Source: Acidilobus sp. 7A (lineage in GTDB: Archaea; Thermoproteota; Thermoprotei_A; Sulfolobales; Acidilobaceae). From it: a stretch of 64,000 nucleotides of DNA. Shown here in pieces: positions 1-64,000 of the stretch. A program made the position numbers and the translations under genes. The notes under the pieces were generated by a model. That model was not told where the DNA came from and made no database searches. It worked only from the letters and a program-made list of their open reading frames with translations. The DNA is taken from contig NZ_CP010515.1 in the NCBI RefSeq assembly GCF_003431325.1, forward strand, positions 124,001 to 188,000. Direction: 5' to 3'. Position 1 is the first letter of the stretch. The number at the start of each line of letters is the position of its first letter.

Positions 1-1
1 C

Positions 2-2923
2 GGCGGAGGCATGGGGTACAGCGCCGGCCCACTGGGGGGCGTGAACTACCCTGCCTCCTCGCCCTGGGTGCTCGCAGTGGGCGGCACTACCACCTACCTC
101 ACTTTCTACCCCAACGGGACGCCGAGCTCCTCATACTCCACTGCGTGGTCAGCAGCCGGCTTCGTGCCTTTCTTCTTCAACTTCGGCGGCAGCACGGGAG
201 GCTACTCATACTTTGAGCCCATGCCGTGGTGGCAGGAGGGCGTGGCGCCAACGCCTCCCCAGGGCTTCCCCTACGGCAGGGCGATCCCGGACGTCTCAGC
301 CAACGCCAACATATTCCCAGGCATATATCAGATAACATATGGTAACGAGACCATAATAGATGGCGGCACCAGCGAGGCGTCGCCGCTGACGGCTGGCCTC
401 CTGGCCCTCATAGAGTCCTACCTAAACCAAAGGCTCGGCCTGCTGTCCCCAACCCTCTACGCGCTGTATAAGAACCCGTCGGCGAGGGGCGCGTTCATAC
501 CGGTAACCTTCGGCTACAACATACCCTGGTTCTCAAACAGCGGCTATAACCTGGTCACAGGCCTCGGCTCCATAAACGTTGGCGTGCTCGCCCACGAGCT
601 GAGCAATCAGGCCCTTGTAAGCAACCATATGCCGTCCCTCAGCGTCAGCGTCGTCGTGAACGGCGTTAGCATGGTGAACCAGGCCGAGGCCTACCAGCCG
701 CTTGAGTTACTGCCGGGGGAGAGCGCGACTATAGAGGCCAACATAACCTACAGCAACGGCAGCGAGGTCACGAACGGTGACTTCAAGGCGGAGCTTGTGA
801 CGCCCGAGGGCGTTATGCTGACGAAGCAGATGACCTACGTGCAGTCCCTCGGGCTCTGGCAGGCCAACATAACGGTGCCTGAAAACTGCAGCGGCACAAC
901 GTACGTGCAGGTCAACGGGACCTCAGCAGGACGCTGGGGCATAGGCTTCACGGAGGCCTTCAGCGGCTACTTCGTCACGGTGGCCTGGCCGGTGAGCGAC
1001 TCGCCATGGGACCCGTCCCTAGGCCTTCCTCTCTACTTCAATGTGACTGAGCTAAACGGGTCTCCAGCGCCAAGCTCAACAGAGTACGAGATGGTTATAA
1101 GCTACTATAACTTCCTCGATAACACCTACAGCGCCTATAACGAATACGTGTTCACAGGGCCACTTATTAACACCATGTTATACTTCAACGCGCCTGCAGG
1201 CTACGTAGCTATAGAGTTCACGCCGCCCGCCTTTGGCTTGGTGCCCGTGTTCTTCGGTGACTGTCTGCAGAACTTCGAACTGTTCCCTGAGGTCCTGTCT
1301 ATGCCAGGAGTCGTCGCGCCCGGTCAGTACATATTTGTGGAAGGCCTCGTCTATCCGCCCATTGAGACCGAGTCTTACCAGTCGCTAAGCCTCGGCACGT
1401 CGCTCTTTAATGCCATAGAGGTAGGCTCAAACGTGACCGCTGAGCTCGTCTCGCTGTCGGGGAAGGCCGTGTCTAGCGCCCAGATAACCTTCAACCCCAA
1501 CGTGGGCCTCTACACAGGCCTCCTGCAGGTGCCCGAAAACATAAGCCCAGGCTACTACTGGGTCGTGCTTGAGGCCAACTACAGCTCCTACACCCTTGCA
1601 AGCAGCAACATAAGTCCCAGCTACGTGGAGGGCATCGGCGTTGGCATGGTCTACGTGGGCGCCCCGCTCAACGTCAAGGTCTGGGTCTCGCCAGGAAGCC
1701 CGGCCCAGGGCCAGTCTATCACAATATATGCCAACATAACCTACGGCAACGGGACCCCAGTCAAGTACGGCCAGTTCTCAGCCGTGCTGGTGCCCGAGGC
1801 AGACCTTGGAGCCTTCGAGGGCCTAGCGCTCTCAGGCGTCAACGTGCCGCTCTACTACAACTCAAGCCTGGGCCTGTGGGTCGGCAGCGCCACGACGCCC
1901 TCGCCATTCTCGCCAGGCTCAACGGCCTTCTCGGGGCTGTACGCAGGTGAGCCCTGGGCTGTGGTCGTGACCGGCAACGCCTTCAATGGCGTGCCCGCGG
2001 CTAAGGCGGCGATAGCGCATGTGGCTGAGACCAAGTACGTCTACTACACAGGCGTCCTAACCCCTGGCAGCTTCTACCCGTACAACGGCCTCTTCTACGA
2101 CGCCAACATAACGGGCTTCAACGGCACCATAGAGGGCTCCGTCTTTGAGGGCAACGTTTACATAGTTGACAGCAACGTCACGATAGCTGACTCCCAGTCC
2201 TACGGCACCATATACGTCGTGAACTCCAACGTCAGCCTGGTTAACGTAAGGGCCTCCAGGGTTGTGGTCGCCAGCGGCGTTGCAAACCTCTACATGAGCG
2301 ACGTCATAAGCAGCGTGTCCGGGCACGTCAACTATGTGACGCCCCCGCAGATCACTGCGTTAGTTAGCGGCGTGGAGTCTTCAATTATGCACAACCTGTC
2401 AGCCCTCTGGTCAGAGGAGGGCGAGCTGCGGCAGGAGTACTCAAGCCTCAGCTCAACTGTTTCAGGCCTAAGCTCAACGGTATCCCAGCTAACGTCGGAG
2501 GCCAGCCAGCTGAGCACAAGGATCAGCGACCTGTCAGGTTGGCTCATGTCAAACGTGAGCGCTGTCAACAGGACCGTGACAGGCCTAGGGAACAGCCTAA
2601 GCGCCCTCAGCTCAAAGCTAACGTCGGAGGCCAGCCAGCTGAGCACAAGGATCAGCGACCTGTCAGGCTGGCTCATGTCAAACGTGAGCGCTGTCAACAG
2701 GACCGTGACAGGCCTAGGGAACAGCCTAAGCGCCCTCAGCTCAACTGTCTCAGGCCTAAGCTCAACGGTATCCAACATAAGCTCAAGAGTCTCGAGCATC
2801 AGCACGACCGCCACCAAGGCCTACAGCAGCGCCTCAAGGAGCTTCAGCCTGGGCGTGGGGGTGGCCGTGATCTCCGTCATATCCCTAGTCATAGCTGCGG
2901 TCGCGCTGTCCAGGAGGCACTGA
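2..2923 (+). CDS. Sedolisin (S53) acid protease, C-terminal part, surface-anchored
   Basis: The reading frame is open to the left edge, so the N-terminus, including the catalytic Glu/Asp region, lies outside the window. The visible part starts in the sedolisin fold (GGMGYSAG, then PASSPWVLAVGGTT) and has the nucleophile motif GGTSEASP, Ser at about codon 121 from the first in-window ATG. The following SGYNLVTGLGS stretch fits the calcium-site region of the family. Two Ig-like segments share the pattern ANITYxNGxxVxxGxFxAxLV (about residues 235-310 and 575-650). Then come a short beta-solenoid-like stretch, a coiled coil (about 800-935) and a C-terminal membrane helix ending SRRH. The many N-x-S/T sequons fit an extracellular glycoprotein. 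The likely role is digestion of environmental protein in acid, tethered by a coiled-coil stalk. Family call is firm; substrate unknown. Confidence 0.85.
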   Translation, partial: GGGMGYSAGPLGGVNYPASSPWVLAVGGTTTYLTFYPNGTPSSSYSTAWSAAGFVPFFFNFGGSTGGYSYFEPMPWWQEGVAPTPPQGFPYGRAIPDVSANANIFPGIYQITYGNETIIDGGTSEASPLTAGLLALIESYLNQRLGLLSPTLYALYKNPSARGAFIPVTFGYNIPWFSNSGYNLVTGLGSINVGVLAHELSNQALVSNHMPSLSVSVVVNGVSMVNQAEAYQPLELLPGESATIEANITYSNGSEVTNGDFKAELVTPEGVMLTKQMTYVQSLGLWQANITVPENCSGTTYVQVNGTSAGRWGIGFTEAFSGYFVTVAWPVSDSPWDPSLGLPLYFNVTELNGSPAPSSTEYEMVISYYNFLDNTYSAYNEYVFTGPLINTMLYFNAPAGYVAIEFTPPAFGLVPVFFGDCLQNFELFPEVLSMPGVVAPGQYIFVEGLVYPPIETESYQSLSLGTSLFNAIEVGSNVTAELVSLSGKAVSSAQITFNPNVGLYTGLLQVPENISPGYYWVVLEANYSSYTLASSNISPSYVEGIGVGMVYVGAPLNVKVWVSPGSPAQGQSITIYANITYGNGTPVKYGQFSAVLVPEADLGAFEGLALSGVNVPLYYNSSLGLWVGSATTPSPFSPGSTAFSGLYAGEPWAVVVTGNAFNGVPAAKAAIAHVAETKYVYYTGVLTPGSFYPYNGLFYDANITGFNGTIEGSVFEGNVYIVDSNVTIADSQSYGTIYVVNSNVSLVNVRASRVVVASGVANLYMSDVISSVSGHVNYVTPPQITALVSGVESSIMHNLSALWSEEGELRQEYSSLSSTVSGLSSTVSQLTSEASQLSTRISDLSGWLMSNVSAVNRTVTGLGNSLSALSSKLTSEASQLSTRISDLSGWLMSNVSAVNRTVTGLGNSLSALSSTVSGLSSTVSNISSRVSSISTTATKAYSSASRSFSLGVGVAVISVISLVIAAVALSRRH
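2488..2745 (+). repeat. Tandem 129-bp repeat in the protease stalk
   Basis: Two adjacent 129-bp units (2488-2616 and 2617-2745) encode two 43-residue coiled-coil blocks beginning LTSEASQLSTRISD. I see a single silent t/c difference plus a changed last base. A second, shorter near-copy (2452-2485 and 2740-2773) flanks the array. The near-identity at DNA level, silent sites included, points to recent duplication that lengthened the stalk. Confidence 0.9.
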
Positions 2924-2961
2924 AGGCCGGCGCCCGGGCTCCGACAGACTCAAAACAAAGG

Positions 2962-2981
2962 TTTTTGCCGTTATCTTTTTT
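2962..2981 (+). terminator. T-rich terminator after the protease
   Basis: Two T-runs (five and seven T, separated by gccgttatc) lie 39 nt after the protease stop, in the 75-nt gap to a convergent gene. This fits archaeal T-rich intrinsic termination. No stable hairpin is needed or seen. Confidence 0.5.
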
Positions 2982-2998
2982 AAAGCTCGTCTGCCGGG

Positions 2999-4294
2999 TC
3001 ACTCGAGCATCTCGCTGAAGATCCTCCTCAGGTCGTCCTTAGATATTGTCTTGGGGGACAGCACTAGCAGCCTCTGCTGCGCCCACGCCCCCTCCACGAG
3101 CGCGTCCAGGTCAGACCTGTTGAACCCTACCTCCTTCAGGTTGGTCGGTATGTGGAGGTCCTCGAGCAGCCTTATGTAGTAGTCAAATATCCTCTCGCCA
3201 AGCTCCCTGCCCGTGCCGCTCGTGTCAAGGCCGAGGGCGCCAGCCACAAGCCTGAACTTGTCCTCGTTGTAGGGGGCGAGGTACCTGAAGGCGTAGGCGG
3301 CTGGTATTGCAGTGCTTATGCCGTGGGGCACTATGGGGTAGCCGAAGTCGTAGTCCGGCGGGCGCCAGTCCCTCACCATGCCAGCTATCGGGTAGGCCAT
3401 GGCGTGGGGCACGTGCACGCCCGCGTGGCCGAAGCCGAGGCCAGCCAGGTTTGCCCCGAGCTGCATGTAGTACCTTGCCTCTATGTCATATGGGTCCGCG
3501 TAGGCCCTCCTCAGGTACTTGGCGGCCCACGTTATGACGGGCAGGAACAGGTCGCCTATGGGCGTTGAGCCGGCGTAGACGGGCCTCTCGGCCGGGCTCA
3601 CGGCAGGCCTTGCTGTGTACGGGTGGGCAGTTATGGACTCTATGGCGTGGTTGAGGACGTCAAGGCCTGTTGACGCGGTGACCATGGGCGGCATGGTTAT
3701 TGTCGTCAGGGGGTCAACTATGGCAACCGAGGGCCTCAGGTACTGGTTGCTCACGCCCGTCTTGACGTGGAGCTTCTTTACGTCAAGCACCGCCACATTA
3801 GTGTTCTCCGCCCCGGTGCCAGCCGTCGTGGGTATGGCAATCATGGGCCTCAGGGGGCCGGGCGGGGAGGCGCCGCCGCCGACGGGCTTGTTGACGTAGT
3901 CCATGAGGTCCCTCGGGTAGGAGTAGAGGAGGTTGAGCAGCTTGGCGGTGTCTATCGTCGAGCCTCCGCCCAGGGCCACGAAGCCGTCGACCCTCAGGTC
4001 CTTCACCTTGGAGAAGCCGCTCACTATGGCCTCGTCGTCAGGCTCTACGTGCACGTCAGTGAAGGCCTCGACCTTTATGCCCTGGGCCTCGAGGCTCCCC
4101 CTGACCTGCTCAGCCAGCCTCGTCTCAGCCAGCCTCTTCCCCACGACGAGGAGGACGCTGGTCATGCCGAGCCTCCTGGCCTCGTAGCCGACGTCCTTGG
4201 AGGCCCCGAGGCCGAACTTTATGTAGGGCAGGTTTATCACGAAGACGGAGTCCGTGTACTCCGAGTACGCCAGGTAGGACTGGGAGTAAGACAT
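2999..4294 (-). CDS. Iron-containing alcohol dehydrogenase family protein
   Basis: A 431-residue protein of the group III (Fe-dependent) alcohol dehydrogenase fold. The NAD(P)-binding motif GGGSTIDTAK is at 109-118. The expected metal ligands are visible as D and H in GLDVLNHAIES, then H in GHAGVHVPHAMAYP and in IVPHGIS. The GHAGVHVPHAMAYPIAG stretch is typical of the hydroxyacid-oxoacid transhydrogenase/ADHFE1-like branch, so it may oxidise a hydroxyacid or reduce an aldehyde rather than ethanol. It is divergent from an MBL hydrolase, with a shared AT-rich promoter region at 4345-4380. The ATG at 4294 is about 50-65 nt from the TATA-like block, so a short leader is likely. Fold call is firm; substrate unknown. 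Confidence 0.85.
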   Translation of the reverse strand: MSYSQSYLAYSEYTDSVFVINLPYIKFGLGASKDVGYEARRLGMTSVLLVVGKRLAETRLAEQVRGSLEAQGIKVEAFTDVHVEPDDEAIVSGFSKVKDLRVDGFVALGGGSTIDTAKLLNLLYSYPRDLMDYVNKPVGGGASPPGPLRPMIAIPTTAGTGAENTNVAVLDVKKLHVKTGVSNQYLRPSVAIVDPLTTITMPPMVTASTGLDVLNHAIESITAHPYTARPAVSPAERPVYAGSTPIGDLFLPVITWAAKYLRRAYADPYDIEARYYMQLGANLAGLGFGHAGVHVPHAMAYPIAGMVRDWRPPDYDFGYPIVPHGISTAIPAAYAFRYLAPYNEDKFRLVAGALGLDTSGTGRELGERIFDYYIRLLEDLHIPTNLKEVGFNRSDLDALVEGAWAQQRLLVLSPKTISKDDLRRIFSEMLE

Positions 4295-4344
4295 GGCTTC
4301 CGCCCATCTCAGCCTGGGGCCTGGTAGCTTTATCCTGGGCCCCT

Positions 4345-4380
4345 TCTCGTGTATATATTATCCCACATATTTATAATACC
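4345..4380. promoter_or_regulatory. Divergent promoter between Fe-ADH and MBL hydrolase
   Basis: An AT-rich block in otherwise GC-rich DNA holds two TATA-like elements, gtatatatta (4351-4360) and tttataata (4370-4378). One can serve each direction. Confidence 0.55.
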
Positions 4381-4430
4381 ACTTATCTGAAAATATAGGC
4401 ACTGGCTCCCCTCAGGCCACGGCGAGGCCC

Positions 4431-5240
4431 ATGGCTGAGACCAGGGTCAAGCACGCGTACCTCCTGGACTATGGCCTCATGCAGGCCGAGTGGGGCTGGT
4501 TCCTGCCCGACGCGGCCACGCACAGCCAGAAGGACAAGCCGAGGAGGTGGGTGGAGTTCCCTATGAGTGGCGCCCTGATAGAGCACGAGGACGGCTGGAT
4601 AATGATTGACTCAGGCCCGAGCCCCGAGGCATCAAAGGCGTGGCCCAAGGAGTCCTTCGAGGCCTTCCCTGTGGTCAAGTTCAGCGAGGAGAACGTGTCT
4701 GTCAACCAGCTCAAGACGCTCGGCCTGAAGCCGGAGGACGTAAAGGCAATAATATTCACCCACCTGCACCTGGACCACGTTGGGCAGGCCTACCTTTTCA
4801 GGGACTCAGCCTACCTTATAGCGCACAAGCTTGAGCTCGCCCACGCCCTGACGCAGATATGGGAGGGCAAGTACGGCGCCTATGTGCCTGGCGACTTCGA
4901 GCCCCTGAAGGGCGCCAGGTGGGTCCTCATCGACGAGGAGAGGCTTGAGGTGCTGCCAGGCATAGAGGTCATCCACACGGGTGGCCACACGCCAGGTCAC
5001 ATGGTGGTCAAGGTGGACGCCCCGAACGGGGACACGTGGTACTTCATGGGGGACTTCTTCCACATGCCTGAGGAGTTCCAGGCCGAGAGCAAGGGGTGGC
5101 TACTCTTCAACGGGGAGCAGTTCGAGTCCTTCACTAGGAAGTTGAAGTTCTGGGCTTCGTCAAGGAGGGTCCACATGTACATGACCCACGACCCGACCAA
5201 CTGGCAGAAGTACCCCAGGATACCCAGGCCCCTGTTCTGA
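4431..5240 (+). CDS. MBL-fold hydrolase, lactonase-like
   Basis: A 269-residue metallo-beta-lactamase-fold protein. The metal motif HLHLDH (H111, H113, D115, H116) is followed by GGHTPGH, GDFFH and a late H in THDPTN, giving the full two-metal set. The long N-terminal lead (YLLDYGLMQAEWGWFLPD) and overall layout resemble AiiA/AttM-type acyl-homoserine lactonases and related lactone hydrolases. It sits between an alcohol dehydrogenase and an aldehyde oxidoreductase, so a lactone or ester intermediate of alcohol/aldehyde or sugar metabolism is at least as likely as a signalling molecule. That link is inference. The ATG start fits the TATA-like block 50-80 nt upstream. Confidence 0.8.
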   Translation: MAETRVKHAYLLDYGLMQAEWGWFLPDAATHSQKDKPRRWVEFPMSGALIEHEDGWIMIDSGPSPEASKAWPKESFEAFPVVKFSEENVSVNQLKTLGLKPEDVKAIIFTHLHLDHVGQAYLFRDSAYLIAHKLELAHALTQIWEGKYGAYVPGDFEPLKGARWVLIDEERLEVLPGIEVIHTGGHTPGHMVVKVDAPNGDTWYFMGDFFHMPEEFQAESKGWLLFNGEQFESFTRKLKFWASSRRVHMYMTHDPTNWQKYPRIPRPLF

Positions 5241-5298
5241 CGAGCATAGTTTTGCATTTTTCCTTTCCCAGTCACCTGCACCGGGGGAAGGTCGAGCC

Positions 5299-7101
5299 TT
5301 GGAGGGGACATTCAGCAGGCTCATAAGGGTCGACCTGAGCTCGGGGGCTGTGCGCTACGACGAGGCAAGGCAGGAGGACGTCAAGGCCTACCTGGGCGGC
5401 AGGGGCCTGGGCCTCCTGCTAGCCTCCAGGAGCGGCTTCAGGAGGGGCGTGGATCCCCTGTCGCCGGACTCGCCACTGATATTCGCCTCAGGCCCCCTGG
5501 CCGGCTCAGGGATGCCCCTCTCCTCAAGGGCCGTGGCAGTGTTCATGTCGCCCCTCGCCAACAGGTGGAGCTACTCAACGGTCGGCGGCTCCCTGGCCGT
5601 CATAATGAGGTACGCCGGGGCCGACGTCCTTATGGTCACCGGCAGGGCCAGCAGGCCCTCCTACATAGTGGTTGAGGGCGGCAGGGCCGAGGTCAGGGAC
5701 GCCTCAGGCCTCTGGGGCATGGGCACCCTCGACGCTGAGAGGGCCCTGAAGGAGGTTCACGGCGACGATTCCGCCGTAGCAGTGATAGGCCCGGCAGGGG
5801 AGAACATGGTGAGGTTCGCGTCGATAAACCACGAGACGTGGAGGCAGTTCGGCAGGGGAGGGGGAGGAGCCGTGATGGGCTCAAAGAACCTCAAGGCGGT
5901 CGTCTTCGTGCCCAGCGGCAGGGCCGTCGAGGCTGCAGACCCAGAGATGACGTGGGCCATGATAAGCGAGATGACGAGGAGGCTGGCCACAGGGGCCAAG
6001 TCGTACAGGGACAACGGCACCCTCGGCACAATAGACGCGGGGAACGGGACTGGCTTCTTCCCCTCGCTCTACTGGACCAGGGTCTCGGCCCCAGGCTGGA
6101 GGAGGATATCTTGGTTTGACGTCCTGAGCAAGTACTACTACACGGGCAAGAGGACCACGTGCCTTCACTGCCCCGTGGCCTGCCACAAGACTGTGGCCTC
6201 CAGGAGGTACGGGGGCTACGTAGAGCTCGAGTACGAGACCACAATGGCCTTGGCTGGGCTCACCGGGGTAGTTGACCCTGACGAGCTGATACAGCTGGCC
6301 CACGTCGTTGACGACATGGGCCTGGACTCCATAACGACAGGGAACGTGCTCGGCCTCCTCGCCTACCTCACCGAGAGGGGGGCCGTCAGCCCAGGGGAGG
6401 GGGTGAGGTTTGGGGACGCGGCCCGCATGAGGGAGCTCATATTCATGATAGCAAAGAGGGAGGGGATAGGCAAGGTCCTCTCCCTGGGGGCCAAGGAGGC
6501 CGCCAAGGAGCTGGGTCACCCTGAGGCCGCGGTAGAGGTCAAGGGCCTCGAGCCGGCGGGCTACGACCCGAGGACGCTCAAGGGCATGGCGCTCAACTAC
6601 GCTGTAGCCGAGAGGGGCGCCGACCACCTGTGGGCAAGCGCCTACGCTGTTGACATACCCGGCCTGGCGGGGGGCAGGCAGGCCACCGGGGAGGAGAAGG
6701 TTAGGGCCGTTATGGACCTGGAGGAGAGGAACGCGGTATATGACAGCGCCGTTCTCTGCAAGTTCGGCAGGAACGCCTACGGCTGGGACGAGCTGGTGAG
6801 GTCCCTTAACGCAGTCACAGGCTTCGACTACACGAAGGAGACACTTAGGCAGGTCGCCCAGAGAATTATCGTGCTGCACAGGCTCATGAACGGCACCACA
6901 GTTGAGGAGGACAGGCTGCCCCCCAGGTGGCTCAGCGAGCCGGTGGAGTTCGAGGGCAAAAGCTACGTCGTCACAGAGGCCGAGTGGAGGTCCATGCTTA
7001 TGACGTACTACAGGCTGAGGGGCTACGACGAGGAGGGCAGGCCCACTAAGGAGACGCTTGAGGCGCTCAGAGTTAGTTTAGTACAGACGGGCCAAGGATA
7101 G
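5299..7101 (+). CDS. aor: Tungsten-containing aldehyde:ferredoxin oxidoreductase
   Basis: A 600-residue AOR-family enzyme that oxidises aldehydes to acids with ferredoxin as acceptor, using a tungsten bis-pyranopterin cofactor and one [4Fe-4S] cluster. Three cluster cysteines form CLHCPVAC at 288, 291 and 295, and the fourth is C487 in VLCKFGRNAYG. The N-terminal GGRGLGLLL and the glycine-rich GRGGGGAVMGSKNLKAV are standard pterin-binding regions. The start is TTG at 5299, 58 nt after the MBL gene, and the length is normal. A dedicated multi-cluster ferredoxin follows after 34 nt, so the two probably act as an AOR-ferredoxin pair in amino-acid or sugar fermentation. Which aldehyde (general, formaldehyde or glyceraldehyde-3-phosphate) cannot be told from sequence. 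Confidence 0.92.
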   Translation: MEGTFSRLIRVDLSSGAVRYDEARQEDVKAYLGGRGLGLLLASRSGFRRGVDPLSPDSPLIFASGPLAGSGMPLSSRAVAVFMSPLANRWSYSTVGGSLAVIMRYAGADVLMVTGRASRPSYIVVEGGRAEVRDASGLWGMGTLDAERALKEVHGDDSAVAVIGPAGENMVRFASINHETWRQFGRGGGGAVMGSKNLKAVVFVPSGRAVEAADPEMTWAMISEMTRRLATGAKSYRDNGTLGTIDAGNGTGFFPSLYWTRVSAPGWRRISWFDVLSKYYYTGKRTTCLHCPVACHKTVASRRYGGYVELEYETTMALAGLTGVVDPDELIQLAHVVDDMGLDSITTGNVLGLLAYLTERGAVSPGEGVRFGDAARMRELIFMIAKREGIGKVLSLGAKEAAKELGHPEAAVEVKGLEPAGYDPRTLKGMALNYAVAERGADHLWASAYAVDIPGLAGGRQATGEEKVRAVMDLEERNAVYDSAVLCKFGRNAYGWDELVRSLNAVTGFDYTKETLRQVAQRIIVLHRLMNGTTVEEDRLPPRWLSEPVEFEGKSYVVTEAEWRSMLMTYYRLRGYDEEGRPTKETLEALRVSLVQTGQG

Positions 7102-7135
7102 CCTAAAATAAGGCCCCTGCCACTGAGGATAGGCG

Positions 7136-7663
7136 GTGCCTGGCTTGAAGCAGCTCATTGCAATTCCTGAGAAGTGCACTGGCTGTGGTAGGTGCGAGCT
7201 CGCCTGCAGCTTCGAGCACTTCAAGGTCTTCGACCCCGAGCTCTCGGCAATTCACGTGCTTAGGCTGGAGAGGGAGCCCCTGGACGCCCCGCTCTTCTGC
7301 ATACAGTGCGGCCTCTGCGCCATGGAGGGGGTATGCCCCCACAACGCCATATACAGGGACCCCAACACGTTCTCGGTCGTAATTGACAGGGCCAGGTGCG
7401 ACGGCTGCGAGAGGTGCGTGGAGGTCTGCCCGTACGGCGTCATAACCATTGACCACGTGGAGAAGAAGGCCATAAAGTGCGACCTGTGCGGCGGCGACCC
7501 AGCGTGCGTCAAGGCGTGCCCTGAGGGCGCCCTGGCCTACGTCGACGTCAACGAGGCGGCCTACTACAAGCGCTACTTCTTCGCGAAGCTGCAGGAGAAG
7601 GCCATGGTGCCCATAGTGCCGTACCCGGCCGAGAGGTCCAGCCAGCTGAACAACAGGGCCTGA
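7136..7663 (+). CDS. Four-cluster [4Fe-4S] ferredoxin, electron partner of AOR
   Basis: A 175-residue HycB/CooF-like polyferredoxin with sixteen cysteines in four groups: CTGCGRCELAC, CIQCGLCAMEGVC, CDGCERCVEVC and CDLCGGDPACVKAC. These can hold four [4Fe-4S] clusters. The GTG start at 7136 lies 34 nt after the AOR stop, so the genes are very likely co-transcribed and the protein takes electrons from AOR. The tail after about residue 145 lacks cysteines. The next gene is convergent. Confidence 0.88.
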   Translation: MPGLKQLIAIPEKCTGCGRCELACSFEHFKVFDPELSAIHVLRLEREPLDAPLFCIQCGLCAMEGVCPHNAIYRDPNTFSVVIDRARCDGCERCVEVCPYGVITIDHVEKKAIKCDLCGGDPACVKACPEGALAYVDVNEAAYYKRYFFAKLQEKAMVPIVPYPAERSSQLNNRA

Positions 7664-7690
7664 AGAAGGGAGCAGCTCACCGGCTTTTGT

Positions 7691-8842
7691 CTAGATGGCC
7701 CTCCCTGGGGGCCTCGGCCGGCCCTCAAGGGTTACCCTTACGGCCTCCGCTGACCTCACGAGCGCCGCGTAGTCGAGGTTCATGGACTTCTCGGCCTCGA
7801 GCACGTCGCTCACAGAGGCCCTGGTGGTGGAGGGGCCCGCGAGGGAGCAGTACTCAGGCACCTTTGCTGAGACGCCATAGGTCCCTATGGACCTCGCGAC
7901 CCTCACTATGTCCTCCTTGTCCATCGCTATCAGCGGCCTCAGTATGGGCAGCTCTATTCCGTGCTCCTCAGCCTCAAGGTTCCACATGGTCTGGGAGGAG
8001 ACCTGCGAGAGCGACTCCCCGGTCGTTATGGAGTGCGCCCCCTCTATGCGAGCTAGGGCCTCGGCGAGCCTGTAGAGGACCCTCTTGAGGGCTATAACCC
8101 TCAGGGGCCTCCTGACCTCGGCCAGGGCCTTCATAACTGGGACCCCGTCTATGAAGTAGACCTTTATGTCGTGGCGGCCCGCCCACGGCCTCAAAAGCTT
8201 AACCTCGCTCAGGACGGCCTCCCTGTGCTCCCTCCCCCCTATTGCAAGGTTCAGAACGACGGGCACGACGCCCCTCCTCATTATCATCCACGTCGCCACG
8301 GGGGAGTCTATGCCGCCTGAGACGAGGGCAACTGTTCTGCCGGCGACCCCGACCGGCAGCCCCCCAGGGCCCGCCTGAAGGGAGGTGTGGACGTAGGCCA
8401 GCCCCCTCTCAACCATGTCAACATACACCGTGACCTCGGGCGACTCAAGGTCCACCCCCGCGGACCCGCCCAGGAGGGCTGCCCCCAGTTCCCTGTTGAC
8501 GTCAAGGCTGGTGAACCTGTCCTCGCTCAGCCTCCTGGCCCTCACGGCAAAGCGCCTCCCCCTGACGTCGTTAGCTGTCAGCTCCGCCGCCCTCCTCACC
8601 AGGTCCCCCAGGTCATCGTACCTGACCTCGCTGGCTACCGCGTAGTGGGCGAGGCCGAAGACCCTTGAGAGGGCGGAGGGGTCGCCGTCAACGTCTAGCA
8701 CGAGGAGGCCCCCGTAGACCCTTGACGACCTGAGCCTCACGGCAGCTGATATGTTAGCTAGCAGCTCCCTGACCATGTGGAACCTCGTCTGCCTGCCCTT
8801 TATGCACAGCTCCCCCGCCAGGGTGGCCACAACCGCCGTCAT
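7691..8842 (-). CDS. thiI: tRNA 4-thiouridine synthetase ThiI
   Basis: ThiI-type tRNA sulfurtransferase that adenylates and thiolates U8 of tRNA. It has an N-terminal ferredoxin-like plus THUMP region (about residues 1-165), the PP-loop SGGIDSPVA, and the downstream TTGESLSQVSSQT stretch characteristic of ThiI. A cysteine in VPEYCSLAG is in the position expected to carry sulfur or ligate a cluster. There is no C-terminal rhodanese domain, as is usual in archaea. I prefer the ATG at 8842 to an upstream ATG at 8878, because the extra twelve residues (GLLPSRSSAQR) look non-homologous and the conserved protein begins near TLAGELCIKGRQTR. It is convergent with the ferredoxin gene. Confidence 0.9.
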   Translation of the reverse strand: MTAVVATLAGELCIKGRQTRFHMVRELLANISAAVRLRSSRVYGGLLVLDVDGDPSALSRVFGLAHYAVASEVRYDDLGDLVRRAAELTANDVRGRRFAVRARRLSEDRFTSLDVNRELGAALLGGSAGVDLESPEVTVYVDMVERGLAYVHTSLQAGPGGLPVGVAGRTVALVSGGIDSPVATWMIMRRGVVPVVLNLAIGGREHREAVLSEVKLLRPWAGRHDIKVYFIDGVPVMKALAEVRRPLRVIALKRVLYRLAEALARIEGAHSITTGESLSQVSSQTMWNLEAEEHGIELPILRPLIAMDKEDIVRVARSIGTYGVSAKVPEYCSLAGPSTTRASVSDVLEAEKSMNLDYAALVRSAEAVRVTLEGRPRPPGRAI

Positions 8843-8883
8843 TCTCTGTGCCGAGCTACGGCTGGGCAGGAGGCCCAAAAGGC

Positions 8884-9002
8884 TTAAGCATATGCCTCCA
8901 GGGCGTAAGTGAGCGCGCTAACGCCTATGGCGGCGAGGAGGAGGCCTGAGGCGCACTCATACGCTGAGCCTGTGGGAGAACGCCTTTATTAGGACCATGT
9001 AA
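8884..9002 (-). pseudogene. Possible remnant of a membrane-protein C-terminus
   Basis: In the gap upstream of thiI, minus-strand reading gives MVLIKAFSHRLS and then, after a one-base frame change, AYECASGLLLAAIGV followed by SALTYALEAYA and a stop at 8884. The second part looks like a membrane helix and uses the local codon style (ata, agc, ctc). No complete gene can be built. It may be the tail of a lost transporter or may be chance. The rest of the 8879-9094 gap shows only the promoter of the next gene. Confidence 0.25.
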
Positions 9003-9094
9003 TTCAGAACCTATAGAGGGATGACGGACCTCGCCACTCGCGGGGAGGGACCAGCGCGTTTTAACTTTGGGCGACACAGCACCTGGGAATAGGC

Positions 9095-9541
9095 TTGAGC
9101 GAGGAGGGAAACAAGTACGACGTGAGGAAGGACCCGAAGGTAATAAAGATAATGACCCAGCTCATGGCCCAGGGGGCCGTGATGCTTGAGCAGACCTGCC
9201 CCATATGTGGCCTCCCCCTCTTCAGGCTCAAGAACGGCGACGTCGTCTGCCCGCTCCACGGCAAGGTGTACATAGTTAACAGCGACGAGGAGGCTCGAGA
9301 GGTCGAGATAGACGAGACGCTTAGGAGGCTCGAGTACTTCGCCAGCGTCAGGCTGAGGGAGCTCATGGACAAGGGGGACGTGAGCGAGGCGGGGGACCTG
9401 CTCTCAATAATGGAGCAGGCCGAGAGGGTCATGAGGCTGAGACTCGAGAGGCTCTCGCCGAAGCCTCAGCAGCCGCAGCCCAGGCCTGCCCCACAGCAGG
9501 CGAGGAGGGCCAGCGAGGAGGAGGGCGAGGAGGAGGGCTAG
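9095..9541 (+). CDS. UPF0148 / Sjogren-autoantigen-1-like zinc protein
   Basis: A 148-residue protein with a zinc-ribbon-like CPICGLPLF...VVCPLHG pair near residues 35-57. The residues just before it (VIKIMTQLMAQGAVML) are typical of the UPF0148/autoantigen p27 family, which is widespread in Crenarchaeota and of unknown function. A helical segment follows, then a low-complexity tail rich in Pro/Gln and then Glu. The TTG start at 9095 is about 30 nt after a TATA-like cgttttaac (9057-9065), as expected for a leaderless message. Its stop overlaps the stop of the convergent next gene at a shared ctag. Confidence 0.75.
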   Translation: MSEEGNKYDVRKDPKVIKIMTQLMAQGAVMLEQTCPICGLPLFRLKNGDVVCPLHGKVYIVNSDEEAREVEIDETLRRLEYFASVRLRELMDKGDVSEAGDLLSIMEQAERVMRLRLERLSPKPQQPQPRPAPQQARRASEEEGEEEG

Positions 9542-10164
9542 GCGCCGGCCTGCCTCGTCAGCCTCGAGAGGAGCGGCGACAGCTTCATGAGGCCGCTCTC
9601 GTCGTCCGGGGTCTCAGGCAGCACTAGCCTGACGCTCTCAAGCTTCAGAGCATTCATGAGGGCCCCCAGGAGCCTCGCGGACCCTCTGCCCCACAGCACG
9701 TCCCTCGCCCCCTCCAGCAGCTCCCTGGCGAGCCCGGGCACGGCAACGTCAAGTACCCTGAGTATGTTCATGCCGTTCACCTTCAGCTCTCCCCCCTCTA
9801 CCTTGCCTATCACGTAGGCGTAGAGGGCCCTGCCCCTTGGGGACCTCTCGCAGCGGCCGCTGTTGGCCCTGCACTCGAGGTAGTCGACCGGGACCCAGCC
9901 GTCCACGTGCATGAGCTCGGCCTCCGTCAGGGAGAGCCTGAGGCTGAAGGTCACGGCCCTGTACCTGTAGATCACGTAGTCCTCCCTGCTCAGCTCCTCG
10001 GCGTCCTCCCAGAAGGCCCTGGCCTGGTACTGGTTCAGCTCAAGCCTCTGGAGAACCCTGCCCGTCACGAGGGGCGGGTCCCTGCACCTCAGCCCCCTCT
10101 CCCTGCAGGCGTCGAGGAGGAGTATCGCGGCGTCTATCATTGTGGAGAGGGATGTCCTCCTCAA
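9538..10164 (-). CDS. Hypothetical protein, unrecognised
   Basis: A 208-residue soluble, mostly helical protein that I do not recognise. Two cysteines flank DYLECRANSGRC and two more lie near the N-terminus (CRERGLRC), so metal or disulfide binding is possible. The start is TTG at 10164 or the in-frame ATG at 10140. The AGGAGG just inside the TTG start lies about 15 nt before the ATG, which does not decide between them. It shares a divergent promoter region (10190-10227) with the transporter relic to the right. The gene is supported by codon style and by an uninterrupted frame between two neighbours. Confidence 0.6.
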   Translation of the reverse strand: MRRTSLSTMIDAAILLLDACRERGLRCRDPPLVTGRVLQRLELNQYQARAFWEDAEELSREDYVIYRYRAVTFSLRLSLTEAELMHVDGWVPVDYLECRANSGRCERSPRGRALYAYVIGKVEGGELKVNGMNILRVLDVAVPGLARELLEGARDVLWGRGSARLLGALMNALKLESVRLVLPETPDDESGLMKLSPLLSRLTRQAGA

Positions 10165-10189
10165 GGTCTCTCACGCCTAAGGGCGCTGG

Positions 10190-10227
10190 CCTTAATTTAA
10201 AGCTTTAACCTAAGGTTTTAAGTAGGC
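10190..10227. promoter_or_regulatory. Divergent promoter region
   Basis: The AT-rich stretch contains taatttaaagc and ggttttaagt, TATA-like boxes that can serve the minus-strand hypothetical gene and the plus-strand EamA-type gene starting at 10250. Confidence 0.45.
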
Positions 10228-10249
10228 ATTCTACAGGCCCTGGGGAGCC

Positions 10250-11078
10250 ATGGACAGGACAAGCGCTGGCTGGATGGCAGTTTACGTGGCCGGCTCGTCG
10301 CTGCTCTACTTCTTTGTTAAGGAGGGGCTGCTCTACGCGAGCCCCCTGGCCTTCACCGTGCTCAGGTTCGCGCTGTCAGCCCTTGTGATGCTGCCCTGTC
10401 GAGGCGCCTCACCCTGGGCATGGACGTGGCCTCCTGGCTGCCCTGGCGGCCTCGAGCTCGGTTGTGTGGGCCTGGGGCCTCTCCCTTGTGGAGCCGGCGA
10501 CCTCAGCAAGCATAAGCTACTTCATGCCATTTATAGCAATGATAATGGGTTACCTGGCCCTGGGCGAGGGCCTTAGCAGGAGGGGGGCGACGGGCGTCGC
10601 AATAGGGGCTGTTGGCGTCTTGCTTTACGCCGTCGCGTCCCTGAGGACAAGGAGCTCCGCCCTCGGCGTCGCCCTGACCCTTCTGAACACCGTCCTCTGG
10701 GCTGGCTACACGGTGCTCTACAGGGTCATAGCTGTCAGAAGGGGAGGGAGTGTTGACATGTCCTCAGTCAACCTCACCATGTTCGTCCTCGGCACAGCCA
10801 TTATGCTCCCCTTCCTGGCCCTCGACCCCGCTCCCCTGAGGCTCAACGTTAAGCTCGCCGAGAGCCTCGCGTGGGCCTCAACCCTTGGAGGGGCCCTCCA
10901 GTTCCTCTCCTGGAGCAAGGTCCTCGAGAGGATGAGGGTCTCCACCGCAACGCTGCTGAGCTACTCGGTGCCGGCCGTGGCCGCTGGCATACAGGCGGCC
11001 GTGGGGGAGCCCATAAACGTAGTGCAGGCCGCCGGCCTCGGGGTCATGGTGCTCGGGGCCTTCGTTGCCTTGAGCTAA
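10250..11078 (+). pseudogene. EamA/DMT-family permease, frame disrupted
   Basis: Drug/metabolite-type transporter of about 275 residues broken into at least three frames. The first segment (10250 to about 10392) encodes two membrane helices ending LSALVMLP. A short middle segment (about 10396-10435) reads LSRRLTLGMDVASW in a second frame. The rest (about 10431-11078, third frame) reads LLAALAASSSVVWAWGLSL and continues through EamA repeats ending VMVLGAFVALS. Outside the 40-bp disrupted zone the sequence looks conserved, so this is either a young pseudogene or a sequencing/assembly error. EamA proteins export amino acids or other small metabolites; the substrate here is unknown. A TATA-like ggttttaag lies about 35 nt before the start. 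Confidence 0.7.
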
Positions 11079-11111
11079 AGCTTAAAGGCGCGCCATAGAG
11101 CCCCCTCTACG

Positions 11112-12470
11112 GTGACGGCTGTGTCGGAGATACAGATAACGCCCGTCAGGCAGCCGAGGTGGTCGTCGGTCCACAGCCACATAAGGGGCCTTGGCCTTGA
11201 CAAGAACGGGAAGGCCCTGCTGGCGGCCGACGGCATGATAGGGCAGACCGAGGCCAGGGAGGCGGCGGGAGTCGTAGTTGGGATGGTCAAGGAGGGCAGG
11301 CTGGGCGGCAAGGGGGTCCTGATAGTAGGCCCCAGCGGCACAGGCAAGACAGCCATAGCCGTCGCCATGGCTAGGGAGCTGGGGGAGGACACGCCCTTCG
11401 TCGCAGTGAACGGGGCCGAGGTGCTTGCAGCCGAGAACAAGGCGGAGTTCCTGATGCAGGCCCTGAGGAGGGCAGTGGGTGTGAGGATGAGGGATGAGAG
11501 GGAGGTGGTGACGGGCGTCGTCACCGACCTCAAGTACATCAAGAGGACCTCCCCGTTCTCGCCCCTGCCTGTCCTGGGAGGTGCTAAGGTGACGCTTGAG
11601 ACCAAGGACGACTCTGGCACCTTCACGGTTGGCCCGGAGGTCGCCCAGCAGTTCCAGGAGCTCGGCATAAGGAAGGGCGACGTGATAATAATTGACATCA
11701 ACACGGGCGAGGTGAGGAGGCTTGGCAGGGTGGCAGAGAAGGCCGCCGTCAAATACGACATAGACGTAGCAGGGAGCGTCGAGGTTCCGAGCGGCAAGGT
11801 GAGGTCGAGGAGGGAGATAGTTAGGACGCTCACGCTTCACGACATAGACGCCTCGATAGCGGCCCAGAGGGCTGCCTTCACCATATTCGGCTTCCTGAGG
11901 GAGGAGAGCGCCATAAGCGACGAGGTCAGGGCCAGGACCGATGAGCTCGTCAAGAAGCTGAGGGACGACGGGAAGGCGGAGCTCGTGCCCGGCATACTAT
12001 TCATAGACGACGCGCACATGCTTGACATAGAGGCCTACAGCTTCCTGACGAAGGCCATGGAGGGCGAGTTCGCCCCGATAATGGTGCTGGCAACAAACAG
12101 GGGCATGACGACCATAAGGGGCACCGAGGAGGTGTCGCCCCACGGGATGCCGAGGGACCTGCTTGACAGGCTGCTGATAATAACGACGAGGCCCTACACA
12201 GAGGACGAGGTAAGGGAGATAATAAAGGTCAGGGCCTCCGAGGAGGACGTGGAGCTCAGTGACGACGCCCTTGCGGCCCTAACTAAGATAGGCGTTGAGA
12301 GGAGCCTGAGGTACTCTGTGCAGCTGCTTCAGCCCGCAAAGCTCGTTGCCGAGAGGAGAGGGTCAAGCAGGGTTGAGGCCAGCGACGTGGAGCAGGTGTC
12401 AAAGCTGTTCGTGGACCTCAGGACCAGCATAGACTACGTGGAGAAGTACAAGGACCTCCTCCTGCGCTGA
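11112..12470 (+). CDS. TIP49/RuvBL-type AAA+ ATPase
   Basis: A 452-residue archaeal homologue of eukaryotic RuvBL1/2 (TIP49/Pontin-Reptin). The family signature VHSHIRGLGLD sits at the N-terminus. Walker A is GPSGTGKT, Walker B FIDDAHMLDIE, sensor 1 LATNRG and the arginine-finger region LLDRLL. An insertion between Walker A and B (about residues 120-250) corresponds to the OB-fold domain II of the family. In eukaryotes these ATPases assemble chromatin remodellers and box C/D snoRNPs; the archaeal role is unproven. The GTG start at 11112 follows a TATA-like gcttaaagg (11080-11088) by about 28 nt, so the message is probably leaderless. Walker B has DDAH where DEVH is common. Confidence 0.9.
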   Translation: MTAVSEIQITPVRQPRWSSVHSHIRGLGLDKNGKALLAADGMIGQTEAREAAGVVVGMVKEGRLGGKGVLIVGPSGTGKTAIAVAMARELGEDTPFVAVNGAEVLAAENKAEFLMQALRRAVGVRMRDEREVVTGVVTDLKYIKRTSPFSPLPVLGGAKVTLETKDDSGTFTVGPEVAQQFQELGIRKGDVIIIDINTGEVRRLGRVAEKAAVKYDIDVAGSVEVPSGKVRSRREIVRTLTLHDIDASIAAQRAAFTIFGFLREESAISDEVRARTDELVKKLRDDGKAELVPGILFIDDAHMLDIEAYSFLTKAMEGEFAPIMVLATNRGMTTIRGTEEVSPHGMPRDLLDRLLIITTRPYTEDEVREIIKVRASEEDVELSDDALAALTKIGVERSLRYSVQLLQPAKLVAERRGSSRVEASDVEQVSKLFVDLRTSIDYVEKYKDLLLR

Positions 12471-12494
12471 GCCTGGAGGCCTTTTCGCCTCACC

Positions 12495-13511
12495 TTAAAG
12501 GGCCCCAAGCCTCCTGAGCAGCTCCCCCATCGACTCAAGGAAGCCCCTTTCCATGAAGCTCTCAAGCCTCTCGGAGGGCCTCAGCAGGGGCGCGCCCGCG
12601 TACCCCCTGCCCAGCTCCCCCAGGACGCCCAGGAGCCTGTTCACCTGCTCCTCCGGCACCCTGAGGGCGTAGACAGTGTGGGTGCTCGTCTCAGGCCTCC
12701 TCACGTCCTCTATAAGGCCTGCCTCGGAGCACCTGTCGAAGGCGACAAGCATTGAGGCCAGCTTCGTCACGGGCACCCTGTAGGCGTAGCCCCTCAGGCC
12801 GCCTGATGTAATGTACTCCATGACTGACCTGTTGTCAGGCACGAAGACCGGCCCCCTGACCCTTAAGCCCCTCCTCCTGGCCTCCTCCATGAGCCACGAG
12901 ACCCTCTCGTAGCTGCTCCTGCTGTTTGCCTTGGCCACAACCTCAACCGGGGAGTCGTCAACGACCTCCTTGAGGGGCAGGTAGAGCGTGTTGTCGGAGG
13001 TCACGCCCACGTCGGCGACGCTGGCGTAGTCCAGCTCCTCGGCCACCTCGTCGGGCAGCCTGCCGGCCAGGGAGACGCCCATCAGGTCAGGGGCCACAAT
13101 GACCAGCCCCCTTCCCCTCGACAGGGCGTCCATTATGAACCTGGCCATGTGCTCGGCCCTGTCCCCCTCGGGGACCTCAGCTACCCTCTCGTACTCGTAT
13201 ATCTCGGCAAAGTTGAAGGAGCTGAGGAGGGCGCTAAGTATGGGCACCTCGTCAACGCTGGGCTCGTGGACGCTCTTGACGAGAAGGGACACCTCCCTGC
13301 TGGCGGGGGCCTCTGGCGGCGAGTACTCCTTGAGCTCCACCGTGGCCCTGTAGACCCTTGAGGTCATGTATATGTCCTTGAGCTCCTCGGCGCACTCCTC
13401 AAGCGAGACCTTCAACTGGGCTGCCGCTCTAGACTTAACTGCCAGAGATTTTATGTGAAGTGCCGTACTGTAGCAGTTTTGATTTTCATAGTTCACGTGA
13501 TACGTTTTCAT
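12495..13511 (-). CDS. Hypothetical protein, unrecognised
   Basis: A long uninterrupted frame (338 residues as an ATG ORF) that I cannot assign. The body is soluble, alpha/beta, with acidic segments; there is no membrane helix or obvious motif. The N-terminal 32 residues (from MKTYHVNYENQNCYS) come from AT-richer DNA unlike the rest. A TATA-like cataaaatc (minus strand, about 13447-13455) falls inside that region, so the true start may be the TTG at 13415, giving a protein of about 306 residues. On the other hand, a GGTGAGG just upstream of 13511 supports the ATG. It converges with the TIP49 gene over a 24-nt gap. Confidence 0.6.
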   Translation of the reverse strand: MKTYHVNYENQNCYSTALHIKSLAVKSRAAAQLKVSLEECAEELKDIYMTSRVYRATVELKEYSPPEAPASREVSLLVKSVHEPSVDEVPILSALLSSFNFAEIYEYERVAEVPEGDRAEHMARFIMDALSRGRGLVIVAPDLMGVSLAGRLPDEVAEELDYASVADVGVTSDNTLYLPLKEVVDDSPVEVVAKANSRSSYERVSWLMEEARRRGLRVRGPVFVPDNRSVMEYITSGGLRGYAYRVPVTKLASMLVAFDRCSEAGLIEDVRRPETSTHTVYALRVPEEQVNRLLGVLGELGRGYAGAPLLRPSERLESFMERGFLESMGELLRRLGAL

Positions 13512-13790
13512 CGCCTCACCCTTATTTCCCGCGCCCCGCCCGGGTTTTCATCGGGCCTGAGGACTCAGGGCCGCCCCAGGGGCCTCACATCTTGAGCGTC
13601 CTGTTACATACCTCCTGTGTATGTTGTGTTATAGTAATACCTTTGAACCTATACGAAAGCCAAAACAGCTACGAAGGACGGATCTGCATCGGCTCCCTAT
13701 TTGAGGCACTAATAACAATGAAATAGTGTAAAGGGCTTCCATTTTCATGAAGAGCGCCCAGCCTCCCCCAGGCGGTCAGGCCTCAGGTGT
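13512..13790. other. AT-rich intergenic stretch, no gene seen
   Basis: From about 13600 to 13760 the base composition falls well below the surroundings. The motif ttttcat recurs at the left end and near 13742, and ttttcatcg is repeated around 13506 and 13545. A segment at 13652-13675 reads YESQNSYE and partly mirrors, on the opposite strand, the YENQNCYS codons at 13467-13490. This suggests a decayed insertion, but no recognisable gene or transposase remains. Confidence 0.35.
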
Positions 13791-14273
13791 TTAAGCTTTA
13801 GCCAGCCTCTCGTCAAACTCTATCCTGAGCCCCCTTAGGGCCCTCATTACTGAGTCCCTGTAGGCCTCGACCCTCTCCCTGGGCACCTTGGCCTCGGCCT
13901 GCCTGAGCACCAGGTCCTCAACGACGGCGTACTTCTTGTAGGTCTCGTTCAGCCTCCTCCAGTCAATGCCCTTAAGGGCCTGCTCCACCTCGGGGTCCCT
14001 CTTTATTATGTCGGCCAGCATGAGCACCGATATTATGGGGTAGCCCACGTAGCCCCTTAGCTTAGTGCCGTTGTCGTCGCTGTAGGCCCTGAGCGCCTTT
14101 CCCTCCTTTACTACCTTCACGTGGTACCTCCTGTCGCCCTCGCTGCTCGTCACCACCGCCTCAAGCACGTCAGGGCTGAGGGTGCTCAGCATCTGCACCC
14201 TGCCGTCAGCTATGGCCCCGGCCGCCTCGAGGACCTTTATCCTTGGGGGCTGCCTGAGCGTGAGCCTCACCAC
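13791..14273 (-). CDS. Conserved crenarchaeal hypothetical protein
   Basis: A 160-residue soluble protein beginning MVRLTLRQPPRIKVLEAAG. The opening PPRIKVLEAxGxIADGRV followed by SSEGDRRYHVKV and YSDDNGTKLRGYVGYPI has the feel of a conserved crenarchaeal family seen next to housekeeping genes, but I know no function for it. There are no cysteines, signal peptide or membrane helix. It is divergent from the creatininase-family gene, with an AT-rich promoter (cttaaattttag, 14273-14284) between them. Confidence 0.65.
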   Translation of the reverse strand: MVRLTLRQPPRIKVLEAAGAIADGRVQMLSTLSPDVLEAVVTSSEGDRRYHVKVVKEGKALRAYSDDNGTKLRGYVGYPIISVLMLADIIKRDPEVEQALKGIDWRRLNETYKKYAVVEDLVLRQAEAKVPRERVEAYRDSVMRALRGLRIEFDERLAKA

Positions 14274-14284
14274 TTAAATTTTAG
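14273..14284. promoter_or_regulatory. TATA-like element in a 38-nt divergent gap
   Basis: The sequence cttaaattttag lies immediately upstream of the minus-strand gene at 14273 and about 30 nt before the TTG start at 14312. It fits a leaderless promoter for the plus-strand gene. Confidence 0.5.
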
Positions 14285-14311
14285 TGCCGGCGGCTATAAC
14301 TGGGGTTCGGC

Positions 14312-15106
14312 TTGTCCGAGGTATGGGAGCTCCCGGGAGCCCGCTTCGACTCCTCGCAGAAGGGGGTCGCGGTCATACCCATAGGCTCAGTTGAGAGGCA
14401 CGGGGACCACCTGCCCCTCGGCACCGACGCCATAGAGGCCATCTGGGTCGCCCAGAGGGTCGCCGAGAAGGTAGGGGCACACCTCTTCCCTCCAATCTGG
14501 TACGGCATATCGCCCAGCCTAGCGAGGTTCCCCGGCACTATAAACGTTGAGGCCGACGCCTTCATTGCGTACGTCAGGGGCGTGCTCAAGGAGATAGCAA
14601 GGAACGGCTACAGGCTCATAGTAGTGATAAACGGCCACGGCGGCAACAGCACTGCTATAAGGGTGGCCATGAAGGACGCCGCCTACTCGACAGGGGCGAC
14701 CATAGTAATGTTCGACTGGTGGAGGGACGCCGGCAAGGAGGCGCTCAGGCAGCTCTTCACGGCGCCGGGGCACGCGGGCGAGGACGAGACAAGCGCCATG
14801 CTTTACATAGATGGGAGCCACGTTGACATGGGCGCGGCAAAGGTTAACGCCACCGGCTGGTCGCCCTCTGCGGAGGGGGAGGCCAAGGACCTCAGCGCCC
14901 TGAGGAACTCAATAATCTACCTGCAGGGCGCGGCCATAGAGTCCCCAGCAGTTGACGAGGCCCTGTACCCCCACGCGGTCCTCGGCGACCCAACAAAGGC
15001 CTCAGCTGAAAGGGGAGCAAAGTGGCTTGAGGCTGTGGTTAACGAGATAGTTGACAGGGTCAGGGCGCTTGCGGGCACCCTTGGTGTGCCTCTTCCCCGC
15101 CCCTAA
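14312..15106 (+). CDS. Creatininase-family amidohydrolase
   Basis: A 264-residue member of the creatininase/MftE/FAPy-deformylase superfamily, metal-dependent hydrolases acting on cyclic or linear amides. The metal motifs are complete: SVERHGDHLPLGTDA near residue 26, NGHGGN near 109 and HAGEDETSAML near 154. In archaea, relatives act in riboflavin/F420 synthesis (ArfB) or are uncharacterised. The neighbours (hypothetical, PsiE-like, hut genes) do not settle the substrate. TTG start at 14312. The 3' end overlaps the convergent psiE-like gene by 47 nt. Confidence 0.82.
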   Translation: MSEVWELPGARFDSSQKGVAVIPIGSVERHGDHLPLGTDAIEAIWVAQRVAEKVGAHLFPPIWYGISPSLARFPGTINVEADAFIAYVRGVLKEIARNGYRLIVVINGHGGNSTAIRVAMKDAAYSTGATIVMFDWWRDAGKEALRQLFTAPGHAGEDETSAMLYIDGSHVDMGAAKVNATGWSPSAEGEAKDLSALRNSIIYLQGAAIESPAVDEALYPHAVLGDPTKASAERGAKWLEAVVNEIVDRVRALAGTLGVPLPRP

Positions 15107-15524
15107 ACATGCCGGTTATCACGTAGGCCGCCGCGACCGCCAGGAAAGCCAGGGCCAGCTCCATTATGCTCACCGTGTTTATCTCCTGCTGGGTTATAGA
15201 GGTGGCGACCATCTCCCTGACTATGACTATCATGGCCACCTCAACTATGCTCCTTATTGATATGTAGCCCTCCCTCACACTTATCACTATGGTCCTCATG
15301 AGGTCGGCCGCCAGGAGCATGATAATTACGAGGTCCACCATGATTAATATGGTCACGTGGGCGGCGGCCGTGTTGCCTGAGGACAGCTGCGCCGAGGCTG
15401 TCCTGACCTCCACCATCAGGTCCCAGAGCGAGAGGACCATAACTACTATTATTGCAACGGCTATGATAAGCTCAACTGCAATCAGGAGGAGCCTTGAGGA
15501 CTCTCCAAGGCTCGCTGCCAACAA
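15060..15524 (-). CDS. PsiE-like small membrane protein
   Basis: A 154-residue protein with four membrane helices (about residues 11-33, 52-72, 82-105 and 116-138). The helix spacing and the LLAADLMRTIVISVREGYISIRS-type cytoplasmic loop resemble the phosphate-starvation-inducible PsiE family. The family's biochemical role is unknown. A clear TATA box (aatatatatt, 15554-15563) lies about 30 nt upstream of the ATG, so the message is probably leaderless. The last 16 codons overlap the end of the convergent creatininase-family gene. Confidence 0.6.
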   Translation of the reverse strand: MLAASLGESSRLLLIAVELIIAVAIIVVMVLSLWDLMVEVRTASAQLSSGNTAAAHVTILIMVDLVIIMLLAADLMRTIVISVREGYISIRSIVEVAMIVIVREMVATSITQQEINTVSIMELALAFLAVAAAYVITGMFRGGEEAHQGCPQAP

Positions 15525-15553
15525 ATTTCCCTACAGGTCCCTTGCGGTCGGCA

Positions 15554-15563
15554 AAATATATAT
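15554..15563 (-). promoter_or_regulatory. TATA box of the psiE-like gene
   Basis: The AT-only decamer in GC-rich DNA is 30 nt upstream of the ATG at 15524. It also touches the end of the gene relic at 15564. Confidence 0.55.
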
Positions 15564-15985
15564 TCACGGGTCCTTCATTATCTCCTGTATCCTCTTCCTT
15601 GCCTCCTCAAGCGCCATCGAGTCGCTCGGCTTCGTCGTCCTTGGGTCGAACGGGTACTGGCTCATGACAAGCCTGACGTCCCCCGTCTCAAGCTGAACGA
15701 ACAGCTGGGGGAGCCACGCCATGCCGAGGTCGTCATCGTCGCCGTAGTACCTGGGCAGCCTCCTGGCGGGCCTGTTGCCGAACCTCAGGCAGAGGTTATG
15801 AAAGGGTAGTTGACCTCCCTGACCTCAGGCTTAACTGCCACGGCGCCCCTGAGAATACTCTCGGACTCAGCCAGGGGGCCGACACTATCCCCCCTCCCAT
15901 ATGCCCTCCTCGCGGCGAGGGAGGCCGGGCACCCACGCCGCTCGACAAGCTGGCCCCTGAGAGGCGTTGCCTTCCTGAGGGCCAT
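15564..15985 (-). pseudogene. Frameshifted gene of unknown function
   Basis: Minus-strand reading from ATG 15985 gives a plausible frame up to KPEVREVNYPF near 15795. It then stops, while the +1-shifted frame continues as HNLCLRFGNRPARRLPRY, then a DDDD stretch with GMAWLPQLFVQLETGD, and ends EARKRIQEIMKDP at 15564. The downstream part is clearly coding in style; the upstream part less so. The product would be about 140 residues. I do not recognise it. It could be a frameshift mutation, a sequencing error, or a short gene starting near 15800 without a good start codon. It lies between psiE and hutU with no other gene in the interval. Confidence 0.4.
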
Positions 15986-16011
15986 TAAAGGCGCTCGGGA
16001 AGGGGATTTGA

Positions 16012-17895
16012 CTACGTGTTGAACGGCGGCCTGTAGTTGCCCTTCTTTGCCTTATAGTCCTCCAGGTCCCCCTTGACCCTCTGGTACGTGTAATCCGATG
16101 CCCTGCCCTCCTTCTTGGCCTCCTCTATGACCTGCTCGCTCTTCTGCTCCAGCCTGTCAATTATTGGTATCCTCACCCCCTTCTCCCTGGCCACGGCCAG
16201 CGACCTTGGATAGCCGGCGTGGGCGTGCCTCACGACGCCCATGCCGGGGTCAACGGTGAACAGCCTTATTGCCTTCTGCTCCGCCAGCTCAGTGCCGTCA
16301 ACCACCATGCCGAAGCCGGCATGTATGGCGTAGCCTATGCCGACGCCGCCGCCGTGGTGGAAGCAGGTCCAGGTAGCCCCCACGGCCGTGTTGAGGGCGT
16401 AGTTGAGCACCGGCCAGTCCCCTACGGCGTCGCTGCCGTCCAACATGCCCTCGGTCTCCCTGAAGGGTGAAGCCACGGAGCCGGCGTCGAGGTGGTCCCT
16501 GCCGAACCATATTGGGCCTGAGAGGTCGCCCCTCCTGACCATCTGGCTCACGACCTTGCCGAAGAGGGCCCTCTCGCCGTAGCCCAGGTAGACTACCCTG
16601 GCCGGGAGGCCCTGGAACTTGACGTACCTGTGGGCGGCCTTTATCCACCTGGCGAGCCTCTGGTTCCTGCTGAAGAGCTCAAGTAGGACGTCATCGAGCT
16701 TGTATATGTCGTTTGGGTCGCCGGTGAGGCTGGTCCACCTGAAGGGCCCCCTGCCCTCCTCGAAGAGGGGCCTCATGAACTCCATCTGGCCAGGTATCTT
16801 GAAGGCCTCTGTCAGTCCAGCGTCGTAGGCCTGCTTCCTGAGGTTGTTGCCGTACTCAAACGTGACCGCCCCCCTCGCCTGGAGCTCAAGCATGAGCTGG
16901 ACGTGCCTCTTCATCGTCTGCCTGGCGAGATCCATGTACTTCTGCGGGTCCTGGGCCCTCAGCCCCTCGGCCTCCTCGACGCTCAGCCCCTGGGGCACGT
17001 AGGAGAGGGGGTCGTGGGCGGGCGTCTGGTCGCTCAGCACGTCCGGCACGACGTTCTCCTTTATTAGCCTCTCCAGGAGGTCCACCGCGTTGGCCAGGAT
17101 CCCTATGCTCGTGGGGGTCCCAGACCTCTTGGCCTCAAGGGCCATGTCAATGGCCTTGTCTATGTCGTCAGTCCACGTGTCCAGGTAGCCGGTCTTTATC
17201 ATACGCTCAATCATCCTCCTGTCGACGTCTGCGATCAGCGCAACGCCGCCCAGCATCTTAACGGCCAGGGGCTGGGCCCCTCCCATGTTGCCGAGGCCTG
17301 CGCTGACGTAGAGCCTCCCCTCCATGGTGCCGTAGAACCTCTCGGCGGCCGCCCCTATGGTCTCGTAGGTTCCCTGCAGGACGCCCTGGGTGCCTATGTA
17401 GGCCCAGCAGCCCGCGGTCATCTGGTGGAAGCTTATGAGCCCCTTGGCCTCGAGCTCCCTGAAGTAGCTCCAGTCGGCCCACTTGGGCACGAGCATGGCG
17501 TTGCTCATGACAACCCTCGGGGCCCTGGCGTCAGTCTTGAAGACCGCCACGGGCTGGCCGCTCTGTACAGCCAAGGTGTCGTCGCTCTCCATGGTAAGCA
17601 GCGTGTTAACTATGGCCTCAAAGTCGTCCCAGGACCTCGCAGCCTTGCCAGTGCCGCCGTACACTATGAGGTTCTTGGGGTCCTTGGCCACCATGGGGTC
17701 AAGGACGTGGAAGAGCATCCTCAGGATGCCCTCTATCTGCCAGTCCCTGCTCCTCACGTGCAGCTCAGGGCCTGTTATCGCGTGCACGGTGCGCGTCTCA
17801 GGGTCGTAGAGGCCCTCGGATATGAGCTCCTCTATGGGCTGCCCCCTGTACTTAGACGGGACGGACAAGCGAAGCACCGCGACGCATGTATACAT
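16012..17895 (-). CDS. hutU: Urocanate hydratase
   Basis: Urocanase, second step of histidine degradation (urocanate to imidazolonepropionate), NAD-dependent. Conserved stretches include LIVYGGTGKAARSW, GCWAYIGTQGVLQGTYET, SAGLGNMGGAQPLA, FEYGNNLRKQA and TCFHHGGGVGIGYA. At 627 residues it is longer than the roughly 555-residue bacterial enzymes. The given ATG may lie upstream of the transcription start: a TATA-like element (minus-strand ataaatattt, 17903-17912) suggests starting at GTG 17877 or TTG 17868, which removes only six to nine residues. It is divergently transcribed from hutG-hutH-hutI, so the four enzymes form one histidine-utilisation locus. Confidence 0.93.
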   Translation of the reverse strand: MYTCVAVLRLSVPSKYRGQPIEELISEGLYDPETRTVHAITGPELHVRSRDWQIEGILRMLFHVLDPMVAKDPKNLIVYGGTGKAARSWDDFEAIVNTLLTMESDDTLAVQSGQPVAVFKTDARAPRVVMSNAMLVPKWADWSYFRELEAKGLISFHQMTAGCWAYIGTQGVLQGTYETIGAAAERFYGTMEGRLYVSAGLGNMGGAQPLAVKMLGGVALIADVDRRMIERMIKTGYLDTWTDDIDKAIDMALEAKRSGTPTSIGILANAVDLLERLIKENVVPDVLSDQTPAHDPLSYVPQGLSVEEAEGLRAQDPQKYMDLARQTMKRHVQLMLELQARGAVTFEYGNNLRKQAYDAGLTEAFKIPGQMEFMRPLFEEGRGPFRWTSLTGDPNDIYKLDDVLLELFSRNQRLARWIKAAHRYVKFQGLPARVVYLGYGERALFGKVVSQMVRRGDLSGPIWFGRDHLDAGSVASPFRETEGMLDGSDAVGDWPVLNYALNTAVGATWTCFHHGGGVGIGYAIHAGFGMVVDGTELAEQKAIRLFTVDPGMGVVRHAHAGYPRSLAVAREKGVRIPIIDRLEQKSEQVIEEAKKEGRASDYTYQRVKGDLEDYKAKKGNYRPPFNT

Positions 17896-17902
17896 TTCAA
17901 AT

Positions 17903-17958
17903 ATTTATGCGTTGAACTTGAGGCGACAGCGGCCCTGAAGGCGCCACGCTTTAAGCCT
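17903..17958. promoter_or_regulatory. Divergent hut promoter region
   Basis: The minus-strand ataaatattt (17903-17912) serves hutU and the plus-strand gctttaagc (17948-17956) serves hutG. The latter is only about 18 nt before the first ATG of hutG, which argues for translation from the ATG at 17988. Confidence 0.5.
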
Positions 17959-17969
17959 CGGCTAGGCCT

Positions 17970-18890
17970 ATGCCCAAGGTAGTGGGCATGCTTGTCAGGA
18001 GGGCGAGGCTGCTCAAGGACCCAGGTGACGTCAGGGTCGGCGACCTAAGGCCCCTGGTGCCCCTGGTCGGCGTCCCGTGGGACTGGTCCACGGCGGGGAG
18101 GCCAGGGGCCAGGTTCGCGCCCTCCGCCATAAGGTCGGAGCTCCTGTCGTACACGCCCCTCTCCGAGGACCTCGGCTGCCTCAGCGTCGGCTTCGATGAC
18201 CTTGGCGACGTGGACGTCGCAGGAGGGGACCCTGCGCTCACGGGCTCAAGGGCTATAGAGGCCGCCAGGAAGGCCATGGATGTAGCGAGGGGGAGGGGGA
18301 CCCCTGCTGTCTTCCTTGGCGGTGACCACTCCATAACAGCGTGGACCGCCAGGCCCTTCGCCGAGGCCGGCTCCACTACAGTTGTGCTGGACTCCCACTA
18401 CGACCTCAGGAGGCTCAGCGAGGGCGTGACCAGCGGGGCCTGGCTCAGGGAGCTGGCGGAGTCCACGAAAGTCAAGGCAGTTGTCGTTGGCGTCTCAGAC
18501 TACATGAACCCTCCCTACGCCAGGCAGAGGGCCAGGGAGCTGGGCGTCGAGGTCATAACAAGGCAGCAGCTCCTGAGGGACCTCGATGGGTCCCTCGGGC
18601 GCCTCAGGGGGCTTGTCAGGGGCTCAGAGGTCTACCTCAGCATAGACGTTGACCACCTTGCCCAGGCCTACGCCCCAGGGGTTAACAGCCCAAGCCCCCT
18701 GGGCATGACGCCGCAGGAGAGCCTGGCTGTGATGGAGGCCGTGACCTCATCAGCCAGGGTTGTGGGCATAGACGTGACTGAGGTTGTGCCCCAGCTCGAC
18801 CCCTCGGGGCTCACCGTGAGGCTGGCCGCCGCCCTGCTGCTCAGGGCCGTTCACCTTGCCATTGCCAAGGGTGAGGCGCATGGCCGTTAA
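17970..18890 (+). CDS. hutG: Formimidoylglutamase-type ureohydrolase
   Basis: Arginase/agmatinase-superfamily enzyme of 306 residues. Binuclear manganese motifs are present: GGDHS, DSHYD, SIDVD and DVTEVVP. Position between hutU and hutH makes N-formimidoyl-L-glutamate the likely substrate, yielding glutamate and formamide, the last Hut step; agmatinase activity cannot be excluded from sequence. The usual SxDxDxxDP motif reads SIDVDHLAQ, lacking the second DP. The ATG at 17970 is close to the TATA-like box, so the ATG at 17988 (MLVRRARLLKD) is an equally good start. It overlaps hutH by 11 nt. Confidence 0.85.
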   Translation: MPKVVGMLVRRARLLKDPGDVRVGDLRPLVPLVGVPWDWSTAGRPGARFAPSAIRSELLSYTPLSEDLGCLSVGFDDLGDVDVAGGDPALTGSRAIEAARKAMDVARGRGTPAVFLGGDHSITAWTARPFAEAGSTTVVLDSHYDLRRLSEGVTSGAWLRELAESTKVKAVVVGVSDYMNPPYARQRARELGVEVITRQQLLRDLDGSLGRLRGLVRGSEVYLSIDVDHLAQAYAPGVNSPSPLGMTPQESLAVMEAVTSSARVVGIDVTEVVPQLDPSGLTVRLAAALLLRAVHLAIAKGEAHGR

Positions 18891-20283
18891 TCTCTGCGCT
18901 GGCAGGGGGCTGAGCGTCGAGGACATATGTTCAGCCTCCATTAACTCCCCGGTTAACATCTGCGAGGCCTCCCTCGGCGTCCTCAGAAGCTCAAGGGCGA
19001 CCTACGAGTCCTCCCCCAACGTCTACGGCCGCTCCACGGGCCTTGGGGCCCTGGCCTCAGTCAGGGAGGGCGAGTGGGAGGGGAGGGAGGACAAGGTACT
19101 TGTTGAGCACGACGTCGGCCTGGGCCCTCAGGCCCCCAGGGAGGTCGTGAGGGCTGCCATGGTTGTCAGAGCGTCCCAGATGGCGCAGGGCTACGCCCCG
19201 GTCAGGCCTGAGGTAAGCGCGAGGCTCGCTGAGGCGCTCAACGCTGACGTAGTGCCTGTGGTCCAGCTCGAGGGGAGCGTCGGGGCCAGCGGCGACCTCG
19301 CCCCGCTGGCGAGGATAGCCAGGTGCATCTACAGGGGCGATGGCATGGCCACTTACAGGGGCAGGGTCGTGAGGTGCTCCGAGGCCCTTGAGCAGGCCGG
19401 CCTTAAGCCTATAGAGCTGGCCCCGGGCGAGGCGCTTGCGATAATAAACAGCAACGCCTTCAGTGTCGGCATGGCGGCCCTGGGAGTCTGCGCCTCCCTG
19501 AGGCTAATCAGGGAGTCCCTCAGGGCGCTCTCTAAAACCCTGAGCGTCACGGGCTGCAACCCTCAGCACTTCTCCGAGGCCGTCGCTGACTCTAAGAGGC
19601 TTGGGGGCGTGAGGGAGGTCATAGAGTCAATGGCGTCTTCCGCCTGCGCCAAGGCCCCGAGGCTCCAGGACCCCTACTGCATAAGGTGCGTCCCCCAGGT
19701 CTACGGGGCCGCCCTTGAGGCCCTGAGGTTCGCCGAGGGCGTCGTGGAGGCGGAGGCCTCTTCCTCCTCAGACAACCCGTTCGTGAGCGGCGGCTCCGTC
19801 TACCACGCCTGCAACTTCCACGCGGCAGGCGCCGCCATAGCTGCTGACGTCGCCAAGGTTGCGCTGGCCCACGTGGGCAACATGGTTGAGAGGAGGACCG
19901 CCCACCTCCTCAGCCAGCAGACGACTGGCCTGCCTGACTTCCTCGCGGTGAAGGGCACCGTGGTCGGCGCCATGATATACCAGTACGCGGCCGCCTCCCT
20001 CGCAGCTAAGCTGAGGCTCCTGGCCTCCCCAGGCTCCGTGCACTCCATACCGACAAGCGGCGCCCAGGAGGACGTGGTCTCCATGGCCCCCAACGCGGCC
20101 CTTGACCTCCTCAGGGCCAGCGCTGTCCTTGCTAGGCTCATAGCGGTTGAGGACGCCCTGGCCTCCCAGGCCGAGAGGGTCTCAGGGGGGCTGCAGCCGC
20201 AGGACCCGAGGGAGGCCATAGAGACATCGGTGAGGAGGGTCGTGGAGGCCGTGGGCCTCAGCTTCCTCTCAGGCCTTGCCTGA
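18880..20283 (+). CDS. hutH: Histidine ammonia-lyase
   Basis: HAL, first step of histidine degradation (histidine to urocanate plus ammonia). The MIO-forming triad Ala-Ser-Gly is present in GSVGASGDLAPLA, and the active-site region SSSSDNPFVSGG is conserved. Length is about 467 residues from ATG 18880, which I prefer to an upstream start at 18856: a GGTGAGG at 18870-18876 precedes this ATG by three nt and the protein then begins directly in the conserved region. It overlaps hutG by 11 nt and is followed after nine nt by hutI, so hutG-H-I is one operon. Confidence 0.93.
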   Translation: MAVNLCAGRGLSVEDICSASINSPVNICEASLGVLRSSRATYESSPNVYGRSTGLGALASVREGEWEGREDKVLVEHDVGLGPQAPREVVRAAMVVRASQMAQGYAPVRPEVSARLAEALNADVVPVVQLEGSVGASGDLAPLARIARCIYRGDGMATYRGRVVRCSEALEQAGLKPIELAPGEALAIINSNAFSVGMAALGVCASLRLIRESLRALSKTLSVTGCNPQHFSEAVADSKRLGGVREVIESMASSACAKAPRLQDPYCIRCVPQVYGAALEALRFAEGVVEAEASSSSDNPFVSGGSVYHACNFHAAGAAIAADVAKVALAHVGNMVERRTAHLLSQQTTGLPDFLAVKGTVVGAMIYQYAAASLAAKLRLLASPGSVHSIPTSGAQEDVVSMAPNAALDLLRASAVLARLIAVEDALASQAERVSGGLQPQDPREAIETSVRRVVEAVGLSFLSGLA

Positions 20284-20292
20284 GGTGGTAGC

Positions 20293-21519
20293 TTGCCAAG
20301 GGCAGACCTTGTCATCTATAACGCTAACATCGTCCTCTTCGAGTCGCCCCCCGTCGTCAGCTCGGGCCAGGTGAGGGTGCTGGAGGGCGGCGAGGTGGCG
20401 GTTGCCTCAGGCGCCATAGTTGCCGTGGGCCAGAGGGGCGAGGTGAGGGGCACCTTCTCAGGCCAGGAGGTTAACGCGGGCGGCAGGCTGCTGACCCCGG
20501 GCCTTGTGGATATGCACACCCATGCCATATTCGCTGGCAGCAGAGACGACGAGCTTGAGGCGAAGCTTGAGGGCGTAAGCTACGCCGAGATACTGAGAAG
20601 AGGGGGAGGGATCTACAGAACCGTCAGGGCCACCAGGGCCGCCAGCGACGGGGAGCTGAAGGGCCTGCTCGTCGCAAGACTTAAGACGATGCTAAGCCTT
20701 GGGACCACCACGGCCGAGGTCAAGAGCGGCTACAGCCTGGACTATGAGGGCGAGCTGAGGCTCCTGAGGCTGATAGCTGAGGCCTCCAGGGAGGCGGGGG
20801 TTGACGTCGTTCCAACGCTCCTGGCCCACGTGCCGCCTGAGGACTCAAGGGAGGGGGAGGCGAGGAGGGCCTACGTTAGGGGCTTCGCCGAGCTCGCAAG
20901 GAGGGCCGTGGGCCTCGCCAGGTTTGCTGACGTCTTCTGCGATGAGGGGGCCTTCACGCCTGAGGAGGCAAGGGTAATACTTGGGGGAGCCAGGGCGGCG
21001 GGGCTCGGGGTAAGGGCGCATGCCGACCAGCTGACAAGGGTGGGGTGCGCTGAGGCCGCGGCCGACACAGGGGCCCTCTCGGTTGACCACCTTGAGGTGT
21101 CGGACGAGCGCTCCATCAAGGCGCTGGCCTCCGCCGGCTCCTTCGCGGGCCTCCTGCCCGCGAGCCTGCTAGCGACCATGGGGAGCTCGAGGCCTCCCGT
21201 GCCCCTTCTCAGGCTTCACAGGGTCCCCGTGGCCCTGGGCAGCGACCTGAGCGCCAACAGCATAATGCCCTCTATGCAGACAGCCCTGGACCTCGCCATA
21301 TACCTCTACGGCCTGACCCAGGCCGAGGCCATAGCGGCTGCCACCGTAAACGCCGCCCTCTCCCTGGGCCTCAGGGACAGGGGGATCGTAAGGGTGGGGG
21401 CCAGGGCCGACCTGGACCTCTGGGACATCGAGAGGCTCAGCCAGCTCGGCTACGAGTGGGGCAGGGACAGGGTGTTAATGGTTTTGAGCCGCGGCTCTGC
21501 GGTGAAGAGCATCATCTAA
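20293..21519 (+). CDS. hutI: Imidazolonepropionase
   Basis: A 408-residue metal-dependent amidohydrolase, third Hut step (4-imidazolone-5-propionate to formimidoylglutamate). Motifs: VDMHTHAIFAGSR (HxH metal site), GTTTAEVKSGY, RAHADQ, DHLE and GSDLSANS. The TTG start at 20293 is set by a GAGGTGG ribosome site at 20282-20288 that overlaps the hutH stop. The stop codon overlaps that of the convergent amidohydrolase gene (shared ctaa). Confidence 0.93.
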   Translation: MPRADLVIYNANIVLFESPPVVSSGQVRVLEGGEVAVASGAIVAVGQRGEVRGTFSGQEVNAGGRLLTPGLVDMHTHAIFAGSRDDELEAKLEGVSYAEILRRGGGIYRTVRATRAASDGELKGLLVARLKTMLSLGTTTAEVKSGYSLDYEGELRLLRLIAEASREAGVDVVPTLLAHVPPEDSREGEARRAYVRGFAELARRAVGLARFADVFCDEGAFTPEEARVILGGARAAGLGVRAHADQLTRVGCAEAAADTGALSVDHLEVSDERSIKALASAGSFAGLLPASLLATMGSSRPPVPLLRLHRVPVALGSDLSANSIMPSMQTALDLAIYLYGLTQAEAIAAATVNAALSLGLRDRGIVRVGARADLDLWDIERLSQLGYEWGRDRVLMVLSRGSAVKSII

Positions 21520-23006
21520 GGGTAGACCCTCAGGCCGCCCACGTAGGCCTCCAGCGTCCTGACCCCCTTGAGCTCGCCGGGCTCGACCTCCAGCGGGTCG
21601 CGGGAGGCCACTATTAGGTCGGCTAAGGAGCCGACCTCAAGGCTCCCTAGCCTCTCGTCCCCTAGAACCTCAGCCGAGCCCCTTGTGTAGGCGTGAAGCG
21701 CCTCCTCAGCGCTCAGCGCCTGACCCACGCCCTCAAGCCCTCCAGTGGCCGCCGCAAGGTTAAGCCAGGGGTCCGTTGGGCTGACTGGGGCGTCCGTCGA
21801 GAGCCCTAAAGCCGCTCCAGCGCTGAGCATTTCCCTGAACCTGTAGGCCCACCTGACCCTGTCGCCCAGCCTCGACCTTATCCAGGGAGCGTCGTCAACC
21901 CTAAACATGGGCTGAATCGCTATCCTCAGGCCCCTGAGGGCTGGCAGCTGGTCGTCCCTGACAAGGGAGGCGTGCTCAACCCTGAGGTGCTCCCTCATCC
22001 CCTTGGAGCCCCTGAGGAGGACGTCAAGGGCGGCGTCGCCTATGGCATGAACCGCGACCTGGAGCCCGAGGGCGCTGGCCCTCCTCAGAGTTGCGCTCAT
22101 GTAGGCCTCGTCCACGAGCGCCCTGCCCCTGTTGCCAGGGTCATCACTGTATGGCTCGCTCAGGTACGCGGTCCTGGCCCCGAGGGAGCCGTCGGCGAAC
22201 ACCTTGATGCCGCTTACTTTAACCATGTCATTGCCGAAGCCGCCGTGAACGCCGAGGGCCTCAAGGAGGCCCAGCGCGTCAGCGTCGAGGTAGAGCCTCA
22301 GCCTTATGGGCAGGGAGCCCGAGGTCAGGCCAGGCATAAGCTTGAGTGGCACGTTAATGAAGCCGACCGCCGTGATTCCCTGGGAGACGAGCCTCCTGGC
22401 CTCGGCCTCAACGTAAGTCATGTACTCCTCGGGCCCCGGCTCGAGCTGCCTCAGCGCCCTGATCACTGCGTCCTCCCTTATGACCCCTGTCGGGGACCCG
22501 TCGGGCCCCCTGTCTATGAAGCCGCTGAGGCCGCTGAGGTCCAACGACCCCAGGGCTGAGGAGCTCACCAGGGCGGCGTGGCCGCAGACCCTTATCAGAA
22601 GGGCAGGCCTGCCACCAACTATGTCATCTATGTCAGCGGACGTCGGCGTCCTCCCCATGAGGTTGTCGTCCCAGCCCCTGCCGAGCACCACGCTTAAGCT
22701 GGGGTGGGCCTTAAGGTAGTCCCTGACCCTGGCCCTCAGCTCCTCGACGCTCTTAACACCCCTGAGGTCAACGCCCTCGTCCTGGATGGCGAGGCCGCTC
22801 AGGTGCATGTGCGCATCTATGAAGCCCGGCATGCCGACGCCCCTGCTGACGTCGACCTCATCGCACTCGAGCTCCCTGCAGGCCGCCTCGATGCGCCTGC
22901 TGTCACCGGCGAGCACAACGGTCCCGTTAACAGCCAGCAGCGAGTCCACGACCTTGGTCGGCCCAAAGGAGGTGTAGATCCTCCCGAAGAAGGCGGTTGA
23001 CCTCAA
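21516..23006 (-). CDS. YtcJ-like amidohydrolase
   Basis: A 496-residue amidohydrolase-superfamily protein of the YtcJ/amidohydrolase-3 group. The GFIDAHMHLSG metal site is near residue 66, LGRGWDDN follows, and later HAIGDAA, the RVEHAS metal histidine and LGLSTDAPVSP complete the pattern. Substrates of this group are mostly unknown (formamides, aryl amides). It lies 13 nt downstream of gcvT on the same strand, with a GGTGAG site just before its TTG start, so the two are probably co-transcribed. A link to hut-derived formamide is possible because it abuts hutI, but this is only inference from position. Confidence 0.8.
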   Translation of the reverse strand: MRSTAFFGRIYTSFGPTKVVDSLLAVNGTVVLAGDSRRIEAACRELECDEVDVSRGVGMPGFIDAHMHLSGLAIQDEGVDLRGVKSVEELRARVRDYLKAHPSLSVVLGRGWDDNLMGRTPTSADIDDIVGGRPALLIRVCGHAALVSSSALGSLDLSGLSGFIDRGPDGSPTGVIREDAVIRALRQLEPGPEEYMTYVEAEARRLVSQGITAVGFINVPLKLMPGLTSGSLPIRLRLYLDADALGLLEALGVHGGFGNDMVKVSGIKVFADGSLGARTAYLSEPYSDDPGNRGRALVDEAYMSATLRRASALGLQVAVHAIGDAALDVLLRGSKGMREHLRVEHASLVRDDQLPALRGLRIAIQPMFRVDDAPWIRSRLGDRVRWAYRFREMLSAGAALGLSTDAPVSPTDPWLNLAAATGGLEGVGQALSAEEALHAYTRGSAEVLGDERLGSLEVGSLADLIVASRDPLEVEPGELKGVRTLEAYVGGLRVYP

Positions 23007-23019
23007 GGGCTCACCTTCC

Positions 23020-24150
23020 TCACTTCCTCTTTATGAGCGGGAAGTCCTCAACCTTGGCCTCCCCCGACCTGCCCCTCTCGTCAACGACTGCGACGCTCTC
23101 ACCGAGCAGGGCGTACCTCACGTCTATGTAAGCCTGCCCCACGCCCCTCTGCAGCACGGGGCTGAAGGTGCCGCTGGTCACCCAGCCGACGTCAACGTCA
23201 TCAACCTTTAGCCTGTAGCCGCCCCTCGGTATGAACCTGGCCGAGGACTTCTTCATCTCTAGCCCGACCCTGACCCACCTCACCCCCTCCCTCCTGCAGG
23301 CCCTCAGCGCCGTCTCGCCTATGAAGCCGCTCTTGCCCCAGTCTATGGCGCCCATGCCGTACCTTAGGCTGAGGGCGCAGGGGAACCTCAGCGGGTCCTC
23401 GCCGTACTCGTTGCCGCCAAGGACGAAGCCCATCTCTATCCTGAGGGTGTCCCTCGCCGCTATGCCCACAGGCTTAGCCCCCAGCTCGAGGGCCCTCCTG
23501 TAGATCCTCTCCGCCTGCCCAGGCTCCGCCCACACCTCAAAGCCGTCCTCGCCCGTCCAACCGCTCCTGCTCACCAGGAAGGCCTTAGCGTCGCCAAGCT
23601 GGACGTCATTTATGAACTGTAACGGCTTAAGGGAGCCCGCCTCCTTGAGCCCCATGCCCTCCATGACCTCGACGCTCCTCGGCCCCTGTATAGCTAGCAT
23701 GACATAGGTTGACGTCAGGTCCTCAAGCTTCACCTTCAGGCCCCTCGAGGAGGCCGCCTGGAGCAGGTGCGCCTTCATCCTCTCAGTCACAGCGGCGTTT
23801 GGCACCGCGAGCCACTCGCTGTCGGAGACCCTGTACCACATCTCGTCGTCTATTACCCTCGCCAGCTCCGTTAAGGCAAGTGTTGGGCCGCTCATGAAGC
23901 CCTGCTTCGTGGCTGAGACCTTCTTTGTGAATACTACATCTAGGAGCTCTTCTGCGTCATCGCCGGTCAGCCTTAGCCTGCCCATGTGGCTTATGTCAAA
24001 GATCCCCACTGAGGTCCTCACAGCCATGTGCTCCTCCACGGTCGAGGTGTATATCATGGGAACGCTCCAGCCCGCGAACTCCCCGAAGGAGGCCCCGAGG
24101 CCCTCGTGGAGCTGGGCCAGCTGTATGACCTTGAGCGACAAGCTTGGCAC
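23020..24150 (-). CDS. gcvT: Aminomethyltransferase (glycine cleavage T protein)
   Basis: A 376-residue GcvT that transfers the methylene group from the H-protein-bound intermediate to a folate-type carrier. Conserved landmarks: EFAGWSVPMIYTS, RTSVGIFDISHMG, AIQGPRS, SRSGWTGEDGFE, RDTLRIEMGF and VGWVTSGTFSPVL. The GTG start at 24150 lies about 28 nt after a minus-strand TATA-like cttttaatc (24174-24182), indicating its own leaderless promoter. The other glycine-cleavage genes are not in the window, but a split lipoate ligase that would modify the H protein is at 44.7-45.8 kb. Confidence 0.92.
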   Translation of the reverse strand: MPSLSLKVIQLAQLHEGLGASFGEFAGWSVPMIYTSTVEEHMAVRTSVGIFDISHMGRLRLTGDDAEELLDVVFTKKVSATKQGFMSGPTLALTELARVIDDEMWYRVSDSEWLAVPNAAVTERMKAHLLQAASSRGLKVKLEDLTSTYVMLAIQGPRSVEVMEGMGLKEAGSLKPLQFINDVQLGDAKAFLVSRSGWTGEDGFEVWAEPGQAERIYRRALELGAKPVGIAARDTLRIEMGFVLGGNEYGEDPLRFPCALSLRYGMGAIDWGKSGFIGETALRACRREGVRWVRVGLEMKKSSARFIPRGGYRLKVDDVDVGWVTSGTFSPVLQRGVGQAYIDVRYALLGESVAVVDERGRSGEAKVEDFPLIKRK

Positions 24151-24209
24151 CTCTGAGGGCCTTGCCCGAGGAAGATTAAAAGCTGGGAAGTGAGGAGGGC
24201 AAGTTCAGC

Positions 24210-25169
24210 TCAGAAGATGTCCACGTAGGAGATCCTGAGCTGCTTGCTGGCCTCGTCAAGGCGCCTCCAGTCCTCGTAGGAGAGCGACCAGCCCACGGCC
24301 CCAGCGTTCTCCTGGGCCTGCTCAGGCGTCTTAGCCCCAGGTATCGGGAGCACAGAGCTGCTGGCCCTCAGCAGGAAGTTGAGGGCCACCTGGGCCGGGG
24401 TCCTGTCGTACTTCTTTGCGACCTCCTTCAGCTCCTCGGCCAGCTTGAGTATCTGCGAGTAGTTCTCGGGCCTGAAGAGCTGGTTGCCCCTCCTGACGTC
24501 TGTGAACTTTGAGACCTCCTCCAGCGTGTACTTGCCCAGCACCGCTGCCTGGGCCAGCGGGCTCCAGGCCAGCACGGTCATATTGTTGGCCTCAGCGTAT
24601 GGTATGTGCTCCTGCTCCGCGCGCCTCTCAACTATGTTGTACCTGAGCTCAAGTAGCTCGACGTCATACTTTGCCAGGCAGTAGCGGAACTCCTCTATCA
24701 GGGACACGGGGTAGTTGCTCAGCCCTACGTACCTGACCTTGCCCATGGCTATGAGCCTCTCGAAGGCCCTCGCGTACTCGCACGTGGGTATGTTGTGCCA
24801 CGCCGGCGGCCAGTGCGCTAGGAGGGCGTCTATGAAGCTCACCTGCAGCCTCCTAAGGCTGCCGTCTACTGCCCTGAAGACGTCATCGTAGCCAAGGAAG
24901 TGGGCCGGTATCTTGGTCACTATGAGAACGTCGCCCCTGTTGACCTGGAGCTCCCTCAGCGCGCTCCCTATAAACTTCTCGCTCATGCCGTTGCCGTAGA
25001 CCATTGCCGTGTCTATGAGGGTTACGCCGCTCTCAAGGGCCTTGGCTATGGTTGCCTTGGCCTGCTGGTACTCCGTGACCCCCCAGGCGTCGCTGAACTC
25101 CCAGGCGCCGAGGCCTATCCTTGAGACCTTCTCCTTTGTGGAGCCGAGCTCCGTGTACTCCATGCCCAT
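24210..25169 (-). CDS. Aldo/keto reductase
   Basis: A 319-residue NADPH-dependent reductase with the AKR barrel. The catalytic tetrad is visible as D and Y in LIDTAMVYGNG, K in VTKIPAH and H in LLAHWPP. The NADP-binding end reads LPIPGAKTPEQAQENAGAVGW. Either ATG 25169 or ATG 25163 may be used; a GGTGAG precedes both. A TATA-like acataaaagg (minus strand, 25199-25208) lies about 31 nt upstream, inside the end of the FAH-family gene. Substrate unknown. Confidence 0.85.
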   Translation of the reverse strand: MGMEYTELGSTKEKVSRIGLGAWEFSDAWGVTEYQQAKATIAKALESGVTLIDTAMVYGNGMSEKFIGSALRELQVNRGDVLIVTKIPAHFLGYDDVFRAVDGSLRRLQVSFIDALLAHWPPAWHNIPTCEYARAFERLIAMGKVRYVGLSNYPVSLIEEFRYCLAKYDVELLELRYNIVERRAEQEHIPYAEANNMTVLAWSPLAQAAVLGKYTLEEVSKFTDVRRGNQLFRPENYSQILKLAEELKEVAKKYDRTPAQVALNFLLRASSSVLPIPGAKTPEQAQENAGAVGWSLSYEDWRRLDEASKQLRISYVDIF

Positions 25170-25208
25170 TCTCTCACCGCGATAAGCCTGCTGAGGGTCC
25201 TTTTATGT

Positions 25209-26045
25209 CTATGTACTTGGGGTCGGTCTCCTGACAACGTTGATAAGCGGGTCTATGTTAGTTACCCTGACCTCGACCCTGTCGCCGTCCTGCAGGTACC
25301 TGCCCCTTGGGTGTCCCACGCCTGGAGGCGTGCCAGTGAATATGAGGTCCCCGGGCATGAGCTTCATGTACTTTGAGATCTCAGCCACTATCCCGGCGAA
25401 GTCGTACGTCATATCGCCCGCACAGCCGCGCTGCACCCTCTCGCCGTTGAGGTACGTCTCAACGCACAGCCCCTCGAGCTCTGGGTAGCCCTCAACTACC
25501 TTAAGGTAGGGCCCCGTGGGGGAGAACGTGTCAACGCTCTTAGAGAGGCACCAGGGCATGCACTCGTCGTACTGGAGGTCCCTGGCGGTCACGTCGTTGC
25601 CGGCCATGTAGCCAAGTATGGCCTCCTGCGCCTCCCTCCTGCTCGCCCCCTTGACGGGCCTGCCCATCACTATGACAACCTCGCCCTCGTAGTCAGGCTT
25701 TGAGACAAGCCCTGGCACCTCTATCACGTGAAGGTTGCCTATGAGCGCGCTGGGGGCCTTCATGAAGAACACGGGCCTCTCTACCGACTTCATCTCCCTG
25801 GCGTGGGCCGCGTAGTTCTTCCCTATGCCTATTATCTTAGAGGGGGTCGGCACCGGGGGCTCAAGGGGGCTTGACAGGCCCTGGACCCTGTCCCCGGCCT
25901 CCAGGCCGTCCACGAGCCTCAGCGGGTCCCTGTAGAAGGCCGCCGGGTCAACCGGGGAGGAGTTAAGCAGGGCGAGGCGAACCTCACCCCCCTCAACTAT
26001 AGCAAGCCTCTGGGACCCGCCAAACAGGACAGTCGCGAGCCTCAA
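25209..26045 (-). CDS. Fumarylacetoacetate hydrolase-family protein
   Basis: A 278-residue FAH-superfamily enzyme. The GIGKNYAAHAREM motif and metal ligands in KPDYEGEVVIVMG are followed by GNDVTARDLQ, the FSPTGPYL stretch and FTGTPPGVGHPRGRYL. This superfamily includes acylpyruvate hydrolases and 2-keto-3-deoxy-sugar-acid dehydratases of archaeal pentose pathways. With an aldo/keto reductase downstream, sugar-acid metabolism is plausible, but the sequence does not decide. TTG start at 26045, about 30 nt from a minus-strand TATA-like gcttttaacc (26071-26080). Confidence 0.85.
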   Translation of the reverse strand: MRLATVLFGGSQRLAIVEGGEVRLALLNSSPVDPAAFYRDPLRLVDGLEAGDRVQGLSSPLEPPVPTPSKIIGIGKNYAAHAREMKSVERPVFFMKAPSALIGNLHVIEVPGLVSKPDYEGEVVIVMGRPVKGASRREAQEAILGYMAGNDVTARDLQYDECMPWCLSKSVDTFSPTGPYLKVVEGYPELEGLCVETYLNGERVQRGCAGDMTYDFAGIVAEISKYMKLMPGDLIFTGTPPGVGHPRGRYLQDGDRVEVRVTNIDPLINVVRRPTPST

Positions 26046-26113
26046 GCGCTTCGCCTCGGACCTGTATGCGCCTTAGGTTAAAAGCCCGTCGCCCAAGGCG
26101 AGCGCCACTGTCA

Positions 26114-26126
26114 AGCTTTTAAAATG
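26114..26126 (+). promoter_or_regulatory. TATA box of the lsm-ino1 unit
   Basis: The element agcttttaaaatg lies about 45 nt before the lsm TTG. Between them, ccggct/agccgg (26133-26138 and 26142-26147) forms a short perfect inverted repeat, with gcacc/ggtgc arms outside it. This could be an operator near the transcription start. Confidence 0.45.
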
Positions 26127-26166
26127 TCGCACCCGGCTCTAAGCCGGAAGACCAGGTGCGTTTGGG

Positions 26167-26445
26167 TTGGCAGCGAGCCAGGAAAAGAAGGTCATGAACC
26201 CGCTGAGGTACCTCAGGGAGGCCGTCAGCACCCAGATATACGTCAAGCTGAAGGACGGCACTGAGTACGTGGGCCTCCTGCTGGTCACGGACTCAACCAT
26301 GAACTTGGTGCTTGACAACTCCGTTGAGGTCAAGGACGGCAGGCAGGTGGTCGCGAAGCTGGGCAAGATACTGATAAGGGGCAGCGTGGTGCAGTATGTC
26401 AGCTTCAACCCGGAGCTGGCGGCTCCTGACGTGGCCTCAAGGTAG
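26167..26445 (+). CDS. Archaeal Sm-like (Lsm) RNA-binding protein
   Basis: A 92-residue Lsm protein. The Sm1 motif is in VYVKLKDGTEYVGLLLVTDSTMNLVL and the Sm2 motif in KILIRGSVVQYVS. Such proteins form heptameric rings that bind U-rich RNA and tRNA precursors. The start is TTG at 26167. The gene is followed closely by ino1, which has its own TATA box. Confidence 0.9.
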   Translation: MAASQEKKVMNPLRYLREAVSTQIYVKLKDGTEYVGLLLVTDSTMNLVLDNSVEVKDGRQVVAKLGKILIRGSVVQYVSFNPELAAPDVASR

Positions 26446-26466
26446 CCTACTTTCAGAAGTTGAAAG

Positions 26467-26477
26467 GTATAAATATT
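26467..26477 (+). promoter_or_regulatory. TATA box of ino1
   Basis: The element gtataaatatt lies 26 nt before the TTG at 26493. Because it falls inside the longest possible reading frame (from 26460), it argues that translation starts at TTG 26493 or GTG 26511 instead. Confidence 0.6.
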
Positions 26478-26492
26478 GGTAAGGTGAACGGC

Positions 26493-27665
26493 TTGGAAGG
26501 GCGCAGACAAGTGGGAATTAGAACCGTACTGATAGGCGCAGGAGGCGGCAGCTCCTACTTCCTGGTGGGCCTCGAGAGGCTTAAGTCAAGGGAGGTACCG
26601 CCTGTCGGCATACCCCTGGCGGGGCTCCTGAGGGCCCACAGGCCTGAAGACATAAACGTTGTCGCTGTCTACGACGTTGATAACTCCAAGGTAGGCAGGG
26701 ACATGTACTCCATAGCCTCCAAGCTTGTGCCGGCCAGCAACATACCGAGGAGCCTTAAGGACATAGTGGTCAGCAGGGGCCTCCACTGCGGCAGCCTCGG
26801 CGGCCTTAACGTAGATGCCACAGGCCTTGAGGACGTCATAGGGAGCCCCGAGAGGGCCTTCGAGGAGTTCGTAAACCAGCTCGCGAAGCTGAGGCCAGAC
26901 GTCATAGTAAACGTGATAACGACAGAGCCCATGAGGTTCGTCGACAGCGAGGGGGAGCTGGTGAGGCTTGCCCCCCAGTGCGCCCTCGGCGCCACCTTGG
27001 CTTACGCCTACGCTGCGGCTGAGTACTCGACCAAGACTGGGAACCCGGTCGCGTTCATAAACCTCACCCCTCCCGCGACTGCTAACAGCCCGGGCGTCGT
27101 GAGCGCCTTTGAGAGGGCCGGGGCCCTGGTTATGGGGGACGACGCCGCAACTGGGGCTACGCCGCTGACGGCTGACCTGCTTGAGCACATGGCTGAGAGG
27201 GGCAGGAGGGTTCTCTCAATAGCGCAGTTCAACATAGGCGGCAACAGCGACTTCCTCAGCCTGACGGAGCCTGAGAGGAACCACTCGAAGGAGGTCACCA
27301 AGAGCAGCATGGTCTCAGACATACTCGGCTACGACGCACCCCACTACATAAAGCCCACTGGCTACCTGGAGCCGCTTGGGGACAGGAAGTTCGTGGCCAT
27401 GCACATAGAGTACGAGTCCTTCGGGGGCTTCAGGGACGAGGTCATAGTGAACGCCAGGATAAACGACAAGTCAAACCTGGCGGGGCTCATGGCCTCAGCA
27501 ATACCTGTGGCCAAGTCGCTGCTGGAGAGGGGAGTGCGCGGAACCTACGCCACGGCCAACAGGTTCTACATGAAGATGCCTGGGCCGAGGGGGAGCAAGA
27601 ACATAAGTAAGATAGTCGCCTACCAGGACCTGCTCAGGGAGCTGAAGAAGCTCGACATTATATAG
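26493..27665 (+). CDS. ino1: Myo-inositol-1-phosphate synthase
   Basis: Converts glucose-6-phosphate to L-myo-inositol-1-phosphate with NAD, the entry step to inositol lipids. The NAD site VLIGAGGGSSYFL is at the N-terminus. Other landmarks are VAVYDVDNSKVGRD, INLTPPATANS, GDDAATGATPLTADLL, FNIGGNSDFLSL, and SKEVTKSSMV with catalytic lysines. At about 391 residues it is of archaeal length. The start is TTG 26493 (or GTG 26511), because a TATA box occupies the region upstream. It pairs with the CDP-alcohol phosphatidyltransferase at 32.3 kb, which matches archaetidylinositol-phosphate synthase. Confidence 0.92.
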   Translation: MEGRRQVGIRTVLIGAGGGSSYFLVGLERLKSREVPPVGIPLAGLLRAHRPEDINVVAVYDVDNSKVGRDMYSIASKLVPASNIPRSLKDIVVSRGLHCGSLGGLNVDATGLEDVIGSPERAFEEFVNQLAKLRPDVIVNVITTEPMRFVDSEGELVRLAPQCALGATLAYAYAAAEYSTKTGNPVAFINLTPPATANSPGVVSAFERAGALVMGDDAATGATPLTADLLEHMAERGRRVLSIAQFNIGGNSDFLSLTEPERNHSKEVTKSSMVSDILGYDAPHYIKPTGYLEPLGDRKFVAMHIEYESFGGFRDEVIVNARINDKSNLAGLMASAIPVAKSLLERGVRGTYATANRFYMKMPGPRGSKNISKIVAYQDLLRELKKLDII

Positions 27666-27744
27666 CATATAATCAATGTATTTAATTAAGATACAAACAC
27701 GTATAAGATTCTCGCTTTACGTTTAGCGTCGAGAGCAGCGTTAA

Positions 27745-27752
27745 AGGAGGTG
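27745..27752 (+). promoter_or_regulatory. Strong ribosome-binding site
   Basis: AGGAGGTG six nt before the TTG at 27759 fixes the start of the TauE-like gene. The 90-nt gap upstream is AT-rich and holds several TATA-like candidates (atataatc near 27665, tttaattaag near 27682, gtataagatt near 27701). Confidence 0.7.
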
Positions 27753-27758
27753 TGAGCG

Positions 27759-28589
27759 TTGATAGGGATAACGCCGCTGCAGTACGGCCTCTCCGTGGTC
27801 TCGGGCGTGATAGTGGGGTTCTCCCTGGGCCTCATAGGCGGTGGGGGCTCTATACTTGCCGTCCCGCTGCTACTTTACTTAGTGGGCCTTAGCTCAATCC
27901 CCAACGCCGCCCACGTGGCCCTCGGCACTACGGCGCTGGCCGTGGGAATCAACGCTTACATAAACTCCTACATGCACCTGAGGAAGAGGAACGTCGCGCC
28001 AAGGGTCGGGGCGCTGTTCGCCGGCGTCGGCCTCATAGGGGCCCTCCTCGGCACCTACCTGGGCCACATAACCCCTGGCGAGAGCCTCCTTCTTTACTTC
28101 GCCATAGCCATGATAGTCCTGGGCGTCTACATAGGATTCTTCAGGCACGCGGCCTCAGCCGGCTCCAGGGAGGAGGTCGACAGGGTCCTTGAGGCTGTCT
28201 CGAGGTGTCCAAAGCTGACGAGAAGGGTTGCTACCATTGTTGCGGCCTCTGGCTTCTTGGTCGGGCTGATAAGCGGCTACTTCGGCATAGGGGGCGGCTT
28301 CCTCATAGTGCCGGCCCTCATGTTCTCGTCAGGGCTGTGCATAGCTAGGGCCATAGGCACCTCACTGTTAAGCGTGGGCACATTCGGCGTGGCGAGCGGG
28401 CTTGAGTACGCTGTCTACGGCGACACCCTATTTATCATATCGGCCCTTTACGTCGTGGGCGGCGTCGTGGGCGGCTACTTAGGCACGAGCCTCGCCGTAA
28501 AGGCGCCCAAGAAGACCCTCCAGAGGGCCTACGGCATCATAATAGTGCTCGTCGGCATCTACATGATCTTCAAGGTCCTTCACCTGTGA
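27759..28589 (+). CDS. TauE/SafE-family sulfite/sulfonate exporter
   Basis: A 276-residue membrane protein with about eight helices in two repeats. Each repeat carries the family's glycine-rich turn: GLIGGGGSILAVPLLL near residue 25 and GYFGIGGGFLIVPALM near 180. The family moves sulfur oxyanions or organosulfur acids across the membrane. The TTG start is set by a strong AGGAGGTG site. The gene stands alone, downstream of ino1 with its own AT-rich promoter region. Confidence 0.85.
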   Translation: MIGITPLQYGLSVVSGVIVGFSLGLIGGGGSILAVPLLLYLVGLSSIPNAAHVALGTTALAVGINAYINSYMHLRKRNVAPRVGALFAGVGLIGALLGTYLGHITPGESLLLYFAIAMIVLGVYIGFFRHAASAGSREEVDRVLEAVSRCPKLTRRVATIVAASGFLVGLISGYFGIGGGFLIVPALMFSSGLCIARAIGTSLLSVGTFGVASGLEYAVYGDTLFIISALYVVGGVVGGYLGTSLAVKAPKKTLQRAYGIIIVLVGIYMIFKVLHL

Positions 28590-28637
28590 AGCCGTTTATT
28601 TTGCCCTTAGCCCTCCTTCTTTATCGGGCGAACAGCC

Positions 28638-29396
28638 TTGGCTGAGGGCGAGAGGTACGTAGTCGTAACCGGCGGCGACAGGGGCATCGGGAGGGCCACC
28701 GTGCTGAGGTTTGCAAGGGCTGGCTTCAACGTGGTCTTCACTTATAGAAGCAGTGCCGAGGCCGCCCAGAGGACCGCGGAGGACGCCAGGAAGGCGGGCG
28801 CCCCCAAGGCTCTCTTCTACCAGGCTGACGTCTCCAGCTGGGACTCCGTCTCCTCCCTGACAAAGGCCATTGAGGCTGAGGTGCCCTACGTTAACGTCCT
28901 GGTCAACAACGCCGGCATAATAGACTACAGCGACTTGGAGTCCCTGACGCCGGAGAGGTGGAGGGAGGTCATAGACGTCGACCTGACGGGCCCCTTCCTC
29001 GTCACCAAGGCCCTCCTGGGCCTGCTGAGGAGGGCAAGCTGGGCCTCCATTGTTAACCTGGCAAGCATAGCTGGGCAGACGGGCAACGTGCTGGCCAGCG
29101 TGGCCTACTGCTCGGCCAAGGCGGGCGTCATAGAGCTTACCAAGAGGCTCGCCGTGGAGCTGGCTAAGTACGGCATAAGGGTCAACGCCGTTGCCCCGAG
29201 CTTCGTGGAGACTGACATGGTCGCTGACATACTTAGTGACGAGAGGAGGAGACGCGAGGTGGAGGCCATGCACCCGCTGGGCAGGATAATTAAGCCTGAG
29301 GAGGTGGCAGAGGCCATATACTTCCTGGCAGACCCTGCGCTCTCGCTCAACATAACTGGGCAGGTCATAGGCATTAACGGCGGCAGGTACACGTGA
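28638..29396 (+). CDS. Short-chain dehydrogenase/reductase
   Basis: A 252-residue classical SDR. The cofactor motif TGGDRGIGRAT, NNAG and the catalytic YCSAK (with upstream Ser in VNLASIAG) are all present. It looks FabG-like, so a 3-oxoacyl or sugar keto group is possible. TTG start at 28638. A TATA-like gtttatttt (28595-28603) lies about 35 nt upstream. The lipid/glycan gene run starts 67 nt downstream with a separate promoter. Confidence 0.88.
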   Translation: MAEGERYVVVTGGDRGIGRATVLRFARAGFNVVFTYRSSAEAAQRTAEDARKAGAPKALFYQADVSSWDSVSSLTKAIEAEVPYVNVLVNNAGIIDYSDLESLTPERWREVIDVDLTGPFLVTKALLGLLRRASWASIVNLASIAGQTGNVLASVAYCSAKAGVIELTKRLAVELAKYGIRVNAVAPSFVETDMVADILSDERRRREVEAMHPLGRIIKPEEVAEAIYFLADPALSLNITGQVIGINGGRYT

Positions 29397-29414
29397 GAGG
29401 CGAGTCCCCAGGCC

Positions 29415-29441
29415 CTAGCGGTTTTAATTCAGGTCCGCTAG
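29415..29441 (+). promoter_or_regulatory. TATA box inside an inverted repeat
   Basis: Perfect 7-bp arms ctagcgg (29415-29421) and ccgctag (29435-29441) flank ttttaattcaggt, which contains the TATA-like ttttaatt about 35 nt before the TTG at 29464. A dimeric repressor binding here would block TBP/TFB access. Confidence 0.5.
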
Positions 29442-29463
29442 TCAATGGGCGGAGAGCGGCGTC

Positions 29464-30303
29464 TTGATAGACCTGTCGCTGAGCTCCCTCGCAGCTGACC
29501 TGAAGGAGGTTGGCTACGCCGTACTCTTGGGGTCCATCATTAACGTCGGCCTGACGCTCCTCTGGGCCGTCAGGTGGACTCTGGGCCTCCGTCACCTTGG
29601 CATCGGGGCCTCCTACACTAAGGTCCTGGTGGCAATCACTTCCAGCTTCCCCATAGGCAACCTTTTGCCCGCTGGCAAGGCGGCCCAGGAGGCCTTCAGG
29701 ATAGCGTACCTTGAAATAGGCGACGGCAGGAGGCCCTCAGTCATGGCGGCCGTGACCATGGAGTGGGCCTCGGAGGGGCTCATACTTGCCGCCCTCCTAA
29801 CCTCTGTCATAGTTAGGCACTACCTCTGGGGCGCCCTAACCCTGGCAGCCCTTGGCGCCTCGGCCTCCCAGAGCGTTGCCGAGAGGGCTAAGTCCGCCGT
29901 CGCCGACCTGCTGGGGAGCATAAGGGCGCTTGCCAGGGACAGGAAGCTCATGGCACTCTACATGAGCGTAAGCGCTATCATAATAGCAGCTGACGTGGCC
30001 AAGGTGTGGCTGCTGGCTAACCTGAACGGGATATCCTTGGGCCTCTTCGACCTCCTTATACTTTATGTTGTCATGAGGGTGACGTCGGTCGCCCCAACCC
30101 CGGCCGCCCTGGGCTTCCTGGATGTCAGCGTGATAGGCGCCCTAGAGCTCATGGGGTATTCGACGGCGAGCGCGGCCCTCTTCCTGCTCTCGCTGAGGTT
30201 TGTTGACACTGTGGTGCCCAGCCTCGTTGGACTCCTTGTGCTGGCGGCCAGCGGGGGCTGGCGCGTCGTGAGGCAGCTGAGGGGATCAGCTTGGAGACGC
30301 TGA
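29464..30303 (+). CDS. Flippase-like lysylphosphatidylglycerol-synthase-TM protein
   Basis: A 279-residue polytopic protein of the UPF0104/lysylphosphatidylglycerol-synthase transmembrane family (related to AglD C-terminal domains). The loop SFPIGNLLPAGKAAQEAFRI matches the family's conserved N-LPA-G-E-R pattern. The soluble catalytic domain of bacterial MprF is absent, so it may act as a lipid or glycolipid flippase. It starts with TTG at 29464 and overlaps the glycosyltransferase gene by 13 nt, which suggests it works on that enzyme's product. Confidence 0.75.
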   Translation: MIDLSLSSLAADLKEVGYAVLLGSIINVGLTLLWAVRWTLGLRHLGIGASYTKVLVAITSSFPIGNLLPAGKAAQEAFRIAYLEIGDGRRPSVMAAVTMEWASEGLILAALLTSVIVRHYLWGALTLAALGASASQSVAERAKSAVADLLGSIRALARDRKLMALYMSVSAIIIAADVAKVWLLANLNGISLGLFDLLILYVVMRVTSVAPTPAALGFLDVSVIGALELMGYSTASAALFLLSLRFVDTVVPSLVGLLVLAASGGWRVVRQLRGSAWRR

Positions 30304-31583
30304 GGGTTGTGATGGTGAGCGACTGGTTCCCTCCAAGGGTTGGAGGCGTTGAAACAAGCGTAGAGGAGCTCTCGAGGGCCCTGTCAGCCATGGGCCACGA
30401 AGTCATAGTGGTGACTCACCAGAACAGGGCAAGGCCCTACCCTCCCACGCTTGAGTCAAGGGACGGCTACTACGTCTACTGGGACAGGTCAAGGCTGAAC
30501 GCCAGGGACGAGGTTACCGTTGACCCTCTGACTGTCGCCAGGGCGGCCCTCTTCGTGAAGAAGAACGCCGCTGACGTTGTTCACTCGCACGGCCTCTCAT
30601 CAATACTGAGCTTTATGACAGCGATAGTAGCGAGCGGCGGCACAGGAGCCCCCTCTGTGCTCACAAATCACTCCCTCGTTGATGACTCCCTCGGCTGGCT
30701 CACCAGGAGGCTGCTGAGGTACGCCCTGAAGTGGCCCACGAGGCTCGTGGGCGTCTCAAGGGCCGCTGCCGAGGACGTCTCAAGGATAAGCGGCAGGCCC
30801 GCCTCGGTTGTGCACAACTGCATAGACGTGAGGAGGTGGAGGTCCCTGGCGGGTGGCCAGAGGCTCGACGGCGACCCAGCGATAGTTATAACCTCGAGGC
30901 TCTCGCCGAGGAAGAATCCACTCGAGATAGCCGCTGTGGTCTCGCTGGTCACGAGGGAGCTGCCGAGGGCCAAGTTCTACGTGGTAGGAGACGGCCTCCT
31001 GAGGGAGGGGCTGAGGGAGGCCGCCAGGGCGAGGGGGGTTGAGAACAACATAGTCATGATGGGCACTATTCCCAGGGAGAGGGTGGCCTCGGTGCTGTCA
31101 GGCGCTGACGCCTTCGCCTTAACCAGCTACAGGGAGTCCTTCGGCCTGGCCGTGCTGGAGGCCATGGCCCTTGGCGTGACGCCAATAGTGTACAGGAGCC
31201 CTGGTGTCCTTGACCTTGTGGAGGGCGGCGTGAGCGGGCTGATAGTTGACGGCCCCGAGGGCATGGCTAAGGCCATAGTTGAGCTCTACTATAACGAGAC
31301 CCTTCGCTCGAGGCTGTCATCAGCCGCTGCGGAGAGGGCCGAGTCCTTCGACTGCAGCCTTATAGCTAGGAGGTACCTTGACGAGTACAGGGCTGCGGAG
31401 GAGGGGAAGTGCAGGGACGACAGGAGGTTCCTGGTCTACAAGGCCTTCAGGCTTCTCACGGGAGACCCCGTGAGGCCCTGCGAGTGGTCCAGGGATAGGA
31501 AGTGGAGGTACCATGAGCGCGCCAAGGAGGGCATTGTTCCTGTCATCAGACGTGGAGCAGGACGCCCCTCCCTACCTCAGTAG
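30291..31583 (+). CDS. GT4 glycosyltransferase, PIG-A-like
   Basis: A 430-residue GT-B fold glycosyltransferase of family 4. The N-terminal VVMVSDWFPPRVGGVETSVE, the loop DVVHSHGLSS and VLTNHSL resemble PIG-A, the subunit that adds GlcNAc to phosphatidylinositol in GPI synthesis. The donor-site region reads SRLSPRKNPLEIA, VGDGLLREGL and the ESFGLAVLEAMALG EX7E motif. About 65 extra C-terminal residues, basic and Trp-rich, follow the fold. The TTG start is inside the end of the flippase-like gene; the last 71 nt overlap the deacetylase gene. The acceptor is inferred to be an inositol ether lipid. Confidence 0.82.
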   Translation: METLRVVMVSDWFPPRVGGVETSVEELSRALSAMGHEVIVVTHQNRARPYPPTLESRDGYYVYWDRSRLNARDEVTVDPLTVARAALFVKKNAADVVHSHGLSSILSFMTAIVASGGTGAPSVLTNHSLVDDSLGWLTRRLLRYALKWPTRLVGVSRAAAEDVSRISGRPASVVHNCIDVRRWRSLAGGQRLDGDPAIVITSRLSPRKNPLEIAAVVSLVTRELPRAKFYVVGDGLLREGLREAARARGVENNIVMMGTIPRERVASVLSGADAFALTSYRESFGLAVLEAMALGVTPIVYRSPGVLDLVEGGVSGLIVDGPEGMAKAIVELYYNETLRSRLSSAAAERAESFDCSLIARRYLDEYRAAEEGKCRDDRRFLVYKAFRLLTGDPVRPCEWSRDRKWRYHERAKEGIVPVIRRGAGRPSLPQ

Positions 31584-32253
31584 CGAGAGGGGGCTGCTCG
31601 AGGGCCTGCCCAGGCTCCTTGACCTGCTCGACGAGCTGCGAGTAAGAGCCACGTTCTTCGTGGTTGGCAGGGTCGCGGAGAGGCACCCGCGCCTTGTCTA
31701 CAGCATAGTTGAGGGGGGTCACGAGCTGGGGAGCCACAGCTACACCCACTCAAGGCTCGACAGGATGCCGCTCAGGGAGGCCGAGGGGGAGGTGATGACG
31801 TCGCTCAAGGTCCTCAGGGACTTCTACGACGTCAGGTCCTTCAGGGCCCCTAACCTGAGGCTGCCAAGGGCGCTCCTGCCCGTGCTCAGGGATGAGGGCG
31901 TTGACGTTGACTCCAGCCTGGCGGCCTACAAACCCCCCTTCGCCCTGGGCCCAAGGGTTGAGGAGGGCGTTGTCAGGGTGCCAGCTACTGTGACCAGCAG
32001 CGTCCTGAGGCTCCCGTGGCCGCTCCTCAGGCCAGCGGCTATGGTTATGCCCAGGGTTGCCACGCTATTCATACACCCCTGGGAGGTCTCTGGGGTGAGA
32101 CACCTGAGGCCCGACATAAGCTTAGGCACTGGGCCGAGGGTACTTGACCCCCTCGCCAGGCTCGTAAACTACATGAGGGGCAGGGGCTACGAGCCGCTGA
32201 CTATGCGCGAGGCTCCAAGGTTGCTGGGCATCGGCAAGGTCCTGGACAGCTGA
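31513..32253 (+). CDS. NodB-family polysaccharide deacetylase
   Basis: A 246-residue carbohydrate esterase family 4 protein that removes N-acetyl groups from amino sugars. The catalytic SSDVEQD (aspartates), the metal motif GHELGSHSYTHSRL and SFRAPNLRLP are present, and the last histidine sits in ATLFIHPWE. The ATG at 31513 is set by GGAGGT at 31504-31509 inside the glycosyltransferase gene, so the 71-nt overlap is real. There is no signal peptide, so it acts in the cytoplasm, consistent with de-N-acetylating a GlcNAc-lipid made by the upstream enzyme rather than a wall polymer. Confidence 0.85.
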   Translation: MSAPRRALFLSSDVEQDAPPYLSSERGLLEGLPRLLDLLDELRVRATFFVVGRVAERHPRLVYSIVEGGHELGSHSYTHSRLDRMPLREAEGEVMTSLKVLRDFYDVRSFRAPNLRLPRALLPVLRDEGVDVDSSLAAYKPPFALGPRVEEGVVRVPATVTSSVLRLPWPLLRPAAMVMPRVATLFIHPWEVSGVRHLRPDISLGTGPRVLDPLARLVNYMRGRGYEPLTMREAPRLLGIGKVLDS

Positions 32254-32256
32254 CCA

Positions 32257-32271
32257 TATTACATATAAAAC
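32257..32271 (+). promoter_or_regulatory. TATA box of the phosphatidyltransferase gene
   Basis: The sequence atattacatataaaa lies about 30 nt before the TTG at 32301 and immediately after the deacetylase stop. The last gene of the run can therefore be transcribed separately. Confidence 0.55.
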
Positions 32272-32300
32272 GCGAAGGTCAGGGCAGAGGGGGCAAGGCC

Positions 32301-32885
32301 TTGGTGCTGGGCAGGCTGAGGAGGCTGGTCAACGAGGTCGCGCCGTCAACTATAGGCAGGGCCCTCCACAGGGCAGGGGTCACCCCTAACGAGATAACCT
32401 ACGCGGGCCTCGCGCTCTCGGCCCTCGCCCCCCTGGTCGTGTGGCTCAGGGCCCTCTACCTCCTGCCGGTCATCATACTGCTGGCTGGTCTCATGGATGT
32501 ACTTGACGGGGCCGTGGCCAGGGCGGCGAACAGGACGACGCCCTTCGGCTCCTACCTTGACTCCGTGACCGACAGGGTCAGCGACGTCCTCCTCTTCCTT
32601 GCAATGGCCATGGCCGGGGTCAACCAGTATATAACTATGGTGGCCCTCGCCTTCTCCCTCATAGTGAGCTACTCTAGGGCAAAGGGGGAGCTGCTCAACG
32701 TTAAGATGGAGGGGATCGGCGTGGCCGAGAGGGGCGACCGCCTCATAATTCTCTTCATAATGTCAATACTCCTGCTCTTCAGGCTCAGGCTCGTCAACGA
32801 TGCCCTCATGGCACTGATAGCAACGCTTGCGGCCGTCACCGTTGTTCAGAGGTCACTTCGCGTCAGCCGCGCCCTTGCAAAGTGA
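32301..32885 (+). CDS. CDP-alcohol phosphatidyltransferase, archaetidylinositol-phosphate synthase type
   Basis: A 194-residue integral membrane enzyme with the perfect family motif DxxDGxxAR(8)GxxxDxxxD (about residues 73-98, DVLDGAVAR to YLDSVTD). It joins a CDP-activated ether lipid with a polar alcohol. GVAERGDRL and the small size resemble archaeal archaetidylinositol-phosphate synthase and PgsA-like enzymes. With ino1 5 kb upstream, inositol-1-phosphate is the best-guess acceptor, but glycerol-phosphate cannot be excluded. The 3' end overlaps the convergent DUF72 gene by 33 nt. Confidence 0.83.
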   Translation: MVLGRLRRLVNEVAPSTIGRALHRAGVTPNEITYAGLALSALAPLVVWLRALYLLPVIILLAGLMDVLDGAVARAANRTTPFGSYLDSVTDRVSDVLLFLAMAMAGVNQYITMVALAFSLIVSYSRAKGELLNVKMEGIGVAERGDRLIILFIMSILLLFRLRLVNDALMALIATLAAVTVVQRSLRVSRALAK

Positions 32886-33614
32886 GGAGAAGCGTGCCGC
32901 GTCGTCCCTCATATAGACGTTGTTGAACATTACGTAGACGTCCCTCGATGCCTGTAGCGCCCCCCTCACCTTGGAGCACAGGGCCTCCAGGTCCTGGTCT
33001 GTGTACCTGTACTTGTAGTTCACCTCCCCCCTCCCTATGCCGTGGAGCCTAAAGTAGACCACCTCCCTCTCCACGGCGGGCCAGGCCCTGAACGGGTCAA
33101 CTACGTGCACGATACCGTCAAGGCTGCCTATGACCCTCTCTATTAGCTCAGGGGACCTGAGCCACGAGCCCCTTGGCTCCCAGCCTATCAGGAAGTCCCT
33201 CGTCCTGACGGCCTCAAAGAAGTCCCTGGCCTGCCTTGCGTTCTCCTCGCTCGCGCCGAAGCTCGGGGGAGTCTGCACGACCACCAGGGCGGCCCTGAGG
33301 GCCCTTGCAGCTGAGGCGACGATCTCCCATGCCTCAAGGTTCTCCTTAGTGGTCCTGAGGTTACCGTAACGGCCCGCCAGCTCCTCTGGCACCCTGCGCC
33401 TGGCCCTCCTCCACGTGGGGCTTCCGGGAGGGTGGGTGACCGCCTGCCACGCCTTCATTGTAAACCTGAAGCCCTCCGGCGCCTCGCCCCTCAGGGACCT
33501 TAGCTTGTCCTCGTCAGGCATGTCATAAAACGTCTCCTGAAGCTCAACTACGTCGAAGCTGGTGTAGTACCTCTGCCTTCCCAAGCACCAGCCGCAGCAG
33601 CCCACCAGCAGCAT
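32853..33614 (-). CDS. DUF72 (YecE-like) protein
   Basis: A 253-residue TIM-barrel-like DUF72 protein. Recognisable parts are VGCCGWCLGRQRYYTSFDVVELQETFY at the start (in two blocks: VGCCGWC and YYTSFDVVELQETFY), FRFTMKAWQAVTHP, the VVQTPPSF strand and YFRLHGIG followed by YVMFNN near the C-terminus. Function of the family is unknown. ATG start at 33614. It converges with the phosphatidyltransferase gene. Confidence 0.82.
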   Translation of the reverse strand: MLLVGCCGWCLGRQRYYTSFDVVELQETFYDMPDEDKLRSLRGEAPEGFRFTMKAWQAVTHPPGSPTWRRARRRVPEELAGRYGNLRTTKENLEAWEIVASAARALRAALVVVQTPPSFGASEENARQARDFFEAVRTRDFLIGWEPRGSWLRSPELIERVIGSLDGIVHVVDPFRAWPAVEREVVYFRLHGIGRGEVNYKYRYTDQDLEALCSKVRGALQASRDVYVMFNNVYMRDDAARFSSLCKGAADAK

Positions 33615-33699
33615 GGTTGCCCTCAGGTAGCTTACCTGGGGCTGAAGTTTAAGTCTGCCAGGTCCTTCATCCTAGCTGTTAGGTTTCCTGCTAATAAGT

Positions 33700-33745
33700 A
33701 AAGCTTTTAAGCCTAAAGTTAGGTAACGTTTAAAATAGCTCAGTA
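33700..33745 (+). promoter_or_regulatory. Promoter region of the 14-TM transporter
   Basis: Two TATA-like boxes, cttttaagc (33704-33712) and gtttaaaat (33729-33737), lie in an AT-rich gap. A gttaggt repeat (about 33678 and 33718) brackets the first, a possible regulator site. The GTG start is at 33784. Confidence 0.4.
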
Positions 33746-33783
33746 ACCGATACTCAGGTAAATGATATAGAGGGGATGGCGCG

Positions 33784-35463
33784 GTGGAGTACAAGTGGAC
33801 TGTGCTCACTAACACCACGCTTGGAATACTCATGGCAATGATAAACTCCTCAGTACTTATAATATCGCTTCCCGCTATATTCAGGGGTATTCAGATTAAC
33901 CCACTGGCCCCGAGCTCCTTCGACTACCTGCTCTGGCTTCTCATGGGCTACGGTGTCGTCTCCTCCTCGCTGGTGGTCTCCTTCGGCAAGCTCTCCGACA
34001 TGTACGGCAGGGTCAGGCTCTACAGGCTTGGCTTCATGATATTCACCCTCGGCTCTGTGCTTCTCTCAATTACCCCAGGAAAGGGCAGTGTGGCCGCGAC
34101 AGAGCTCGTGGCCTTCAGGATGGTGCAGGCGGTCGGCGCCGCCCTGTTAATGGCTAACAGCGCTGCGCTGATAACAGACGCATTTCCGATAACTGAGAGG
34201 GGCAGGGCGCTGGGCATAAACCAGGTCGCGGGGATGGTGGGTAACCTGGTTGGCCTTATCCTTGGGGGAGTGCTTGCAACCGTTAACTGGAGGCTTGTCT
34301 TCATAATAAGCGTCCCCTTCGGAGTGGCGGGGACCGCCTGGTCATACCTCAAGCTCAGGGAGCTCTCAAGGCCCAGGAGGGAGGAGAAAGTGGACATCCC
34401 TGGCAACTTGGCCTTCATTGGTGGCCTGGTGCTCCTGCTGGCTGGCATAACCTACGCTCTGGAGCCATACCACGGGGAGGCCATGGGTTGGACCAGCCCC
34501 AGGGTAATAGCGCTTATGAGCGCTGGGGCAGCGGTGCTTGCAGTGTTCCCGCTGGTGGAGCTTAGGGTCCAGTACCCCATGTTCAGGCTTGAGCTCTTCA
34601 GGTCAAGGCAGTTCTCCGCCGGAATATTTGCGGCGCTCCTGGCGGGCCTTGCCCTTGGAGGCCTCATGATCACGCTCACTGTAATGCTTCAGGGCATCTG
34701 GCTCCCGCTTCACGGCTACAGCTACAGCTCAACGCCGTTCTGGGCCGGCATCTACATGCTGCCCATGCTCTTCGGCTTCGTTGCCCTTGGGCCACTGAGC
34801 GGGGCTCTGTCAGACAAGTATGGCGCCAGGGAGCTGGCCACGGGGGGCATGTTAATAGCCTTCGCGGCCATGATGGCCATGATGACGCTCAGCTACAACT
34901 TTTCATACCTGCCCTTCGCACTGATGATATTTATAGTGGGAGTAGGCAACGGCATGTTTGTGGCCCCAAACACTGCCTCCATAATGAACGCCGTGCCCCC
35001 GGAGCACAGGGGGGTAGCCTCAGGCATGAGGTCGGTTATGACTAGCATGGCTAACACTGTGAGCATAGCCCTGTACTTCTCACTGCTGCTCAGCGCCTTT
35101 GAAGCGAAGCTTCCCTCAGCCATATATTCATCACTTGTGAGCGCCGGGTTCCCGCAGGCCCTGGCCCTTGAGGTCTCTAAGATTCCCCCAACTGCGGCCC
35201 TCTTCGCGGCCTTCCTGGGCTACAACCCCATGCAGGTGGTCCTTCAGGATCTGCCGCAGAGCATGGTGAGCCGCATAGAGGCCAGCGACCCCTCGGGCAT
35301 TAGTGATGTTTTGAGCAACACCTGGTTCCCCCACGTTATAGCTCCCCCATTCATGTATGCGCTCAGGTTCACGCTGCTGATATCAGGCGTAATAGTGGTA
35401 GTGGCCGCCGTGGCCTCAGCCCTCAGGGGCAAGATGGCGACTCAGAGCCTGGGAGTAAAGTGA
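33784..35463 (+). CDS. MFS transporter, DHA2 (14-helix) type
   Basis: A 559-residue major-facilitator protein with about 14 helices. The loop 2-3 motif GKLSDMYGRVRLYRLG and the helix-5 motif GLILGGVLATVNWRLVFIISVPFG are typical of DHA2 multidrug/proton antiporters. The large insertion near residues 440-530 is extracytoplasmic in style. The substrate may be toxic organics or bile-type acids; unknown here. GTG start at 33784. The last 22 nt overlap the convergent dolichol-kinase-like gene. Confidence 0.85.
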   Translation: MEYKWTVLTNTTLGILMAMINSSVLIISLPAIFRGIQINPLAPSSFDYLLWLLMGYGVVSSSLVVSFGKLSDMYGRVRLYRLGFMIFTLGSVLLSITPGKGSVAATELVAFRMVQAVGAALLMANSAALITDAFPITERGRALGINQVAGMVGNLVGLILGGVLATVNWRLVFIISVPFGVAGTAWSYLKLRELSRPRREEKVDIPGNLAFIGGLVLLLAGITYALEPYHGEAMGWTSPRVIALMSAGAAVLAVFPLVELRVQYPMFRLELFRSRQFSAGIFAALLAGLALGGLMITLTVMLQGIWLPLHGYSYSSTPFWAGIYMLPMLFGFVALGPLSGALSDKYGARELATGGMLIAFAAMMAMMTLSYNFSYLPFALMIFIVGVGNGMFVAPNTASIMNAVPPEHRGVASGMRSVMTSMANTVSIALYFSLLLSAFEAKLPSAIYSSLVSAGFPQALALEVSKIPPTAALFAAFLGYNPMQVVLQDLPQSMVSRIEASDPSGISDVLSNTWFPHVIAPPFMYALRFTLLISGVIVVVAAVASALRGKMATQSLGVK

Positions 35464-36122
35464 GCCAGGCCAGCGGGGAGCAGGTACCTCATTGCCAGGA
35501 GCAGGAGGAACGAGACCAGGGGTACCGTGATGTTGTCGTCGACGCCGTTTATTCTCTCTACAAAGGATGCCACCACGGCGGCGGCTATTCCTTCGAGGCC
35601 CAGGAAGTAGCCCCCTATGAGCGACGATACTACGATCATCGCTATGGTTCCTGACCACGCCTTGCCCCTGACCCTCCTGAGGCCCCTCACGACCCCTGTG
35701 ATGCCATCACCAACTGACATAAACAGGGCGGGGACAGCCCCAATCACCATGCTTGGGTCAAAGAACCAGGAGGCAAGTATGACGAGGCCCCACATCAGCG
35801 TGAAGTGCGCCTCGTACGCGTTGTCAGGCTCCTGGAACCACGACATGAGGTTACGCCTTCTCCTGTAGGCGATGTAGCCCGTTAAGGCCATGGCTGAGGC
35901 GAACGCCATCCAGGGCTGGGTGTATATTATGGGGACGAGGGCGGCCACAACTCCTCCCCCGAGGATGTGTATCGTCTTCCTGGCCATGTACCTTGATATC
36001 CTGTCGCCTAGGCCCCTCGAGAGCGAGAGGGCGTAGACGCCCCTTGACACGTAAAGCGTCACGGCGGCCACCCAGGCGCCGAGGACCACCGTTAGGGCCA
36101 GCTGAAGCCAGATTGACAACAT
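35442..36122 (-). CDS. Dolichol/phytol kinase-like membrane protein
   Basis: A 226-residue protein with about seven helices, resembling the SEC59/DGK1/phytol-kinase family that uses CTP to phosphorylate isoprenoid alcohols. Landmarks: RYMARKTIHILGGG, then the cytidylyl-type motif SVGDGITGVVRG and KAWSGTIAM. In archaea such enzymes may make dolichyl phosphate for N-glycosylation or recycle geranylgeraniol. It lies 40 nt downstream of an MFS gene on the same strand and probably shares its transcript. Confidence 0.75.
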   Translation of the reverse strand: MLSIWLQLALTVVLGAWVAAVTLYVSRGVYALSLSRGLGDRISRYMARKTIHILGGGVVAALVPIIYTQPWMAFASAMALTGYIAYRRRRNLMSWFQEPDNAYEAHFTLMWGLVILASWFFDPSMVIGAVPALFMSVGDGITGVVRGLRRVRGKAWSGTIAMIVVSSLIGGYFLGLEGIAAAVVASFVERINGVDDNITVPLVSFLLLLAMRYLLPAGLAHFTPRL

Positions 36123-36162
36123 GACGGCTCAGAAGTGGGTAGAGGCCTCAAGATTAAAAGGG

Positions 36163-37332
36163 CTAGGCCAGGAGGGCCGCCACAGCCGCCCCTGTCACGA
36201 CGGCGGGCGTGACCATGAAGGCCATGGGGCCCGCGTAGAGGGCCACGCCCCCTGCCAGGGAGCCCGCCAGGGAGCCAAGCTCCCTGAGCACCATGTAGCC
36301 GTGGACCCTGTAGCCCCCGGTCAGGCCTATGTATATCTGGTAAAGGGACAGGTCGAGCACGCCGAAGAGAGCCACTAGGATCACTATATACGCTGCCAGG
36401 CCTGCCATAGACCTTATGAAGCTGACGGCCGCTATCGCCCAGGCCCCCCTGAGGGCTATGCCAGCCGCAGCCAGGGACCTCGAGCTGGTCCCCTGGACCA
36501 TGGCCAGCGTCAGCGCAGCCGCAAGGCCCGCGGCGGCGAACGCTATCATGTAGTCCCTCAGCCCCACTGTCATCTGCCTCAGTATGAGGGGCAGGGCAGT
36601 GAGGTAGTAGTCGCCTACAAACGTGGTCAGCGTGGCTGAGAGCGCCACCCCCATTGAGGACCCTGACCCCCTGGCCACTCCCCTTGATATGCTGTACAGG
36701 ATGCCGTACCTGTAGCTCACAAAGGAGCCGAGGGCTGCCGTGTAGGCCCCCGTGAGGCTCAGCCTATTAATGACTCCGTGGAGCTTCCTCTCAAAGGTTA
36801 TCCACTGGCTAGGCAGGGCAGTTAGGAAGAGGAGCCCTATTGCTACGGCCGCAACCCCGACGCCGACCACTAGGCCCAGGAGGCGGACGAAGGGGACGGC
36901 CATGGCCAGGGCCAGGAGCCCGAGTCCCCTTATGCCGTAGAGCCCGAGCCTCTGGCCCGACGTCCTTGACTCCCACTCAACGTCAGGGCTGAGCTCGAAC
37001 AGGCTGGCGGAGAAGCCCAGGTTTGCCGTGGAGGTGGCAACCGCGTGAAATATGTACGCCAGGGCCATGAGCCAGACGCCCCTGGCCAGCGCAAAGAGCA
37101 CGGACGCGGCGGCTATGAAAGTCAGGGAGACAGCGCTCAGCCTCCTGTAGTCCCCCCTGTCGGCCAGCCTGCCCAGCAGCTCGCTGGTGGCTATGAAGAC
37201 CGCGCTCCAGGCCGCCCCTATTATGCCGTAGTCCACGTCCGAGACGTTCGTCCTGAAGCCTATGTAGTTGAACATCATGAAGTCAACTATTGAGAGCGCC
37301 GCTATGTAGGTCACTCCCAGCCAGTACCACAT
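36163..37332 (-). CDS. MFS-like membrane transporter
   Basis: A 389-residue protein with about 12 predicted helices. The loop ELLGRLADRGDYRRLS matches the MFS loop 2-3 signature, and the fold pattern is two six-helix halves joined near residue 190. No substrate-specific motif is recognised. The AT-rich promoter region 37395-37435 separates it from the divergent MBL gene. It probably leads a two-gene unit with the dolichol-kinase-like gene. Confidence 0.7.
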   Translation of the reverse strand: MWYWLGVTYIAALSIVDFMMFNYIGFRTNVSDVDYGIIGAAWSAVFIATSELLGRLADRGDYRRLSAVSLTFIAAASVLFALARGVWLMALAYIFHAVATSTANLGFSASLFELSPDVEWESRTSGQRLGLYGIRGLGLLALAMAVPFVRLLGLVVGVGVAAVAIGLLFLTALPSQWITFERKLHGVINRLSLTGAYTAALGSFVSYRYGILYSISRGVARGSGSSMGVALSATLTTFVGDYYLTALPLILRQMTVGLRDYMIAFAAAGLAAALTLAMVQGTSSRSLAAAGIALRGAWAIAAVSFIRSMAGLAAYIVILVALFGVLDLSLYQIYIGLTGGYRVHGYMVLRELGSLAGSLAGGVALYAGPMAFMVTPAVVTGAAVAALLA

Positions 37333-37417
37333 TGAGGTCCTGGAGGGCTTCTTGGAGTCGCAGGATTAAGGGACGTCCACCCAGCACGGGCGTTGACTTT
37401 AGAATATATGCAGAGCC

Positions 37418-37428
37418 TTTATATTTCT
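37418..37428 (+). promoter_or_regulatory. TATA box deciding the MBL start
   Basis: The element tttatatttct lies about 35 nt before TTG 37459. The longest reading frame (from 37393) would run through this element, so its first 22 codons are probably not translated. Confidence 0.55.
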
Positions 37429-37458
37429 AGTTTACTTACTCTTCCTCTGGGGTCTCTG

Positions 37459-38130
37459 TTGGTCCTGAAGGTCACGGACGTAGTCTATAGGGAGCCTGTG
37501 CCTGAGACCTACGGCAACATATACTTCGTCGTCAGGGACGATGGGGTCATAGTAATAGACACGGGGATACCTGGGAAGGAGGGCGTCATACTTGACGACG
37601 TCAGGTCCCTCGGCTTCAGCCCCTCCCAGGTTAAGGCAATAATACTGACCCACTACCACATGGACCACTCCGGCAGCGCTGAGGCCCTAAGGTCAGCCAC
37701 CGGGGCCAAGATATACGTTCACAGGGACGACGCGCCCTACCTCCAGGGCCTCGTTAAGCCTGAGTTTCCCAAGGAGGCGCCCAGGGAGGCCGTCGAGGCC
37801 TACAGGTGGTTCAGGCCACTGAGGCCTGACGTCACCCTCAGCGACGGTGACGAGGTCCTAGGGCTCAAAGTGATACATGCGCCCGGCCACACCCCTGGCT
37901 CAATAGCTCTGTATGACAGGAGGCACCTATTCGCGGGCGACAACCTGAACCTCCGCGAGGGCAGGGTCCAGGGGCCGCCACCCCAGTTCACCACTGACAT
38001 GGGCAGGGCCAGGGAGTCTGTGAGGAGGCTGCTGTCCCTTGACTTCGACGTCCTCCTGCCGGGCCACGGGGAGCCCGTAGTTGGAGGGGCCTCCGCGAGG
38101 GCGAGGCAGGACCTCAAGGGCTTCCTATGA
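37459..38130 (+). CDS. MBL-fold hydrolase
   Basis: A metallo-beta-lactamase-fold protein of about 223 residues. The metal motif is HYHMDH within ILTHYHMDHSGSA, followed by APGHTPGS, FAGDN and a final LLPGHGEPV. It resembles glyoxalase II-like and other small thioester/lactone hydrolases. TTG 37459 is chosen because the TATA-like tttatattt occupies the upstream frame and the conserved protein begins at VLKVTDVVY. Substrate unknown. Confidence 0.82.
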   Translation: MVLKVTDVVYREPVPETYGNIYFVVRDDGVIVIDTGIPGKEGVILDDVRSLGFSPSQVKAIILTHYHMDHSGSAEALRSATGAKIYVHRDDAPYLQGLVKPEFPKEAPREAVEAYRWFRPLRPDVTLSDGDEVLGLKVIHAPGHTPGSIALYDRRHLFAGDNLNLREGRVQGPPPQFTTDMGRARESVRRLLSLDFDVLLPGHGEPVVGGASARARQDLKGFL

Positions 38131-38204
38131 CGCCAGCCCTGAGGATTTTATGCCTTACCCCGGTTTACTACTCATACCCCTCCTTCAGCTGCGGCCTGAG
38201 ACCA

Positions 38205-38248
38205 CTTGGCGCGCCTCTCGCCTCATGTTACGTCCACCTTGGCGCGCC
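38205..38248 (+). repeat. Direct repeat upstream of gar1-tfb
   Basis: The 11-mer cttggcgcgcc occurs at 38205-38215 and 38238-38248 with a 33-bp period, close to three helical turns, in the 178-nt gap before gar1. Each copy holds the palindrome ggcgcgcc. It may be an operator; nothing else is seen in the gap. Confidence 0.45.
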
Positions 38249-38308
38249 GCCTCTCCAGCTTTTCTGAGCCCCTAGACAACTCTATAGGTGGCACTCAGGT
38301 GGCTTCCT

Positions 38309-38593
38309 ATGCCAGGCGGCGCCCAGGATGTGCTAAAGGCTGGCAAGGTCCTCAGCGTCGTGAACGGCCTCGCTGTCCTGAAGCCTGAGCTCGACGTCAA
38401 GAGCTTCAGGCAGGGGCTCCCGCTGGTCAACGCCAGCGGCGAGAGGGTGGGCTCAGCTAACGACGTGATAGGCAACGTCAACTCGCCTTACCTGCTTGTG
38501 AAACTCAGCCCGGGCGCCGCCGTGGCGCACGGCGAGGAGCTGTACCTCATCGTGACCCCTCCCAGGAGGGGGAGGAGGCACCACAGGAGGTGA
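38309..38593 (+). CDS. gar1: H/ACA ribonucleoprotein protein Gar1
   Basis: A small beta-barrel protein of about 94 residues, component of H/ACA RNPs that guide pseudouridylation. Landmarks: GKVLSVVNGLAVLKPEL, NASGERVGSANDVIGNVNSPYL, VKLSPG, then a basic tail RRGRRHHRR. The ATG at 38309 is preceded by AGGTGG (38297-38302) and gives the expected length; a GTG at 38288 would add seven residues. It is directly followed by a tfb gene, the standard archaeal gene order, which supports both calls. Confidence 0.88.
   Translation: MPGGAQDVLKAGKVLSVVNGLAVLKPELDVKSFRQGLPLVNASGERVGSANDVIGNVNSPYLLVKLSPGAAVAHGEELYLIVTPPRRGRRHHRR
38585..38590 (+). promoter_or_regulatory. Ribosome-binding site deciding the tfb start
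   Basis: AGGAGG lies eight nt before TTG 38599 but overlaps or abuts the GTG (38590) and ATG (38593) candidates, so TTG 38599 is the best start. Confidence 0.6.
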
Positions 38594-38598
38594 TGTCC

Positions 38599-39522
38599 TT
38601 GTCAGGCTGTCCGCCCGACCGCGTTGTCGTGGACCCCAACACGGGGGCCAGGGTATGCCTTGAAACTGGCGAGATAATAGAGGAGCAGGTCATAGGTGAT
38701 GGACCCGAGTGGAGGAACCTGGGCGAGGGTCACTCCAAGGGTGTTGAGAGGGCGACCACCACAAACGACAGCCTGATGCACAACTACGGCATAGGTAACC
38801 TGAGGCTGAGCCCGGCCAAGGCCAGGTCGCCGCTTAAGAGGGTTCAGGGACTCAGGAGGTCGCCGGTCTTCATGAGCGGCGTCCCCCTGCTGAAGGGGGA
38901 GGCCTCCCAGGTGAACCTGTTCTCGATAGCTAAGAGGGCGGCGAGCTTCTTTGAGCTTAACGGTAGTGCCGAGGAGGCCCTCGGCCAGATACTCCACGCC
39001 TACGTCGAGAGGGCCAAAAAGCCCATAGGCAGGGACGCCAACAAGGTGGTCGCGGCTGCCCTGGAGAAGGTCGTGGAGGTCTACAACCTGAGCATATCTA
39101 AGGGCGAGGTGGAGCAGTTCTTCGACATAGACGATAACGACCTCTGGGACGGACTCAAGAAGCTCAACGAGGTGGGCGCGCTCGAGGCCCTGAGGCAGGT
39201 CATAGCTGCTGAGGGCCGCTCGAGGGTCCTGGAGAGGTCCTTCACTTATATAAACAGGATAGCCTCAAGCCTCTCCCTGCCCCCTGCCGTGGCCCAGGAT
39301 GCCCTGAGGTTCATAAGGGAGTCCCTGTCAACGCCTGGCAAGACGCCCTACGGCAAGAAGCCCGAGGCCCTTGCAGCCGCGGCCGTCTACATGGTTGCCA
39401 GGCTCTACGGTTATGAGATCAGCCAGAGCGACGTGGCCAAGGTAGTTGGCATAAAGGAGTCAACCGTCAGGAAGCTCTACAGGTTCCTCATGGATGATAT
39501 GACCGTCGTCGTTGACGTCTAA
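38599..39522 (+). CDS. tfb: Transcription factor B with degenerate zinc ribbon
   Basis: TFIIB-like initiation factor of about 307 residues that should bridge TBP-DNA and RNA polymerase. Two cyclin-like repeats are clear: VNLFSIAKRAASFFEL to about residue 195, and SRVLERSFTYINRIASSL to the end, with the recognition helix SQSDVAKVVGIKESTVRKLYR. The N-terminal ribbon is unusual: CPPD and CLETG stand where CxxC and CxxCG are expected, so only two of four zinc ligands remain. GPEWR and TTTNDSLMHNYGIG mark a recognisable but diverged B-reader/linker. Following gar1 it sits where the primary TFB is normally found. It could be the main factor with an altered ribbon or a specialised paralogue. Confidence 0.85.
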   Translation: MSGCPPDRVVVDPNTGARVCLETGEIIEEQVIGDGPEWRNLGEGHSKGVERATTTNDSLMHNYGIGNLRLSPAKARSPLKRVQGLRRSPVFMSGVPLLKGEASQVNLFSIAKRAASFFELNGSAEEALGQILHAYVERAKKPIGRDANKVVAAALEKVVEVYNLSISKGEVEQFFDIDDNDLWDGLKKLNEVGALEALRQVIAAEGRSRVLERSFTYINRIASSLSLPPAVAQDALRFIRESLSTPGKTPYGKKPEALAAAAVYMVARLYGYEISQSDVAKVVGIKESTVRKLYRFLMDDMTVVVDV

Positions 39523-39525
39523 GGC

Positions 39526-39536
39526 ATTTAAACCTT
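39526..39536 (+). promoter_or_regulatory. TATA box of the large helicase gene
   Basis: The element catttaaacct directly follows the tfb stop and lies about 45 nt before GTG 39577. The helicase gene therefore has its own promoter even though it follows gar1-tfb. Confidence 0.45.
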
Positions 39537-39576
39537 TGAGCTTCCCTTCCCTTAACCTTCTTTCCTCTACAGGCCA

Positions 39577-42500
39577 GTGGGAGGCCCATTGCAGGCCCTC
39601 GTAGTAGCTGCCGGCGCAGCGGCGGCAGCGGGAGCGGTTGCCTACGTCGCCTACAGGAGGAGGCTGCTGGCCAGACTGATTACCTCGGCCAGGCTTGCCA
39701 TGAACCCTGACAGCATAGTCGATGTGGCACAGAGGGCAGAGGACCTCGGCGTGAGCAGGCAGAGGATCTCCTCCCTGGTAAGGTCAATGCCAAGATGTCC
39801 CAGGGGCTCGGAGAGGCTGGCCGAGGCCCTCCTCTCGCTGGGCCTCTACGAGGACGTGGTGTACCTGGCCTCAAGGGGCTGCTCTGTGCACTCGACGACG
39901 CTCAGCAGGGCAAGGGCCTACTCCATGGGCCTCGGCCTGTCCAAGTGGGAGACAGAGGCCTCAAGGCTCCTGGGAGAGCAGCCAAGGCTTCTGGGCAGCT
40001 CCAAGGTAATGGTAGCGTTCTGTGAGGGGGGCCACGTGGAGGTCATGGTTGACGGCGTCGTCTCTGAGGTGCCTCCCCCCGGGGGCTCCTGGAGGTCGCC
40101 GCCCCAGGACGAGGTCATGAGCTCCATAGCGCAGCTCTCCGGGGCCCAGCTCCTGATAAGCTGGGGCCCCTGTAACCTGAAGGGAGCCGTGGACGCAAAG
40201 TTGCTCCTCTCAATTGCGTACCCGGACGTGAGGCCATCCATAGCGTCGATAGCCTACAACCTTGGCCTGAACCCCATGCTGCCCCCCTCAGCCATAGTGC
40301 TCGCAGCGGTCAGGGCATCCGTGGAGGCCCTCAGCAGGGTGGGCGTTGACTGGTCTACAATGCCGGAGGCCGTAAGGGGGGCGGAGGCCATAGCTAAGTT
40401 CAAGGACATTGTGGACAGGGTCGTGGGCCAGCAGAGCCCCAGGGAGGGCAGGGCCATAGTTGTCACGGACAGGCCGAGGGCATTCATGCCGGTGTGGAGG
40501 CCCTTCCTAGTGGACCCCTCAAGGGCTAAGGGCGTCAGCTATCAGGTGCTAGCCTCCCTCAGGTCCCTGACCTCAAGGGGAGGGGACCCGCTGAGGGCCC
40601 TGAGGAACGCGCCCCTCCTGGGCGACTTCGGCAAGGCTCTTGCTGAGGCCCTCAGGGCCTCCCTGGTGCCCGCCACAGCGGGCCCAAGGCCGGGCTCCCA
40701 GGTTGAGCCCTGGGACCTGGCCTGCCTTGGAGACCTGGAGGTAACGCTTGACTGCGCCCGCAGCTACGAGCTTTGCCTTAGGCCCCAGGCGCCCCCGCCA
40801 GACGAGGAGGAGCTGCTGAGGTCCCTGAGGGTCAGGTGCCCTGGCGGCTCAAACATCAGGTTCAGCGCAAGCACCTACGTGCCCAGGAGGCTGGCCGAGG
40901 CCCTGGGCCTCAGCGCCCCCTCCAAGGGGAGGGTGAAGGCTTACGGGGAACTCATAGCGGGTGGACCAAGGGGGGCCTCCGATGCCGTGGCGTCAGCCCT
41001 AGCCATGACATCTAGGGCCTCCAGGCCGCTAATAGTCGTTCCATCGCGCGCCCTCGCGGAGGCGACGGCCAAGGCCTATGGAATTCCCCTGGTGACGCCT
41101 GATGCCGTGGATACATGGACTGTCAGGGGAGGGCCTGGGGTCATCCCATGGGATGACTACCTAGCCGCCCCGGAGGCGGCGGGCGTCGCTGACACGACCG
41201 TACTCGTCTTCCCGGAGAGGATGATCTGGGCAGAGCAGGACGACACGCCATACGGAGTTCACGGGAAGCTTGTTGACGCCGTGGTCGAGCTGGTCGCTAA
41301 GAACGGCGGCATGGCGGTCTCAAGGGCCCTTCAGGCCGAGGCCAGCTCAAGGGACGACGTTGAGCTCGTTGAGCCGCCCGCCAGCGGGGCTGCGCAGGTC
41401 AATATAGGCCCTGAGGACATAATGGCCGAGGCCGAGAGGGCGTTCAGGCGCCTCTGGGGCGAGGGGGCGCAGCTCAGGCCCTACCAGAGGCTGGCGATAA
41501 GGGTCCTCGCCGAGATGGCCTCCAGAGGGACGTCCTCTGCCCTCATGGCCATACTTCCCACGGGGGCAGGGAAGAGCGCCATATTCCAGGTCAGCGCCAG
41601 GGCCCTCGAGGACATGGGACTTGGGTCGACAGCTATAGTGATAAGCCCCCTGAGGGCCCTCATGCATGACCAGGTCAGGAACGCCAAGCAGAGGGGGCTG
41701 AGGGCAGCCTACATAGACTCAGGGGTCCCGCCATCAAGGAAGGGCGAAATCATAGCCGCCGCCAAGGAGGGCCTCCTCGACCTGGTCTACGTCACGCCCG
41801 AGGGCTTCGGCACGGGGGCAGCCTCCGAGCTCGCGAGGTCGGCGGGGCAGGCGAGCCTCGCGGTGCTTGACGAGGCCCACACGCTTTCAAGGTGGGGCCT
41901 GAGCTTCAGGCCGAGCTACCTGTACGTGGCGAGGCAGCTGAGGGAGGCCTCATCGTCAAGCTGGCCGCCCATGCTGGCGCTGACGGCCTCAGCCCCCCCA
42001 GACGTGGTCAAGGACATAATGGAGGAGCTGGGCCTGGGGGAGCACGAGGAGCACAGGATATCCCTGGGCGTTGAGACTGAGGACATACACTTCAGCGGCA
42101 GGCCGATAGTCCTGAGGGCCCCATCGATAAGGCCTGAGATATCGATAGACGTAGTCATGGCTAGGTCTGGGAGGGAGAGGCTTGATGACATAGCTGATAG
42201 GGTGGAGGAGCTGACCAAGTGGGCCGACTCGCTGGGCGGCCCGTGGGTTGGCGTCGTCTTCGTGCCATTCGTTCAGAGCTCCTCGGAGCCGTGGCTTAAC
42301 GCCGACGAGGTAGCCAAGGCGATAAACGGGAGGCTCGGTGAGGAGGTCCTCGTCTACCACGGCCAGCTCGGGGAGGCGAGGAGGAGGGAGGTCGAGGAGA
42401 GGATAATTATGTCATCGAGGACGGGCAGGGGGCCGAGGGTAGTGGTGGCAACCAAGGCCTTCGGCATGGGCGTCGACATACCAAACATTAGGTGGACCCT

Positions 42501-43623
42501 GCACGCCGCCCCAAGTGAGAGCGTGGAGGACATGTACCAGGAGATAGGCAGAGCCGGGAGGGACGGGAAGCCAGCCAGGGCTGTCATACTCTACAACCCC
42601 TCCGACCTCGAGGCCAGGAAGGCAATGGCAAGAGGTGACGCCATAAAGCCCCTGAGGGTCCAGAGGGCCCTCAACATAATAGAGGGGACCCTTGAGAGCC
42701 TGAGGCGCAGGGAGGGCCCCGCTCCCCTGCCGATTAAGGACGCGAGCGGCGAGTGGGGCCTTGTGAGGTACCTGGACGTCCTCAGGATGACGGGCGTCAT
42801 AGATTACGAGGTCATTAGGGGGCCCGTCCTCGCTTACGACGCCCCAAGGGAGAGAGTCGAGGAGGAGGCCGGGTGGTGCGCTGAGCTTAGAGAGGGCCAG
42901 TGCCTCTCAAGGGCTATAAGGGGCCTTGAGGGCAGGAGGGCCTTCCTTAACCTCTGCGACGGCCGCGCCTCAATATCCCTTGAGCAGGCCCAGGGCTGCA
43001 AGGCCGTGAGCTACGATAGCCTCGTTGCCCTAGTGTCGCCCTCGCCAGACTGGAAAAAGCCAAAGAAGTACCTTGACCCTGAGCTCTACGCCACCACCCT
43101 CTGGCTCTCCCTGAGGGAGGTGAGGAAGCTGAGGGAGCTCTCGGAGCTGCTGGAGGCCGCGGTCGCGGCCAGGGCCAGGGGAGGCCCGGCGCTTGTGGAC
43201 TCGCAGGTCAAGAGGATGATGGATGAGTCCCTTGCAAGAGGCGTGAGGCCTCCGCTTGGGGGAGTGAGGCTCGGCAGGGTCGTCAGGTGCGACACAGCCG
43301 AGGAGTGCGTCGAGCAGGCAGTGATGGACGCTGCAGAGATCGAGAGGCTCGTGGGCGAGGGCTCGGTAGTCGTGGGCGCCTCGGGCGTCGCCGCCTCGCT
43401 CTTCTCCGCCAGGTACCTCAGGCAGACCGGCAGGTCGCCGCAGGTCTCCGTAAGCTACTACAGGAAGCTCGCGGCCCTCGCGAGGAGGGGGGAGCTGGAG
43501 AAGGCCATGAACATGGGGTACGTGATAATTATAGCCAGGCAGGGCGCCAAGGTTGAGGAGGTGGTGAAGCTGGCCCACGGCTATCCCTACGCTAACTTCT
43601 ACCTCTACGCGAGGAGAACTTAA
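39577..43623 (+). CDS. Giant membrane-anchored RecQ-like helicase
   Basis: A 1348-residue superfamily 2 helicase. Residues 5-26 form a membrane helix (ALVVAAGAAAAAGAVAYVAY). Residues 30-620 match nothing I know, though 450-600 look like a worn RecA-type fold (LIVVPSRALAEAT, TTVLVFPERMIW). The RecQ-like motor follows: LRPYQRLAIRVL, motif I LPTGAGKS (K666), Ia SPLRALMHDQV, II DEAH (765-768), III LTASAPP, V TKAFGMGVDIPN and VI QEIGRAGRDG (988-997). A Cys-bearing region (WCAELREGQC, NLCDG, QGC) may be the zinc-like subdomain of RecQ. The C-terminal 150 residues are unassigned. A DNA repair or defence role at the membrane is possible; no partner nuclease is adjacent. Confidence 0.8.
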   Translation: MGGPLQALVVAAGAAAAAGAVAYVAYRRRLLARLITSARLAMNPDSIVDVAQRAEDLGVSRQRISSLVRSMPRCPRGSERLAEALLSLGLYEDVVYLASRGCSVHSTTLSRARAYSMGLGLSKWETEASRLLGEQPRLLGSSKVMVAFCEGGHVEVMVDGVVSEVPPPGGSWRSPPQDEVMSSIAQLSGAQLLISWGPCNLKGAVDAKLLLSIAYPDVRPSIASIAYNLGLNPMLPPSAIVLAAVRASVEALSRVGVDWSTMPEAVRGAEAIAKFKDIVDRVVGQQSPREGRAIVVTDRPRAFMPVWRPFLVDPSRAKGVSYQVLASLRSLTSRGGDPLRALRNAPLLGDFGKALAEALRASLVPATAGPRPGSQVEPWDLACLGDLEVTLDCARSYELCLRPQAPPPDEEELLRSLRVRCPGGSNIRFSASTYVPRRLAEALGLSAPSKGRVKAYGELIAGGPRGASDAVASALAMTSRASRPLIVVPSRALAEATAKAYGIPLVTPDAVDTWTVRGGPGVIPWDDYLAAPEAAGVADTTVLVFPERMIWAEQDDTPYGVHGKLVDAVVELVAKNGGMAVSRALQAEASSRDDVELVEPPASGAAQVNIGPEDIMAEAERAFRRLWGEGAQLRPYQRLAIRVLAEMASRGTSSALMAILPTGAGKSAIFQVSARALEDMGLGSTAIVISPLRALMHDQVRNAKQRGLRAAYIDSGVPPSRKGEIIAAAKEGLLDLVYVTPEGFGTGAASELARSAGQASLAVLDEAHTLSRWGLSFRPSYLYVARQLREASSSSWPPMLALTASAPPDVVKDIMEELGLGEHEEHRISLGVETEDIHFSGRPIVLRAPSIRPEISIDVVMARSGRERLDDIADRVEELTKWADSLGGPWVGVVFVPFVQSSSEPWLNADEVAKAINGRLGEEVLVYHGQLGEARRREVEERIIMSSRTGRGPRVVVATKAFGMGVDIPNIRWTLHAAPSESVEDMYQEIGRAGRDGKPARAVILYNPSDLEARKAMARGDAIKPLRVQRALNIIEGTLESLRRREGPAPLPIKDASGEWGLVRYLDVLRMTGVIDYEVIRGPVLAYDAPRERVEEEAGWCAELREGQCLSRAIRGLEGRRAFLNLCDGRASISLEQAQGCKAVSYDSLVALVSPSPDWKKPKKYLDPELYATTLWLSLREVRKLRELSELLEAAVAARARGGPALVDSQVKRMMDESLARGVRPPLGGVRLGRVVRCDTAEECVEQAVMDAAEIERLVGEGSVVVGASGVAASLFSARYLRQTGRSPQVSVSYYRKLAALARRGELEKAMNMGYVIIIARQGAKVEEVVKLAHGYPYANFYLYARRT

Positions 43624-43653
43624 GTTCCAGCGCGCAACCCTCTCCGGGGAGCC

Positions 43654-44250
43654 TTGACAGCGCTCAGGTACATAGGGGTCCTCGCCGCAGTGCTGGCCTG
43701 GGCCGTTATAATAGCCTGCGTCTCCCTCAACCCATGGTTTGTCTTCACTAAGAACGCGCTGAGCGACCTGGGAGGGCCTAAGGCCTCATACCCGTGGCTC
43801 TACAACTACGGGCTGGTCACCACGGGCGCCCTTATAATAGCCTTCGCCTCCTACGCGCTGAGCGTCAGCTCGAACAGGCTTGAGGAGGCCGCCTCCTCCT
43901 TCATGATAGTGGCCGGCGCCTTCCTGGCTATGATAGGCGTCTTTCACGAGGGCACGTACCCTCACGTCTTCGTCTCAAACTACTTCTTCGCTCAGATGGA
44001 CGTGGTGGCCCTGGTCTGGGGGGCCGGCTCAATAGCCTCTGGCAGGACCCGCTCGGGCCTCGGGGAGGTGCTGGTTGGCCTTGTTGGTCCGGCCGGGGCG
44101 ATGGCCTTCAGGTGGCCCTCCAGCGCGACCCTCGAGGTCTTCGGAGTAGTGCTAATAGACGTCCTCGTTCTGCTTATGACCTTCGACCTTGGGGAGCTTG
44201 AGGGCCTCACTCGACGGAGTAGCCGGTGGCGGCGAGGTAGCGCTCCGTGA
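43654..44250 (+). CDS. DUF998-type membrane protein
   Basis: A 198-residue protein with six membrane helices. The N-terminal SLNPWFVFTKNALSDLGG and the mid-protein GVFHEGTYPHVFVS stretch are characteristic of DUF998, a family of unknown function. TTG start at 43654, 30 nt after the helicase stop, with a GGGGAG three nt upstream, so it may be co-transcribed with the helicase. The last 44 nt overlap the convergent CBS gene. Confidence 0.75.
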   Translation: MTALRYIGVLAAVLAWAVIIACVSLNPWFVFTKNALSDLGGPKASYPWLYNYGLVTTGALIIAFASYALSVSSNRLEEAASSFMIVAGAFLAMIGVFHEGTYPHVFVSNYFFAQMDVVALVWGAGSIASGRTRSGLGEVLVGLVGPAGAMAFRWPSSATLEVFGVVLIDVLVLLMTFDLGELEGLTRRSSRWRRGSAP

Positions 44251-44632
44251 GGTCAACGATGTCTCTGGCGGTGACTATCCCCACAAGCCTCCCGTCCCTT
44301 TCAACCACGGGCAGGTGCCTCACCCTGTGCGTTGACATAGTTTCAACGGCCTTCGTGACGGGCTCGTCAGCGTAGACCGTCACAGGGTTCTTCGTCATGT
44401 GGTCGCCCACCATGGCGTCATAGCTGACCCTGCTGGAAACGACGCGGCTGAGGTCCTTCTCAGTGAATATCCCTATCACCTTGCCCTCAGGCGACACGAC
44501 GACGACGCTGCCCGAGCTGCTTGTGTACATGAGGCGGGCCACGTCGGCTATGGTCGCGTTGGGGCCCACTGAGATAACGTCCTTACGTGCCACGTCACCC
44601 ACCTTGGATGTCCAGACGCTCAAGGCACTCAC
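44207..44632 (-). CDS. CBS-domain pair protein
   Basis: A 141-residue protein made of two CBS motifs, VGDVARKDVISVGPNATIAD and VGDHMTKNPVTVYADEPVTK, each ending in the typical GIFTEKDL or GIVTARDI strand-helix. Such stand-alone pairs bind adenine nucleotides and sense energy charge or regulate partner proteins. A minus-strand TATA-like cttttaatc (44655-44663) lies about 25 nt upstream of the ATG, consistent with a leaderless message. Partner unknown. Confidence 0.85.
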   Translation of the reverse strand: MSALSVWTSKVGDVARKDVISVGPNATIADVARLMYTSSSGSVVVVSPEGKVIGIFTEKDLSRVVSSRVSYDAMVGDHMTKNPVTVYADEPVTKAVETMSTHRVRHLPVVERDGRLVGIVTARDIVDLTERYLAATGYSVE

Positions 44633-44732
44633 CTAAATTACTGTGACTAAAGTGGGATTAAAAGTGCTCCAAAGCCGGAGGTATGGTACGTGGGAACTAG
44701 CTGACTGACGGATAAGGCTCCCCCGAGAGAGG

Positions 44733-45548
44733 TTAGGCCCTGCAGATCCTCTTTACCTCCTCCTCAGCCTCCCTGAAGTCCCTGTGCGGGGCCCTCTCAA
44801 GGTTCCAGGCCCTCTCCCTGTACTTGTGATAGTAGAGGGTCTCAGCTATCTCAAGCTCCTCGGAGGTCGGCACGTCATACTTCACGCCGTCGTATCCAAG
44901 GACCCTGGCGAAGGAGCTCGCCAGGGCCTCTGCGACCTGATTTACGGTTATGCCTGGCCTTATGCTTGATATGTTTGTCACCCTGTACTTCACGCTCGAG
45001 ACGCCCTTGTCTATGAGCTTCTTAAGGGGCACCTTGAGCACCGAGGCAAGGGCGGAGAGGTCAGCGCTTACAAGCATGGCCCCATGGAAGAACGTGGCTC
45101 TCCAAGATATGGTTGCGGCCGTGCCGCTCACCTTCCTGTTCTCGACGACTATGTCGTTGACGTTCTGCACCGAGGCCTCAAGGCCGAGGGACCTGAGGGC
45201 CTCGACGGGGGCCCTTATCAGCTCAGAGAATATGAAGTCCACGGTCTCCCCCACCTGCCCCTTGGCCGGGAGGGATATGGCGTAGTTTATGTTGCCCAGG
45301 TCGTGGTAGGCCGCCCCTCCGCCCGTGAAGCGCCTGACCACGGCCACCCCGAGCCTCTCGGCCTCCTCAAGGTTCACCTCCTCCTCAGCCCTCTGGAAGT
45401 ACCCTATTACGACGGCCCTGCGGTTCCTCCAGAGCCTCAGCGTGGCGGGCGAGAGGCCGCAGCCCACGGCCCTGGGCAGGGCCTCCTCAAAGGCTAAGTT
45501 CATGTGGGGGTCGTCCGGCGTCTCGTAGAGCAGGACCCTTAACATCAA
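44733..45548 (-). CDS. lplA: Lipoate-protein ligase, catalytic subunit
   Basis: A 271-residue LplA N-terminal-type domain that activates lipoate with ATP and attaches it to lysines of H protein or acyltransferases. Core motif VVRRFTGGGAAYHDLGNINYAI (in two parts: RRFTGGGAAYHD, LGNINYAI) and NDIVVENRKVSGTAA are present. The C-terminal adenylate-binding domain is missing and encoded by the upstream gene, with a 4-nt overlap, so the enzyme is bipartite as in Thermoplasma acidophilum. It fits with gcvT in the same window. Confidence 0.88.
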   Translation of the reverse strand: MMLRVLLYETPDDPHMNLAFEEALPRAVGCGLSPATLRLWRNRRAVVIGYFQRAEEEVNLEEAERLGVAVVRRFTGGGAAYHDLGNINYAISLPAKGQVGETVDFIFSELIRAPVEALRSLGLEASVQNVNDIVVENRKVSGTAATISWRATFFHGAMLVSADLSALASVLKVPLKKLIDKGVSSVKYRVTNISSIRPGITVNQVAEALASSFARVLGYDGVKYDVPTSEELEIAETLYYHKYRERAWNLERAPHRDFREAEEEVKRICRA

Positions 45549-45817
45549 CTCCCCTCACCCGCGCACATTATGGCGTCAACGAAGTCACCATAGCTGCAGC
45601 CGATTAGCGTTGAGCCGCCCAGCGCCTCCCTCACGGCCCTCTCAACGTCGTCCCTGCTGAGCCTCACCTTGAGCAGCGCCCTCTCCAGGTCGAACACCTT
45701 GTCCTCGGGCAGAAGCATGAAGTCGCCAGTTATGAGCGCCCTCTCTATGACCCCGCCCTTGGCGTCAACGGTGGCCCTTATGAGGCCCTTCCTTGCCTTT
45801 ACCTCACAGGTGCCCAA
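45545..45817 (-). CDS. lplB: Lipoate-protein ligase, small C-terminal subunit
   Basis: A 90-residue protein matching the detached C-terminal domain of lipoate ligase (VKARKGLIRATVDAKGGVIE, ITGDFMLLPED, LIGCSYGDFVDAIM). In Thermoplasma the equivalent LplB is required for activation of lipoate by LplA. It is read first and overlaps lplA by four nt (ATGA), which implies coupled translation in a one-to-one complex. Confidence 0.85.
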   Translation of the reverse strand: MGTCEVKARKGLIRATVDAKGGVIERALITGDFMLLPEDKVFDLERALLKVRLSRDDVERAVREALGGSTLIGCSYGDFVDAIMCAGEGS

Positions 45818-45857
45818 ACCTGACCCCTTGGGAGGGCGCGCCCCTTAAAAATAAGGC

Positions 45858-47528
45858 TTAGGCCCTTATTGCCCTAACGACCTCCTCCTTCAGCCCCATC
45901 CTCCTCGGCGTGAATATCCTTGAGTCCATGAGCTCCGGCTCCCTCCTTATTATGGGCTTGAAGGCCATCTTAGCCAGCACGTCCTTCTCGATGTCAATGC
46001 CCGGGGCCACCTCCTTCAGCTCAAGGCCGTCAGGCGTCAGCCCGAAGACCGCCCTCTCGGTCACGTAGAGCACGTCCTTGCCCTGCTCAAGCATCACCTT
46101 GGTTGAGCAGCCCACCTTGTCGACCTTCTCCACGAACTTAATTATGTCGCCGTCCGAGACTATCTTCAGCTTGCCGTCGACAACCTCGTACTTGGCGCCC
46201 TTGCCGGCCGTGAAGAGGCCCGCGTAGTATATGTCGGGGGCCCCTGACGCTATGGCTGGGAAGCCGCCGGGGCCCGGTATCTTAGACTCCGTGAAGAAGG
46301 AGTTGACGTTCCCGTGCCTGTCTATCTGCATGAAGCCCAGGGAGGCTGCGTCTATCACGCCGCCCTCGTACATGGTGAACTGGTCGGGCACCGAGAGTAT
46401 TGCGAAGGCCCCTATCGAGACTCCGAAGTCAGGGCCGTAGAGGGGCCTGCCTCCCCAGGTGCCGGACTCCACCGTAAGCACTATGGCGTCCTGCACCCCC
46501 TCCTCCATCACCACGTCGCCAACCATAGCCGGTATGCCTACCCCTAGGTTAACGACTATGGGCCTGCCGTACCTCTGGACGAGCCTCACCAGCTCAAGCG
46601 CCACCCTCCTCGCGACGACCCTCCTCTCGTCAAGGCGAGTCTCAGTAGGCAGCGGCTCGACGCTGACGGCCGGCACCACCCTGCCCGCAGCCACTGGGTC
46701 ATAGTCAAAGCTGTGGGACTGCCAGTGGTAGTCCCTCGGCGCGACGACCACGTAGTCGACCAGGGGCCCCGGCACCACCACGCTCTTCGGGTTTATGGAG
46801 CCGAACTTGGCGACCCTGAGCACCTGGGCTATGACAGTCCCCTTGATTGGCATTGACTTTGTGGCCTGGGCTATGTTGAGCACCGTGCCGTAGGCCACCT
46901 CGTCCTCAAGTGACAGGTTGCCCATCTCGTCGGCCGTGCTGCCCCTTATGAGGGCAAATTTAGGCTTAGGGGCCATGTAAAGCAGGTACTCCCTGCCATC
47001 TATGTTCAGCAGCTGCACCTTGACTGTCCTCCTCTCCTTGGCCGTCTCGTTAAGGGCCGTCCCGTCAAACCTTGGGTCAGCAGTCGTGTTGAGCCCAACC
47101 CTCGTGAGCACGCCAGGCCTGCCAGCCCCCACCTCCCTGAACCAGTACGCCAGTATGCCGATGCTCCAGGCGTAGGCCTCAAACCACTCCTCCTTTATCA
47201 TCTTCTGCAGGGTCTCGCTCCAGCCATAGAAGGCGACGAGCATCCCCTTTATGAAGTCCCTGTCACCCCTCTGGTACATCATCTGAGCTATCCTGTCAAG
47301 CCCCCTGCCCGGGGTGCCGGGGAAGGTGTCACTTACTATGAAGAGGTTCTTCGGGTGTCCAGTCTTAAGGTAGAGCTTATAGAGCCTCTCCATGAGGTAG
47401 TCAGGGGACGTTATCTCGTTGAAGCCTGAGATCGCGACGACGTCACCGTCCTTTATCTGCGAGAGGACAAAGTCTGGGTCAGTGGCCACCTTCCTCCTGG
47501 CTATGGTCTGCAACACGTCATCACTCAT
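45858..47528 (-). CDS. Family I CoA-transferase (fused alpha-beta)
   Basis: A 556-residue fused CoA-transferase of the YdiF/propionate-CoA-transferase group. Residues 1-270 form the alpha-like half (DGDVVAISGFNEITSPDYL, ALIRGSTADEMGNLSLEDE). The second half has VVNLGVGIPAMVGDV and the catalytic-glutamate region LTVESGTWGG. GFPAIASGAPDIYYAGLFTAGG-like residues follow. It swaps CoA between short acids, fitting amino-acid fermentation with IOR and AOR. ATG start at 47528, with a minus-strand TATA-like ctaaactaatt (47555-47565) about 30 nt upstream. Confidence 0.85.
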   Translation of the reverse strand: MSDDVLQTIARRKVATDPDFVLSQIKDGDVVAISGFNEITSPDYLMERLYKLYLKTGHPKNLFIVSDTFPGTPGRGLDRIAQMMYQRGDRDFIKGMLVAFYGWSETLQKMIKEEWFEAYAWSIGILAYWFREVGAGRPGVLTRVGLNTTADPRFDGTALNETAKERRTVKVQLLNIDGREYLLYMAPKPKFALIRGSTADEMGNLSLEDEVAYGTVLNIAQATKSMPIKGTVIAQVLRVAKFGSINPKSVVVPGPLVDYVVVAPRDYHWQSHSFDYDPVAAGRVVPAVSVEPLPTETRLDERRVVARRVALELVRLVQRYGRPIVVNLGVGIPAMVGDVVMEEGVQDAIVLTVESGTWGGRPLYGPDFGVSIGAFAILSVPDQFTMYEGGVIDAASLGFMQIDRHGNVNSFFTESKIPGPGGFPAIASGAPDIYYAGLFTAGKGAKYEVVDGKLKIVSDGDIIKFVEKVDKVGCSTKVMLEQGKDVLYVTERAVFGLTPDGLELKEVAPGIDIEKDVLAKMAFKPIIRREPELMDSRIFTPRRMGLKEEVVRAIRA

Positions 47529-47554
47529 GTTAAGTTACCCCCTAACCTGTGCTT

Positions 47555-47591
47555 CAATTAGTTTAGAAGTATGTAGAGACTTTAATATTTA
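47555..47591. promoter_or_regulatory. Divergent promoter between CoA-transferase and HAD phosphatase
   Basis: The minus-strand ctaaactaatt (47555-47565) and plus-strand ctttaatattta (47580-47591) are each about 30 nt from the first codon of the flanking genes, so both messages look leaderless. Confidence 0.55.
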
Positions 47592-47618
47592 CTGTGAGCC
47601 CTTAAACTGGGAGCAGTC

Positions 47619-48326
47619 TTGCTGAAGGCTGTGGCGACTGACGTCGACGGCACCCTCACTGTGAGGAGGGGGGACCTCAGGATCAGCCTCAACGCCGTGA
47701 GGGGCATAAGGCTCCTTGAGTCCAGGGGCGTCCGGGTGCTCCTGGTCTCGGGCAACAGCCTACCTGTAACCGCTGGCCTCGGCGTCTACCTCGGCTCCAC
47801 CGGGCCTGTCGTCGCGGAGAACGGCTGCGTGATAATGTACAGGGGCTCGGTGACGCACGTCTGCAGCGGGAGGCCACCCGAGGAGCTCATAAGGAGGCTC
47901 CAGGGCCTTGGGCTCAGGCCGAGCTGGCAGAACGACTTCAGATACCACGACGTGGCCTTCTACGTGCCCAGGGGCCTTGGGACTGAGGACGTCAAGGCCC
48001 TGGTGGCGGAGGCCAGCGACGTTGCGAAGGGCTACGGCTTCAATGTGCTCTGGAGCGGCTACGCCCTCCACGTCAACCCTGGAAGCGGCAAGGGGGCCGG
48101 CAGCCTGAGGGCCCTTGAGCTCATAGGCGTCAGCGCCTCAGAGGCGGCAGCCATAGGTGACGGCGAGAACGACATAGACATGCTCAGGGCCTTCCAGCTG
48201 AGCGGCTGCCCTGGCGACGCCGCAGAGAGCGTTAAGGCTATAGTGAAATACGTGGCCAGTGGCAAGGGGGGCACGGGGTTCCTCGAGTTCGCTGAGTGGC
48301 TCCTCAAGGAACAAGCTAACCCTTAG
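47619..48326 (+). CDS. HAD phosphatase, archaeal phosphoglycolate phosphatase type
   Basis: A 235-residue HAD hydrolase with a C2-type cap. Motif I DVDGTLT, motif II LLVSGNS, the lysine in NPGSGKGAGS and motif IV GDGENDIDM are in order. The size and the cap resemble archaeal phosphoglycolate phosphatase (Thermoplasma TA0175) and sucrose-phosphate-phosphatase-like proteins, so phosphoglycolate is a likely but unproven substrate. TTG start. It overlaps the convergent membrane gene by 11 nt. Confidence 0.82.
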   Translation: MLKAVATDVDGTLTVRRGDLRISLNAVRGIRLLESRGVRVLLVSGNSLPVTAGLGVYLGSTGPVVAENGCVIMYRGSVTHVCSGRPPEELIRRLQGLGLRPSWQNDFRYHDVAFYVPRGLGTEDVKALVAEASDVAKGYGFNVLWSGYALHVNPGSGKGAGSLRALELIGVSASEAAAIGDGENDIDMLRAFQLSGCPGDAAESVKAIVKYVASGKGGTGFLEFAEWLLKEQANP

Positions 48327-49047
48327 CAGCGCCAGGTCTCTGCGTTAGGAGCGCCTTAATTATAACTAGGGCTACAGCCGCTGAGAGGCCCACGAGGCCA
48401 GCCACGGCAAGACCTGCCAAGGCATCCATGAAGGCCCACGCAGCCACGTAGGATAGGTAGAAGGTCGTGGAGGCAGCTGACGGCCTCGGCCTCCTGCCCC
48501 CGAGCGCTACGTATAGATAGTAAAAGGTTATAGAGACGATGAACCAGCCAACGAAGTTGAGCAGTGGCACGCCGTAGTACTGGCCTGGCGACTGCCATAC
48601 CCAGAGGCGCGCCCTGCCCGACAGCATGGGGTCGAAGGCCAGATCCATGGAGACCATGCCCAGGGCTGCCAGTGGATAGCTGCCGAAGGCGCAGAGTGAG
48701 TAGAAGCCGAGGGAGGCCCACAGCAGAGGTATGAAGAGCGGCACGCCGAGCAGCTGAGGGCCGAGGCCGCTTTGGGTGTAATAGTACTTGCCGAAGGGGA
48801 TACCATAGTGAACCCCCAGGAACTCGAAGGTATATGACGTTGCGTAGGCCGTTGCAAGGAGGAGGCCCGTGTCCCTTGCCCTGAGCTCAGAGTAGGATGT
48901 CAGCAGGTAAAATGCAATGAATGGTATCACGGACGAGTATGCTCCAACTATGAAGTTGGCCGGGAACGGCAGGTTAAGGTATGAGAGGGCCATGGCTGGC
49001 GGATAAGCTAGTGAGAGGCCCCAAGCTACCCTCCTTAGTCTGTCCAA
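48316..49047 (-). CDS. CruF/DUF422-like carotenoid biosynthesis membrane protein
   Basis: A 243-residue protein with about seven helices. The blocks EFLGVHYGIPFGKYYYT, LGPQLLGVPLFIPLLW, SMDLAFDPMLSG and YYGVPLLNFVGWF are typical of the CruF / bisanhydrobacterioruberin hydratase family, which hydrates the ends of acyclic carotenoids. No other carotenoid gene is in the window, so the substrate is inferred only from the family. Confidence 0.8.
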   Translation of the reverse strand: MDRLRRVAWGLSLAYPPAMALSYLNLPFPANFIVGAYSSVIPFIAFYLLTSYSELRARDTGLLLATAYATSYTFEFLGVHYGIPFGKYYYTQSGLGPQLLGVPLFIPLLWASLGFYSLCAFGSYPLAALGMVSMDLAFDPMLSGRARLWVWQSPGQYYGVPLLNFVGWFIVSITFYYLYVALGGRRPRPSAASTTFYLSYVAAWAFMDALAGLAVAGLVGLSAAVALVIIKALLTQRPGAAKG

Positions 49048-49085
49048 GCCTCACACGCGGCCCTCTGATCCAGAAAAACAATAAG

Positions 49086-49700
49086 TTAAAGCTTTAGCTG
49101 GGCGCCCAGCTTGAGCCCCTCTTCGAAGGCCGCCAAGTTCTTGTCAGCCATAGGGAGCTCCTGGACCTTGGCCCTGACCCTCTCAGCGTCAACGAAGCCG
49201 TCGAGCAGTCCAGTCCCAAGCAGCGCCCCCAGGAGAGCCATGTTCTCAACAACGTAGTTGCCCACCTTCTCTGCCACCTCCCTGGCCGGCACCACGGCGT
49301 ACCTTATGCCAGCCCTCCTGAGGGCGTCCTCTATCTGCTGCCTCTTTATCGGCTTAAGCCCTGGCGTCGGGGGCGTCATGAGCACGTCTGAGGTCAGCAG
49401 CAGCCCTCCCTGCCTAAGGTATGGGGTGCCCCTGGCGGCCTCTATCATCTCAAACGAGAGCACCACGTCGGCCTCACCCCTCGGAACCAGGGGCGAGTAG
49501 ACGTCTCCCAGCCTCACGTGGACCTCTACAGCCCCTCCCCTCTGGCTGAGCCCGTGGGTCTCAGCTACTATTGCCTTGCAGCCCCCCTCTATGGCGGCCT
49601 CGCCGAGGACCCTGGCCGCAGTTATGAGCCCCTGGCCGCCGACGCCAACCATAACTATGTTGAGCCTCCTTCCTCTATTCACATCCATACCTCGCCCCAC
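49086..49700 (-). CDS. iorB: Indolepyruvate ferredoxin oxidoreductase, beta subunit
   Basis: A 204-residue gamma-type 2-oxoacid oxidoreductase domain. VGVGGQGLITAARVLGEAA, ETHGLSQRGGAVEVHVR and LPMADKNLAAFEEGLKLG are diagnostic. With IorA it oxidatively decarboxylates aryl pyruvates (from Phe, Tyr, Trp) to aryl-acetyl-CoA and reduces ferredoxin. It overlaps the iorA end by 22 nt and is translated after it. Confidence 0.92.
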   Translation of the reverse strand: MGRGMDVNRGRRLNIVMVGVGGQGLITAARVLGEAAIEGGCKAIVAETHGLSQRGGAVEVHVRLGDVYSPLVPRGEADVVLSFEMIEAARGTPYLRQGGLLLTSDVLMTPPTPGLKPIKRQQIEDALRRAGIRYAVVPAREVAEKVGNYVVENMALLGALLGTGLLDGFVDAERVRAKVQELPMADKNLAAFEEGLKLGAQLKL

Positions 49701-51574
49701 CCCTTCCCCTCCTGGACCACCTTAACTATGGCCTTGTATGGGCATATCTCGGCGCAGACGCCGCAGCCCGTGCAGAGGCTCGGGTCTATCCAGGCCTTCT
49801 TGTCGTCCTTCACTAATATGGCAGGACAGGAGAAGGCGTTGTAGCATATGCCGCAGGCCGTGCACTTGTCCTCAACTACCTGGTAGAGCGGCACCTGTAT
49901 CTTTTGCTTCCTCGCCTTCCTGACGGCTTCTAGTGCGCAGGCCCTCCTTGCTACAGCTACGGCCGGCCTCCTCTCGCTCACGACGTAGTCTATGGCGTCA
50001 GCGAGGGCGTTGGTTGCCCCCTCTATGTCGAACGGGTCAAAGGTGACTACCTTCTCGACGCCCACGCCCCTGGCTATGGCCTCTATGCTTATGACTGGGG
50101 CCTCGTCGCCCATTGCCGTGACCCCTGAGCCTGGGTCTGGCTGCTCGCCCGTCATAGCCGTTGTCCTGTTGTCGAGCACCAGGAGAAGCATTGGCGCCCT
50201 GTTGTAGATAGCGTTTACGAGGCCTGGTATGCCCGCGTGGAAGAACGTCGAGTCCCCTATTATCGCTATGGGCACCTGCTCCCTGGCAGCGCGGGCGAGG
50301 CCGTTGGCGGTCCCAATGCTGCCTCCCATCTCAATTATTATGTCCTGCTCCCTGAAGGGCTCGTAGAGGCCCAGGCTGTAGCAGCCTATGTCGCCGCTGT
50401 ATATTGCCTTGACGCGCCTTCTGTTGACCGCCCTCCTGAGGGCGTAGAAGGTCGCCCTGTGCGGGCACCCCGGGCAGAAGGTGGGGGGCCTCGGGGGCAC
50501 CTGGAGGTCAACGTTGTAGAGCTTCGACTCCTCGTAGGGGATACCCAGGAACCGCCTCACGGCCCTCCTCACGCGGTCAAGCGTCAGCTCCCCCACAAGG
50601 CCCACCAGGTCCTTGCCGTGGACCTCAAGCTGGAGCCTCTCCTCTGCCAGGGCCTGCTTGAGCTGGCCCTCCACGACGGGCTCGAGCTCCTCAACCACGA
50701 GGACCCTCCTGACGCCGCTCAGGGCGTCAAGCATAAAGCCCTTGGGGAAGGGGAGGGGCGCTGAAAGCTTCACCAGCTTAGCCTTTACGTCGCCCACCTC
50801 AGAGAGGACCTCCTTAACGTGCGAGTAGGCTATGCCGTCAGAAACTATTGCAACATCGCCGTCTCCCTCGACCCTGTTGAACTGCCCGAGGCCGTTGAAG
50901 GTCTTCCTTATGTCCTCCCACTTGGAGACCAGCTTCTCCCTCTGCTCCCTGGCAACCCCTGGCACCAGGGTTAGGCCCCTGGCCCTCTCGAACTTGCCCC
51001 CAGTCCTTGGCGGCCTCATGGAGCCAAGCACCACCGGCCCCCTGGCGTGCGACACCCTGGTTGTGCTGACCATAATGAATGGGTGGGAGAACTTCTCACT
51101 GAGGTCCAGGCCCAGCACCGTGAGGTCCTTCGCCTCCTGCGGGTCGCTCGGGGTGAGCACGGGCACGTATGATATGAGGCCGTAGTACCTGTCGTCCTGC
51201 TCGTTCTGGCTGCTCCACATGCTCGGGTCGTTGGCTACGAACACCAGCATGCCGCCCCTGACCCCCGTGTAAGCTATGCTCATCAGGGCATCTGCTGCAA
51301 CGTTAAGGCCGACGTGCTTCATCGTGGCCATGCTCCTGGCCCCAGCTAAGGAGGCGCCGTAGGCGGCCTCGACCGCCACCTTCTCGTTGGAGCTCCACTC
51401 GACGTAGATGCCGACCTCCTTGGCAACGTCTGCCAATGTCTCTATGACCTCAGTCGACGGCGTGCCCGGGTAGCCCGCGGCGAAGCCTCCGCCTGCCTCA
51501 AGGAACCCGCGGGCCACCGCCTCGTTGCCCATCAGCAAGGCCGTGCTCCCAGCTCTACCCAGCACGCGATACAA
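49679..51574 (-). CDS. iorA: Indolepyruvate ferredoxin oxidoreductase, alpha subunit
   Basis: A 631-residue subunit with the pyrimidine-binding N-domain (GYPGTPSTEVIETLA, WSSNEKVAVEAAYGAS), the TPP-binding region (CPGCPHRATFYALRR; GDSTFFHAGIPGLVNAIYN) and a C-terminal two-cluster ferredoxin domain (CTACGICYNAFSCP and CTGCGVCAEICP). The aryl-pyruvate specificity is inferred from the IorA architecture. TTG start at 51574, about 30 nt from a minus-strand TATA-like taatttaatt (51602-51611). GTG 51565 is an alternative. Confidence 0.93.
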   Translation of the reverse strand: MYRVLGRAGSTALLMGNEAVARGFLEAGGGFAAGYPGTPSTEVIETLADVAKEVGIYVEWSSNEKVAVEAAYGASLAGARSMATMKHVGLNVAADALMSIAYTGVRGGMLVFVANDPSMWSSQNEQDDRYYGLISYVPVLTPSDPQEAKDLTVLGLDLSEKFSHPFIMVSTTRVSHARGPVVLGSMRPPRTGGKFERARGLTLVPGVAREQREKLVSKWEDIRKTFNGLGQFNRVEGDGDVAIVSDGIAYSHVKEVLSEVGDVKAKLVKLSAPLPFPKGFMLDALSGVRRVLVVEELEPVVEGQLKQALAEERLQLEVHGKDLVGLVGELTLDRVRRAVRRFLGIPYEESKLYNVDLQVPPRPPTFCPGCPHRATFYALRRAVNRRRVKAIYSGDIGCYSLGLYEPFREQDIIIEMGGSIGTANGLARAAREQVPIAIIGDSTFFHAGIPGLVNAIYNRAPMLLLVLDNRTTAMTGEQPDPGSGVTAMGDEAPVISIEAIARGVGVEKVVTFDPFDIEGATNALADAIDYVVSERRPAVAVARRACALEAVRKARKQKIQVPLYQVVEDKCTACGICYNAFSCPAILVKDDKKAWIDPSLCTGCGVCAEICPYKAIVKVVQEGKGWGEVWM

Positions 51575-51615
51575 TAGCGGGTCCCAGCAACTAATGTCAG
51601 AGGGAATTAAATTAG

Positions 51616-52143
51616 ATGCGTACAGGCGAAATAGTTCTCTGTCCTACCTATTTAACAGCAAGGATACTTACCCGGGCAGAACATCTGACTAAAAGGGCTG
51701 AGGGCCTCCTAGTCCAGGGGCAAGGAGGAGTGTACCACTACGACGAGTGTGATGAGTTCAGGGAGTCCATGGAGAGGCTGTTTAAGGAGGTGCTTAGCCA
51801 AATAAAGCAGATGAGGTACGACTTCCTGGAGAGGGCGGTAGACATAGACTTGGTGAAGAGCATATACCTTGACAGGCCCCACGAGGTCGTGGTCATACCT
51901 GAGACCGAGAGGCGGGGCAGGAGGGCAGAGGTCGCGATATACATAGACCCAATGTCAGTCGCAGTCAGCGGCGAGAGGGGCGAGTGCAGGTACAACAGGG
52001 TGGCCGACCACAACAGGGTGAGCTACTACAACGGCCTCCTTGAGTACATAGAGGCGCTCTCCGAGAGGAGGGGGCTCCAGGCAAGGGCAGTTGGAAGGAG
52101 GACGAGGTCTGTGACCTCAATAGCTGTTGAGCAGATGAACTAG
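51616..52143 (+). CDS. Hypothetical protein, unrecognised
   Basis: A protein of up to 175 residues, basic and helical, with no motif I recognise. A TATA-like cctatttaac (51646-51655) lies inside the 5' part of the frame. The first 38 codons may therefore be untranslated and the real start nearer GTG 51730, which follows an AAGGAGG. The part after it (VYHYDECDEFRESMERLFKE onward) has normal codon style. It borders the relic-rich zone at 52.2-53.3 kb. Confidence 0.55.
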   Translation: MRTGEIVLCPTYLTARILTRAEHLTKRAEGLLVQGQGGVYHYDECDEFRESMERLFKEVLSQIKQMRYDFLERAVDIDLVKSIYLDRPHEVVVIPETERRGRRAEVAIYIDPMSVAVSGERGECRYNRVADHNRVSYYNGLLEYIEALSERRGLQARAVGRRTRSVTSIAVEQMN

Positions 52144-52194
52144 CGGGGCCCGCAGTCCTTATAGCTTCCTGGGCCAGCTGTCGCTGGGACCCCC

Positions 52195-52308
52195 TTGACG
52201 TTCTCAATAGTGGCGGCCGACCCTGAGAGGGGTGACGTGGGCGTAGCTGTGGCCTCCAAGTTCATAGCCGTGGGGGCCCGCGCCGCTGGGCCCGACGGCC
52301 GCCCGTGA
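52195..52308 (+). pseudogene. Truncated DUF1028 (Ntn-hydrolase-like) gene
   Basis: Starting at TTG 52195 the sequence reads [20 protein letters not shown] then KFIAVGA, the unmistakable N-terminus of DUF1028 proteins, which are normally above 200 residues. After about 29 residues the homology ends (RAAGPDGRP) and a stop follows at 52306. The start and a TATA-like element 30-40 nt upstream are intact, so this is a 3' truncation. Confidence 0.7.
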
Positions 52309-52347
52309 GCCCGCGCCGATAGCCCGTGGGGCGCGGGCGAGGCGGAG

Positions 52348-52400
52348 GTCCCTAGGCGCGACGAGCGATTATAAGCTGATGAGGATGAGCGCCTAGGGAC
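52348..52400. repeat. Perfect 12-bp inverted repeat, 29-nt loop
   Basis: The arms gtccctaggcgc (52348-52359) and gcgcctagggac (52389-52400) are exact complements with a 29-nt loop containing gcgattataagctgatga. It could be a structured RNA element, a transcription stop, or the scar of the event that cut off the DUF1028 gene. Confidence 0.7.
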
Positions 52401-52476
52401 AAACGGCACTGTCTACAGGTTCCTAGTAAGCAGCAGGCCTACAGGCCTGACCCGTTATGCGCAGGCCTTTTGTCGG

Positions 52477-52830
52477 TCAGCCCTTGGCCAGCAGCGACTC
52501 CAGGTATTCCTTCAGGGCGACCGCGTTGTTGTATGGCGACCTGGCCGCGTAGAGGAGGGTTATGGTCCTCCCGGACCTCAGCACCTCAAGCAGCTGGTCG
52601 ACGGCCCTGTTCCCCCTCAGCTCCTCGAAGTACCTACTCTTGAACTCGTCCCACCTAGAGGGGTCGTGGTTGAACCACCTCCTCAGCTCGTCGCTTGGCG
52701 CCGCGTCCCTCAGCCACAGGTCAACCTTAGCGCTCTCCCTGCTCAGGCCCCTGGGCCAGAGCCTGTCAACTAGGACCCTCAAACCGTCGTCCTCCGATGG
52801 GGGCTCGTAGACGCGCTTGACCTTTATCAA
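52477..52830 (-). CDS. DUF488 (YeaO-like) protein
   Basis: A protein of about 117 residues matching the DUF488 family: [23 protein letters not shown] (two blocks: [25 protein letters not shown]), [20 protein letters not shown], then [16 protein letters not shown]. Function unknown. The TTG at 52830 gives the family's usual length. A minus-strand TATA-like catataaagg (52863-52872) lies about 35 nt upstream and inside the longer frame that could start at 52971, ruling the longer version out. Confidence 0.82.
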
Positions 52831-52862
52831 CTGAAAGCCATCAAGTTGAGTTGAGGCGAGGA

Positions 52863-52872
52863 CCTTTATATG
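52863..52872 (-). promoter_or_regulatory. TATA box of the DUF488 gene
   Basis: Read on the minus strand as catataaagg, about 35 nt before TTG 52830. It decides between a 117- and a 164-residue product. Confidence 0.55.
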
Positions 52873-52977
52873 CCGGTCTCCATACGCCAGCCCTTTCAGC
52901 CATTGGGGAAGAGCCGTCGTTTTGCCGTGAAACCAAATGTCCTCAGCATGGGGCCTAGGGACGCCTAACACAGCGCA

Positions 52978-53297
52978 TTAATTCTTGTGATAGCATCGCC
53001 TAACAGGAGGTCCCCTAGTAATAGATGAGCTCATCCCGCCTAGGCCCCTTGGCTTAACTGGAAGTGTGAACAGGTAGTCCCTGTCTGACTTTATCAGAGC
53101 GAAGCCCTAGGCGCCGGCCACAGGTAGCGGACCAGCATGAGCGCTGCAAGCATGAAGGCCAGGTGCACCATCATGAACTCGGCAAAGCTCGGCTCCACAG
53201 CACGTCATGAGCAGGCGCTAGAGGCTGCAGGAAAGACGCCCGCCGCCAGCATGAGGCCAGCCGTGGGGTCTAGGAAGGCAAGGGCGTTGCCTGACAT
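52978..53297 (-). pseudogene. Relic of an ABC-2-type permease
   Basis: The segment lies just downstream of the ABC ATPase gene on the same strand. It opens with ATG (53297) and MSGNALAFLDPTAGLMLAAG. An in-frame stop follows, then a hydrophobic stretch (FMMVHLAFMLAALMLVRYLW), another stop, and in a shifted frame IKSDRDYLFTLPVK (K to P at 53059-53091). The eleven residues KSDRDYLFTLP are identical to those in the intact permease at 54358-54390. This is therefore the decayed membrane partner of the ATPase. Confidence 0.75.
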
Positions 53298-53315
53298 TAG
53301 CCTTTATTGACAAAC

Positions 53316-54047
53316 TTAAGTGGCCTGAGGAGGCTGGGCACTCCTCATCATCCTCGCCACCACGCTCTCTATGGGCTCCTCCTCGTTTGCCATTTTCCTA
53401 AGGTCGTCGAAGGTTCCCTGCCATATGAGCCTCCCATTTGAGATCATAAGTATGTGATCCGTGAGCCTGCCGGCGACGCTCATTATGTGGGTTGACACAA
53501 GGAACGTGGAGCTCATCTTGGAGAGCAGCGCTATAACCTCCTCCTGGGTCGGTATGTCAAGGTAGTTGAGGGGCTCGTCGAGCAGCACCACCTTAGGCTC
53601 ATGTATTATTGCGAGGGCCAGGGCGAGCTTCTGCGCGTTACCCCTTGAGAGCGCTGAGACCCTGTAGTTCTCGTACTTCCTGAGGCCCAGGAGGTCCATC
53701 ATCTTCTCGGCCCTGTCCCTGGGGTCGTCGAGGCCCCTCAGGGCGGCTATGTACTCCAGGTTCTCCCTCACCGTTAGTGCAAGGTAAGGGGTCGCGTCCT
53801 CAGGCAGGTAGCCGAGGTACCTCTTAACCTCGTAGTCCTCTGCGGGGTCCCTGCCAAGTATCCTTACAGTACCACCGTCAGGCTTCATCAAGCCAGCTAA
53901 GAGCCTCAGCGTTGTGGTCTTCCCAGCGCCGTTGGGGCCCAGGAGCGCGTACCTGCCGCCCTCGGGCACGTCAAAGGAAAGGCCCCTCAGGGCGGGCGAC
54001 GTGCCGTAGAACTTGACGACGCTGTTGACCTCTATAGCGTTGGCCAA
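53316..54047 (-). CDS. ABC transporter ATP-binding protein
   Basis: A 243-residue ABC ATPase. Walker A GPNGAGKT (K43), the Q-loop region [12 protein letters not shown], signature LSRGNAQKL (a variant of LSGGQ), Walker [13 protein letters not shown] and the switch histidine STHI are present. It resembles ATPases of ABC-2-type exporters. Its own downstream permease is a relic, but an intact homologous permease lies divergently 73 nt away, and the two probably form the working transporter. TTG start at 54047. Confidence 0.9.
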
Positions 54048-54068
54048 GCACAGTCCCTTCTCAAGACG

Positions 54069-54100
54069 GTACCTATATTGTTTATAAGCCTTTAATTCTT
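54069..54100. promoter_or_regulatory. Divergent promoter of the ABC genes
   Basis: The AT-rich gap contains tatattgtttataag (about 54074-54088) and tttaattctta (54090-54100), giving TATA-like boxes for both the ATPase (minus) and the permease (plus). Confidence 0.45.
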
Positions 54101-54120
54101 AACGTAGTCTAAACTGCCTG

Positions 54121-55620
54121 GTGCCGCGTTTGCCCACAGCTAAGCTCATACTGTTCGTAATAAAGACAAGGCTGAGCAGACCCCTCCTGATGTTCACTCT
54201 CTTCATAGTGGCCTATGGGCTAGCCAGCGGCGCCTTCCTCTACACTCACCATGTGGCGCTGCCAGCCAGCGAGGTCAGGAGTGAGAGGGCTATGGCTGTC
54301 ATATACTCTGCCATAGTAGTCTTCCTGAGCTCATTTATGGGAGGCATCACCGTCCTTAAGTCCGACAGGGACTACCTCTTCACGCTACCCATAAGTAGGC
54401 TTGAGCTCGCCTCCTCCCTCTACGTGGGCCAGCTCACGCTGAGCGGCCTCCTAGTTGTTGCGTGGCTCGGCTGGTACCTGCCCTTCATAGAGGTGCCCCT
54501 AGCTTACGCGGTCCCAGACCTAGTGCTCTTCGTCCTTCTGATAACGTCGCTCTCAGCGTCTATAGCTGAGCTACCCATGAGGCAGAGGTCCCTGGCCGCC
54601 CTGGCGGTCGCAGCCTGGAGCGCCTCAGGCATATGGAACCCCGTTAGCCCCTCGGGCTTCCTCCACGGCTACTACCTGCCGGGCACCCTCACCCTTGCAG
54701 CCCTATCGCTGGGCCTCACCGCCTACGTCACGAGGAGGCTCGGCAACGCCCCGCTCCTCCTTGGCGGCGGCCCTTCGACAACGCCTACCTCAAGGCCCGA
54801 GGGCGGGGGCCTGCTGTCCTTCTCGGGCGTCAGGGGGCTCAGCGCGGTCAGGAGGATGAAGCTAAACACAATAATATTGGCCGGCAGGGTCGGCGGCTTT
54901 GGGGCCGCGGGCTCAAGGTACGTGAGCAGGAGGATGACTGTGAGGAGCTTCGTGGGCTACCTCACAATAGTGGCCGCCGCCCTACTGGCCATCTCGATAG
55001 CCCTCCAGGTCGAGGGGCTGCTGCCTGCTAACTATCAGCCTCAGCTTAGGGCATCTAACAGCGGAGCGTTGGGGGCGCTGCCGTTCTTCCTGGTTTACCT
55101 GCCGGCCCTTGTTCTTGAGACTCTGTTGATGGGCGTCAGCTCCATGGACGTCATAAACGAGAGGCCCTGGCTCTCCTTCACTTCAGTCAGCCCAGGGGCC
55201 TACCTCAGGGCGAGCGCCGTGAGCTGGGCCGTGGTGGCGCTGCTCTCAGCGCTGCCCTTCTCAGCCGCCTACGCAACCATGTACCTTCTGCTCGGCATGA
55301 GACTGGCCCTTAACATAGTTCCCCAGCTTCTGCTCAGCGCGCCTTCCTTCGCTGTGCTCTCCTACTTCGCCTCGGCCTACGTAGTGATGGCCCCTCAGCT
55401 GAGGTTTGAGGGCTTTACGTCAGGCCAGGCCAACCTGAGGGGCCTCGTGCTCTCGCTAATGATTATGGTGTTGATATTCCTGCTTCTGGTCTCCATGTAC
55501 TCACTTGCCTTCAGCCTCTACGCGGCGGTGGCCTCCCTCATAGCAACGGTGCCGCTAATTTCGTTCAGCGGCCCGTGGGGCTCAGCCTCGAGGCGGCTAG
55601 TTGAGAAGGGCTACGTGTGA
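54121..55620 (+). CDS. ABC-2-type permease-like membrane protein
   Basis: A 499-residue protein with about 12 membrane helices in two sets, separated by a basic loop near residues 215-280. The segment GGITVLKSDRDYLFTLPIS near residue 75 is typical of bacterial and archaeal ABC exporter permeases with the LP-S elbow after helix 2. It is divergent from the ATPase and is the likely membrane partner. GTG start at 54121. Substrate unknown. Confidence 0.78.
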   Translation: MPRLPTAKLILFVIKTRLSRPLLMFTLFIVAYGLASGAFLYTHHVALPASEVRSERAMAVIYSAIVVFLSSFMGGITVLKSDRDYLFTLPISRLELASSLYVGQLTLSGLLVVAWLGWYLPFIEVPLAYAVPDLVLFVLLITSLSASIAELPMRQRSLAALAVAAWSASGIWNPVSPSGFLHGYYLPGTLTLAALSLGLTAYVTRRLGNAPLLLGGGPSTTPTSRPEGGGLLSFSGVRGLSAVRRMKLNTIILAGRVGGFGAAGSRYVSRRMTVRSFVGYLTIVAAALLAISIALQVEGLLPANYQPQLRASNSGALGALPFFLVYLPALVLETLLMGVSSMDVINERPWLSFTSVSPGAYLRASAVSWAVVALLSALPFSAAYATMYLLLGMRLALNIVPQLLLSAPSFAVLSYFASAYVVMAPQLRFEGFTSGQANLRGLVLSLMIMVLIFLLLVSMYSLAFSLYAAVASLIATVPLISFSGPWGSASRRLVEKGYV

Positions 55621-55640
55621 AGGCCGGCCACGCCAGCGAT

Positions 55641-58346
55641 TTAAGGCTCCGCCTGGGCCCCGTCAGCCTGCTGGGCACCCTTAGCGGGCAGGCCCTCGGC
55701 GGCGCCGGCTGCAACGATTACCTTACCCTTGGACTTAAGGTACTCCATTATCTTATCGTGGAGGTAAGCTATGATCTTCTGCCTGTCCTCCATGAGTATC
55801 ACGTCGCTGTACTCCTTCACGAAGACGTTGTGAGCGAACGGCGACGGGTAGGGCAGCGGGCCCCTGACCCAGACCTTTATGTCGCCAGACTCTATCAAGC
55901 TGAGAACCCTCTGGGCAGCCTGGAGGTCCATGTAGTCCTCAAGTATCTCCCTGTACGTCTCCCTTATGACAGGGCTCTGTGGCATCTCCTCCATCATCAC
56001 CTCGAGCAGCTTCTGGGCGCTGAGCTGCATCCTCTCAGGGCTCCTCTCGTAGCCCCTGTACCTCCTCAGTATCATGAAGCTCCTCTGGGCGACGTGCCTG
56101 AACCTCCTCCTCATCATCTCAGTCCTTGAGACGGCCCTCTCAAGGATTGACCTTATGTTTGAGCTCGTGACGGACCTCAGCAGGTGATTTACGAGGTCCT
56201 CGTCAGGCTGCCTGCCCTCGTAGGTGAGCATGAATGCGTTATCCGTCACCGAGACCTTGACGGGCACGTTGAGGTGGTCTGAGAGGACAGCGCCGTAGGC
56301 CCTTGATAGGGCGTCATTCGTCCTCCTGCCAAAGAGCGCGTGGAACGTTATGTTCCAGCTGCCGTCGTCGCCCTGGAAGTACTCTATGAGCACGTTCCTC
56401 CTGCCCGGCACTACGCCCGTGTAGGCCAGCTGCTCCCACATGTACTGTATGATCTCCTCGGCCGCGTGGGGCTCAAGCCTGTACTCCTGCGTCAGGACCC
56501 TCCTCGCCTCGTCTATCATGCCCTGCCCTATGAGCTGCCCTATCCTCTCCCTGAACTCTCCAACCAGGAGGGCGCTGTCGAAGGCCAGGGGCAGCATCTC
56601 GCTGAACCAGCTCGGCACTGTGGGCCTCTCGTGCTCAGCAGGCTCCACGAAGACCTTCATGCCATCGGCCTTGAGGAACCTGTAGGTCTTGCCGCCAAGC
56701 ACAAATATGTCGCCAGGCTCCAGTATTTCAACGAACTCCTCCTCGAGGTTCCCTATGCTCCTGCCCCTTGATATCACCTTTATCTTGGCCTCGTCCGGTA
56801 TGGTGCCCGCGTTGAGCTGGTATATCATCCTGGCGCTCCTCTTTCTGCCGAACTCGCCCAGCTCCTCGTCAAGCCTTATCTTCGAGTAGACCCTCTCGTC
56901 CTCAAGTGGTGAGCCGCCGAGGAAGCGTAGCACGTTCATGTAGTCCTCCCAGCTGAGGTCGTGGAACGGGTAGGCCCTCCTGATGACCTTGTAGGCCTCA
57001 TCTATCCTCCAGACCCTCTCTATTGACATCCCTATTATGTGCTGCGCCAGGACGTCGAGCGGGTTCCTGGGTATCCTGACGTTGTCTATCTTCCTCTCCA
57101 TGGCGGCCTTTGCAAGCACCGTTGACTCCACAAGGTCGTCCCTATTGACCGCTACCATGATACCTCTGCTCACCTGTGTCACATGGTGCCCTGCCCTGCC
57201 GACCCTCTGCAGGAGCCTACTGACGCTCTTCGGGCTGCTCAGGAGGACCACGAGGTCTATGTAGCCTATGTCTATGCCGAGCTCAAGGCTCGTGCTCGAG
57301 ACGACTACCTTGAGCTCCCCCCTCTTAAGCCTCTCCTCAACGTTAAGCCTTACCTCCCTCGAGAGGCTGCTGTGGTGCGCCTCCACCTCGTCCATGTCGA
57401 CGTAGCCCTTGGACTTCATGATCTTCTTCAGCTTGAAGACCACCCTCTCCGTGGCGCTCCTGGTGTTGGTGAAGACGAGCGTTGTCCTCGCGGCCCTCGT
57501 GAGCTCAGCGACCGTGTTATATATCTCCTCGTTTATTTTGTCTGGGTCGCCGTGTATCAGGTCGACCTTGGGCGTCACAACCCTTATATCGAAGGGCTTC
57601 GCGAACCTCGCATCAACAATCTCAACGGGCCTCGGGGTTCCGTCGTCGTTAAACCCTCCAAGGAAGAGGGCGACCTCCTCGAGCGGCGATATCGTTGCTG
57701 AGAGCCCTATCCTCTGCAGCCCCCTGCCCCCGTGCTCCTTGATGAGCTCCTCGAGCCTCTCAAGGGTAAGCACCAGGTGGGAGCCCCTCTTGTTTGACGC
57801 CATCTCGTGGATCTCGTCAACTATGACCCACCTGGCCGTCGCTAGCCTCTCCCTGAACTTGGGCGCCACGAGGCTTATCGCGAGGCTCTCGGGCGTCGTT
57901 ATAAGTATGTGCGGGGGCCTTCTGAGCATCCTGGCCTTCTCGTTGGCGGGCGTGTCGCTCGTCCTTGTGCCGACCCTGACCTCAGGCGGCTGGAGGCCCA
58001 TCTGCTTGGCCTTCTCCTGGATCTCAGCGAGGGGCTGCACAAGGTTCCTGTACATGTCGTTATCGAGGGCCCTCAGGGGGCTGACGTAAATCGCGTATAT
58101 CTTGTCCTCGAGCTCCCCCCTCTCGCCCATGGAGAGGAGGTCATCAAGTATTGCTAGGAAGGCCGCGAGGGTCTTCCCAGTTCCTGTGGGGCTTGATATG
58201 AGGACGTTCCTCCCCTGCTTTATGAGGGGTATCGCCCCTCTCTGGGGGTCAGTGAAGGAGCCGTACTTCTCCTTAAACCAGGCCGACACGTATGGCCTCA
58301 GCATCGAGAGTATAGCCTCGTCGTCCAGTTCTGCCGTCACCCTCAC
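55641..58346 (-). CDS. lhr: Lhr-family ATP-dependent helicase
   Basis: A 901-residue large helicase-related protein (Lhr core; Hel112-like in Sulfolobales). Motif I SSPTGTGKT (K58), Ia VSPLRALDND, II VDEIHEM, III LSATISP, IV FTNTRSATERV, the HHSSLSREVR loop, V SSTSLELGIDIG and VI RLLQRVGRAGHH are followed by a winged-helix and the Lhr-specific C-terminal domains (FVLGGKTYRFLKADG, HALFGRRTNDALSRAYG). It unwinds and anneals DNA/RNA hybrids in repair. ATG start. A minus-strand TATA-like cctataac lies about 55 nt upstream. Confidence 0.93.
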   Translation of the reverse strand: MRVTAELDDEAILSMLRPYVSAWFKEKYGSFTDPQRGAIPLIKQGRNVLISSPTGTGKTLAAFLAILDDLLSMGERGELEDKIYAIYVSPLRALDNDMYRNLVQPLAEIQEKAKQMGLQPPEVRVGTRTSDTPANEKARMLRRPPHILITTPESLAISLVAPKFRERLATARWVIVDEIHEMASNKRGSHLVLTLERLEELIKEHGGRGLQRIGLSATISPLEEVALFLGGFNDDGTPRPVEIVDARFAKPFDIRVVTPKVDLIHGDPDKINEEIYNTVAELTRAARTTLVFTNTRSATERVVFKLKKIMKSKGYVDMDEVEAHHSSLSREVRLNVEERLKRGELKVVVSSTSLELGIDIGYIDLVVLLSSPKSVSRLLQRVGRAGHHVTQVSRGIMVAVNRDDLVESTVLAKAAMERKIDNVRIPRNPLDVLAQHIIGMSIERVWRIDEAYKVIRRAYPFHDLSWEDYMNVLRFLGGSPLEDERVYSKIRLDEELGEFGRKRSARMIYQLNAGTIPDEAKIKVISRGRSIGNLEEEFVEILEPGDIFVLGGKTYRFLKADGMKVFVEPAEHERPTVPSWFSEMLPLAFDSALLVGEFRERIGQLIGQGMIDEARRVLTQEYRLEPHAAEEIIQYMWEQLAYTGVVPGRRNVLIEYFQGDDGSWNITFHALFGRRTNDALSRAYGAVLSDHLNVPVKVSVTDNAFMLTYEGRQPDEDLVNHLLRSVTSSNIRSILERAVSRTEMMRRRFRHVAQRSFMILRRYRGYERSPERMQLSAQKLLEVMMEEMPQSPVIRETYREILEDYMDLQAAQRVLSLIESGDIKVWVRGPLPYPSPFAHNVFVKEYSDVILMEDRQKIIAYLHDKIMEYLKSKGKVIVAAGAAEGLPAKGAQQADGAQAEP

Positions 58347-58632
58347 GGCCCTGGAGCCGGCCTAAGGCCCGTAGGCTAGCCTAGTAGGCGCAGGGGGTTA
58401 TAGGGGACTGCCCTTACGACCTGCCACAAAAAAGCTATTACGTGGCGTGTTTACCCGTGGCGTTCCTTTCCTTGCTTTTAACCTAGTTCCGCCGCGGGCA
58501 CCCCTCTTAAGGGATCACACGTGGTCACCCTTAAGTCACTGGGGCTTGTCGAGGGAAACGCCGCTACCCTCCCATCCACCTTTTATCACCCCCACACTCG
58601 TGAGCAGCGCCCGTCATCAGGTGGGGTCGCCA
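58347..58632. other. Gene-poor stretch with a large dyad
   Basis: No credible gene is seen. An A6 run at 58423-58428 reads as T6 on the minus strand, and a long imperfect palindrome lies at 58506-58535. A TATA-like cctataac near 58398-58406 (minus strand) may serve lhr. Confidence 0.45.
58506..58535. promoter_or_regulatory. 30-bp dyad: 8-bp arms and cacgtg core
   Basis: Arms cttaaggg (58506-58513) and cccttaag (58528-58535) are exact complements, and the centre cacgtg (58518-58523) is itself a palindrome at the same axis. Four-base spacers on each side do not pair. Overall 20 or more of 30 positions are symmetric, as expected for a homodimer or tetramer binding site. Confidence 0.55.
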
Positions 58633-58737
58633 ATGAAAGCTGTCTCGGTAATACTGTATAAAAGTAACTTGACAAAACTATATTTAGAAGCGATTAAAAT
58701 AACTAGTAGTTACGTAGAAGCGTTACAGTCTCCTTAA
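58633..58737 (+). CDS. Possible AT-rich small ORF
   Basis: ATG at 58633 opens a 34-codon frame beginning MKAVSVILYKSNLTKLYLEA and ending EALQSP. Its DNA is much more AT-rich than any neighbour. GTGGGG nearby is a poor ribosome site, and a TATA-like gtataaaag (58657-58665) is inside it. Its stop overlaps the stop of the convergent gene. It may be a real microprotein, the start of a truncated foreign gene, or chance. Confidence 0.25.
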   Translation: MKAVSVILYKSNLTKLYLEAIKITSSYVEALQSP

Positions 58738-59519
58738 GGCGTCTGCTGCGGGTAAGCAGCCCTCCTTATTATTTCGTAGAGCTTCTCTGGGTTCTTAGTG
58801 TAGAGCCTGAGCTTTGAAATAGTCCTCCTGCCATGTCTGCTGAGCTCAACGAACCTCCTCTCCTTGTTAAGGGTGATCTCTATGTCGGGCGGCAGGGGGA
58901 AGCGTATGCCCTTGGTCGTCATGAGCCCCTTGATCACTATGCCCTTGTCAGTGACTATGTAGGAGGTGGGCATATTGAGGGCTGGCAGCTTCTTCACCCT
59001 GCCGAGGGCCCACATAGTGATGCCCTGGTTTATCACGAAGTAGCCTTCAAAGTAGATAAGGAATGCCAGGAACAGCAACAGCCTCATGTAGCTAACGCTC
59101 ACGTCCTTCATGGGTGAGTCGAAGAGCCTGAGGGACAGGAAGTTGGCGAAGTCAGGCACGTATCTCCAAAGTGCGAAGAAGTACGCGAGCCCCACTAGCA
59201 CGCCCAGAGTAGTGTAGAGGGAGAACTTGGTCTGCTCCTGTAGATCCATGTATATGAGAGTATCCTTGGTCTGTATGGCCCTCACGTTGTCCTCATGGAA
59301 GAGCTTCTTGCCGCTCAGCACCTCAGCCACATATGATGACTTCTCGCCGAGGCCGCTGCTCATGAGCACGCTCTGGACTACCATGCTTATTGCTATGAAG
59401 ACGAATATGAGGAGGAAGAGGTATATGTTGACCCCTATGACTGCCGCCAGGGCGCTGTATATGAGTATATAGAGCTGGTTCAGGGCTATCATCCTGCTGA
59501 GCTTCTCCATGTAAGCCAT
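58734..59519 (-). CDS. Archaeal membrane protein, DUF2208-like
   Basis: A 261-residue protein with four membrane helices (two near 12-52 and two near 100-165). A cytosolic domain follows, of PH-like beta composition (MPTSYIVTDKGIVIKGL, FPLPPDIEITLNKERRFVEL, KLRLYTKNPEKLYEII). The layout resembles the crenarchaeal DUF2208 family; the function is unknown. There is no neighbour with a clear link. Confidence 0.6.
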   Translation of the reverse strand: MAYMEKLSRMIALNQLYILIYSALAAVIGVNIYLFLLIFVFIAISMVVQSVLMSSGLGEKSSYVAEVLSGKKLFHEDNVRAIQTKDTLIYMDLQEQTKFSLYTTLGVLVGLAYFFALWRYVPDFANFLSLRLFDSPMKDVSVSYMRLLLFLAFLIYFEGYFVINQGITMWALGRVKKLPALNMPTSYIVTDKGIVIKGLMTTKGIRFPLPPDIEITLNKERRFVELSRHGRRTISKLRLYTKNPEKLYEIIRRAAYPQQTP

Positions 59520-59850
59520 GTCAGCGGCTCCTCCAAGCTTCCAGCTAAGGGTCTTAAGGGAGGGATTAAAGGTCTATAGCTTTTAACTGTGGACAAGGGA
59601 GGGCTAAACCTTTTTCACATCAACGAAGACCTTCTATATTCGTCTGCAAAAGGTCTCAATGGTGACCCCTCACTCGATGGGGTAACCGCCACAAGGGCAA
59701 GGGGGCCGTAGATGGAAGCCCCGCGCCGTTGGGCTCGAAGAGGTCCCATGAGGTGCGGGTAGAGCTGGTGATCCGTGCGGAGGCGCATCCCCGCTGGCGG
59801 TGCCGCAAACGATTTCAGTTATCATCAGGTACCGCTAGCGGGGGGAGCGC
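59520..59850. other. Gap with TnpB-tail-like fossil and structured DNA
   Basis: No full gene is seen. TATA-like boxes gggattaaagg (59562-59572) and cttttaactg (59580-59589) come first. From about 59650 the sequence (ggtgacccctcactcgat, tggggtaaccgc, acaagggcaa, gtagatggaagccccgcgcc) resembles, from memory, the 3' ends of archaeal IS200/IS605 TnpB genes and their guide-RNA scaffolds. No tnpB is attached. A 13-bp imperfect inverted repeat follows at 59789-59843. Confidence 0.35.
59789..59843. repeat. Imperfect 13-bp inverted repeat, 29-nt loop
   Basis: The arms ccccgctggcggt (59789-59801) and accgctagcgggg (59831-59843) complement each other at 12 of 13 positions. The right arm ends eight nt before the TTG of the next gene, and its core ccgctagcgg is a perfect palindrome. 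This can fold over, or regulate, the translation start. Confidence 0.65.
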
Positions 59851-60960
59851 TTGCAGGTAAGGGCAGCTCTGGCACTCATAGGCGACGACCTTGAGCTGCG
59901 AAGGGACGTGTGCGTAACTGCAGACGAGCAGGGCGTCGTGGAGTCAATAGAGTCCTGGGGGAGCTGCGGTGAGGGCTCCCTTGGGGGCAGCTGGGCCGCC
60001 CTGCTGCCGCAGCCAGCCAATGCGCACGTGCACAGCGCCGACGGCAATTTCCCCGAGTTTGGGGTCGACCTAGGTCTTCACGACCTCGTGGCTCCACCTG
60101 AAGGCCTGAAGTACAGGCTCCTCAGCTCCCTGAGTTCAACTAGAACAGCTGCAGCGATACGGAGGACCTACAGGGCCGCCTACGCCCTCGGCGTCGGCCT
60201 GCTCGTTGACTTCAGGGAGGGAGGGGGGACGGGCTGTCTGGCGGCGCAGCTGGCCAAGGCCTCGCTGCAGGGTGACATTGAAGTCATAGTGCTGGGCACC
60301 CCCGGCCCCACCTACCCCATGTGGTGCCAGGGCCTCGGGCTCTCCAGCCCCCTTGACTACCCGCCAGGCCTCCTCAGCGCGCTGACCAGCCAGACCCCGC
60401 TCTCCTTCACACACGTGGCGGAGGACCCGAGGAACAGGGACGAGGGCGACCTGGAGGTGGCCCTTAGGTCGGGCTTCAGGGCGTTCGTCCACGGGACCTA
60501 CCTCTCAACTGACGATCTGAGCGCCGTGAGGGATCACGGCGTCCCCCTCATACTGTGCCCGAGGAGCAACATGTGGCACGGCCTGAGGCCGCCGCCCGTG
60601 GCCGACGCAGTGAGGCTTGGGCTGACCCTAGGCCTGGGCAGCGACAACGCTGCATGGAACCTGCCCGACCCGTGGGCTGAGACGGAGGTGGCCCTCCTGG
60701 TCGCCAGGTCCCAGGGGGCCAGGGGGGAGGACCTCGCTAAGGAGATCCTCAGGGCCCTCATGGTGGGAGGCTACCTGGCCGCGGGCGCTCAGCCAAGGAT
60801 CATAGCTGAGGGCAGGAAGCTCCACGGCGTGCTTGTCAACGCGGAGTCGACAGGCATATTGTCTGCTCTAGGTGTTTACACGGCTATAGCAAAAAGGGCT
60901 GGCAGGGGCCTGGCCCTTAGAGTTGACGGCAACAGGTTAGAGGCCGCTGGACTTGCCTAG
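59851..60960 (+). CDS. Amidohydrolase, nucleobase/SAH-deaminase-like
   Basis: A 369-residue amidohydrolase-superfamily protein of the TrzN/cytosine-deaminase/SAH-deaminase type. Metal and catalytic landmarks: QPANAHVHSAD (HxH), FTHVAED, AFVHGTYLS, LCPRSNMWHG and GSDNAAWN. A deaminase or chlorohydrolase-like reaction on a purine or pterin-type ring is likely. TTG start at 59851, immediately after an inverted repeat; no good ribosome site is seen. The last 24 nt overlap the convergent SCP2 gene. Confidence 0.75.
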   Translation: MQVRAALALIGDDLELRRDVCVTADEQGVVESIESWGSCGEGSLGGSWAALLPQPANAHVHSADGNFPEFGVDLGLHDLVAPPEGLKYRLLSSLSSTRTAAAIRRTYRAAYALGVGLLVDFREGGGTGCLAAQLAKASLQGDIEVIVLGTPGPTYPMWCQGLGLSSPLDYPPGLLSALTSQTPLSFTHVAEDPRNRDEGDLEVALRSGFRAFVHGTYLSTDDLSAVRDHGVPLILCPRSNMWHGLRPPPVADAVRLGLTLGLGSDNAAWNLPDPWAETEVALLVARSQGARGEDLAKEILRALMVGGYLAAGAQPRIIAEGRKLHGVLVNAESTGILSALGVYTAIAKRAGRGLALRVDGNRLEAAGLA

Positions 60961-61290
60961 GCCCGCATCTATCAGTCTCTTCAGGTTTACAGTGTCCAGG
61001 ACGTTACCAGTTATCTTAAGCTGGCCGCCGAGGAAGGCCTTCATAGCGTCCAGCTGGCCGCTCATTATCTTCTCAAAGACCTCCTGGCTTGCGCTCAGCG
61101 TCGCTATCGGGCTTGGATGCCTGCCCTCCACCACCTTCATGCTGCCGTTCTTTATCTCAATGTAGAAGTCGCCAAGCCCTGACACTGAGAACTGGTACAC
61201 CTTGTCCCAGCTCTTGATCTCAGGGACCTGCTCAGTAGCCCTTGAGAAGAGCTGCTGAAGCAGACCCTTCACGTCATCCATGGTTACCAT
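60937..61290 (-). CDS. SCP2 sterol-carrier-domain protein
   Basis: A small protein of about 117 residues matching the SCP2 fold: YQFSVSGLGDFYIEIKNGSM, then ATLSASQEVFEKIMSGQLDAMKAFLGG-like (in two parts) and KITGNVLDTVNLKRL. The domain binds lipids or fatty acyl-CoA. ATG 61290 is preceded by GGGTGAG and removes ten doubtful residues of the longer frame from 61320. It is divergent from an SCP-x-type thiolase, and fused SCP-x proteins join these same two activities, so a shared pathway is likely. Confidence 0.85.
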   Translation of the reverse strand: MVTMDDVKGLLQQLFSRATEQVPEIKSWDKVYQFSVSGLGDFYIEIKNGSMKVVEGRHPSPIATLSASQEVFEKIMSGQLDAMKAFLGGQLKITGNVLDTVNLKRLIDAGLGKSSGL

Positions 61291-61490
61291 GCGCTCACCC
61301 ACCCACCAGGAGGCCTCCATTACAAGGTATTATGTCTAAGAGGCGAGGCGTTAACTATGGGGCTAAGTTAACATGTTTTTAAACCACTTAATGAGGACAA
61401 TTTTAAAGGGCTTGAGCAGAAAAGGTATAGGACGCGCCAAGCCTTAACATGTAAGTCCTTCCATAGCACTGGCCTGGGCGGTGAGCGCGT
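61291..61490. promoter_or_regulatory. Divergent control region between SCP2 and thiolase
   Basis: The AT-rich gap has TATA-like ttttaaacc (61376-61384), cattttaaagg-like sequence near 61400 and ggtatagg (61425-61432). The motif ttaacatgt occurs twice (about 61368 and 61444), a possible regulator site. Next to the thiolase start, ggtgag (61480-61485) is the ribosome site. Confidence 0.4.
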
Positions 61491-62681
61491 CTGAGGAACG
61501 TGGCTGTAGTTGGTTACGGGCACTCCAAGTTTGGGGTTAGGAATGACGTTAACATGGCAGAGCTCGCATATGAAGCCATCAAGGAGGCCCTTGAGACGGC
61601 CAACCTAGAGCCTAAGGACATAGAGCACGTGACCGTGGCGAACGCAGGTGGCTGGAGCAGCGAGCCCCTGCCCGCCGTAGTAGTGGCTGAGTACGCCGGC
61701 CTGACAGACAAGCCCCTTCACAGGGTTGAGGCGGCCTGCGCCTCCGGCAGCTCAGCCGTGGCCACGGCCTACATGGCGGTTGCCTCAGGGCAAGCTGATA
61801 TAGCTATGGCTGTGGGCCTCGAGAAGATGAACGAGAGCCCCACGCCCACGGTGGTTGAGTTCATAGGCAGGGCCGGCAACTACTTCTGGGAGTTCCAGAA
61901 CTTCGGCCTCACGTTCCCAGGCTACTACGCCCTCTACGCCACTGCCTACATGTCAAGGTATGGTGCAACTGAGGAGGACATGTGCCAGGTCGCCATAAAG
62001 AACCACTACTACGCCAGCATGAACCCGAGGGCCCAATTCCCGAGGAGGATAGACATGGAGACCTGCATGAAGAGCCGCTACATAGCCTGGCCGCTCAAAC
62101 TCTACGACTCCTCCCCGATAACTGACGGCGCCGCCGCGGTCGTGCTGGCCAGCGAGGAGGTGGCTAAGAAGCTGACGGACTCGCCCGTCTGGATACACGC
62201 GATAGGTTCCTCCTCCGGCACGGCTAACCTATCCAAGAGGGACAACTTCACGGGGCTGAGGGCAGCGCAGCTGGCGGCCCAGATGGCGTACAAGAGGGCA
62301 GGCCTTGAGGCTGAGAACGCCGCGAGGTACTTTGACGCGGCGGAGGTGCACGACTGCTTCACCATAGCTGAGATAATGGCCTACGAGGACCTCGGCTTCG
62401 CCAAGAGGGGCGAGGGCTACAAGCTTGCCAAGGAGGGTCAGACGTACATAGGGGGACTGATACCAGTCAACCTGAGCGGCGGCCTGAAGGCGAAGGGCCA
62501 CCCGATAGGGGCGACAGGCGTAAGCATGGTAGTTGAGCTGACCAAGCAGCTCCTCCACAAGGTCGAGCCGGGAAGGCAGGCGCCCATCAAGAAGGGGATG
62601 GCGATAGCGCACAACGTCGGCGGCACAGGCCACTACGCCTACGTCACAATACTTGGCCTTGAGAAGCCGAGGGGGAGGTGA
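61491..62681 (+). CDS. SCP-x-type thiolase / acyl-CoA acetyltransferase
   Basis: Thiolase-superfamily protein of about 396 residues. The nucleophile lies in VEAACASGSSAVA (Cys80 counted from GTG 61500), followed by HDCFT, GHPIGATG and AHNVGGTGHYAYV. It belongs to the SCP-x branch common in Crenarchaeota, where a DUF35 protein is the partner. The start is either GTG 61500 or CTG 61491. The ggtgag ribosome site is about five nt from the CTG and 15 nt from the GTG, and the CTG version gives LRNVAVVGYGHSKFG, matching the usual family opening. It overlaps the DUF35 leader and is co-transcribed with it. Confidence 0.88.
   Translation: MRNVAVVGYGHSKFGVRNDVNMAELAYEAIKEALETANLEPKDIEHVTVANAGGWSSEPLPAVVVAEYAGLTDKPLHRVEAACASGSSAVATAYMAVASGQADIAMAVGLEKMNESPTPTVVEFIGRAGNYFWEFQNFGLTFPGYYALYATAYMSRYGATEEDMCQVAIKNHYYASMNPRAQFPRRIDMETCMKSRYIAWPLKLYDSSPITDGAAAVVLASEEVAKKLTDSPVWIHAIGSSSGTANLSKRDNFTGLRAAQLAAQMAYKRAGLEAENAARYFDAAEVHDCFTIAEIMAYEDLGFAKRGEGYKLAKEGQTYIGGLIPVNLSGGLKAKGHPIGATGVSMVVELTKQLLHKVEPGRQAPIKKGMAIAHNVGGTGHYAYVTILGLEKPRGR
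62675..62681 (+). promoter_or_regulatory. Ribosome-binding site of the DUF35 gene
   Basis: GAGGTGA, the apparent consensus of this genome, sits five nt before ATG 62687. This rejects the alternative GTG at 62678, which lies within it. Confidence 0.7.
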
Positions 62682-62686
62682 TAAGG

Positions 62687-63229
62687 ATGAGCTCAAGGAC
62701 TCAGAGGGATGAGGCTGACCTCTACCTCAAGCAACTGGAGCAGTTTGCCGACGCAATGAAGGGGAGTGTCGGCGTCCCAGTAATAGTGGACCCGAAGACC
62801 AACGTGGCCACCTGGTTCGACCAGAGGGAGCTGAAGATAAGGTTCCTGATAAGCGTGGAAAAGACCAGGAAGTTCTTTGAGGGCCTCTCGGAGGGGAAGA
62901 TATATGCCACCAGGTGTAAGCAGACCGGCGAGGTGTTCTTCCCGCCCCAGGTGGACTGCCCTGGAGTCAAGGACGGCGAGGTCGAGTGGGTGGAGCTGCC
63001 AAGGGAAGGGGAGCTGGTGACCTACACTATAATATACACCAAGCCCTACAGTTTTGGCCACTACAGCGACTACACGGTGGGCATAGCCAAGCTGAGCAAC
63101 GGGGTCCAGGTGCTGGCCTGGGTCAGGGAGACGGACCCAAAGAAGCTGAGGGTTGGTATGAAGGTCAGGCTGGAGGTGGTGAGGAGGGAGCCCGAGGGCT
63201 ACATGACATACGAGCTCGTGCCAGAGTAG
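62687..63229 (+). CDS. DUF35 OB-fold protein with degenerate zinc ribbon
   Basis: A 180-residue partner protein of thiolase/HMG-CoA-synthase-type enzymes. It has N-terminal helices, a rubredoxin-like ribbon and a C-terminal OB fold (LVTYTIIYTKPYSFGHYSDY, VGIAKLSNGVQVLAWV, GMKVRLEVVRR). The ribbon reads ATRCKQTGEVFFPPQVDCPGVKD, so each expected CxxC has kept only its first cysteine (CKQT, CPGV) and zinc binding is doubtful. ATG 62687 is set by a perfect GAGGTGA at 62675-62681, which also contains the thiolase stop. Confidence 0.87.
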   Translation: MSSRTQRDEADLYLKQLEQFADAMKGSVGVPVIVDPKTNVATWFDQRELKIRFLISVEKTRKFFEGLSEGKIYATRCKQTGEVFFPPQVDCPGVKDGEVEWVELPREGELVTYTIIYTKPYSFGHYSDYTVGIAKLSNGVQVLAWVRETDPKKLRVGMKVRLEVVRREPEGYMTYELVPE

Positions 63230-63287
63230 TCCCTGAAAATTCTTGAAGGCCACACAGCGGCCTGATGCCCGCCCGCTGCGCGGTAGC

Positions 63288-64000
63288 TTAACCTATGACC
63301 CTGTTGGCCGCTAGGAGGTATTTCACCGCGGCCGAGTAGCTGTACTCGCTGTAGAACTCCTCCTCAAAGGCAGGCCCAGACTCGTTGACCATCTGTCCCT
63401 GCTGGTTCACATATGAGATGCCTATCACCTTTAGCCCAAGGTAGTAGGCCCTGGCCGCAACTATGTAGCCGTGAATGGCTGCATTGCTGACGTTTGAGAG
63501 CATTGAAAACGTGGCCGGGGCGTCACTCACATTGCTCAGGTTCAGGTGCTCAACTATGTATATGGTCACGTTGGCAGCCTCCTCAGCTGCCGTGGGGCCT
63601 ATGTAGACGCTCGGGAACCAGGGGCTATCCGATATGCCCCTCACTATGACCCACGGCACCCCGAGCCTTGAGTTAACGTAGGCGAAGCCCATGCCCTCAT
63701 TTTCGCCCGCGTCTGTCTCATATAAAGCGTTCTGCTGAGCCATCCACGAAAGAGGCTCCGTCCACTGGTTTGCAGAGCCTATGACTCCCACGATTATCCT
63801 TGGCACCAGCTCTCCGCTTACATTGAGGCCAGTAACGTTGGCCAAGGGCACCGGGCTCAGCGTGGACGCCGCCTGCCCTGCGAGCTCCACCAGCTGGGCC
63901 GAGGCTGCCAGGTACTCCACGTAGACATAGCTTAGGTCGATTCCATAGCCGTAGCCGTAGGAGGAGGCGTTGGAGTAGGACGGCATTGCCTCACCGAAGC
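63288..64000 (-). CDS. Secreted nucleosidase/phosphorylase-like protein, partial
   Basis: The frame is open to the right edge. The visible 232 residues contain PRIIVGVIGSANQWTEP, ETDAGENEGMGFAYV and VIVRGISDSPW, which match the C-terminal half of MTA/SAH nucleosidases and purine phosphorylases (the usual DMExAA region here reads ENEGMG, keeping the 2'-OH-binding Glu-Gly-Met-Gly pattern). Many N-x-S/T sites and a Tyr-rich linker suggest an extracellular protein. An ATG at 63986 with GGTGAGG upstream exists, but the N-terminal half of the fold would then be missing, so the gene probably begins outside the window. Confidence 0.65.
   Translation of the reverse strand, partial: FGEAMPSYSNASSYGYGYGIDLSYVYVEYLAASAQLVELAGQAASTLSPVPLANVTGLNVSGELVPRIIVGVIGSANQWTEPLSWMAQQNALYETDAGENEGMGFAYVNSRLGVPWVIVRGISDSPWFPSVYIGPTAAEEAANVTIYIVEHLNLSNVSDAPATFSMLSNVSNAAIHGYIVAARAYYLGLKVIGISYVNQQGQMVNESGPAFEEEFYSEYSYSAAVKYLLAANRVIG

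Follow-up and report, generated by a model that had tools for sequence, protein, structure and literature searches.

Aminosugar membrane lipids are known from both bacteria and archaea. Two bacterial operons, hexSDF and gpgSDF, have been shown to make such lipids (PMC10128005, PMC12713373). On the archaeal side, an ether lipid carrying the head group of the GPI core was described from Methanosarcina barkeri by Nishihara et al. in 1992 (cited in PMC2446393). In 2008, a survey of PIG-A candidates from archaea found neither a demonstrated activity nor partner genes (PMC2446393), and a description of the enzymes that make this glucosaminyl-archaetidylinositol was not found in the literature searched.

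Analysis of a 64,000-nucleotide stretch of the Acidilobus sp. 7A genome (the window) revealed three overlapping genes, shared by some hot-spring archaea and most Methanosarcina methanogens, that probably build and export a membrane lipid with the same sugar head as the base of the human GPI protein anchor. The first-pass annotation had placed a flippase, a GT4 enzyme, a NodB-type deacetylase and a CDP-alcohol phosphatidyltransferase here, downstream of ino1. All were recovered by domain matches on the + strand, the four clustered genes at 29464-32885; the cluster start given as 29415 was corrected, the first in-frame flippase start being a TTG at 29464. The genes are:

26460-27665, + strand, ino1, inositol-1-phosphate synthase (PF01658, E=3.5e-28; TIGR03450, 88.7 bits)
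29464-30303, + strand, flippase-like membrane protein of the AglD2/YbhN/MprF-flippase type, TTG start (PF03706, E=1e-17)
30291-31583, + strand, GT4 retaining glycosyltransferase, predicted GlcNAc-archaetidylinositol synthase (PF00534/PF13439)
31513-32253, + strand, CE4 (NodB-type) cytoplasmic de-N-acetylase, predicted GlcNAc-archaetidylinositol deacetylase (PF01522, E=4e-18)
32301-32885, + strand, CDP-alcohol phosphatidyltransferase of the archaetidylinositol phosphate synthase (AIPS) type (NF040950, 173.8 bits)

The flippase and GT4 genes overlap by 13 nt, and the GT4 and deacetylase genes by 71 nt. A TATA-like acatataaaa (about 32261-32270) precedes the AIPS gene, which may have its own promoter.

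We consider it fairly likely that the trio turns archaetidylinositol into its GlcNAc and then its GlcN derivative and flips the product. Ino1 and AIPS, together with an additional phosphatase, would make archaetidylinositol; the GT4 would transfer GlcNAc from UDP-GlcNAc to its inositol; the CE4 enzyme, acting in the cytoplasm, would strip the acetyl group to give glucosaminyl-archaetidylinositol, in which an archaeal lipid bears the head group of the GPI core; and the PF03706 protein would flip this lipid to the outer face. What we infer is the choice of donor and acceptor, the sequence of the steps and the flipping itself. The trio sets a glycosyltransferase, a CE4-like deacetylase and a PF03706/COG0392 flippase side by side in the manner of hexSDF and gpgSDF, and this favors the proposed pathway since the products of those operons, which encode the same set of activities, are aminosugar lipids. 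As first annotated, the pathway held up in its gene identities, motifs, GT4 phylogeny, deacetylase linkage and transferase type, while the linkage of the fourth gene did not, and GlcNAc transfer, acceptor and flipping stay at the level of prediction.

The order flippase-GT4-deacetylase was found in all 21 Thermoproteota genomes having the deacetylase ortholog, which span 8 genera and 3 families; the genes usually overlap and lie in several unrelated neighborhoods. In the phylum of Methanosarcina the trio occurs in 25 genomes, 21 of them Methanosarcina and two of which we take to be M. barkeri MS and M. acetivorans, and 25 of the 26 loci read there carry the three genes in this order as well. 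The trio is thus a real cassette, far beyond chance. Its presence in the phylum that includes M. barkeri, with its GPI-head ether lipid, favors the proposed pathway, whereas three Methanosarcina genomes (G149, G174 and G197) having the GT4 without a deacetylase ortholog count against it. Loss of the deacetylase is seen in Methanosarcina sp. DH2.

The window GT4 carries an EX7E motif (E282/E290) and the invariant residues H98, H127, R203 and K208. The solved structures nearest to its AlphaFold model (pLDDT 90.8) are those of two GlcNAc transferases, BshA and MshA, and of PimA, an enzyme acting on phosphatidylinositol, again in favor of the proposed pathway. Its scores are 94.8 bits against the BshA model TIGR03999 (cut-off 273.7) and 64 bits against the MshA model TIGR03449 (cut-off 462.5). 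The peptides for which the enzyme had been called PIG-A-like correspond to the published archaeal-type motifs CM1a, CM2b, CM4 core and CM5d (PMC2446393), of which CM1a, CM2b and CM5d are relaxed motifs of Oswal et al. CM1a is present in 33 of 48 and CM5d in 22 of 48 trio-family GT4s, and each is absent from all 29 other archaeal GT4s compared, which supports the proposed reading. This motif likeness does not extend to membership of the Pfam PIGA family: PF08288 scored 16.6-18.8 bits on the window GT4 (18.8 in the genome search), below the gathering score of 27 bits, and 18.0 bits on the ortholog in the genome presumed to be that of M. barkeri. Together with the lack of the strict eukaryotic motifs CM1, CM6, CM8, CM10 and CM11 in the window GT4 and every trio GT4, this rules out a true PIG-A. 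The GT4 tree places the trio members, whichever their phylum, together on one side (93/88), with two long-branch rows among them, apart from the other archaeal GT4s sampled, as the PIG-A-like assignment had called for; the split between the phyla is supported at only 67-68%. Common descent of the trio GT4 and eukaryotic PIG-A from an inositol-lipid GlcNAc transferase, which would make the first GPI step archaeal in origin and not convergent, with only the deacetylase replaced, seems to us unlikely. The GT4 of Aeropyrum lies outside the trio side despite its motifs, and its orthology is unsupported. No deacetylase ortholog is present in Aeropyrum pernix, the known lipids of which are glucosyl-archaetidylinositol and unmodified archaetidylinositol (PMC9878630); this too favors the proposed pathway.

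The trio deacetylase is a member of the CE4 superfamily. In the window protein PF01522 is the sole domain matched (66 bits, cut-off 23.1), the motifs DVExDxPP, H75/H79, RAPN, DSS and HPWE are present, and the AlphaFold model (pLDDT 93.5) has a CE4 fold whose structural matches are CE4s, including ArnD. The catalytic motifs are intact in 45-48 of 48 trio deacetylases, and DVExDxPP and HPWE are trio-specific (0/29 and 2/29 in other archaeal CE4s). Family scores are bimodal (213-373 bits for the trio, at most 156 for other CE4s), and the deacetylase tree unites all 48 trio members and a pair of divergent Acidilobaceae homologs in one group at 100/97, which excludes the other CE4 genes of the sampled genomes from the family. 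The enzyme had been described as lacking a signal peptide, and indeed neither a signal peptide nor a transmembrane segment was detected, the N-terminus not being hydrophobic and the model beginning with a strand at residue 6. That the GT4 and flippase act jointly while the deacetylase works on a separate soluble or extracellular GlcNAc polymer is very improbable: polysaccharides are common CE4 substrates and some Methanosarcina retain flippase and GT4 without the deacetylase, but the protein shows no export or membrane signal, its gene keeps a fixed place beside that of the GT4 in both phyla, and its two distinctive motifs are nearly missing from other archaeal CE4s. The substitution of a CE4 enzyme for PIG-L was likewise upheld, no PIG-L (PF02585) being present in the window's genome; the search found none in G000, G050, G048, G009 or G039, in favor of the proposed pathway, in which deacetylation would be reached via an unrelated enzyme. 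Some Methanosarcina have a PIG-L as well, which counts against it.

The flippase gene holds the conserved first position. Its product scores 41.1 bits against TIGR00374 (cut-off 43.2), and its weak conservation (20-25% identity beyond the genus) counts against the proposed pathway. A tetraether that spans the membrane poses a mechanical problem for flipping, which also counts against it; the protein would have to act on diether precursors. Family annotation links PF03706/AglD2-type flippases to dolichol-sugar export, and the structures that the deacetylase matches include ArnD. The trio might therefore handle a polyprenyl-phosphate-linked sugar for a surface polysaccharide or N-glycan, by ArnD-like deacylation and then flipping, the more so as glycans are often built by GT4 enzymes. 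We judge this quite unlikely, since polyprenyl-phosphate sugars are made by GT2 or PNPT enzymes and not by the GT4 class, the window GT4 is not Agl16-like (72.9 bits, cut-off 575), and no glycan polymerase, oligosaccharyltransferase or additional glycosyltransferase was recognized beside the trio in the neighborhoods examined. The conservation of the trio in such neighborhoods favors modification of archaetidylinositol.

For the AIPS-type protein of the window, NF040950 is the best model (173.8 bits, cut-off 180; the ortholog in G050, of the same genus, reaches 182.6), the best PDB matches are phosphatidylinositol-phosphate synthases, and the glycerol-phosphate model TIGR00560 gives 33 bits. 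These profile scores rule out a glycerol-phosphate enzyme and agree with the inositol-phosphate substrate first assumed. In Acidilobus an ino1...AIPS cluster is split by the trio, whereas the presumed Caldisphaera genome G051 retains the cluster without it, and the same ino1-trio-AIPS arrangement occurs in G050 and G048; this insertion favors the proposed pathway. Of the four-gene linkage that the first-pass annotation had named as a check, the trio stood in two phyla, whereas AIPS and ino1 adjoin it only in the genus Acidilobus (3 genomes), so that a four-gene operon conserved across Crenarchaeota is ruled out. An aminosugar lipid on another acceptor, archaetidylglycerol or glycosyl-archaeol, with the Acidilobus AIPS linkage incidental, is the less probable reading, though it has a real minority chance. 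It draws on the non-inositol acceptors of gpgSDF (phosphatidylglycerol) and hexSDF (PMC12713373, PMC10128005), on the separation of trio and inositol-lipid genes outside Acidilobus, and on the near-universality of AIPS (144 of 147 genomes of the class), which makes its co-occurrence with the trio uninformative. The PIG-A-type acceptor-domain motifs of the GT4, the position of the trio within ino1...AIPS and the trio in most Methanosarcina, a genus from which an inositol-linked GPI-like lipid is described (PMC2446393), argue for inositol. The hexosamine-PI lipid reported from Thermococcus kodakarensis (PMC3906577) counts against the proposed pathway. Hexosamine-PI-archaeol has an [M+H]+ of 1056.77 (PMC3906577), and m/z 1705.41 is listed for the hexosamine-PI-tetraether of T. 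kodakarensis. The literature searched yielded neither biochemistry nor polar-lipid head-group data for Acidilobus, and a search for Pyrodictium lipids was likewise fruitless.

If the proposed pathway is correct, these would be the first strong candidate enzymes for a lipid known since 1992, with the cassette offering a specific candidate for each of the three modifications, also in Methanosarcina. As this is a genetically tractable methanogen genus, a few gene deletions could test the question. Operons that add GlcNAc, deacetylate it and flip the aminolipid would then be shared by bacteria and archaea, and the GPI deacetylation step would be a clean case of an unrelated enzyme family doing the same work.

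Among known systems, MshA/MshB and BshA/BshB likewise pair a GT4 GlcNAc transferase, with the folds closest to the window GT4, with a de-N-acetylase, but these mycothiol and bacillithiol enzymes use soluble acceptors (inositol phosphate and malate, respectively) and PIG-L-type deacetylases. The Clostridioides difficile hexSDF operon combines a glycosyltransferase, a polysaccharide deacetylase and an MprF-like flippase to make an aminohexosyl membrane lipid, the flippase being dispensable for synthesis (PMC10128005); it differs in its acceptor, hexosyl-diradylglycerol, and in a transferase annotated as monogalactosyldiacylglycerol synthase. The gpgSDF operon of Pseudomonas aeruginosa unites a GT4 GlcNAc transferase acting on a phospholipid, a cytoplasmic deacetylase and a COG0392 flippase (PMC12713373), and its product, GlcN-phosphatidylglycerol, is a glucosaminyl phospholipid like that predicted here. 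It differs in its acceptor (phosphatidylglycerol, on ester lipids), its deacetylase (COG3233, DUF2334 type, against PF01522 in the trio), its gene order and its transferase, the window GT4 scoring 41.9 bits against the GpgS model NF053787 (cut-off 480). Eukaryotic GPI initiation shares the predicted chemistry of GlcNAc addition to an inositol phospholipid, cytosolic de-N-acetylation and translocation, as well as GT4 motifs; unlike it, the trio has no PIG-L homolog, a GT4 below the PIG-A Pfam cut-off and a predicted ether lipid acceptor, and the cluster lacks genes for the remaining subunits of the eukaryotic transferase complex. Finally, the glucosaminyl-archaetidylinositol of M. barkeri, a lipid structure rather than a gene system, is the predicted product itself, and the trio is present in most Methanosarcina genomes searched.

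The first-pass annotation had proposed a GPI-like glucosaminyl-archaetidylinositol pathway at 29415-32885. Its gene calls were correct, but 29415 is no start in the flippase frame; four genes fill 29464-32885, and three others lie upstream of the flippase gene:

26460-27665, upstream: ino1 (inositol-1-phosphate synthase gene)
27759-28589, upstream: TauE-type exporter
28638-29396, upstream: short-chain dehydrogenase
29464-32885, + strand, first gene: flippase-like protein, PF03706, 279 aa
29464-32885, + strand, second gene: GT4 glycosyltransferase, 430 aa
29464-32885, + strand, third gene: CE4 deacetylase, 246 aa
29464-32885, + strand, fourth gene: CDP-alcohol phosphatidyltransferase (AIPS), 194 aa

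Within the trio, flippase and GT4 overlap by 13 nt and GT4 and deacetylase by 71 nt. The 47-nt gap between deacetylase and AIPS holds a TATA-like acatataaaa (32261-32270, ~31 nt before the AIPS start), given which AIPS may be transcribed apart from the trio in the window; in G050 and G048 the two genes stand only 6 nt apart or overlap. The window genome is a single 1.54 Mb contig, and its genus is called Acidilobus on the basis of G050, which we take to be A. saccharovorans.

Orthologs of the three trio proteins were searched for in 147 genomes of the window's class, of which 21 carry a full-length deacetylase together with flippase and GT4, while two further divergent deacetylase copies occur without flippase or GT4. 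The order flippase-GT4-deacetylase, mostly overlapping, was found in 21/21 loci (the window and L033-L052), spread over eight genera and three families. Flanking genes vary from genus to genus, the profile-tested neighbors being housekeeping or unknown genes (for example NucS, a PCNA-like protein, an M28 peptidase and an Fe-S oxidoreductase). Since the flanks differ and the order is constant, the trio moves as a set and depends on no other gene in the vicinity. Among 398 sampled Thermoproteota genomes, a strong deacetylase was confined to Acidilobaceae (f1) and family f3; the more densely sampled class extends this to f11. The loci L053 7284-7976 (G006) and L054 2947-3618 (G104) encode divergent homologs of the trio deacetylase that evolve fast and score 148-156 bits. 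Both lack GT4 and flippase and are possibly repurposed copies.

The trio also occurs in a second phylum, where a single GT4 in each genome stands out in the GT4 profile search (288-337 bits, runner-up ≤224). Methanosarcina genomes, presumably including M. barkeri MS, M. acetivorans C2A and M. thermophila TM-1, were located through a 16S probe for the genus run against named genomes; Methanosarcina sp. Ant1 (G148) belongs to this set. A deacetylase ortholog (>190 bits, remaining CE4s <90) was present in 22/31 Methanosarcina genomes, and the trio order was seen in all 21 of these 22 whose flanks were read. In one MAG (L181, G150) a stop interrupts the deacetylase at about 7031-7750; either pseudogenization or misassembly could account for this. 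The trio was further found in three other Methanosarcinaceae (L135-L137) and in G723 (L205), and GT4 and deacetylase only in G865 (L206). Compared with the genome we take to be M. barkeri MS, the window deacetylase is 43% identical over 237 aa and the GT4 29%, and the flippases align in short stretches only. That two separated lineages hold the same cassette suggests that the trio may have been transferred as a unit. The Methanosarcina genomes G149 and G174 kept flippase-GT4 and lost the deacetylase, leaving only short remnants at the GT4 overlap; in G197 a GT4 is present but a strong deacetylase is not. At L117 8708-10351 (Methanosarcina sp. DH2) and L140 8733-9863 (G174), flippase and GT4 persist and the deacetylase is deleted except for its first 33-47 residues overlapping GT4, which makes these loci a natural deacetylase-minus test.

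Three Acidilobus genomes (window, L033 and L038) share the arrangement LSM-ino1-TauE-SDR-flippase-GT4-deacetylase-AIPS. Locus L103, from what is presumably Caldisphaera lagunensis, reads LSM-ino1-TauE-dehydrogenase-SDR-AIPS with the trio absent; the Acidilobus trio therefore sits within an inositol-lipid cluster able to exist alone. AIPS is present in 144/147 class genomes, which makes the core inositol lipid a general feature and the trio an accessory that modifies it. The placement of the trio in this cluster is a single event within one genus and gives no more than moderate evidence. Acidilobus (window 27759-29396) and Caldisphaera (L103 9114-11840) alike retain genes for a TauE/SafE-type exporter and a short-chain dehydrogenase in the interval from ino1 to AIPS. 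Separately, another CE4 deacetylase adjoins a second AIPS-like transferase at L055 6454-7815 (G138), where neither the GT4 nor the flippase of the trio is present.

The window GT4 bears the relaxed PIG-A motifs of PMC2446393 (DWFPPRVGGV, GHEVIVVTHQN and GAPSVLTNHSL). CM1a was found in 33/48 and CM5d in 22/48 trio-family GT4s, both in 0/29 other archaeal GT4s, and the strict eukaryotic motifs CM1, CM6, CM8, CM10 and CM11 were absent throughout. Nearest to the structure model of the window GT4 (pLDDT 90.8) are BshA, MshA and PimA. GT4 enzymes retain the alpha configuration, which fits the predicted alpha-GlcN product. Archaetidylinositol is the predicted acceptor, given where the trio lies in Acidilobus, its PIG-A-type motifs and its co-occurrence in Methanosarcina, and the product is probably glucosaminyl-archaetidylinositol. 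An M. barkeri ether phospholipid carries the GPI head group (Nishihara et al. 1992, cited in PMC2446393). Putative PIG-A proteins were named from A. pernix, M. barkeri and M. acetivorans in PMC2446393; according to that paper, PIG-A activity had yet to be demonstrated in archaea, and its text mentions neither PIG-L nor a deacetylase.

The trio deacetylase has a CE4 fold (model pLDDT 93.5), no signal peptide and no TM segment. Its conserved motifs are DVExDxPP, HxxxH, RAPN, DSS and HPWE; three of them (DVExDxPP, RAPN and HPWE) hardly occur outside the trio family. In the deacetylase tree, one group (100/97) unites the trio members of both phyla with two divergent Acidilobaceae homologs. PIG-L was searched for in five genomes of Acidilobus and g12 and found in none.

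The GT4 of G024, which we take to be Aeropyrum pernix, has the same PIG-A motifs, yet falls outside the trio group, and a strong deacetylase is absent; this fits the glucosyl-archaetidylinositol known from this species (PMC9878630). The GT4s at L119 8662-9840 (G024) and L118 8013-9188, with CM1a, CM2b and CM5d and no flippase or deacetylase neighbor, are candidate glucosyltransferases for that lipid. Thermococcus kodakarensis makes hexosamine-PI lipids, with either archaeol or GDGT as the core (PMC3906577).

The closest functional precedents of the archaeal trio are bacterial. In gpgSDF, a GT4 forms GlcNAc-PG, which a deacetylase converts to GlcN-PG before a COG0392 flippase comes into play, and mutation of the deacetylase makes the acetylated lipid build up (PMC12713373); hexSDF performs equivalent steps on a glycolipid (PMC10128005). 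Because the same three activities are predicted for the trio, whereas its GT4 falls short of the curated cut-off for GpgS orthology, we read the trio as a putative archaeal member of this kind of pathway that would act on archaetidylinositol and parallel the opening GPI steps, though with neither PIG-A nor PIG-L.
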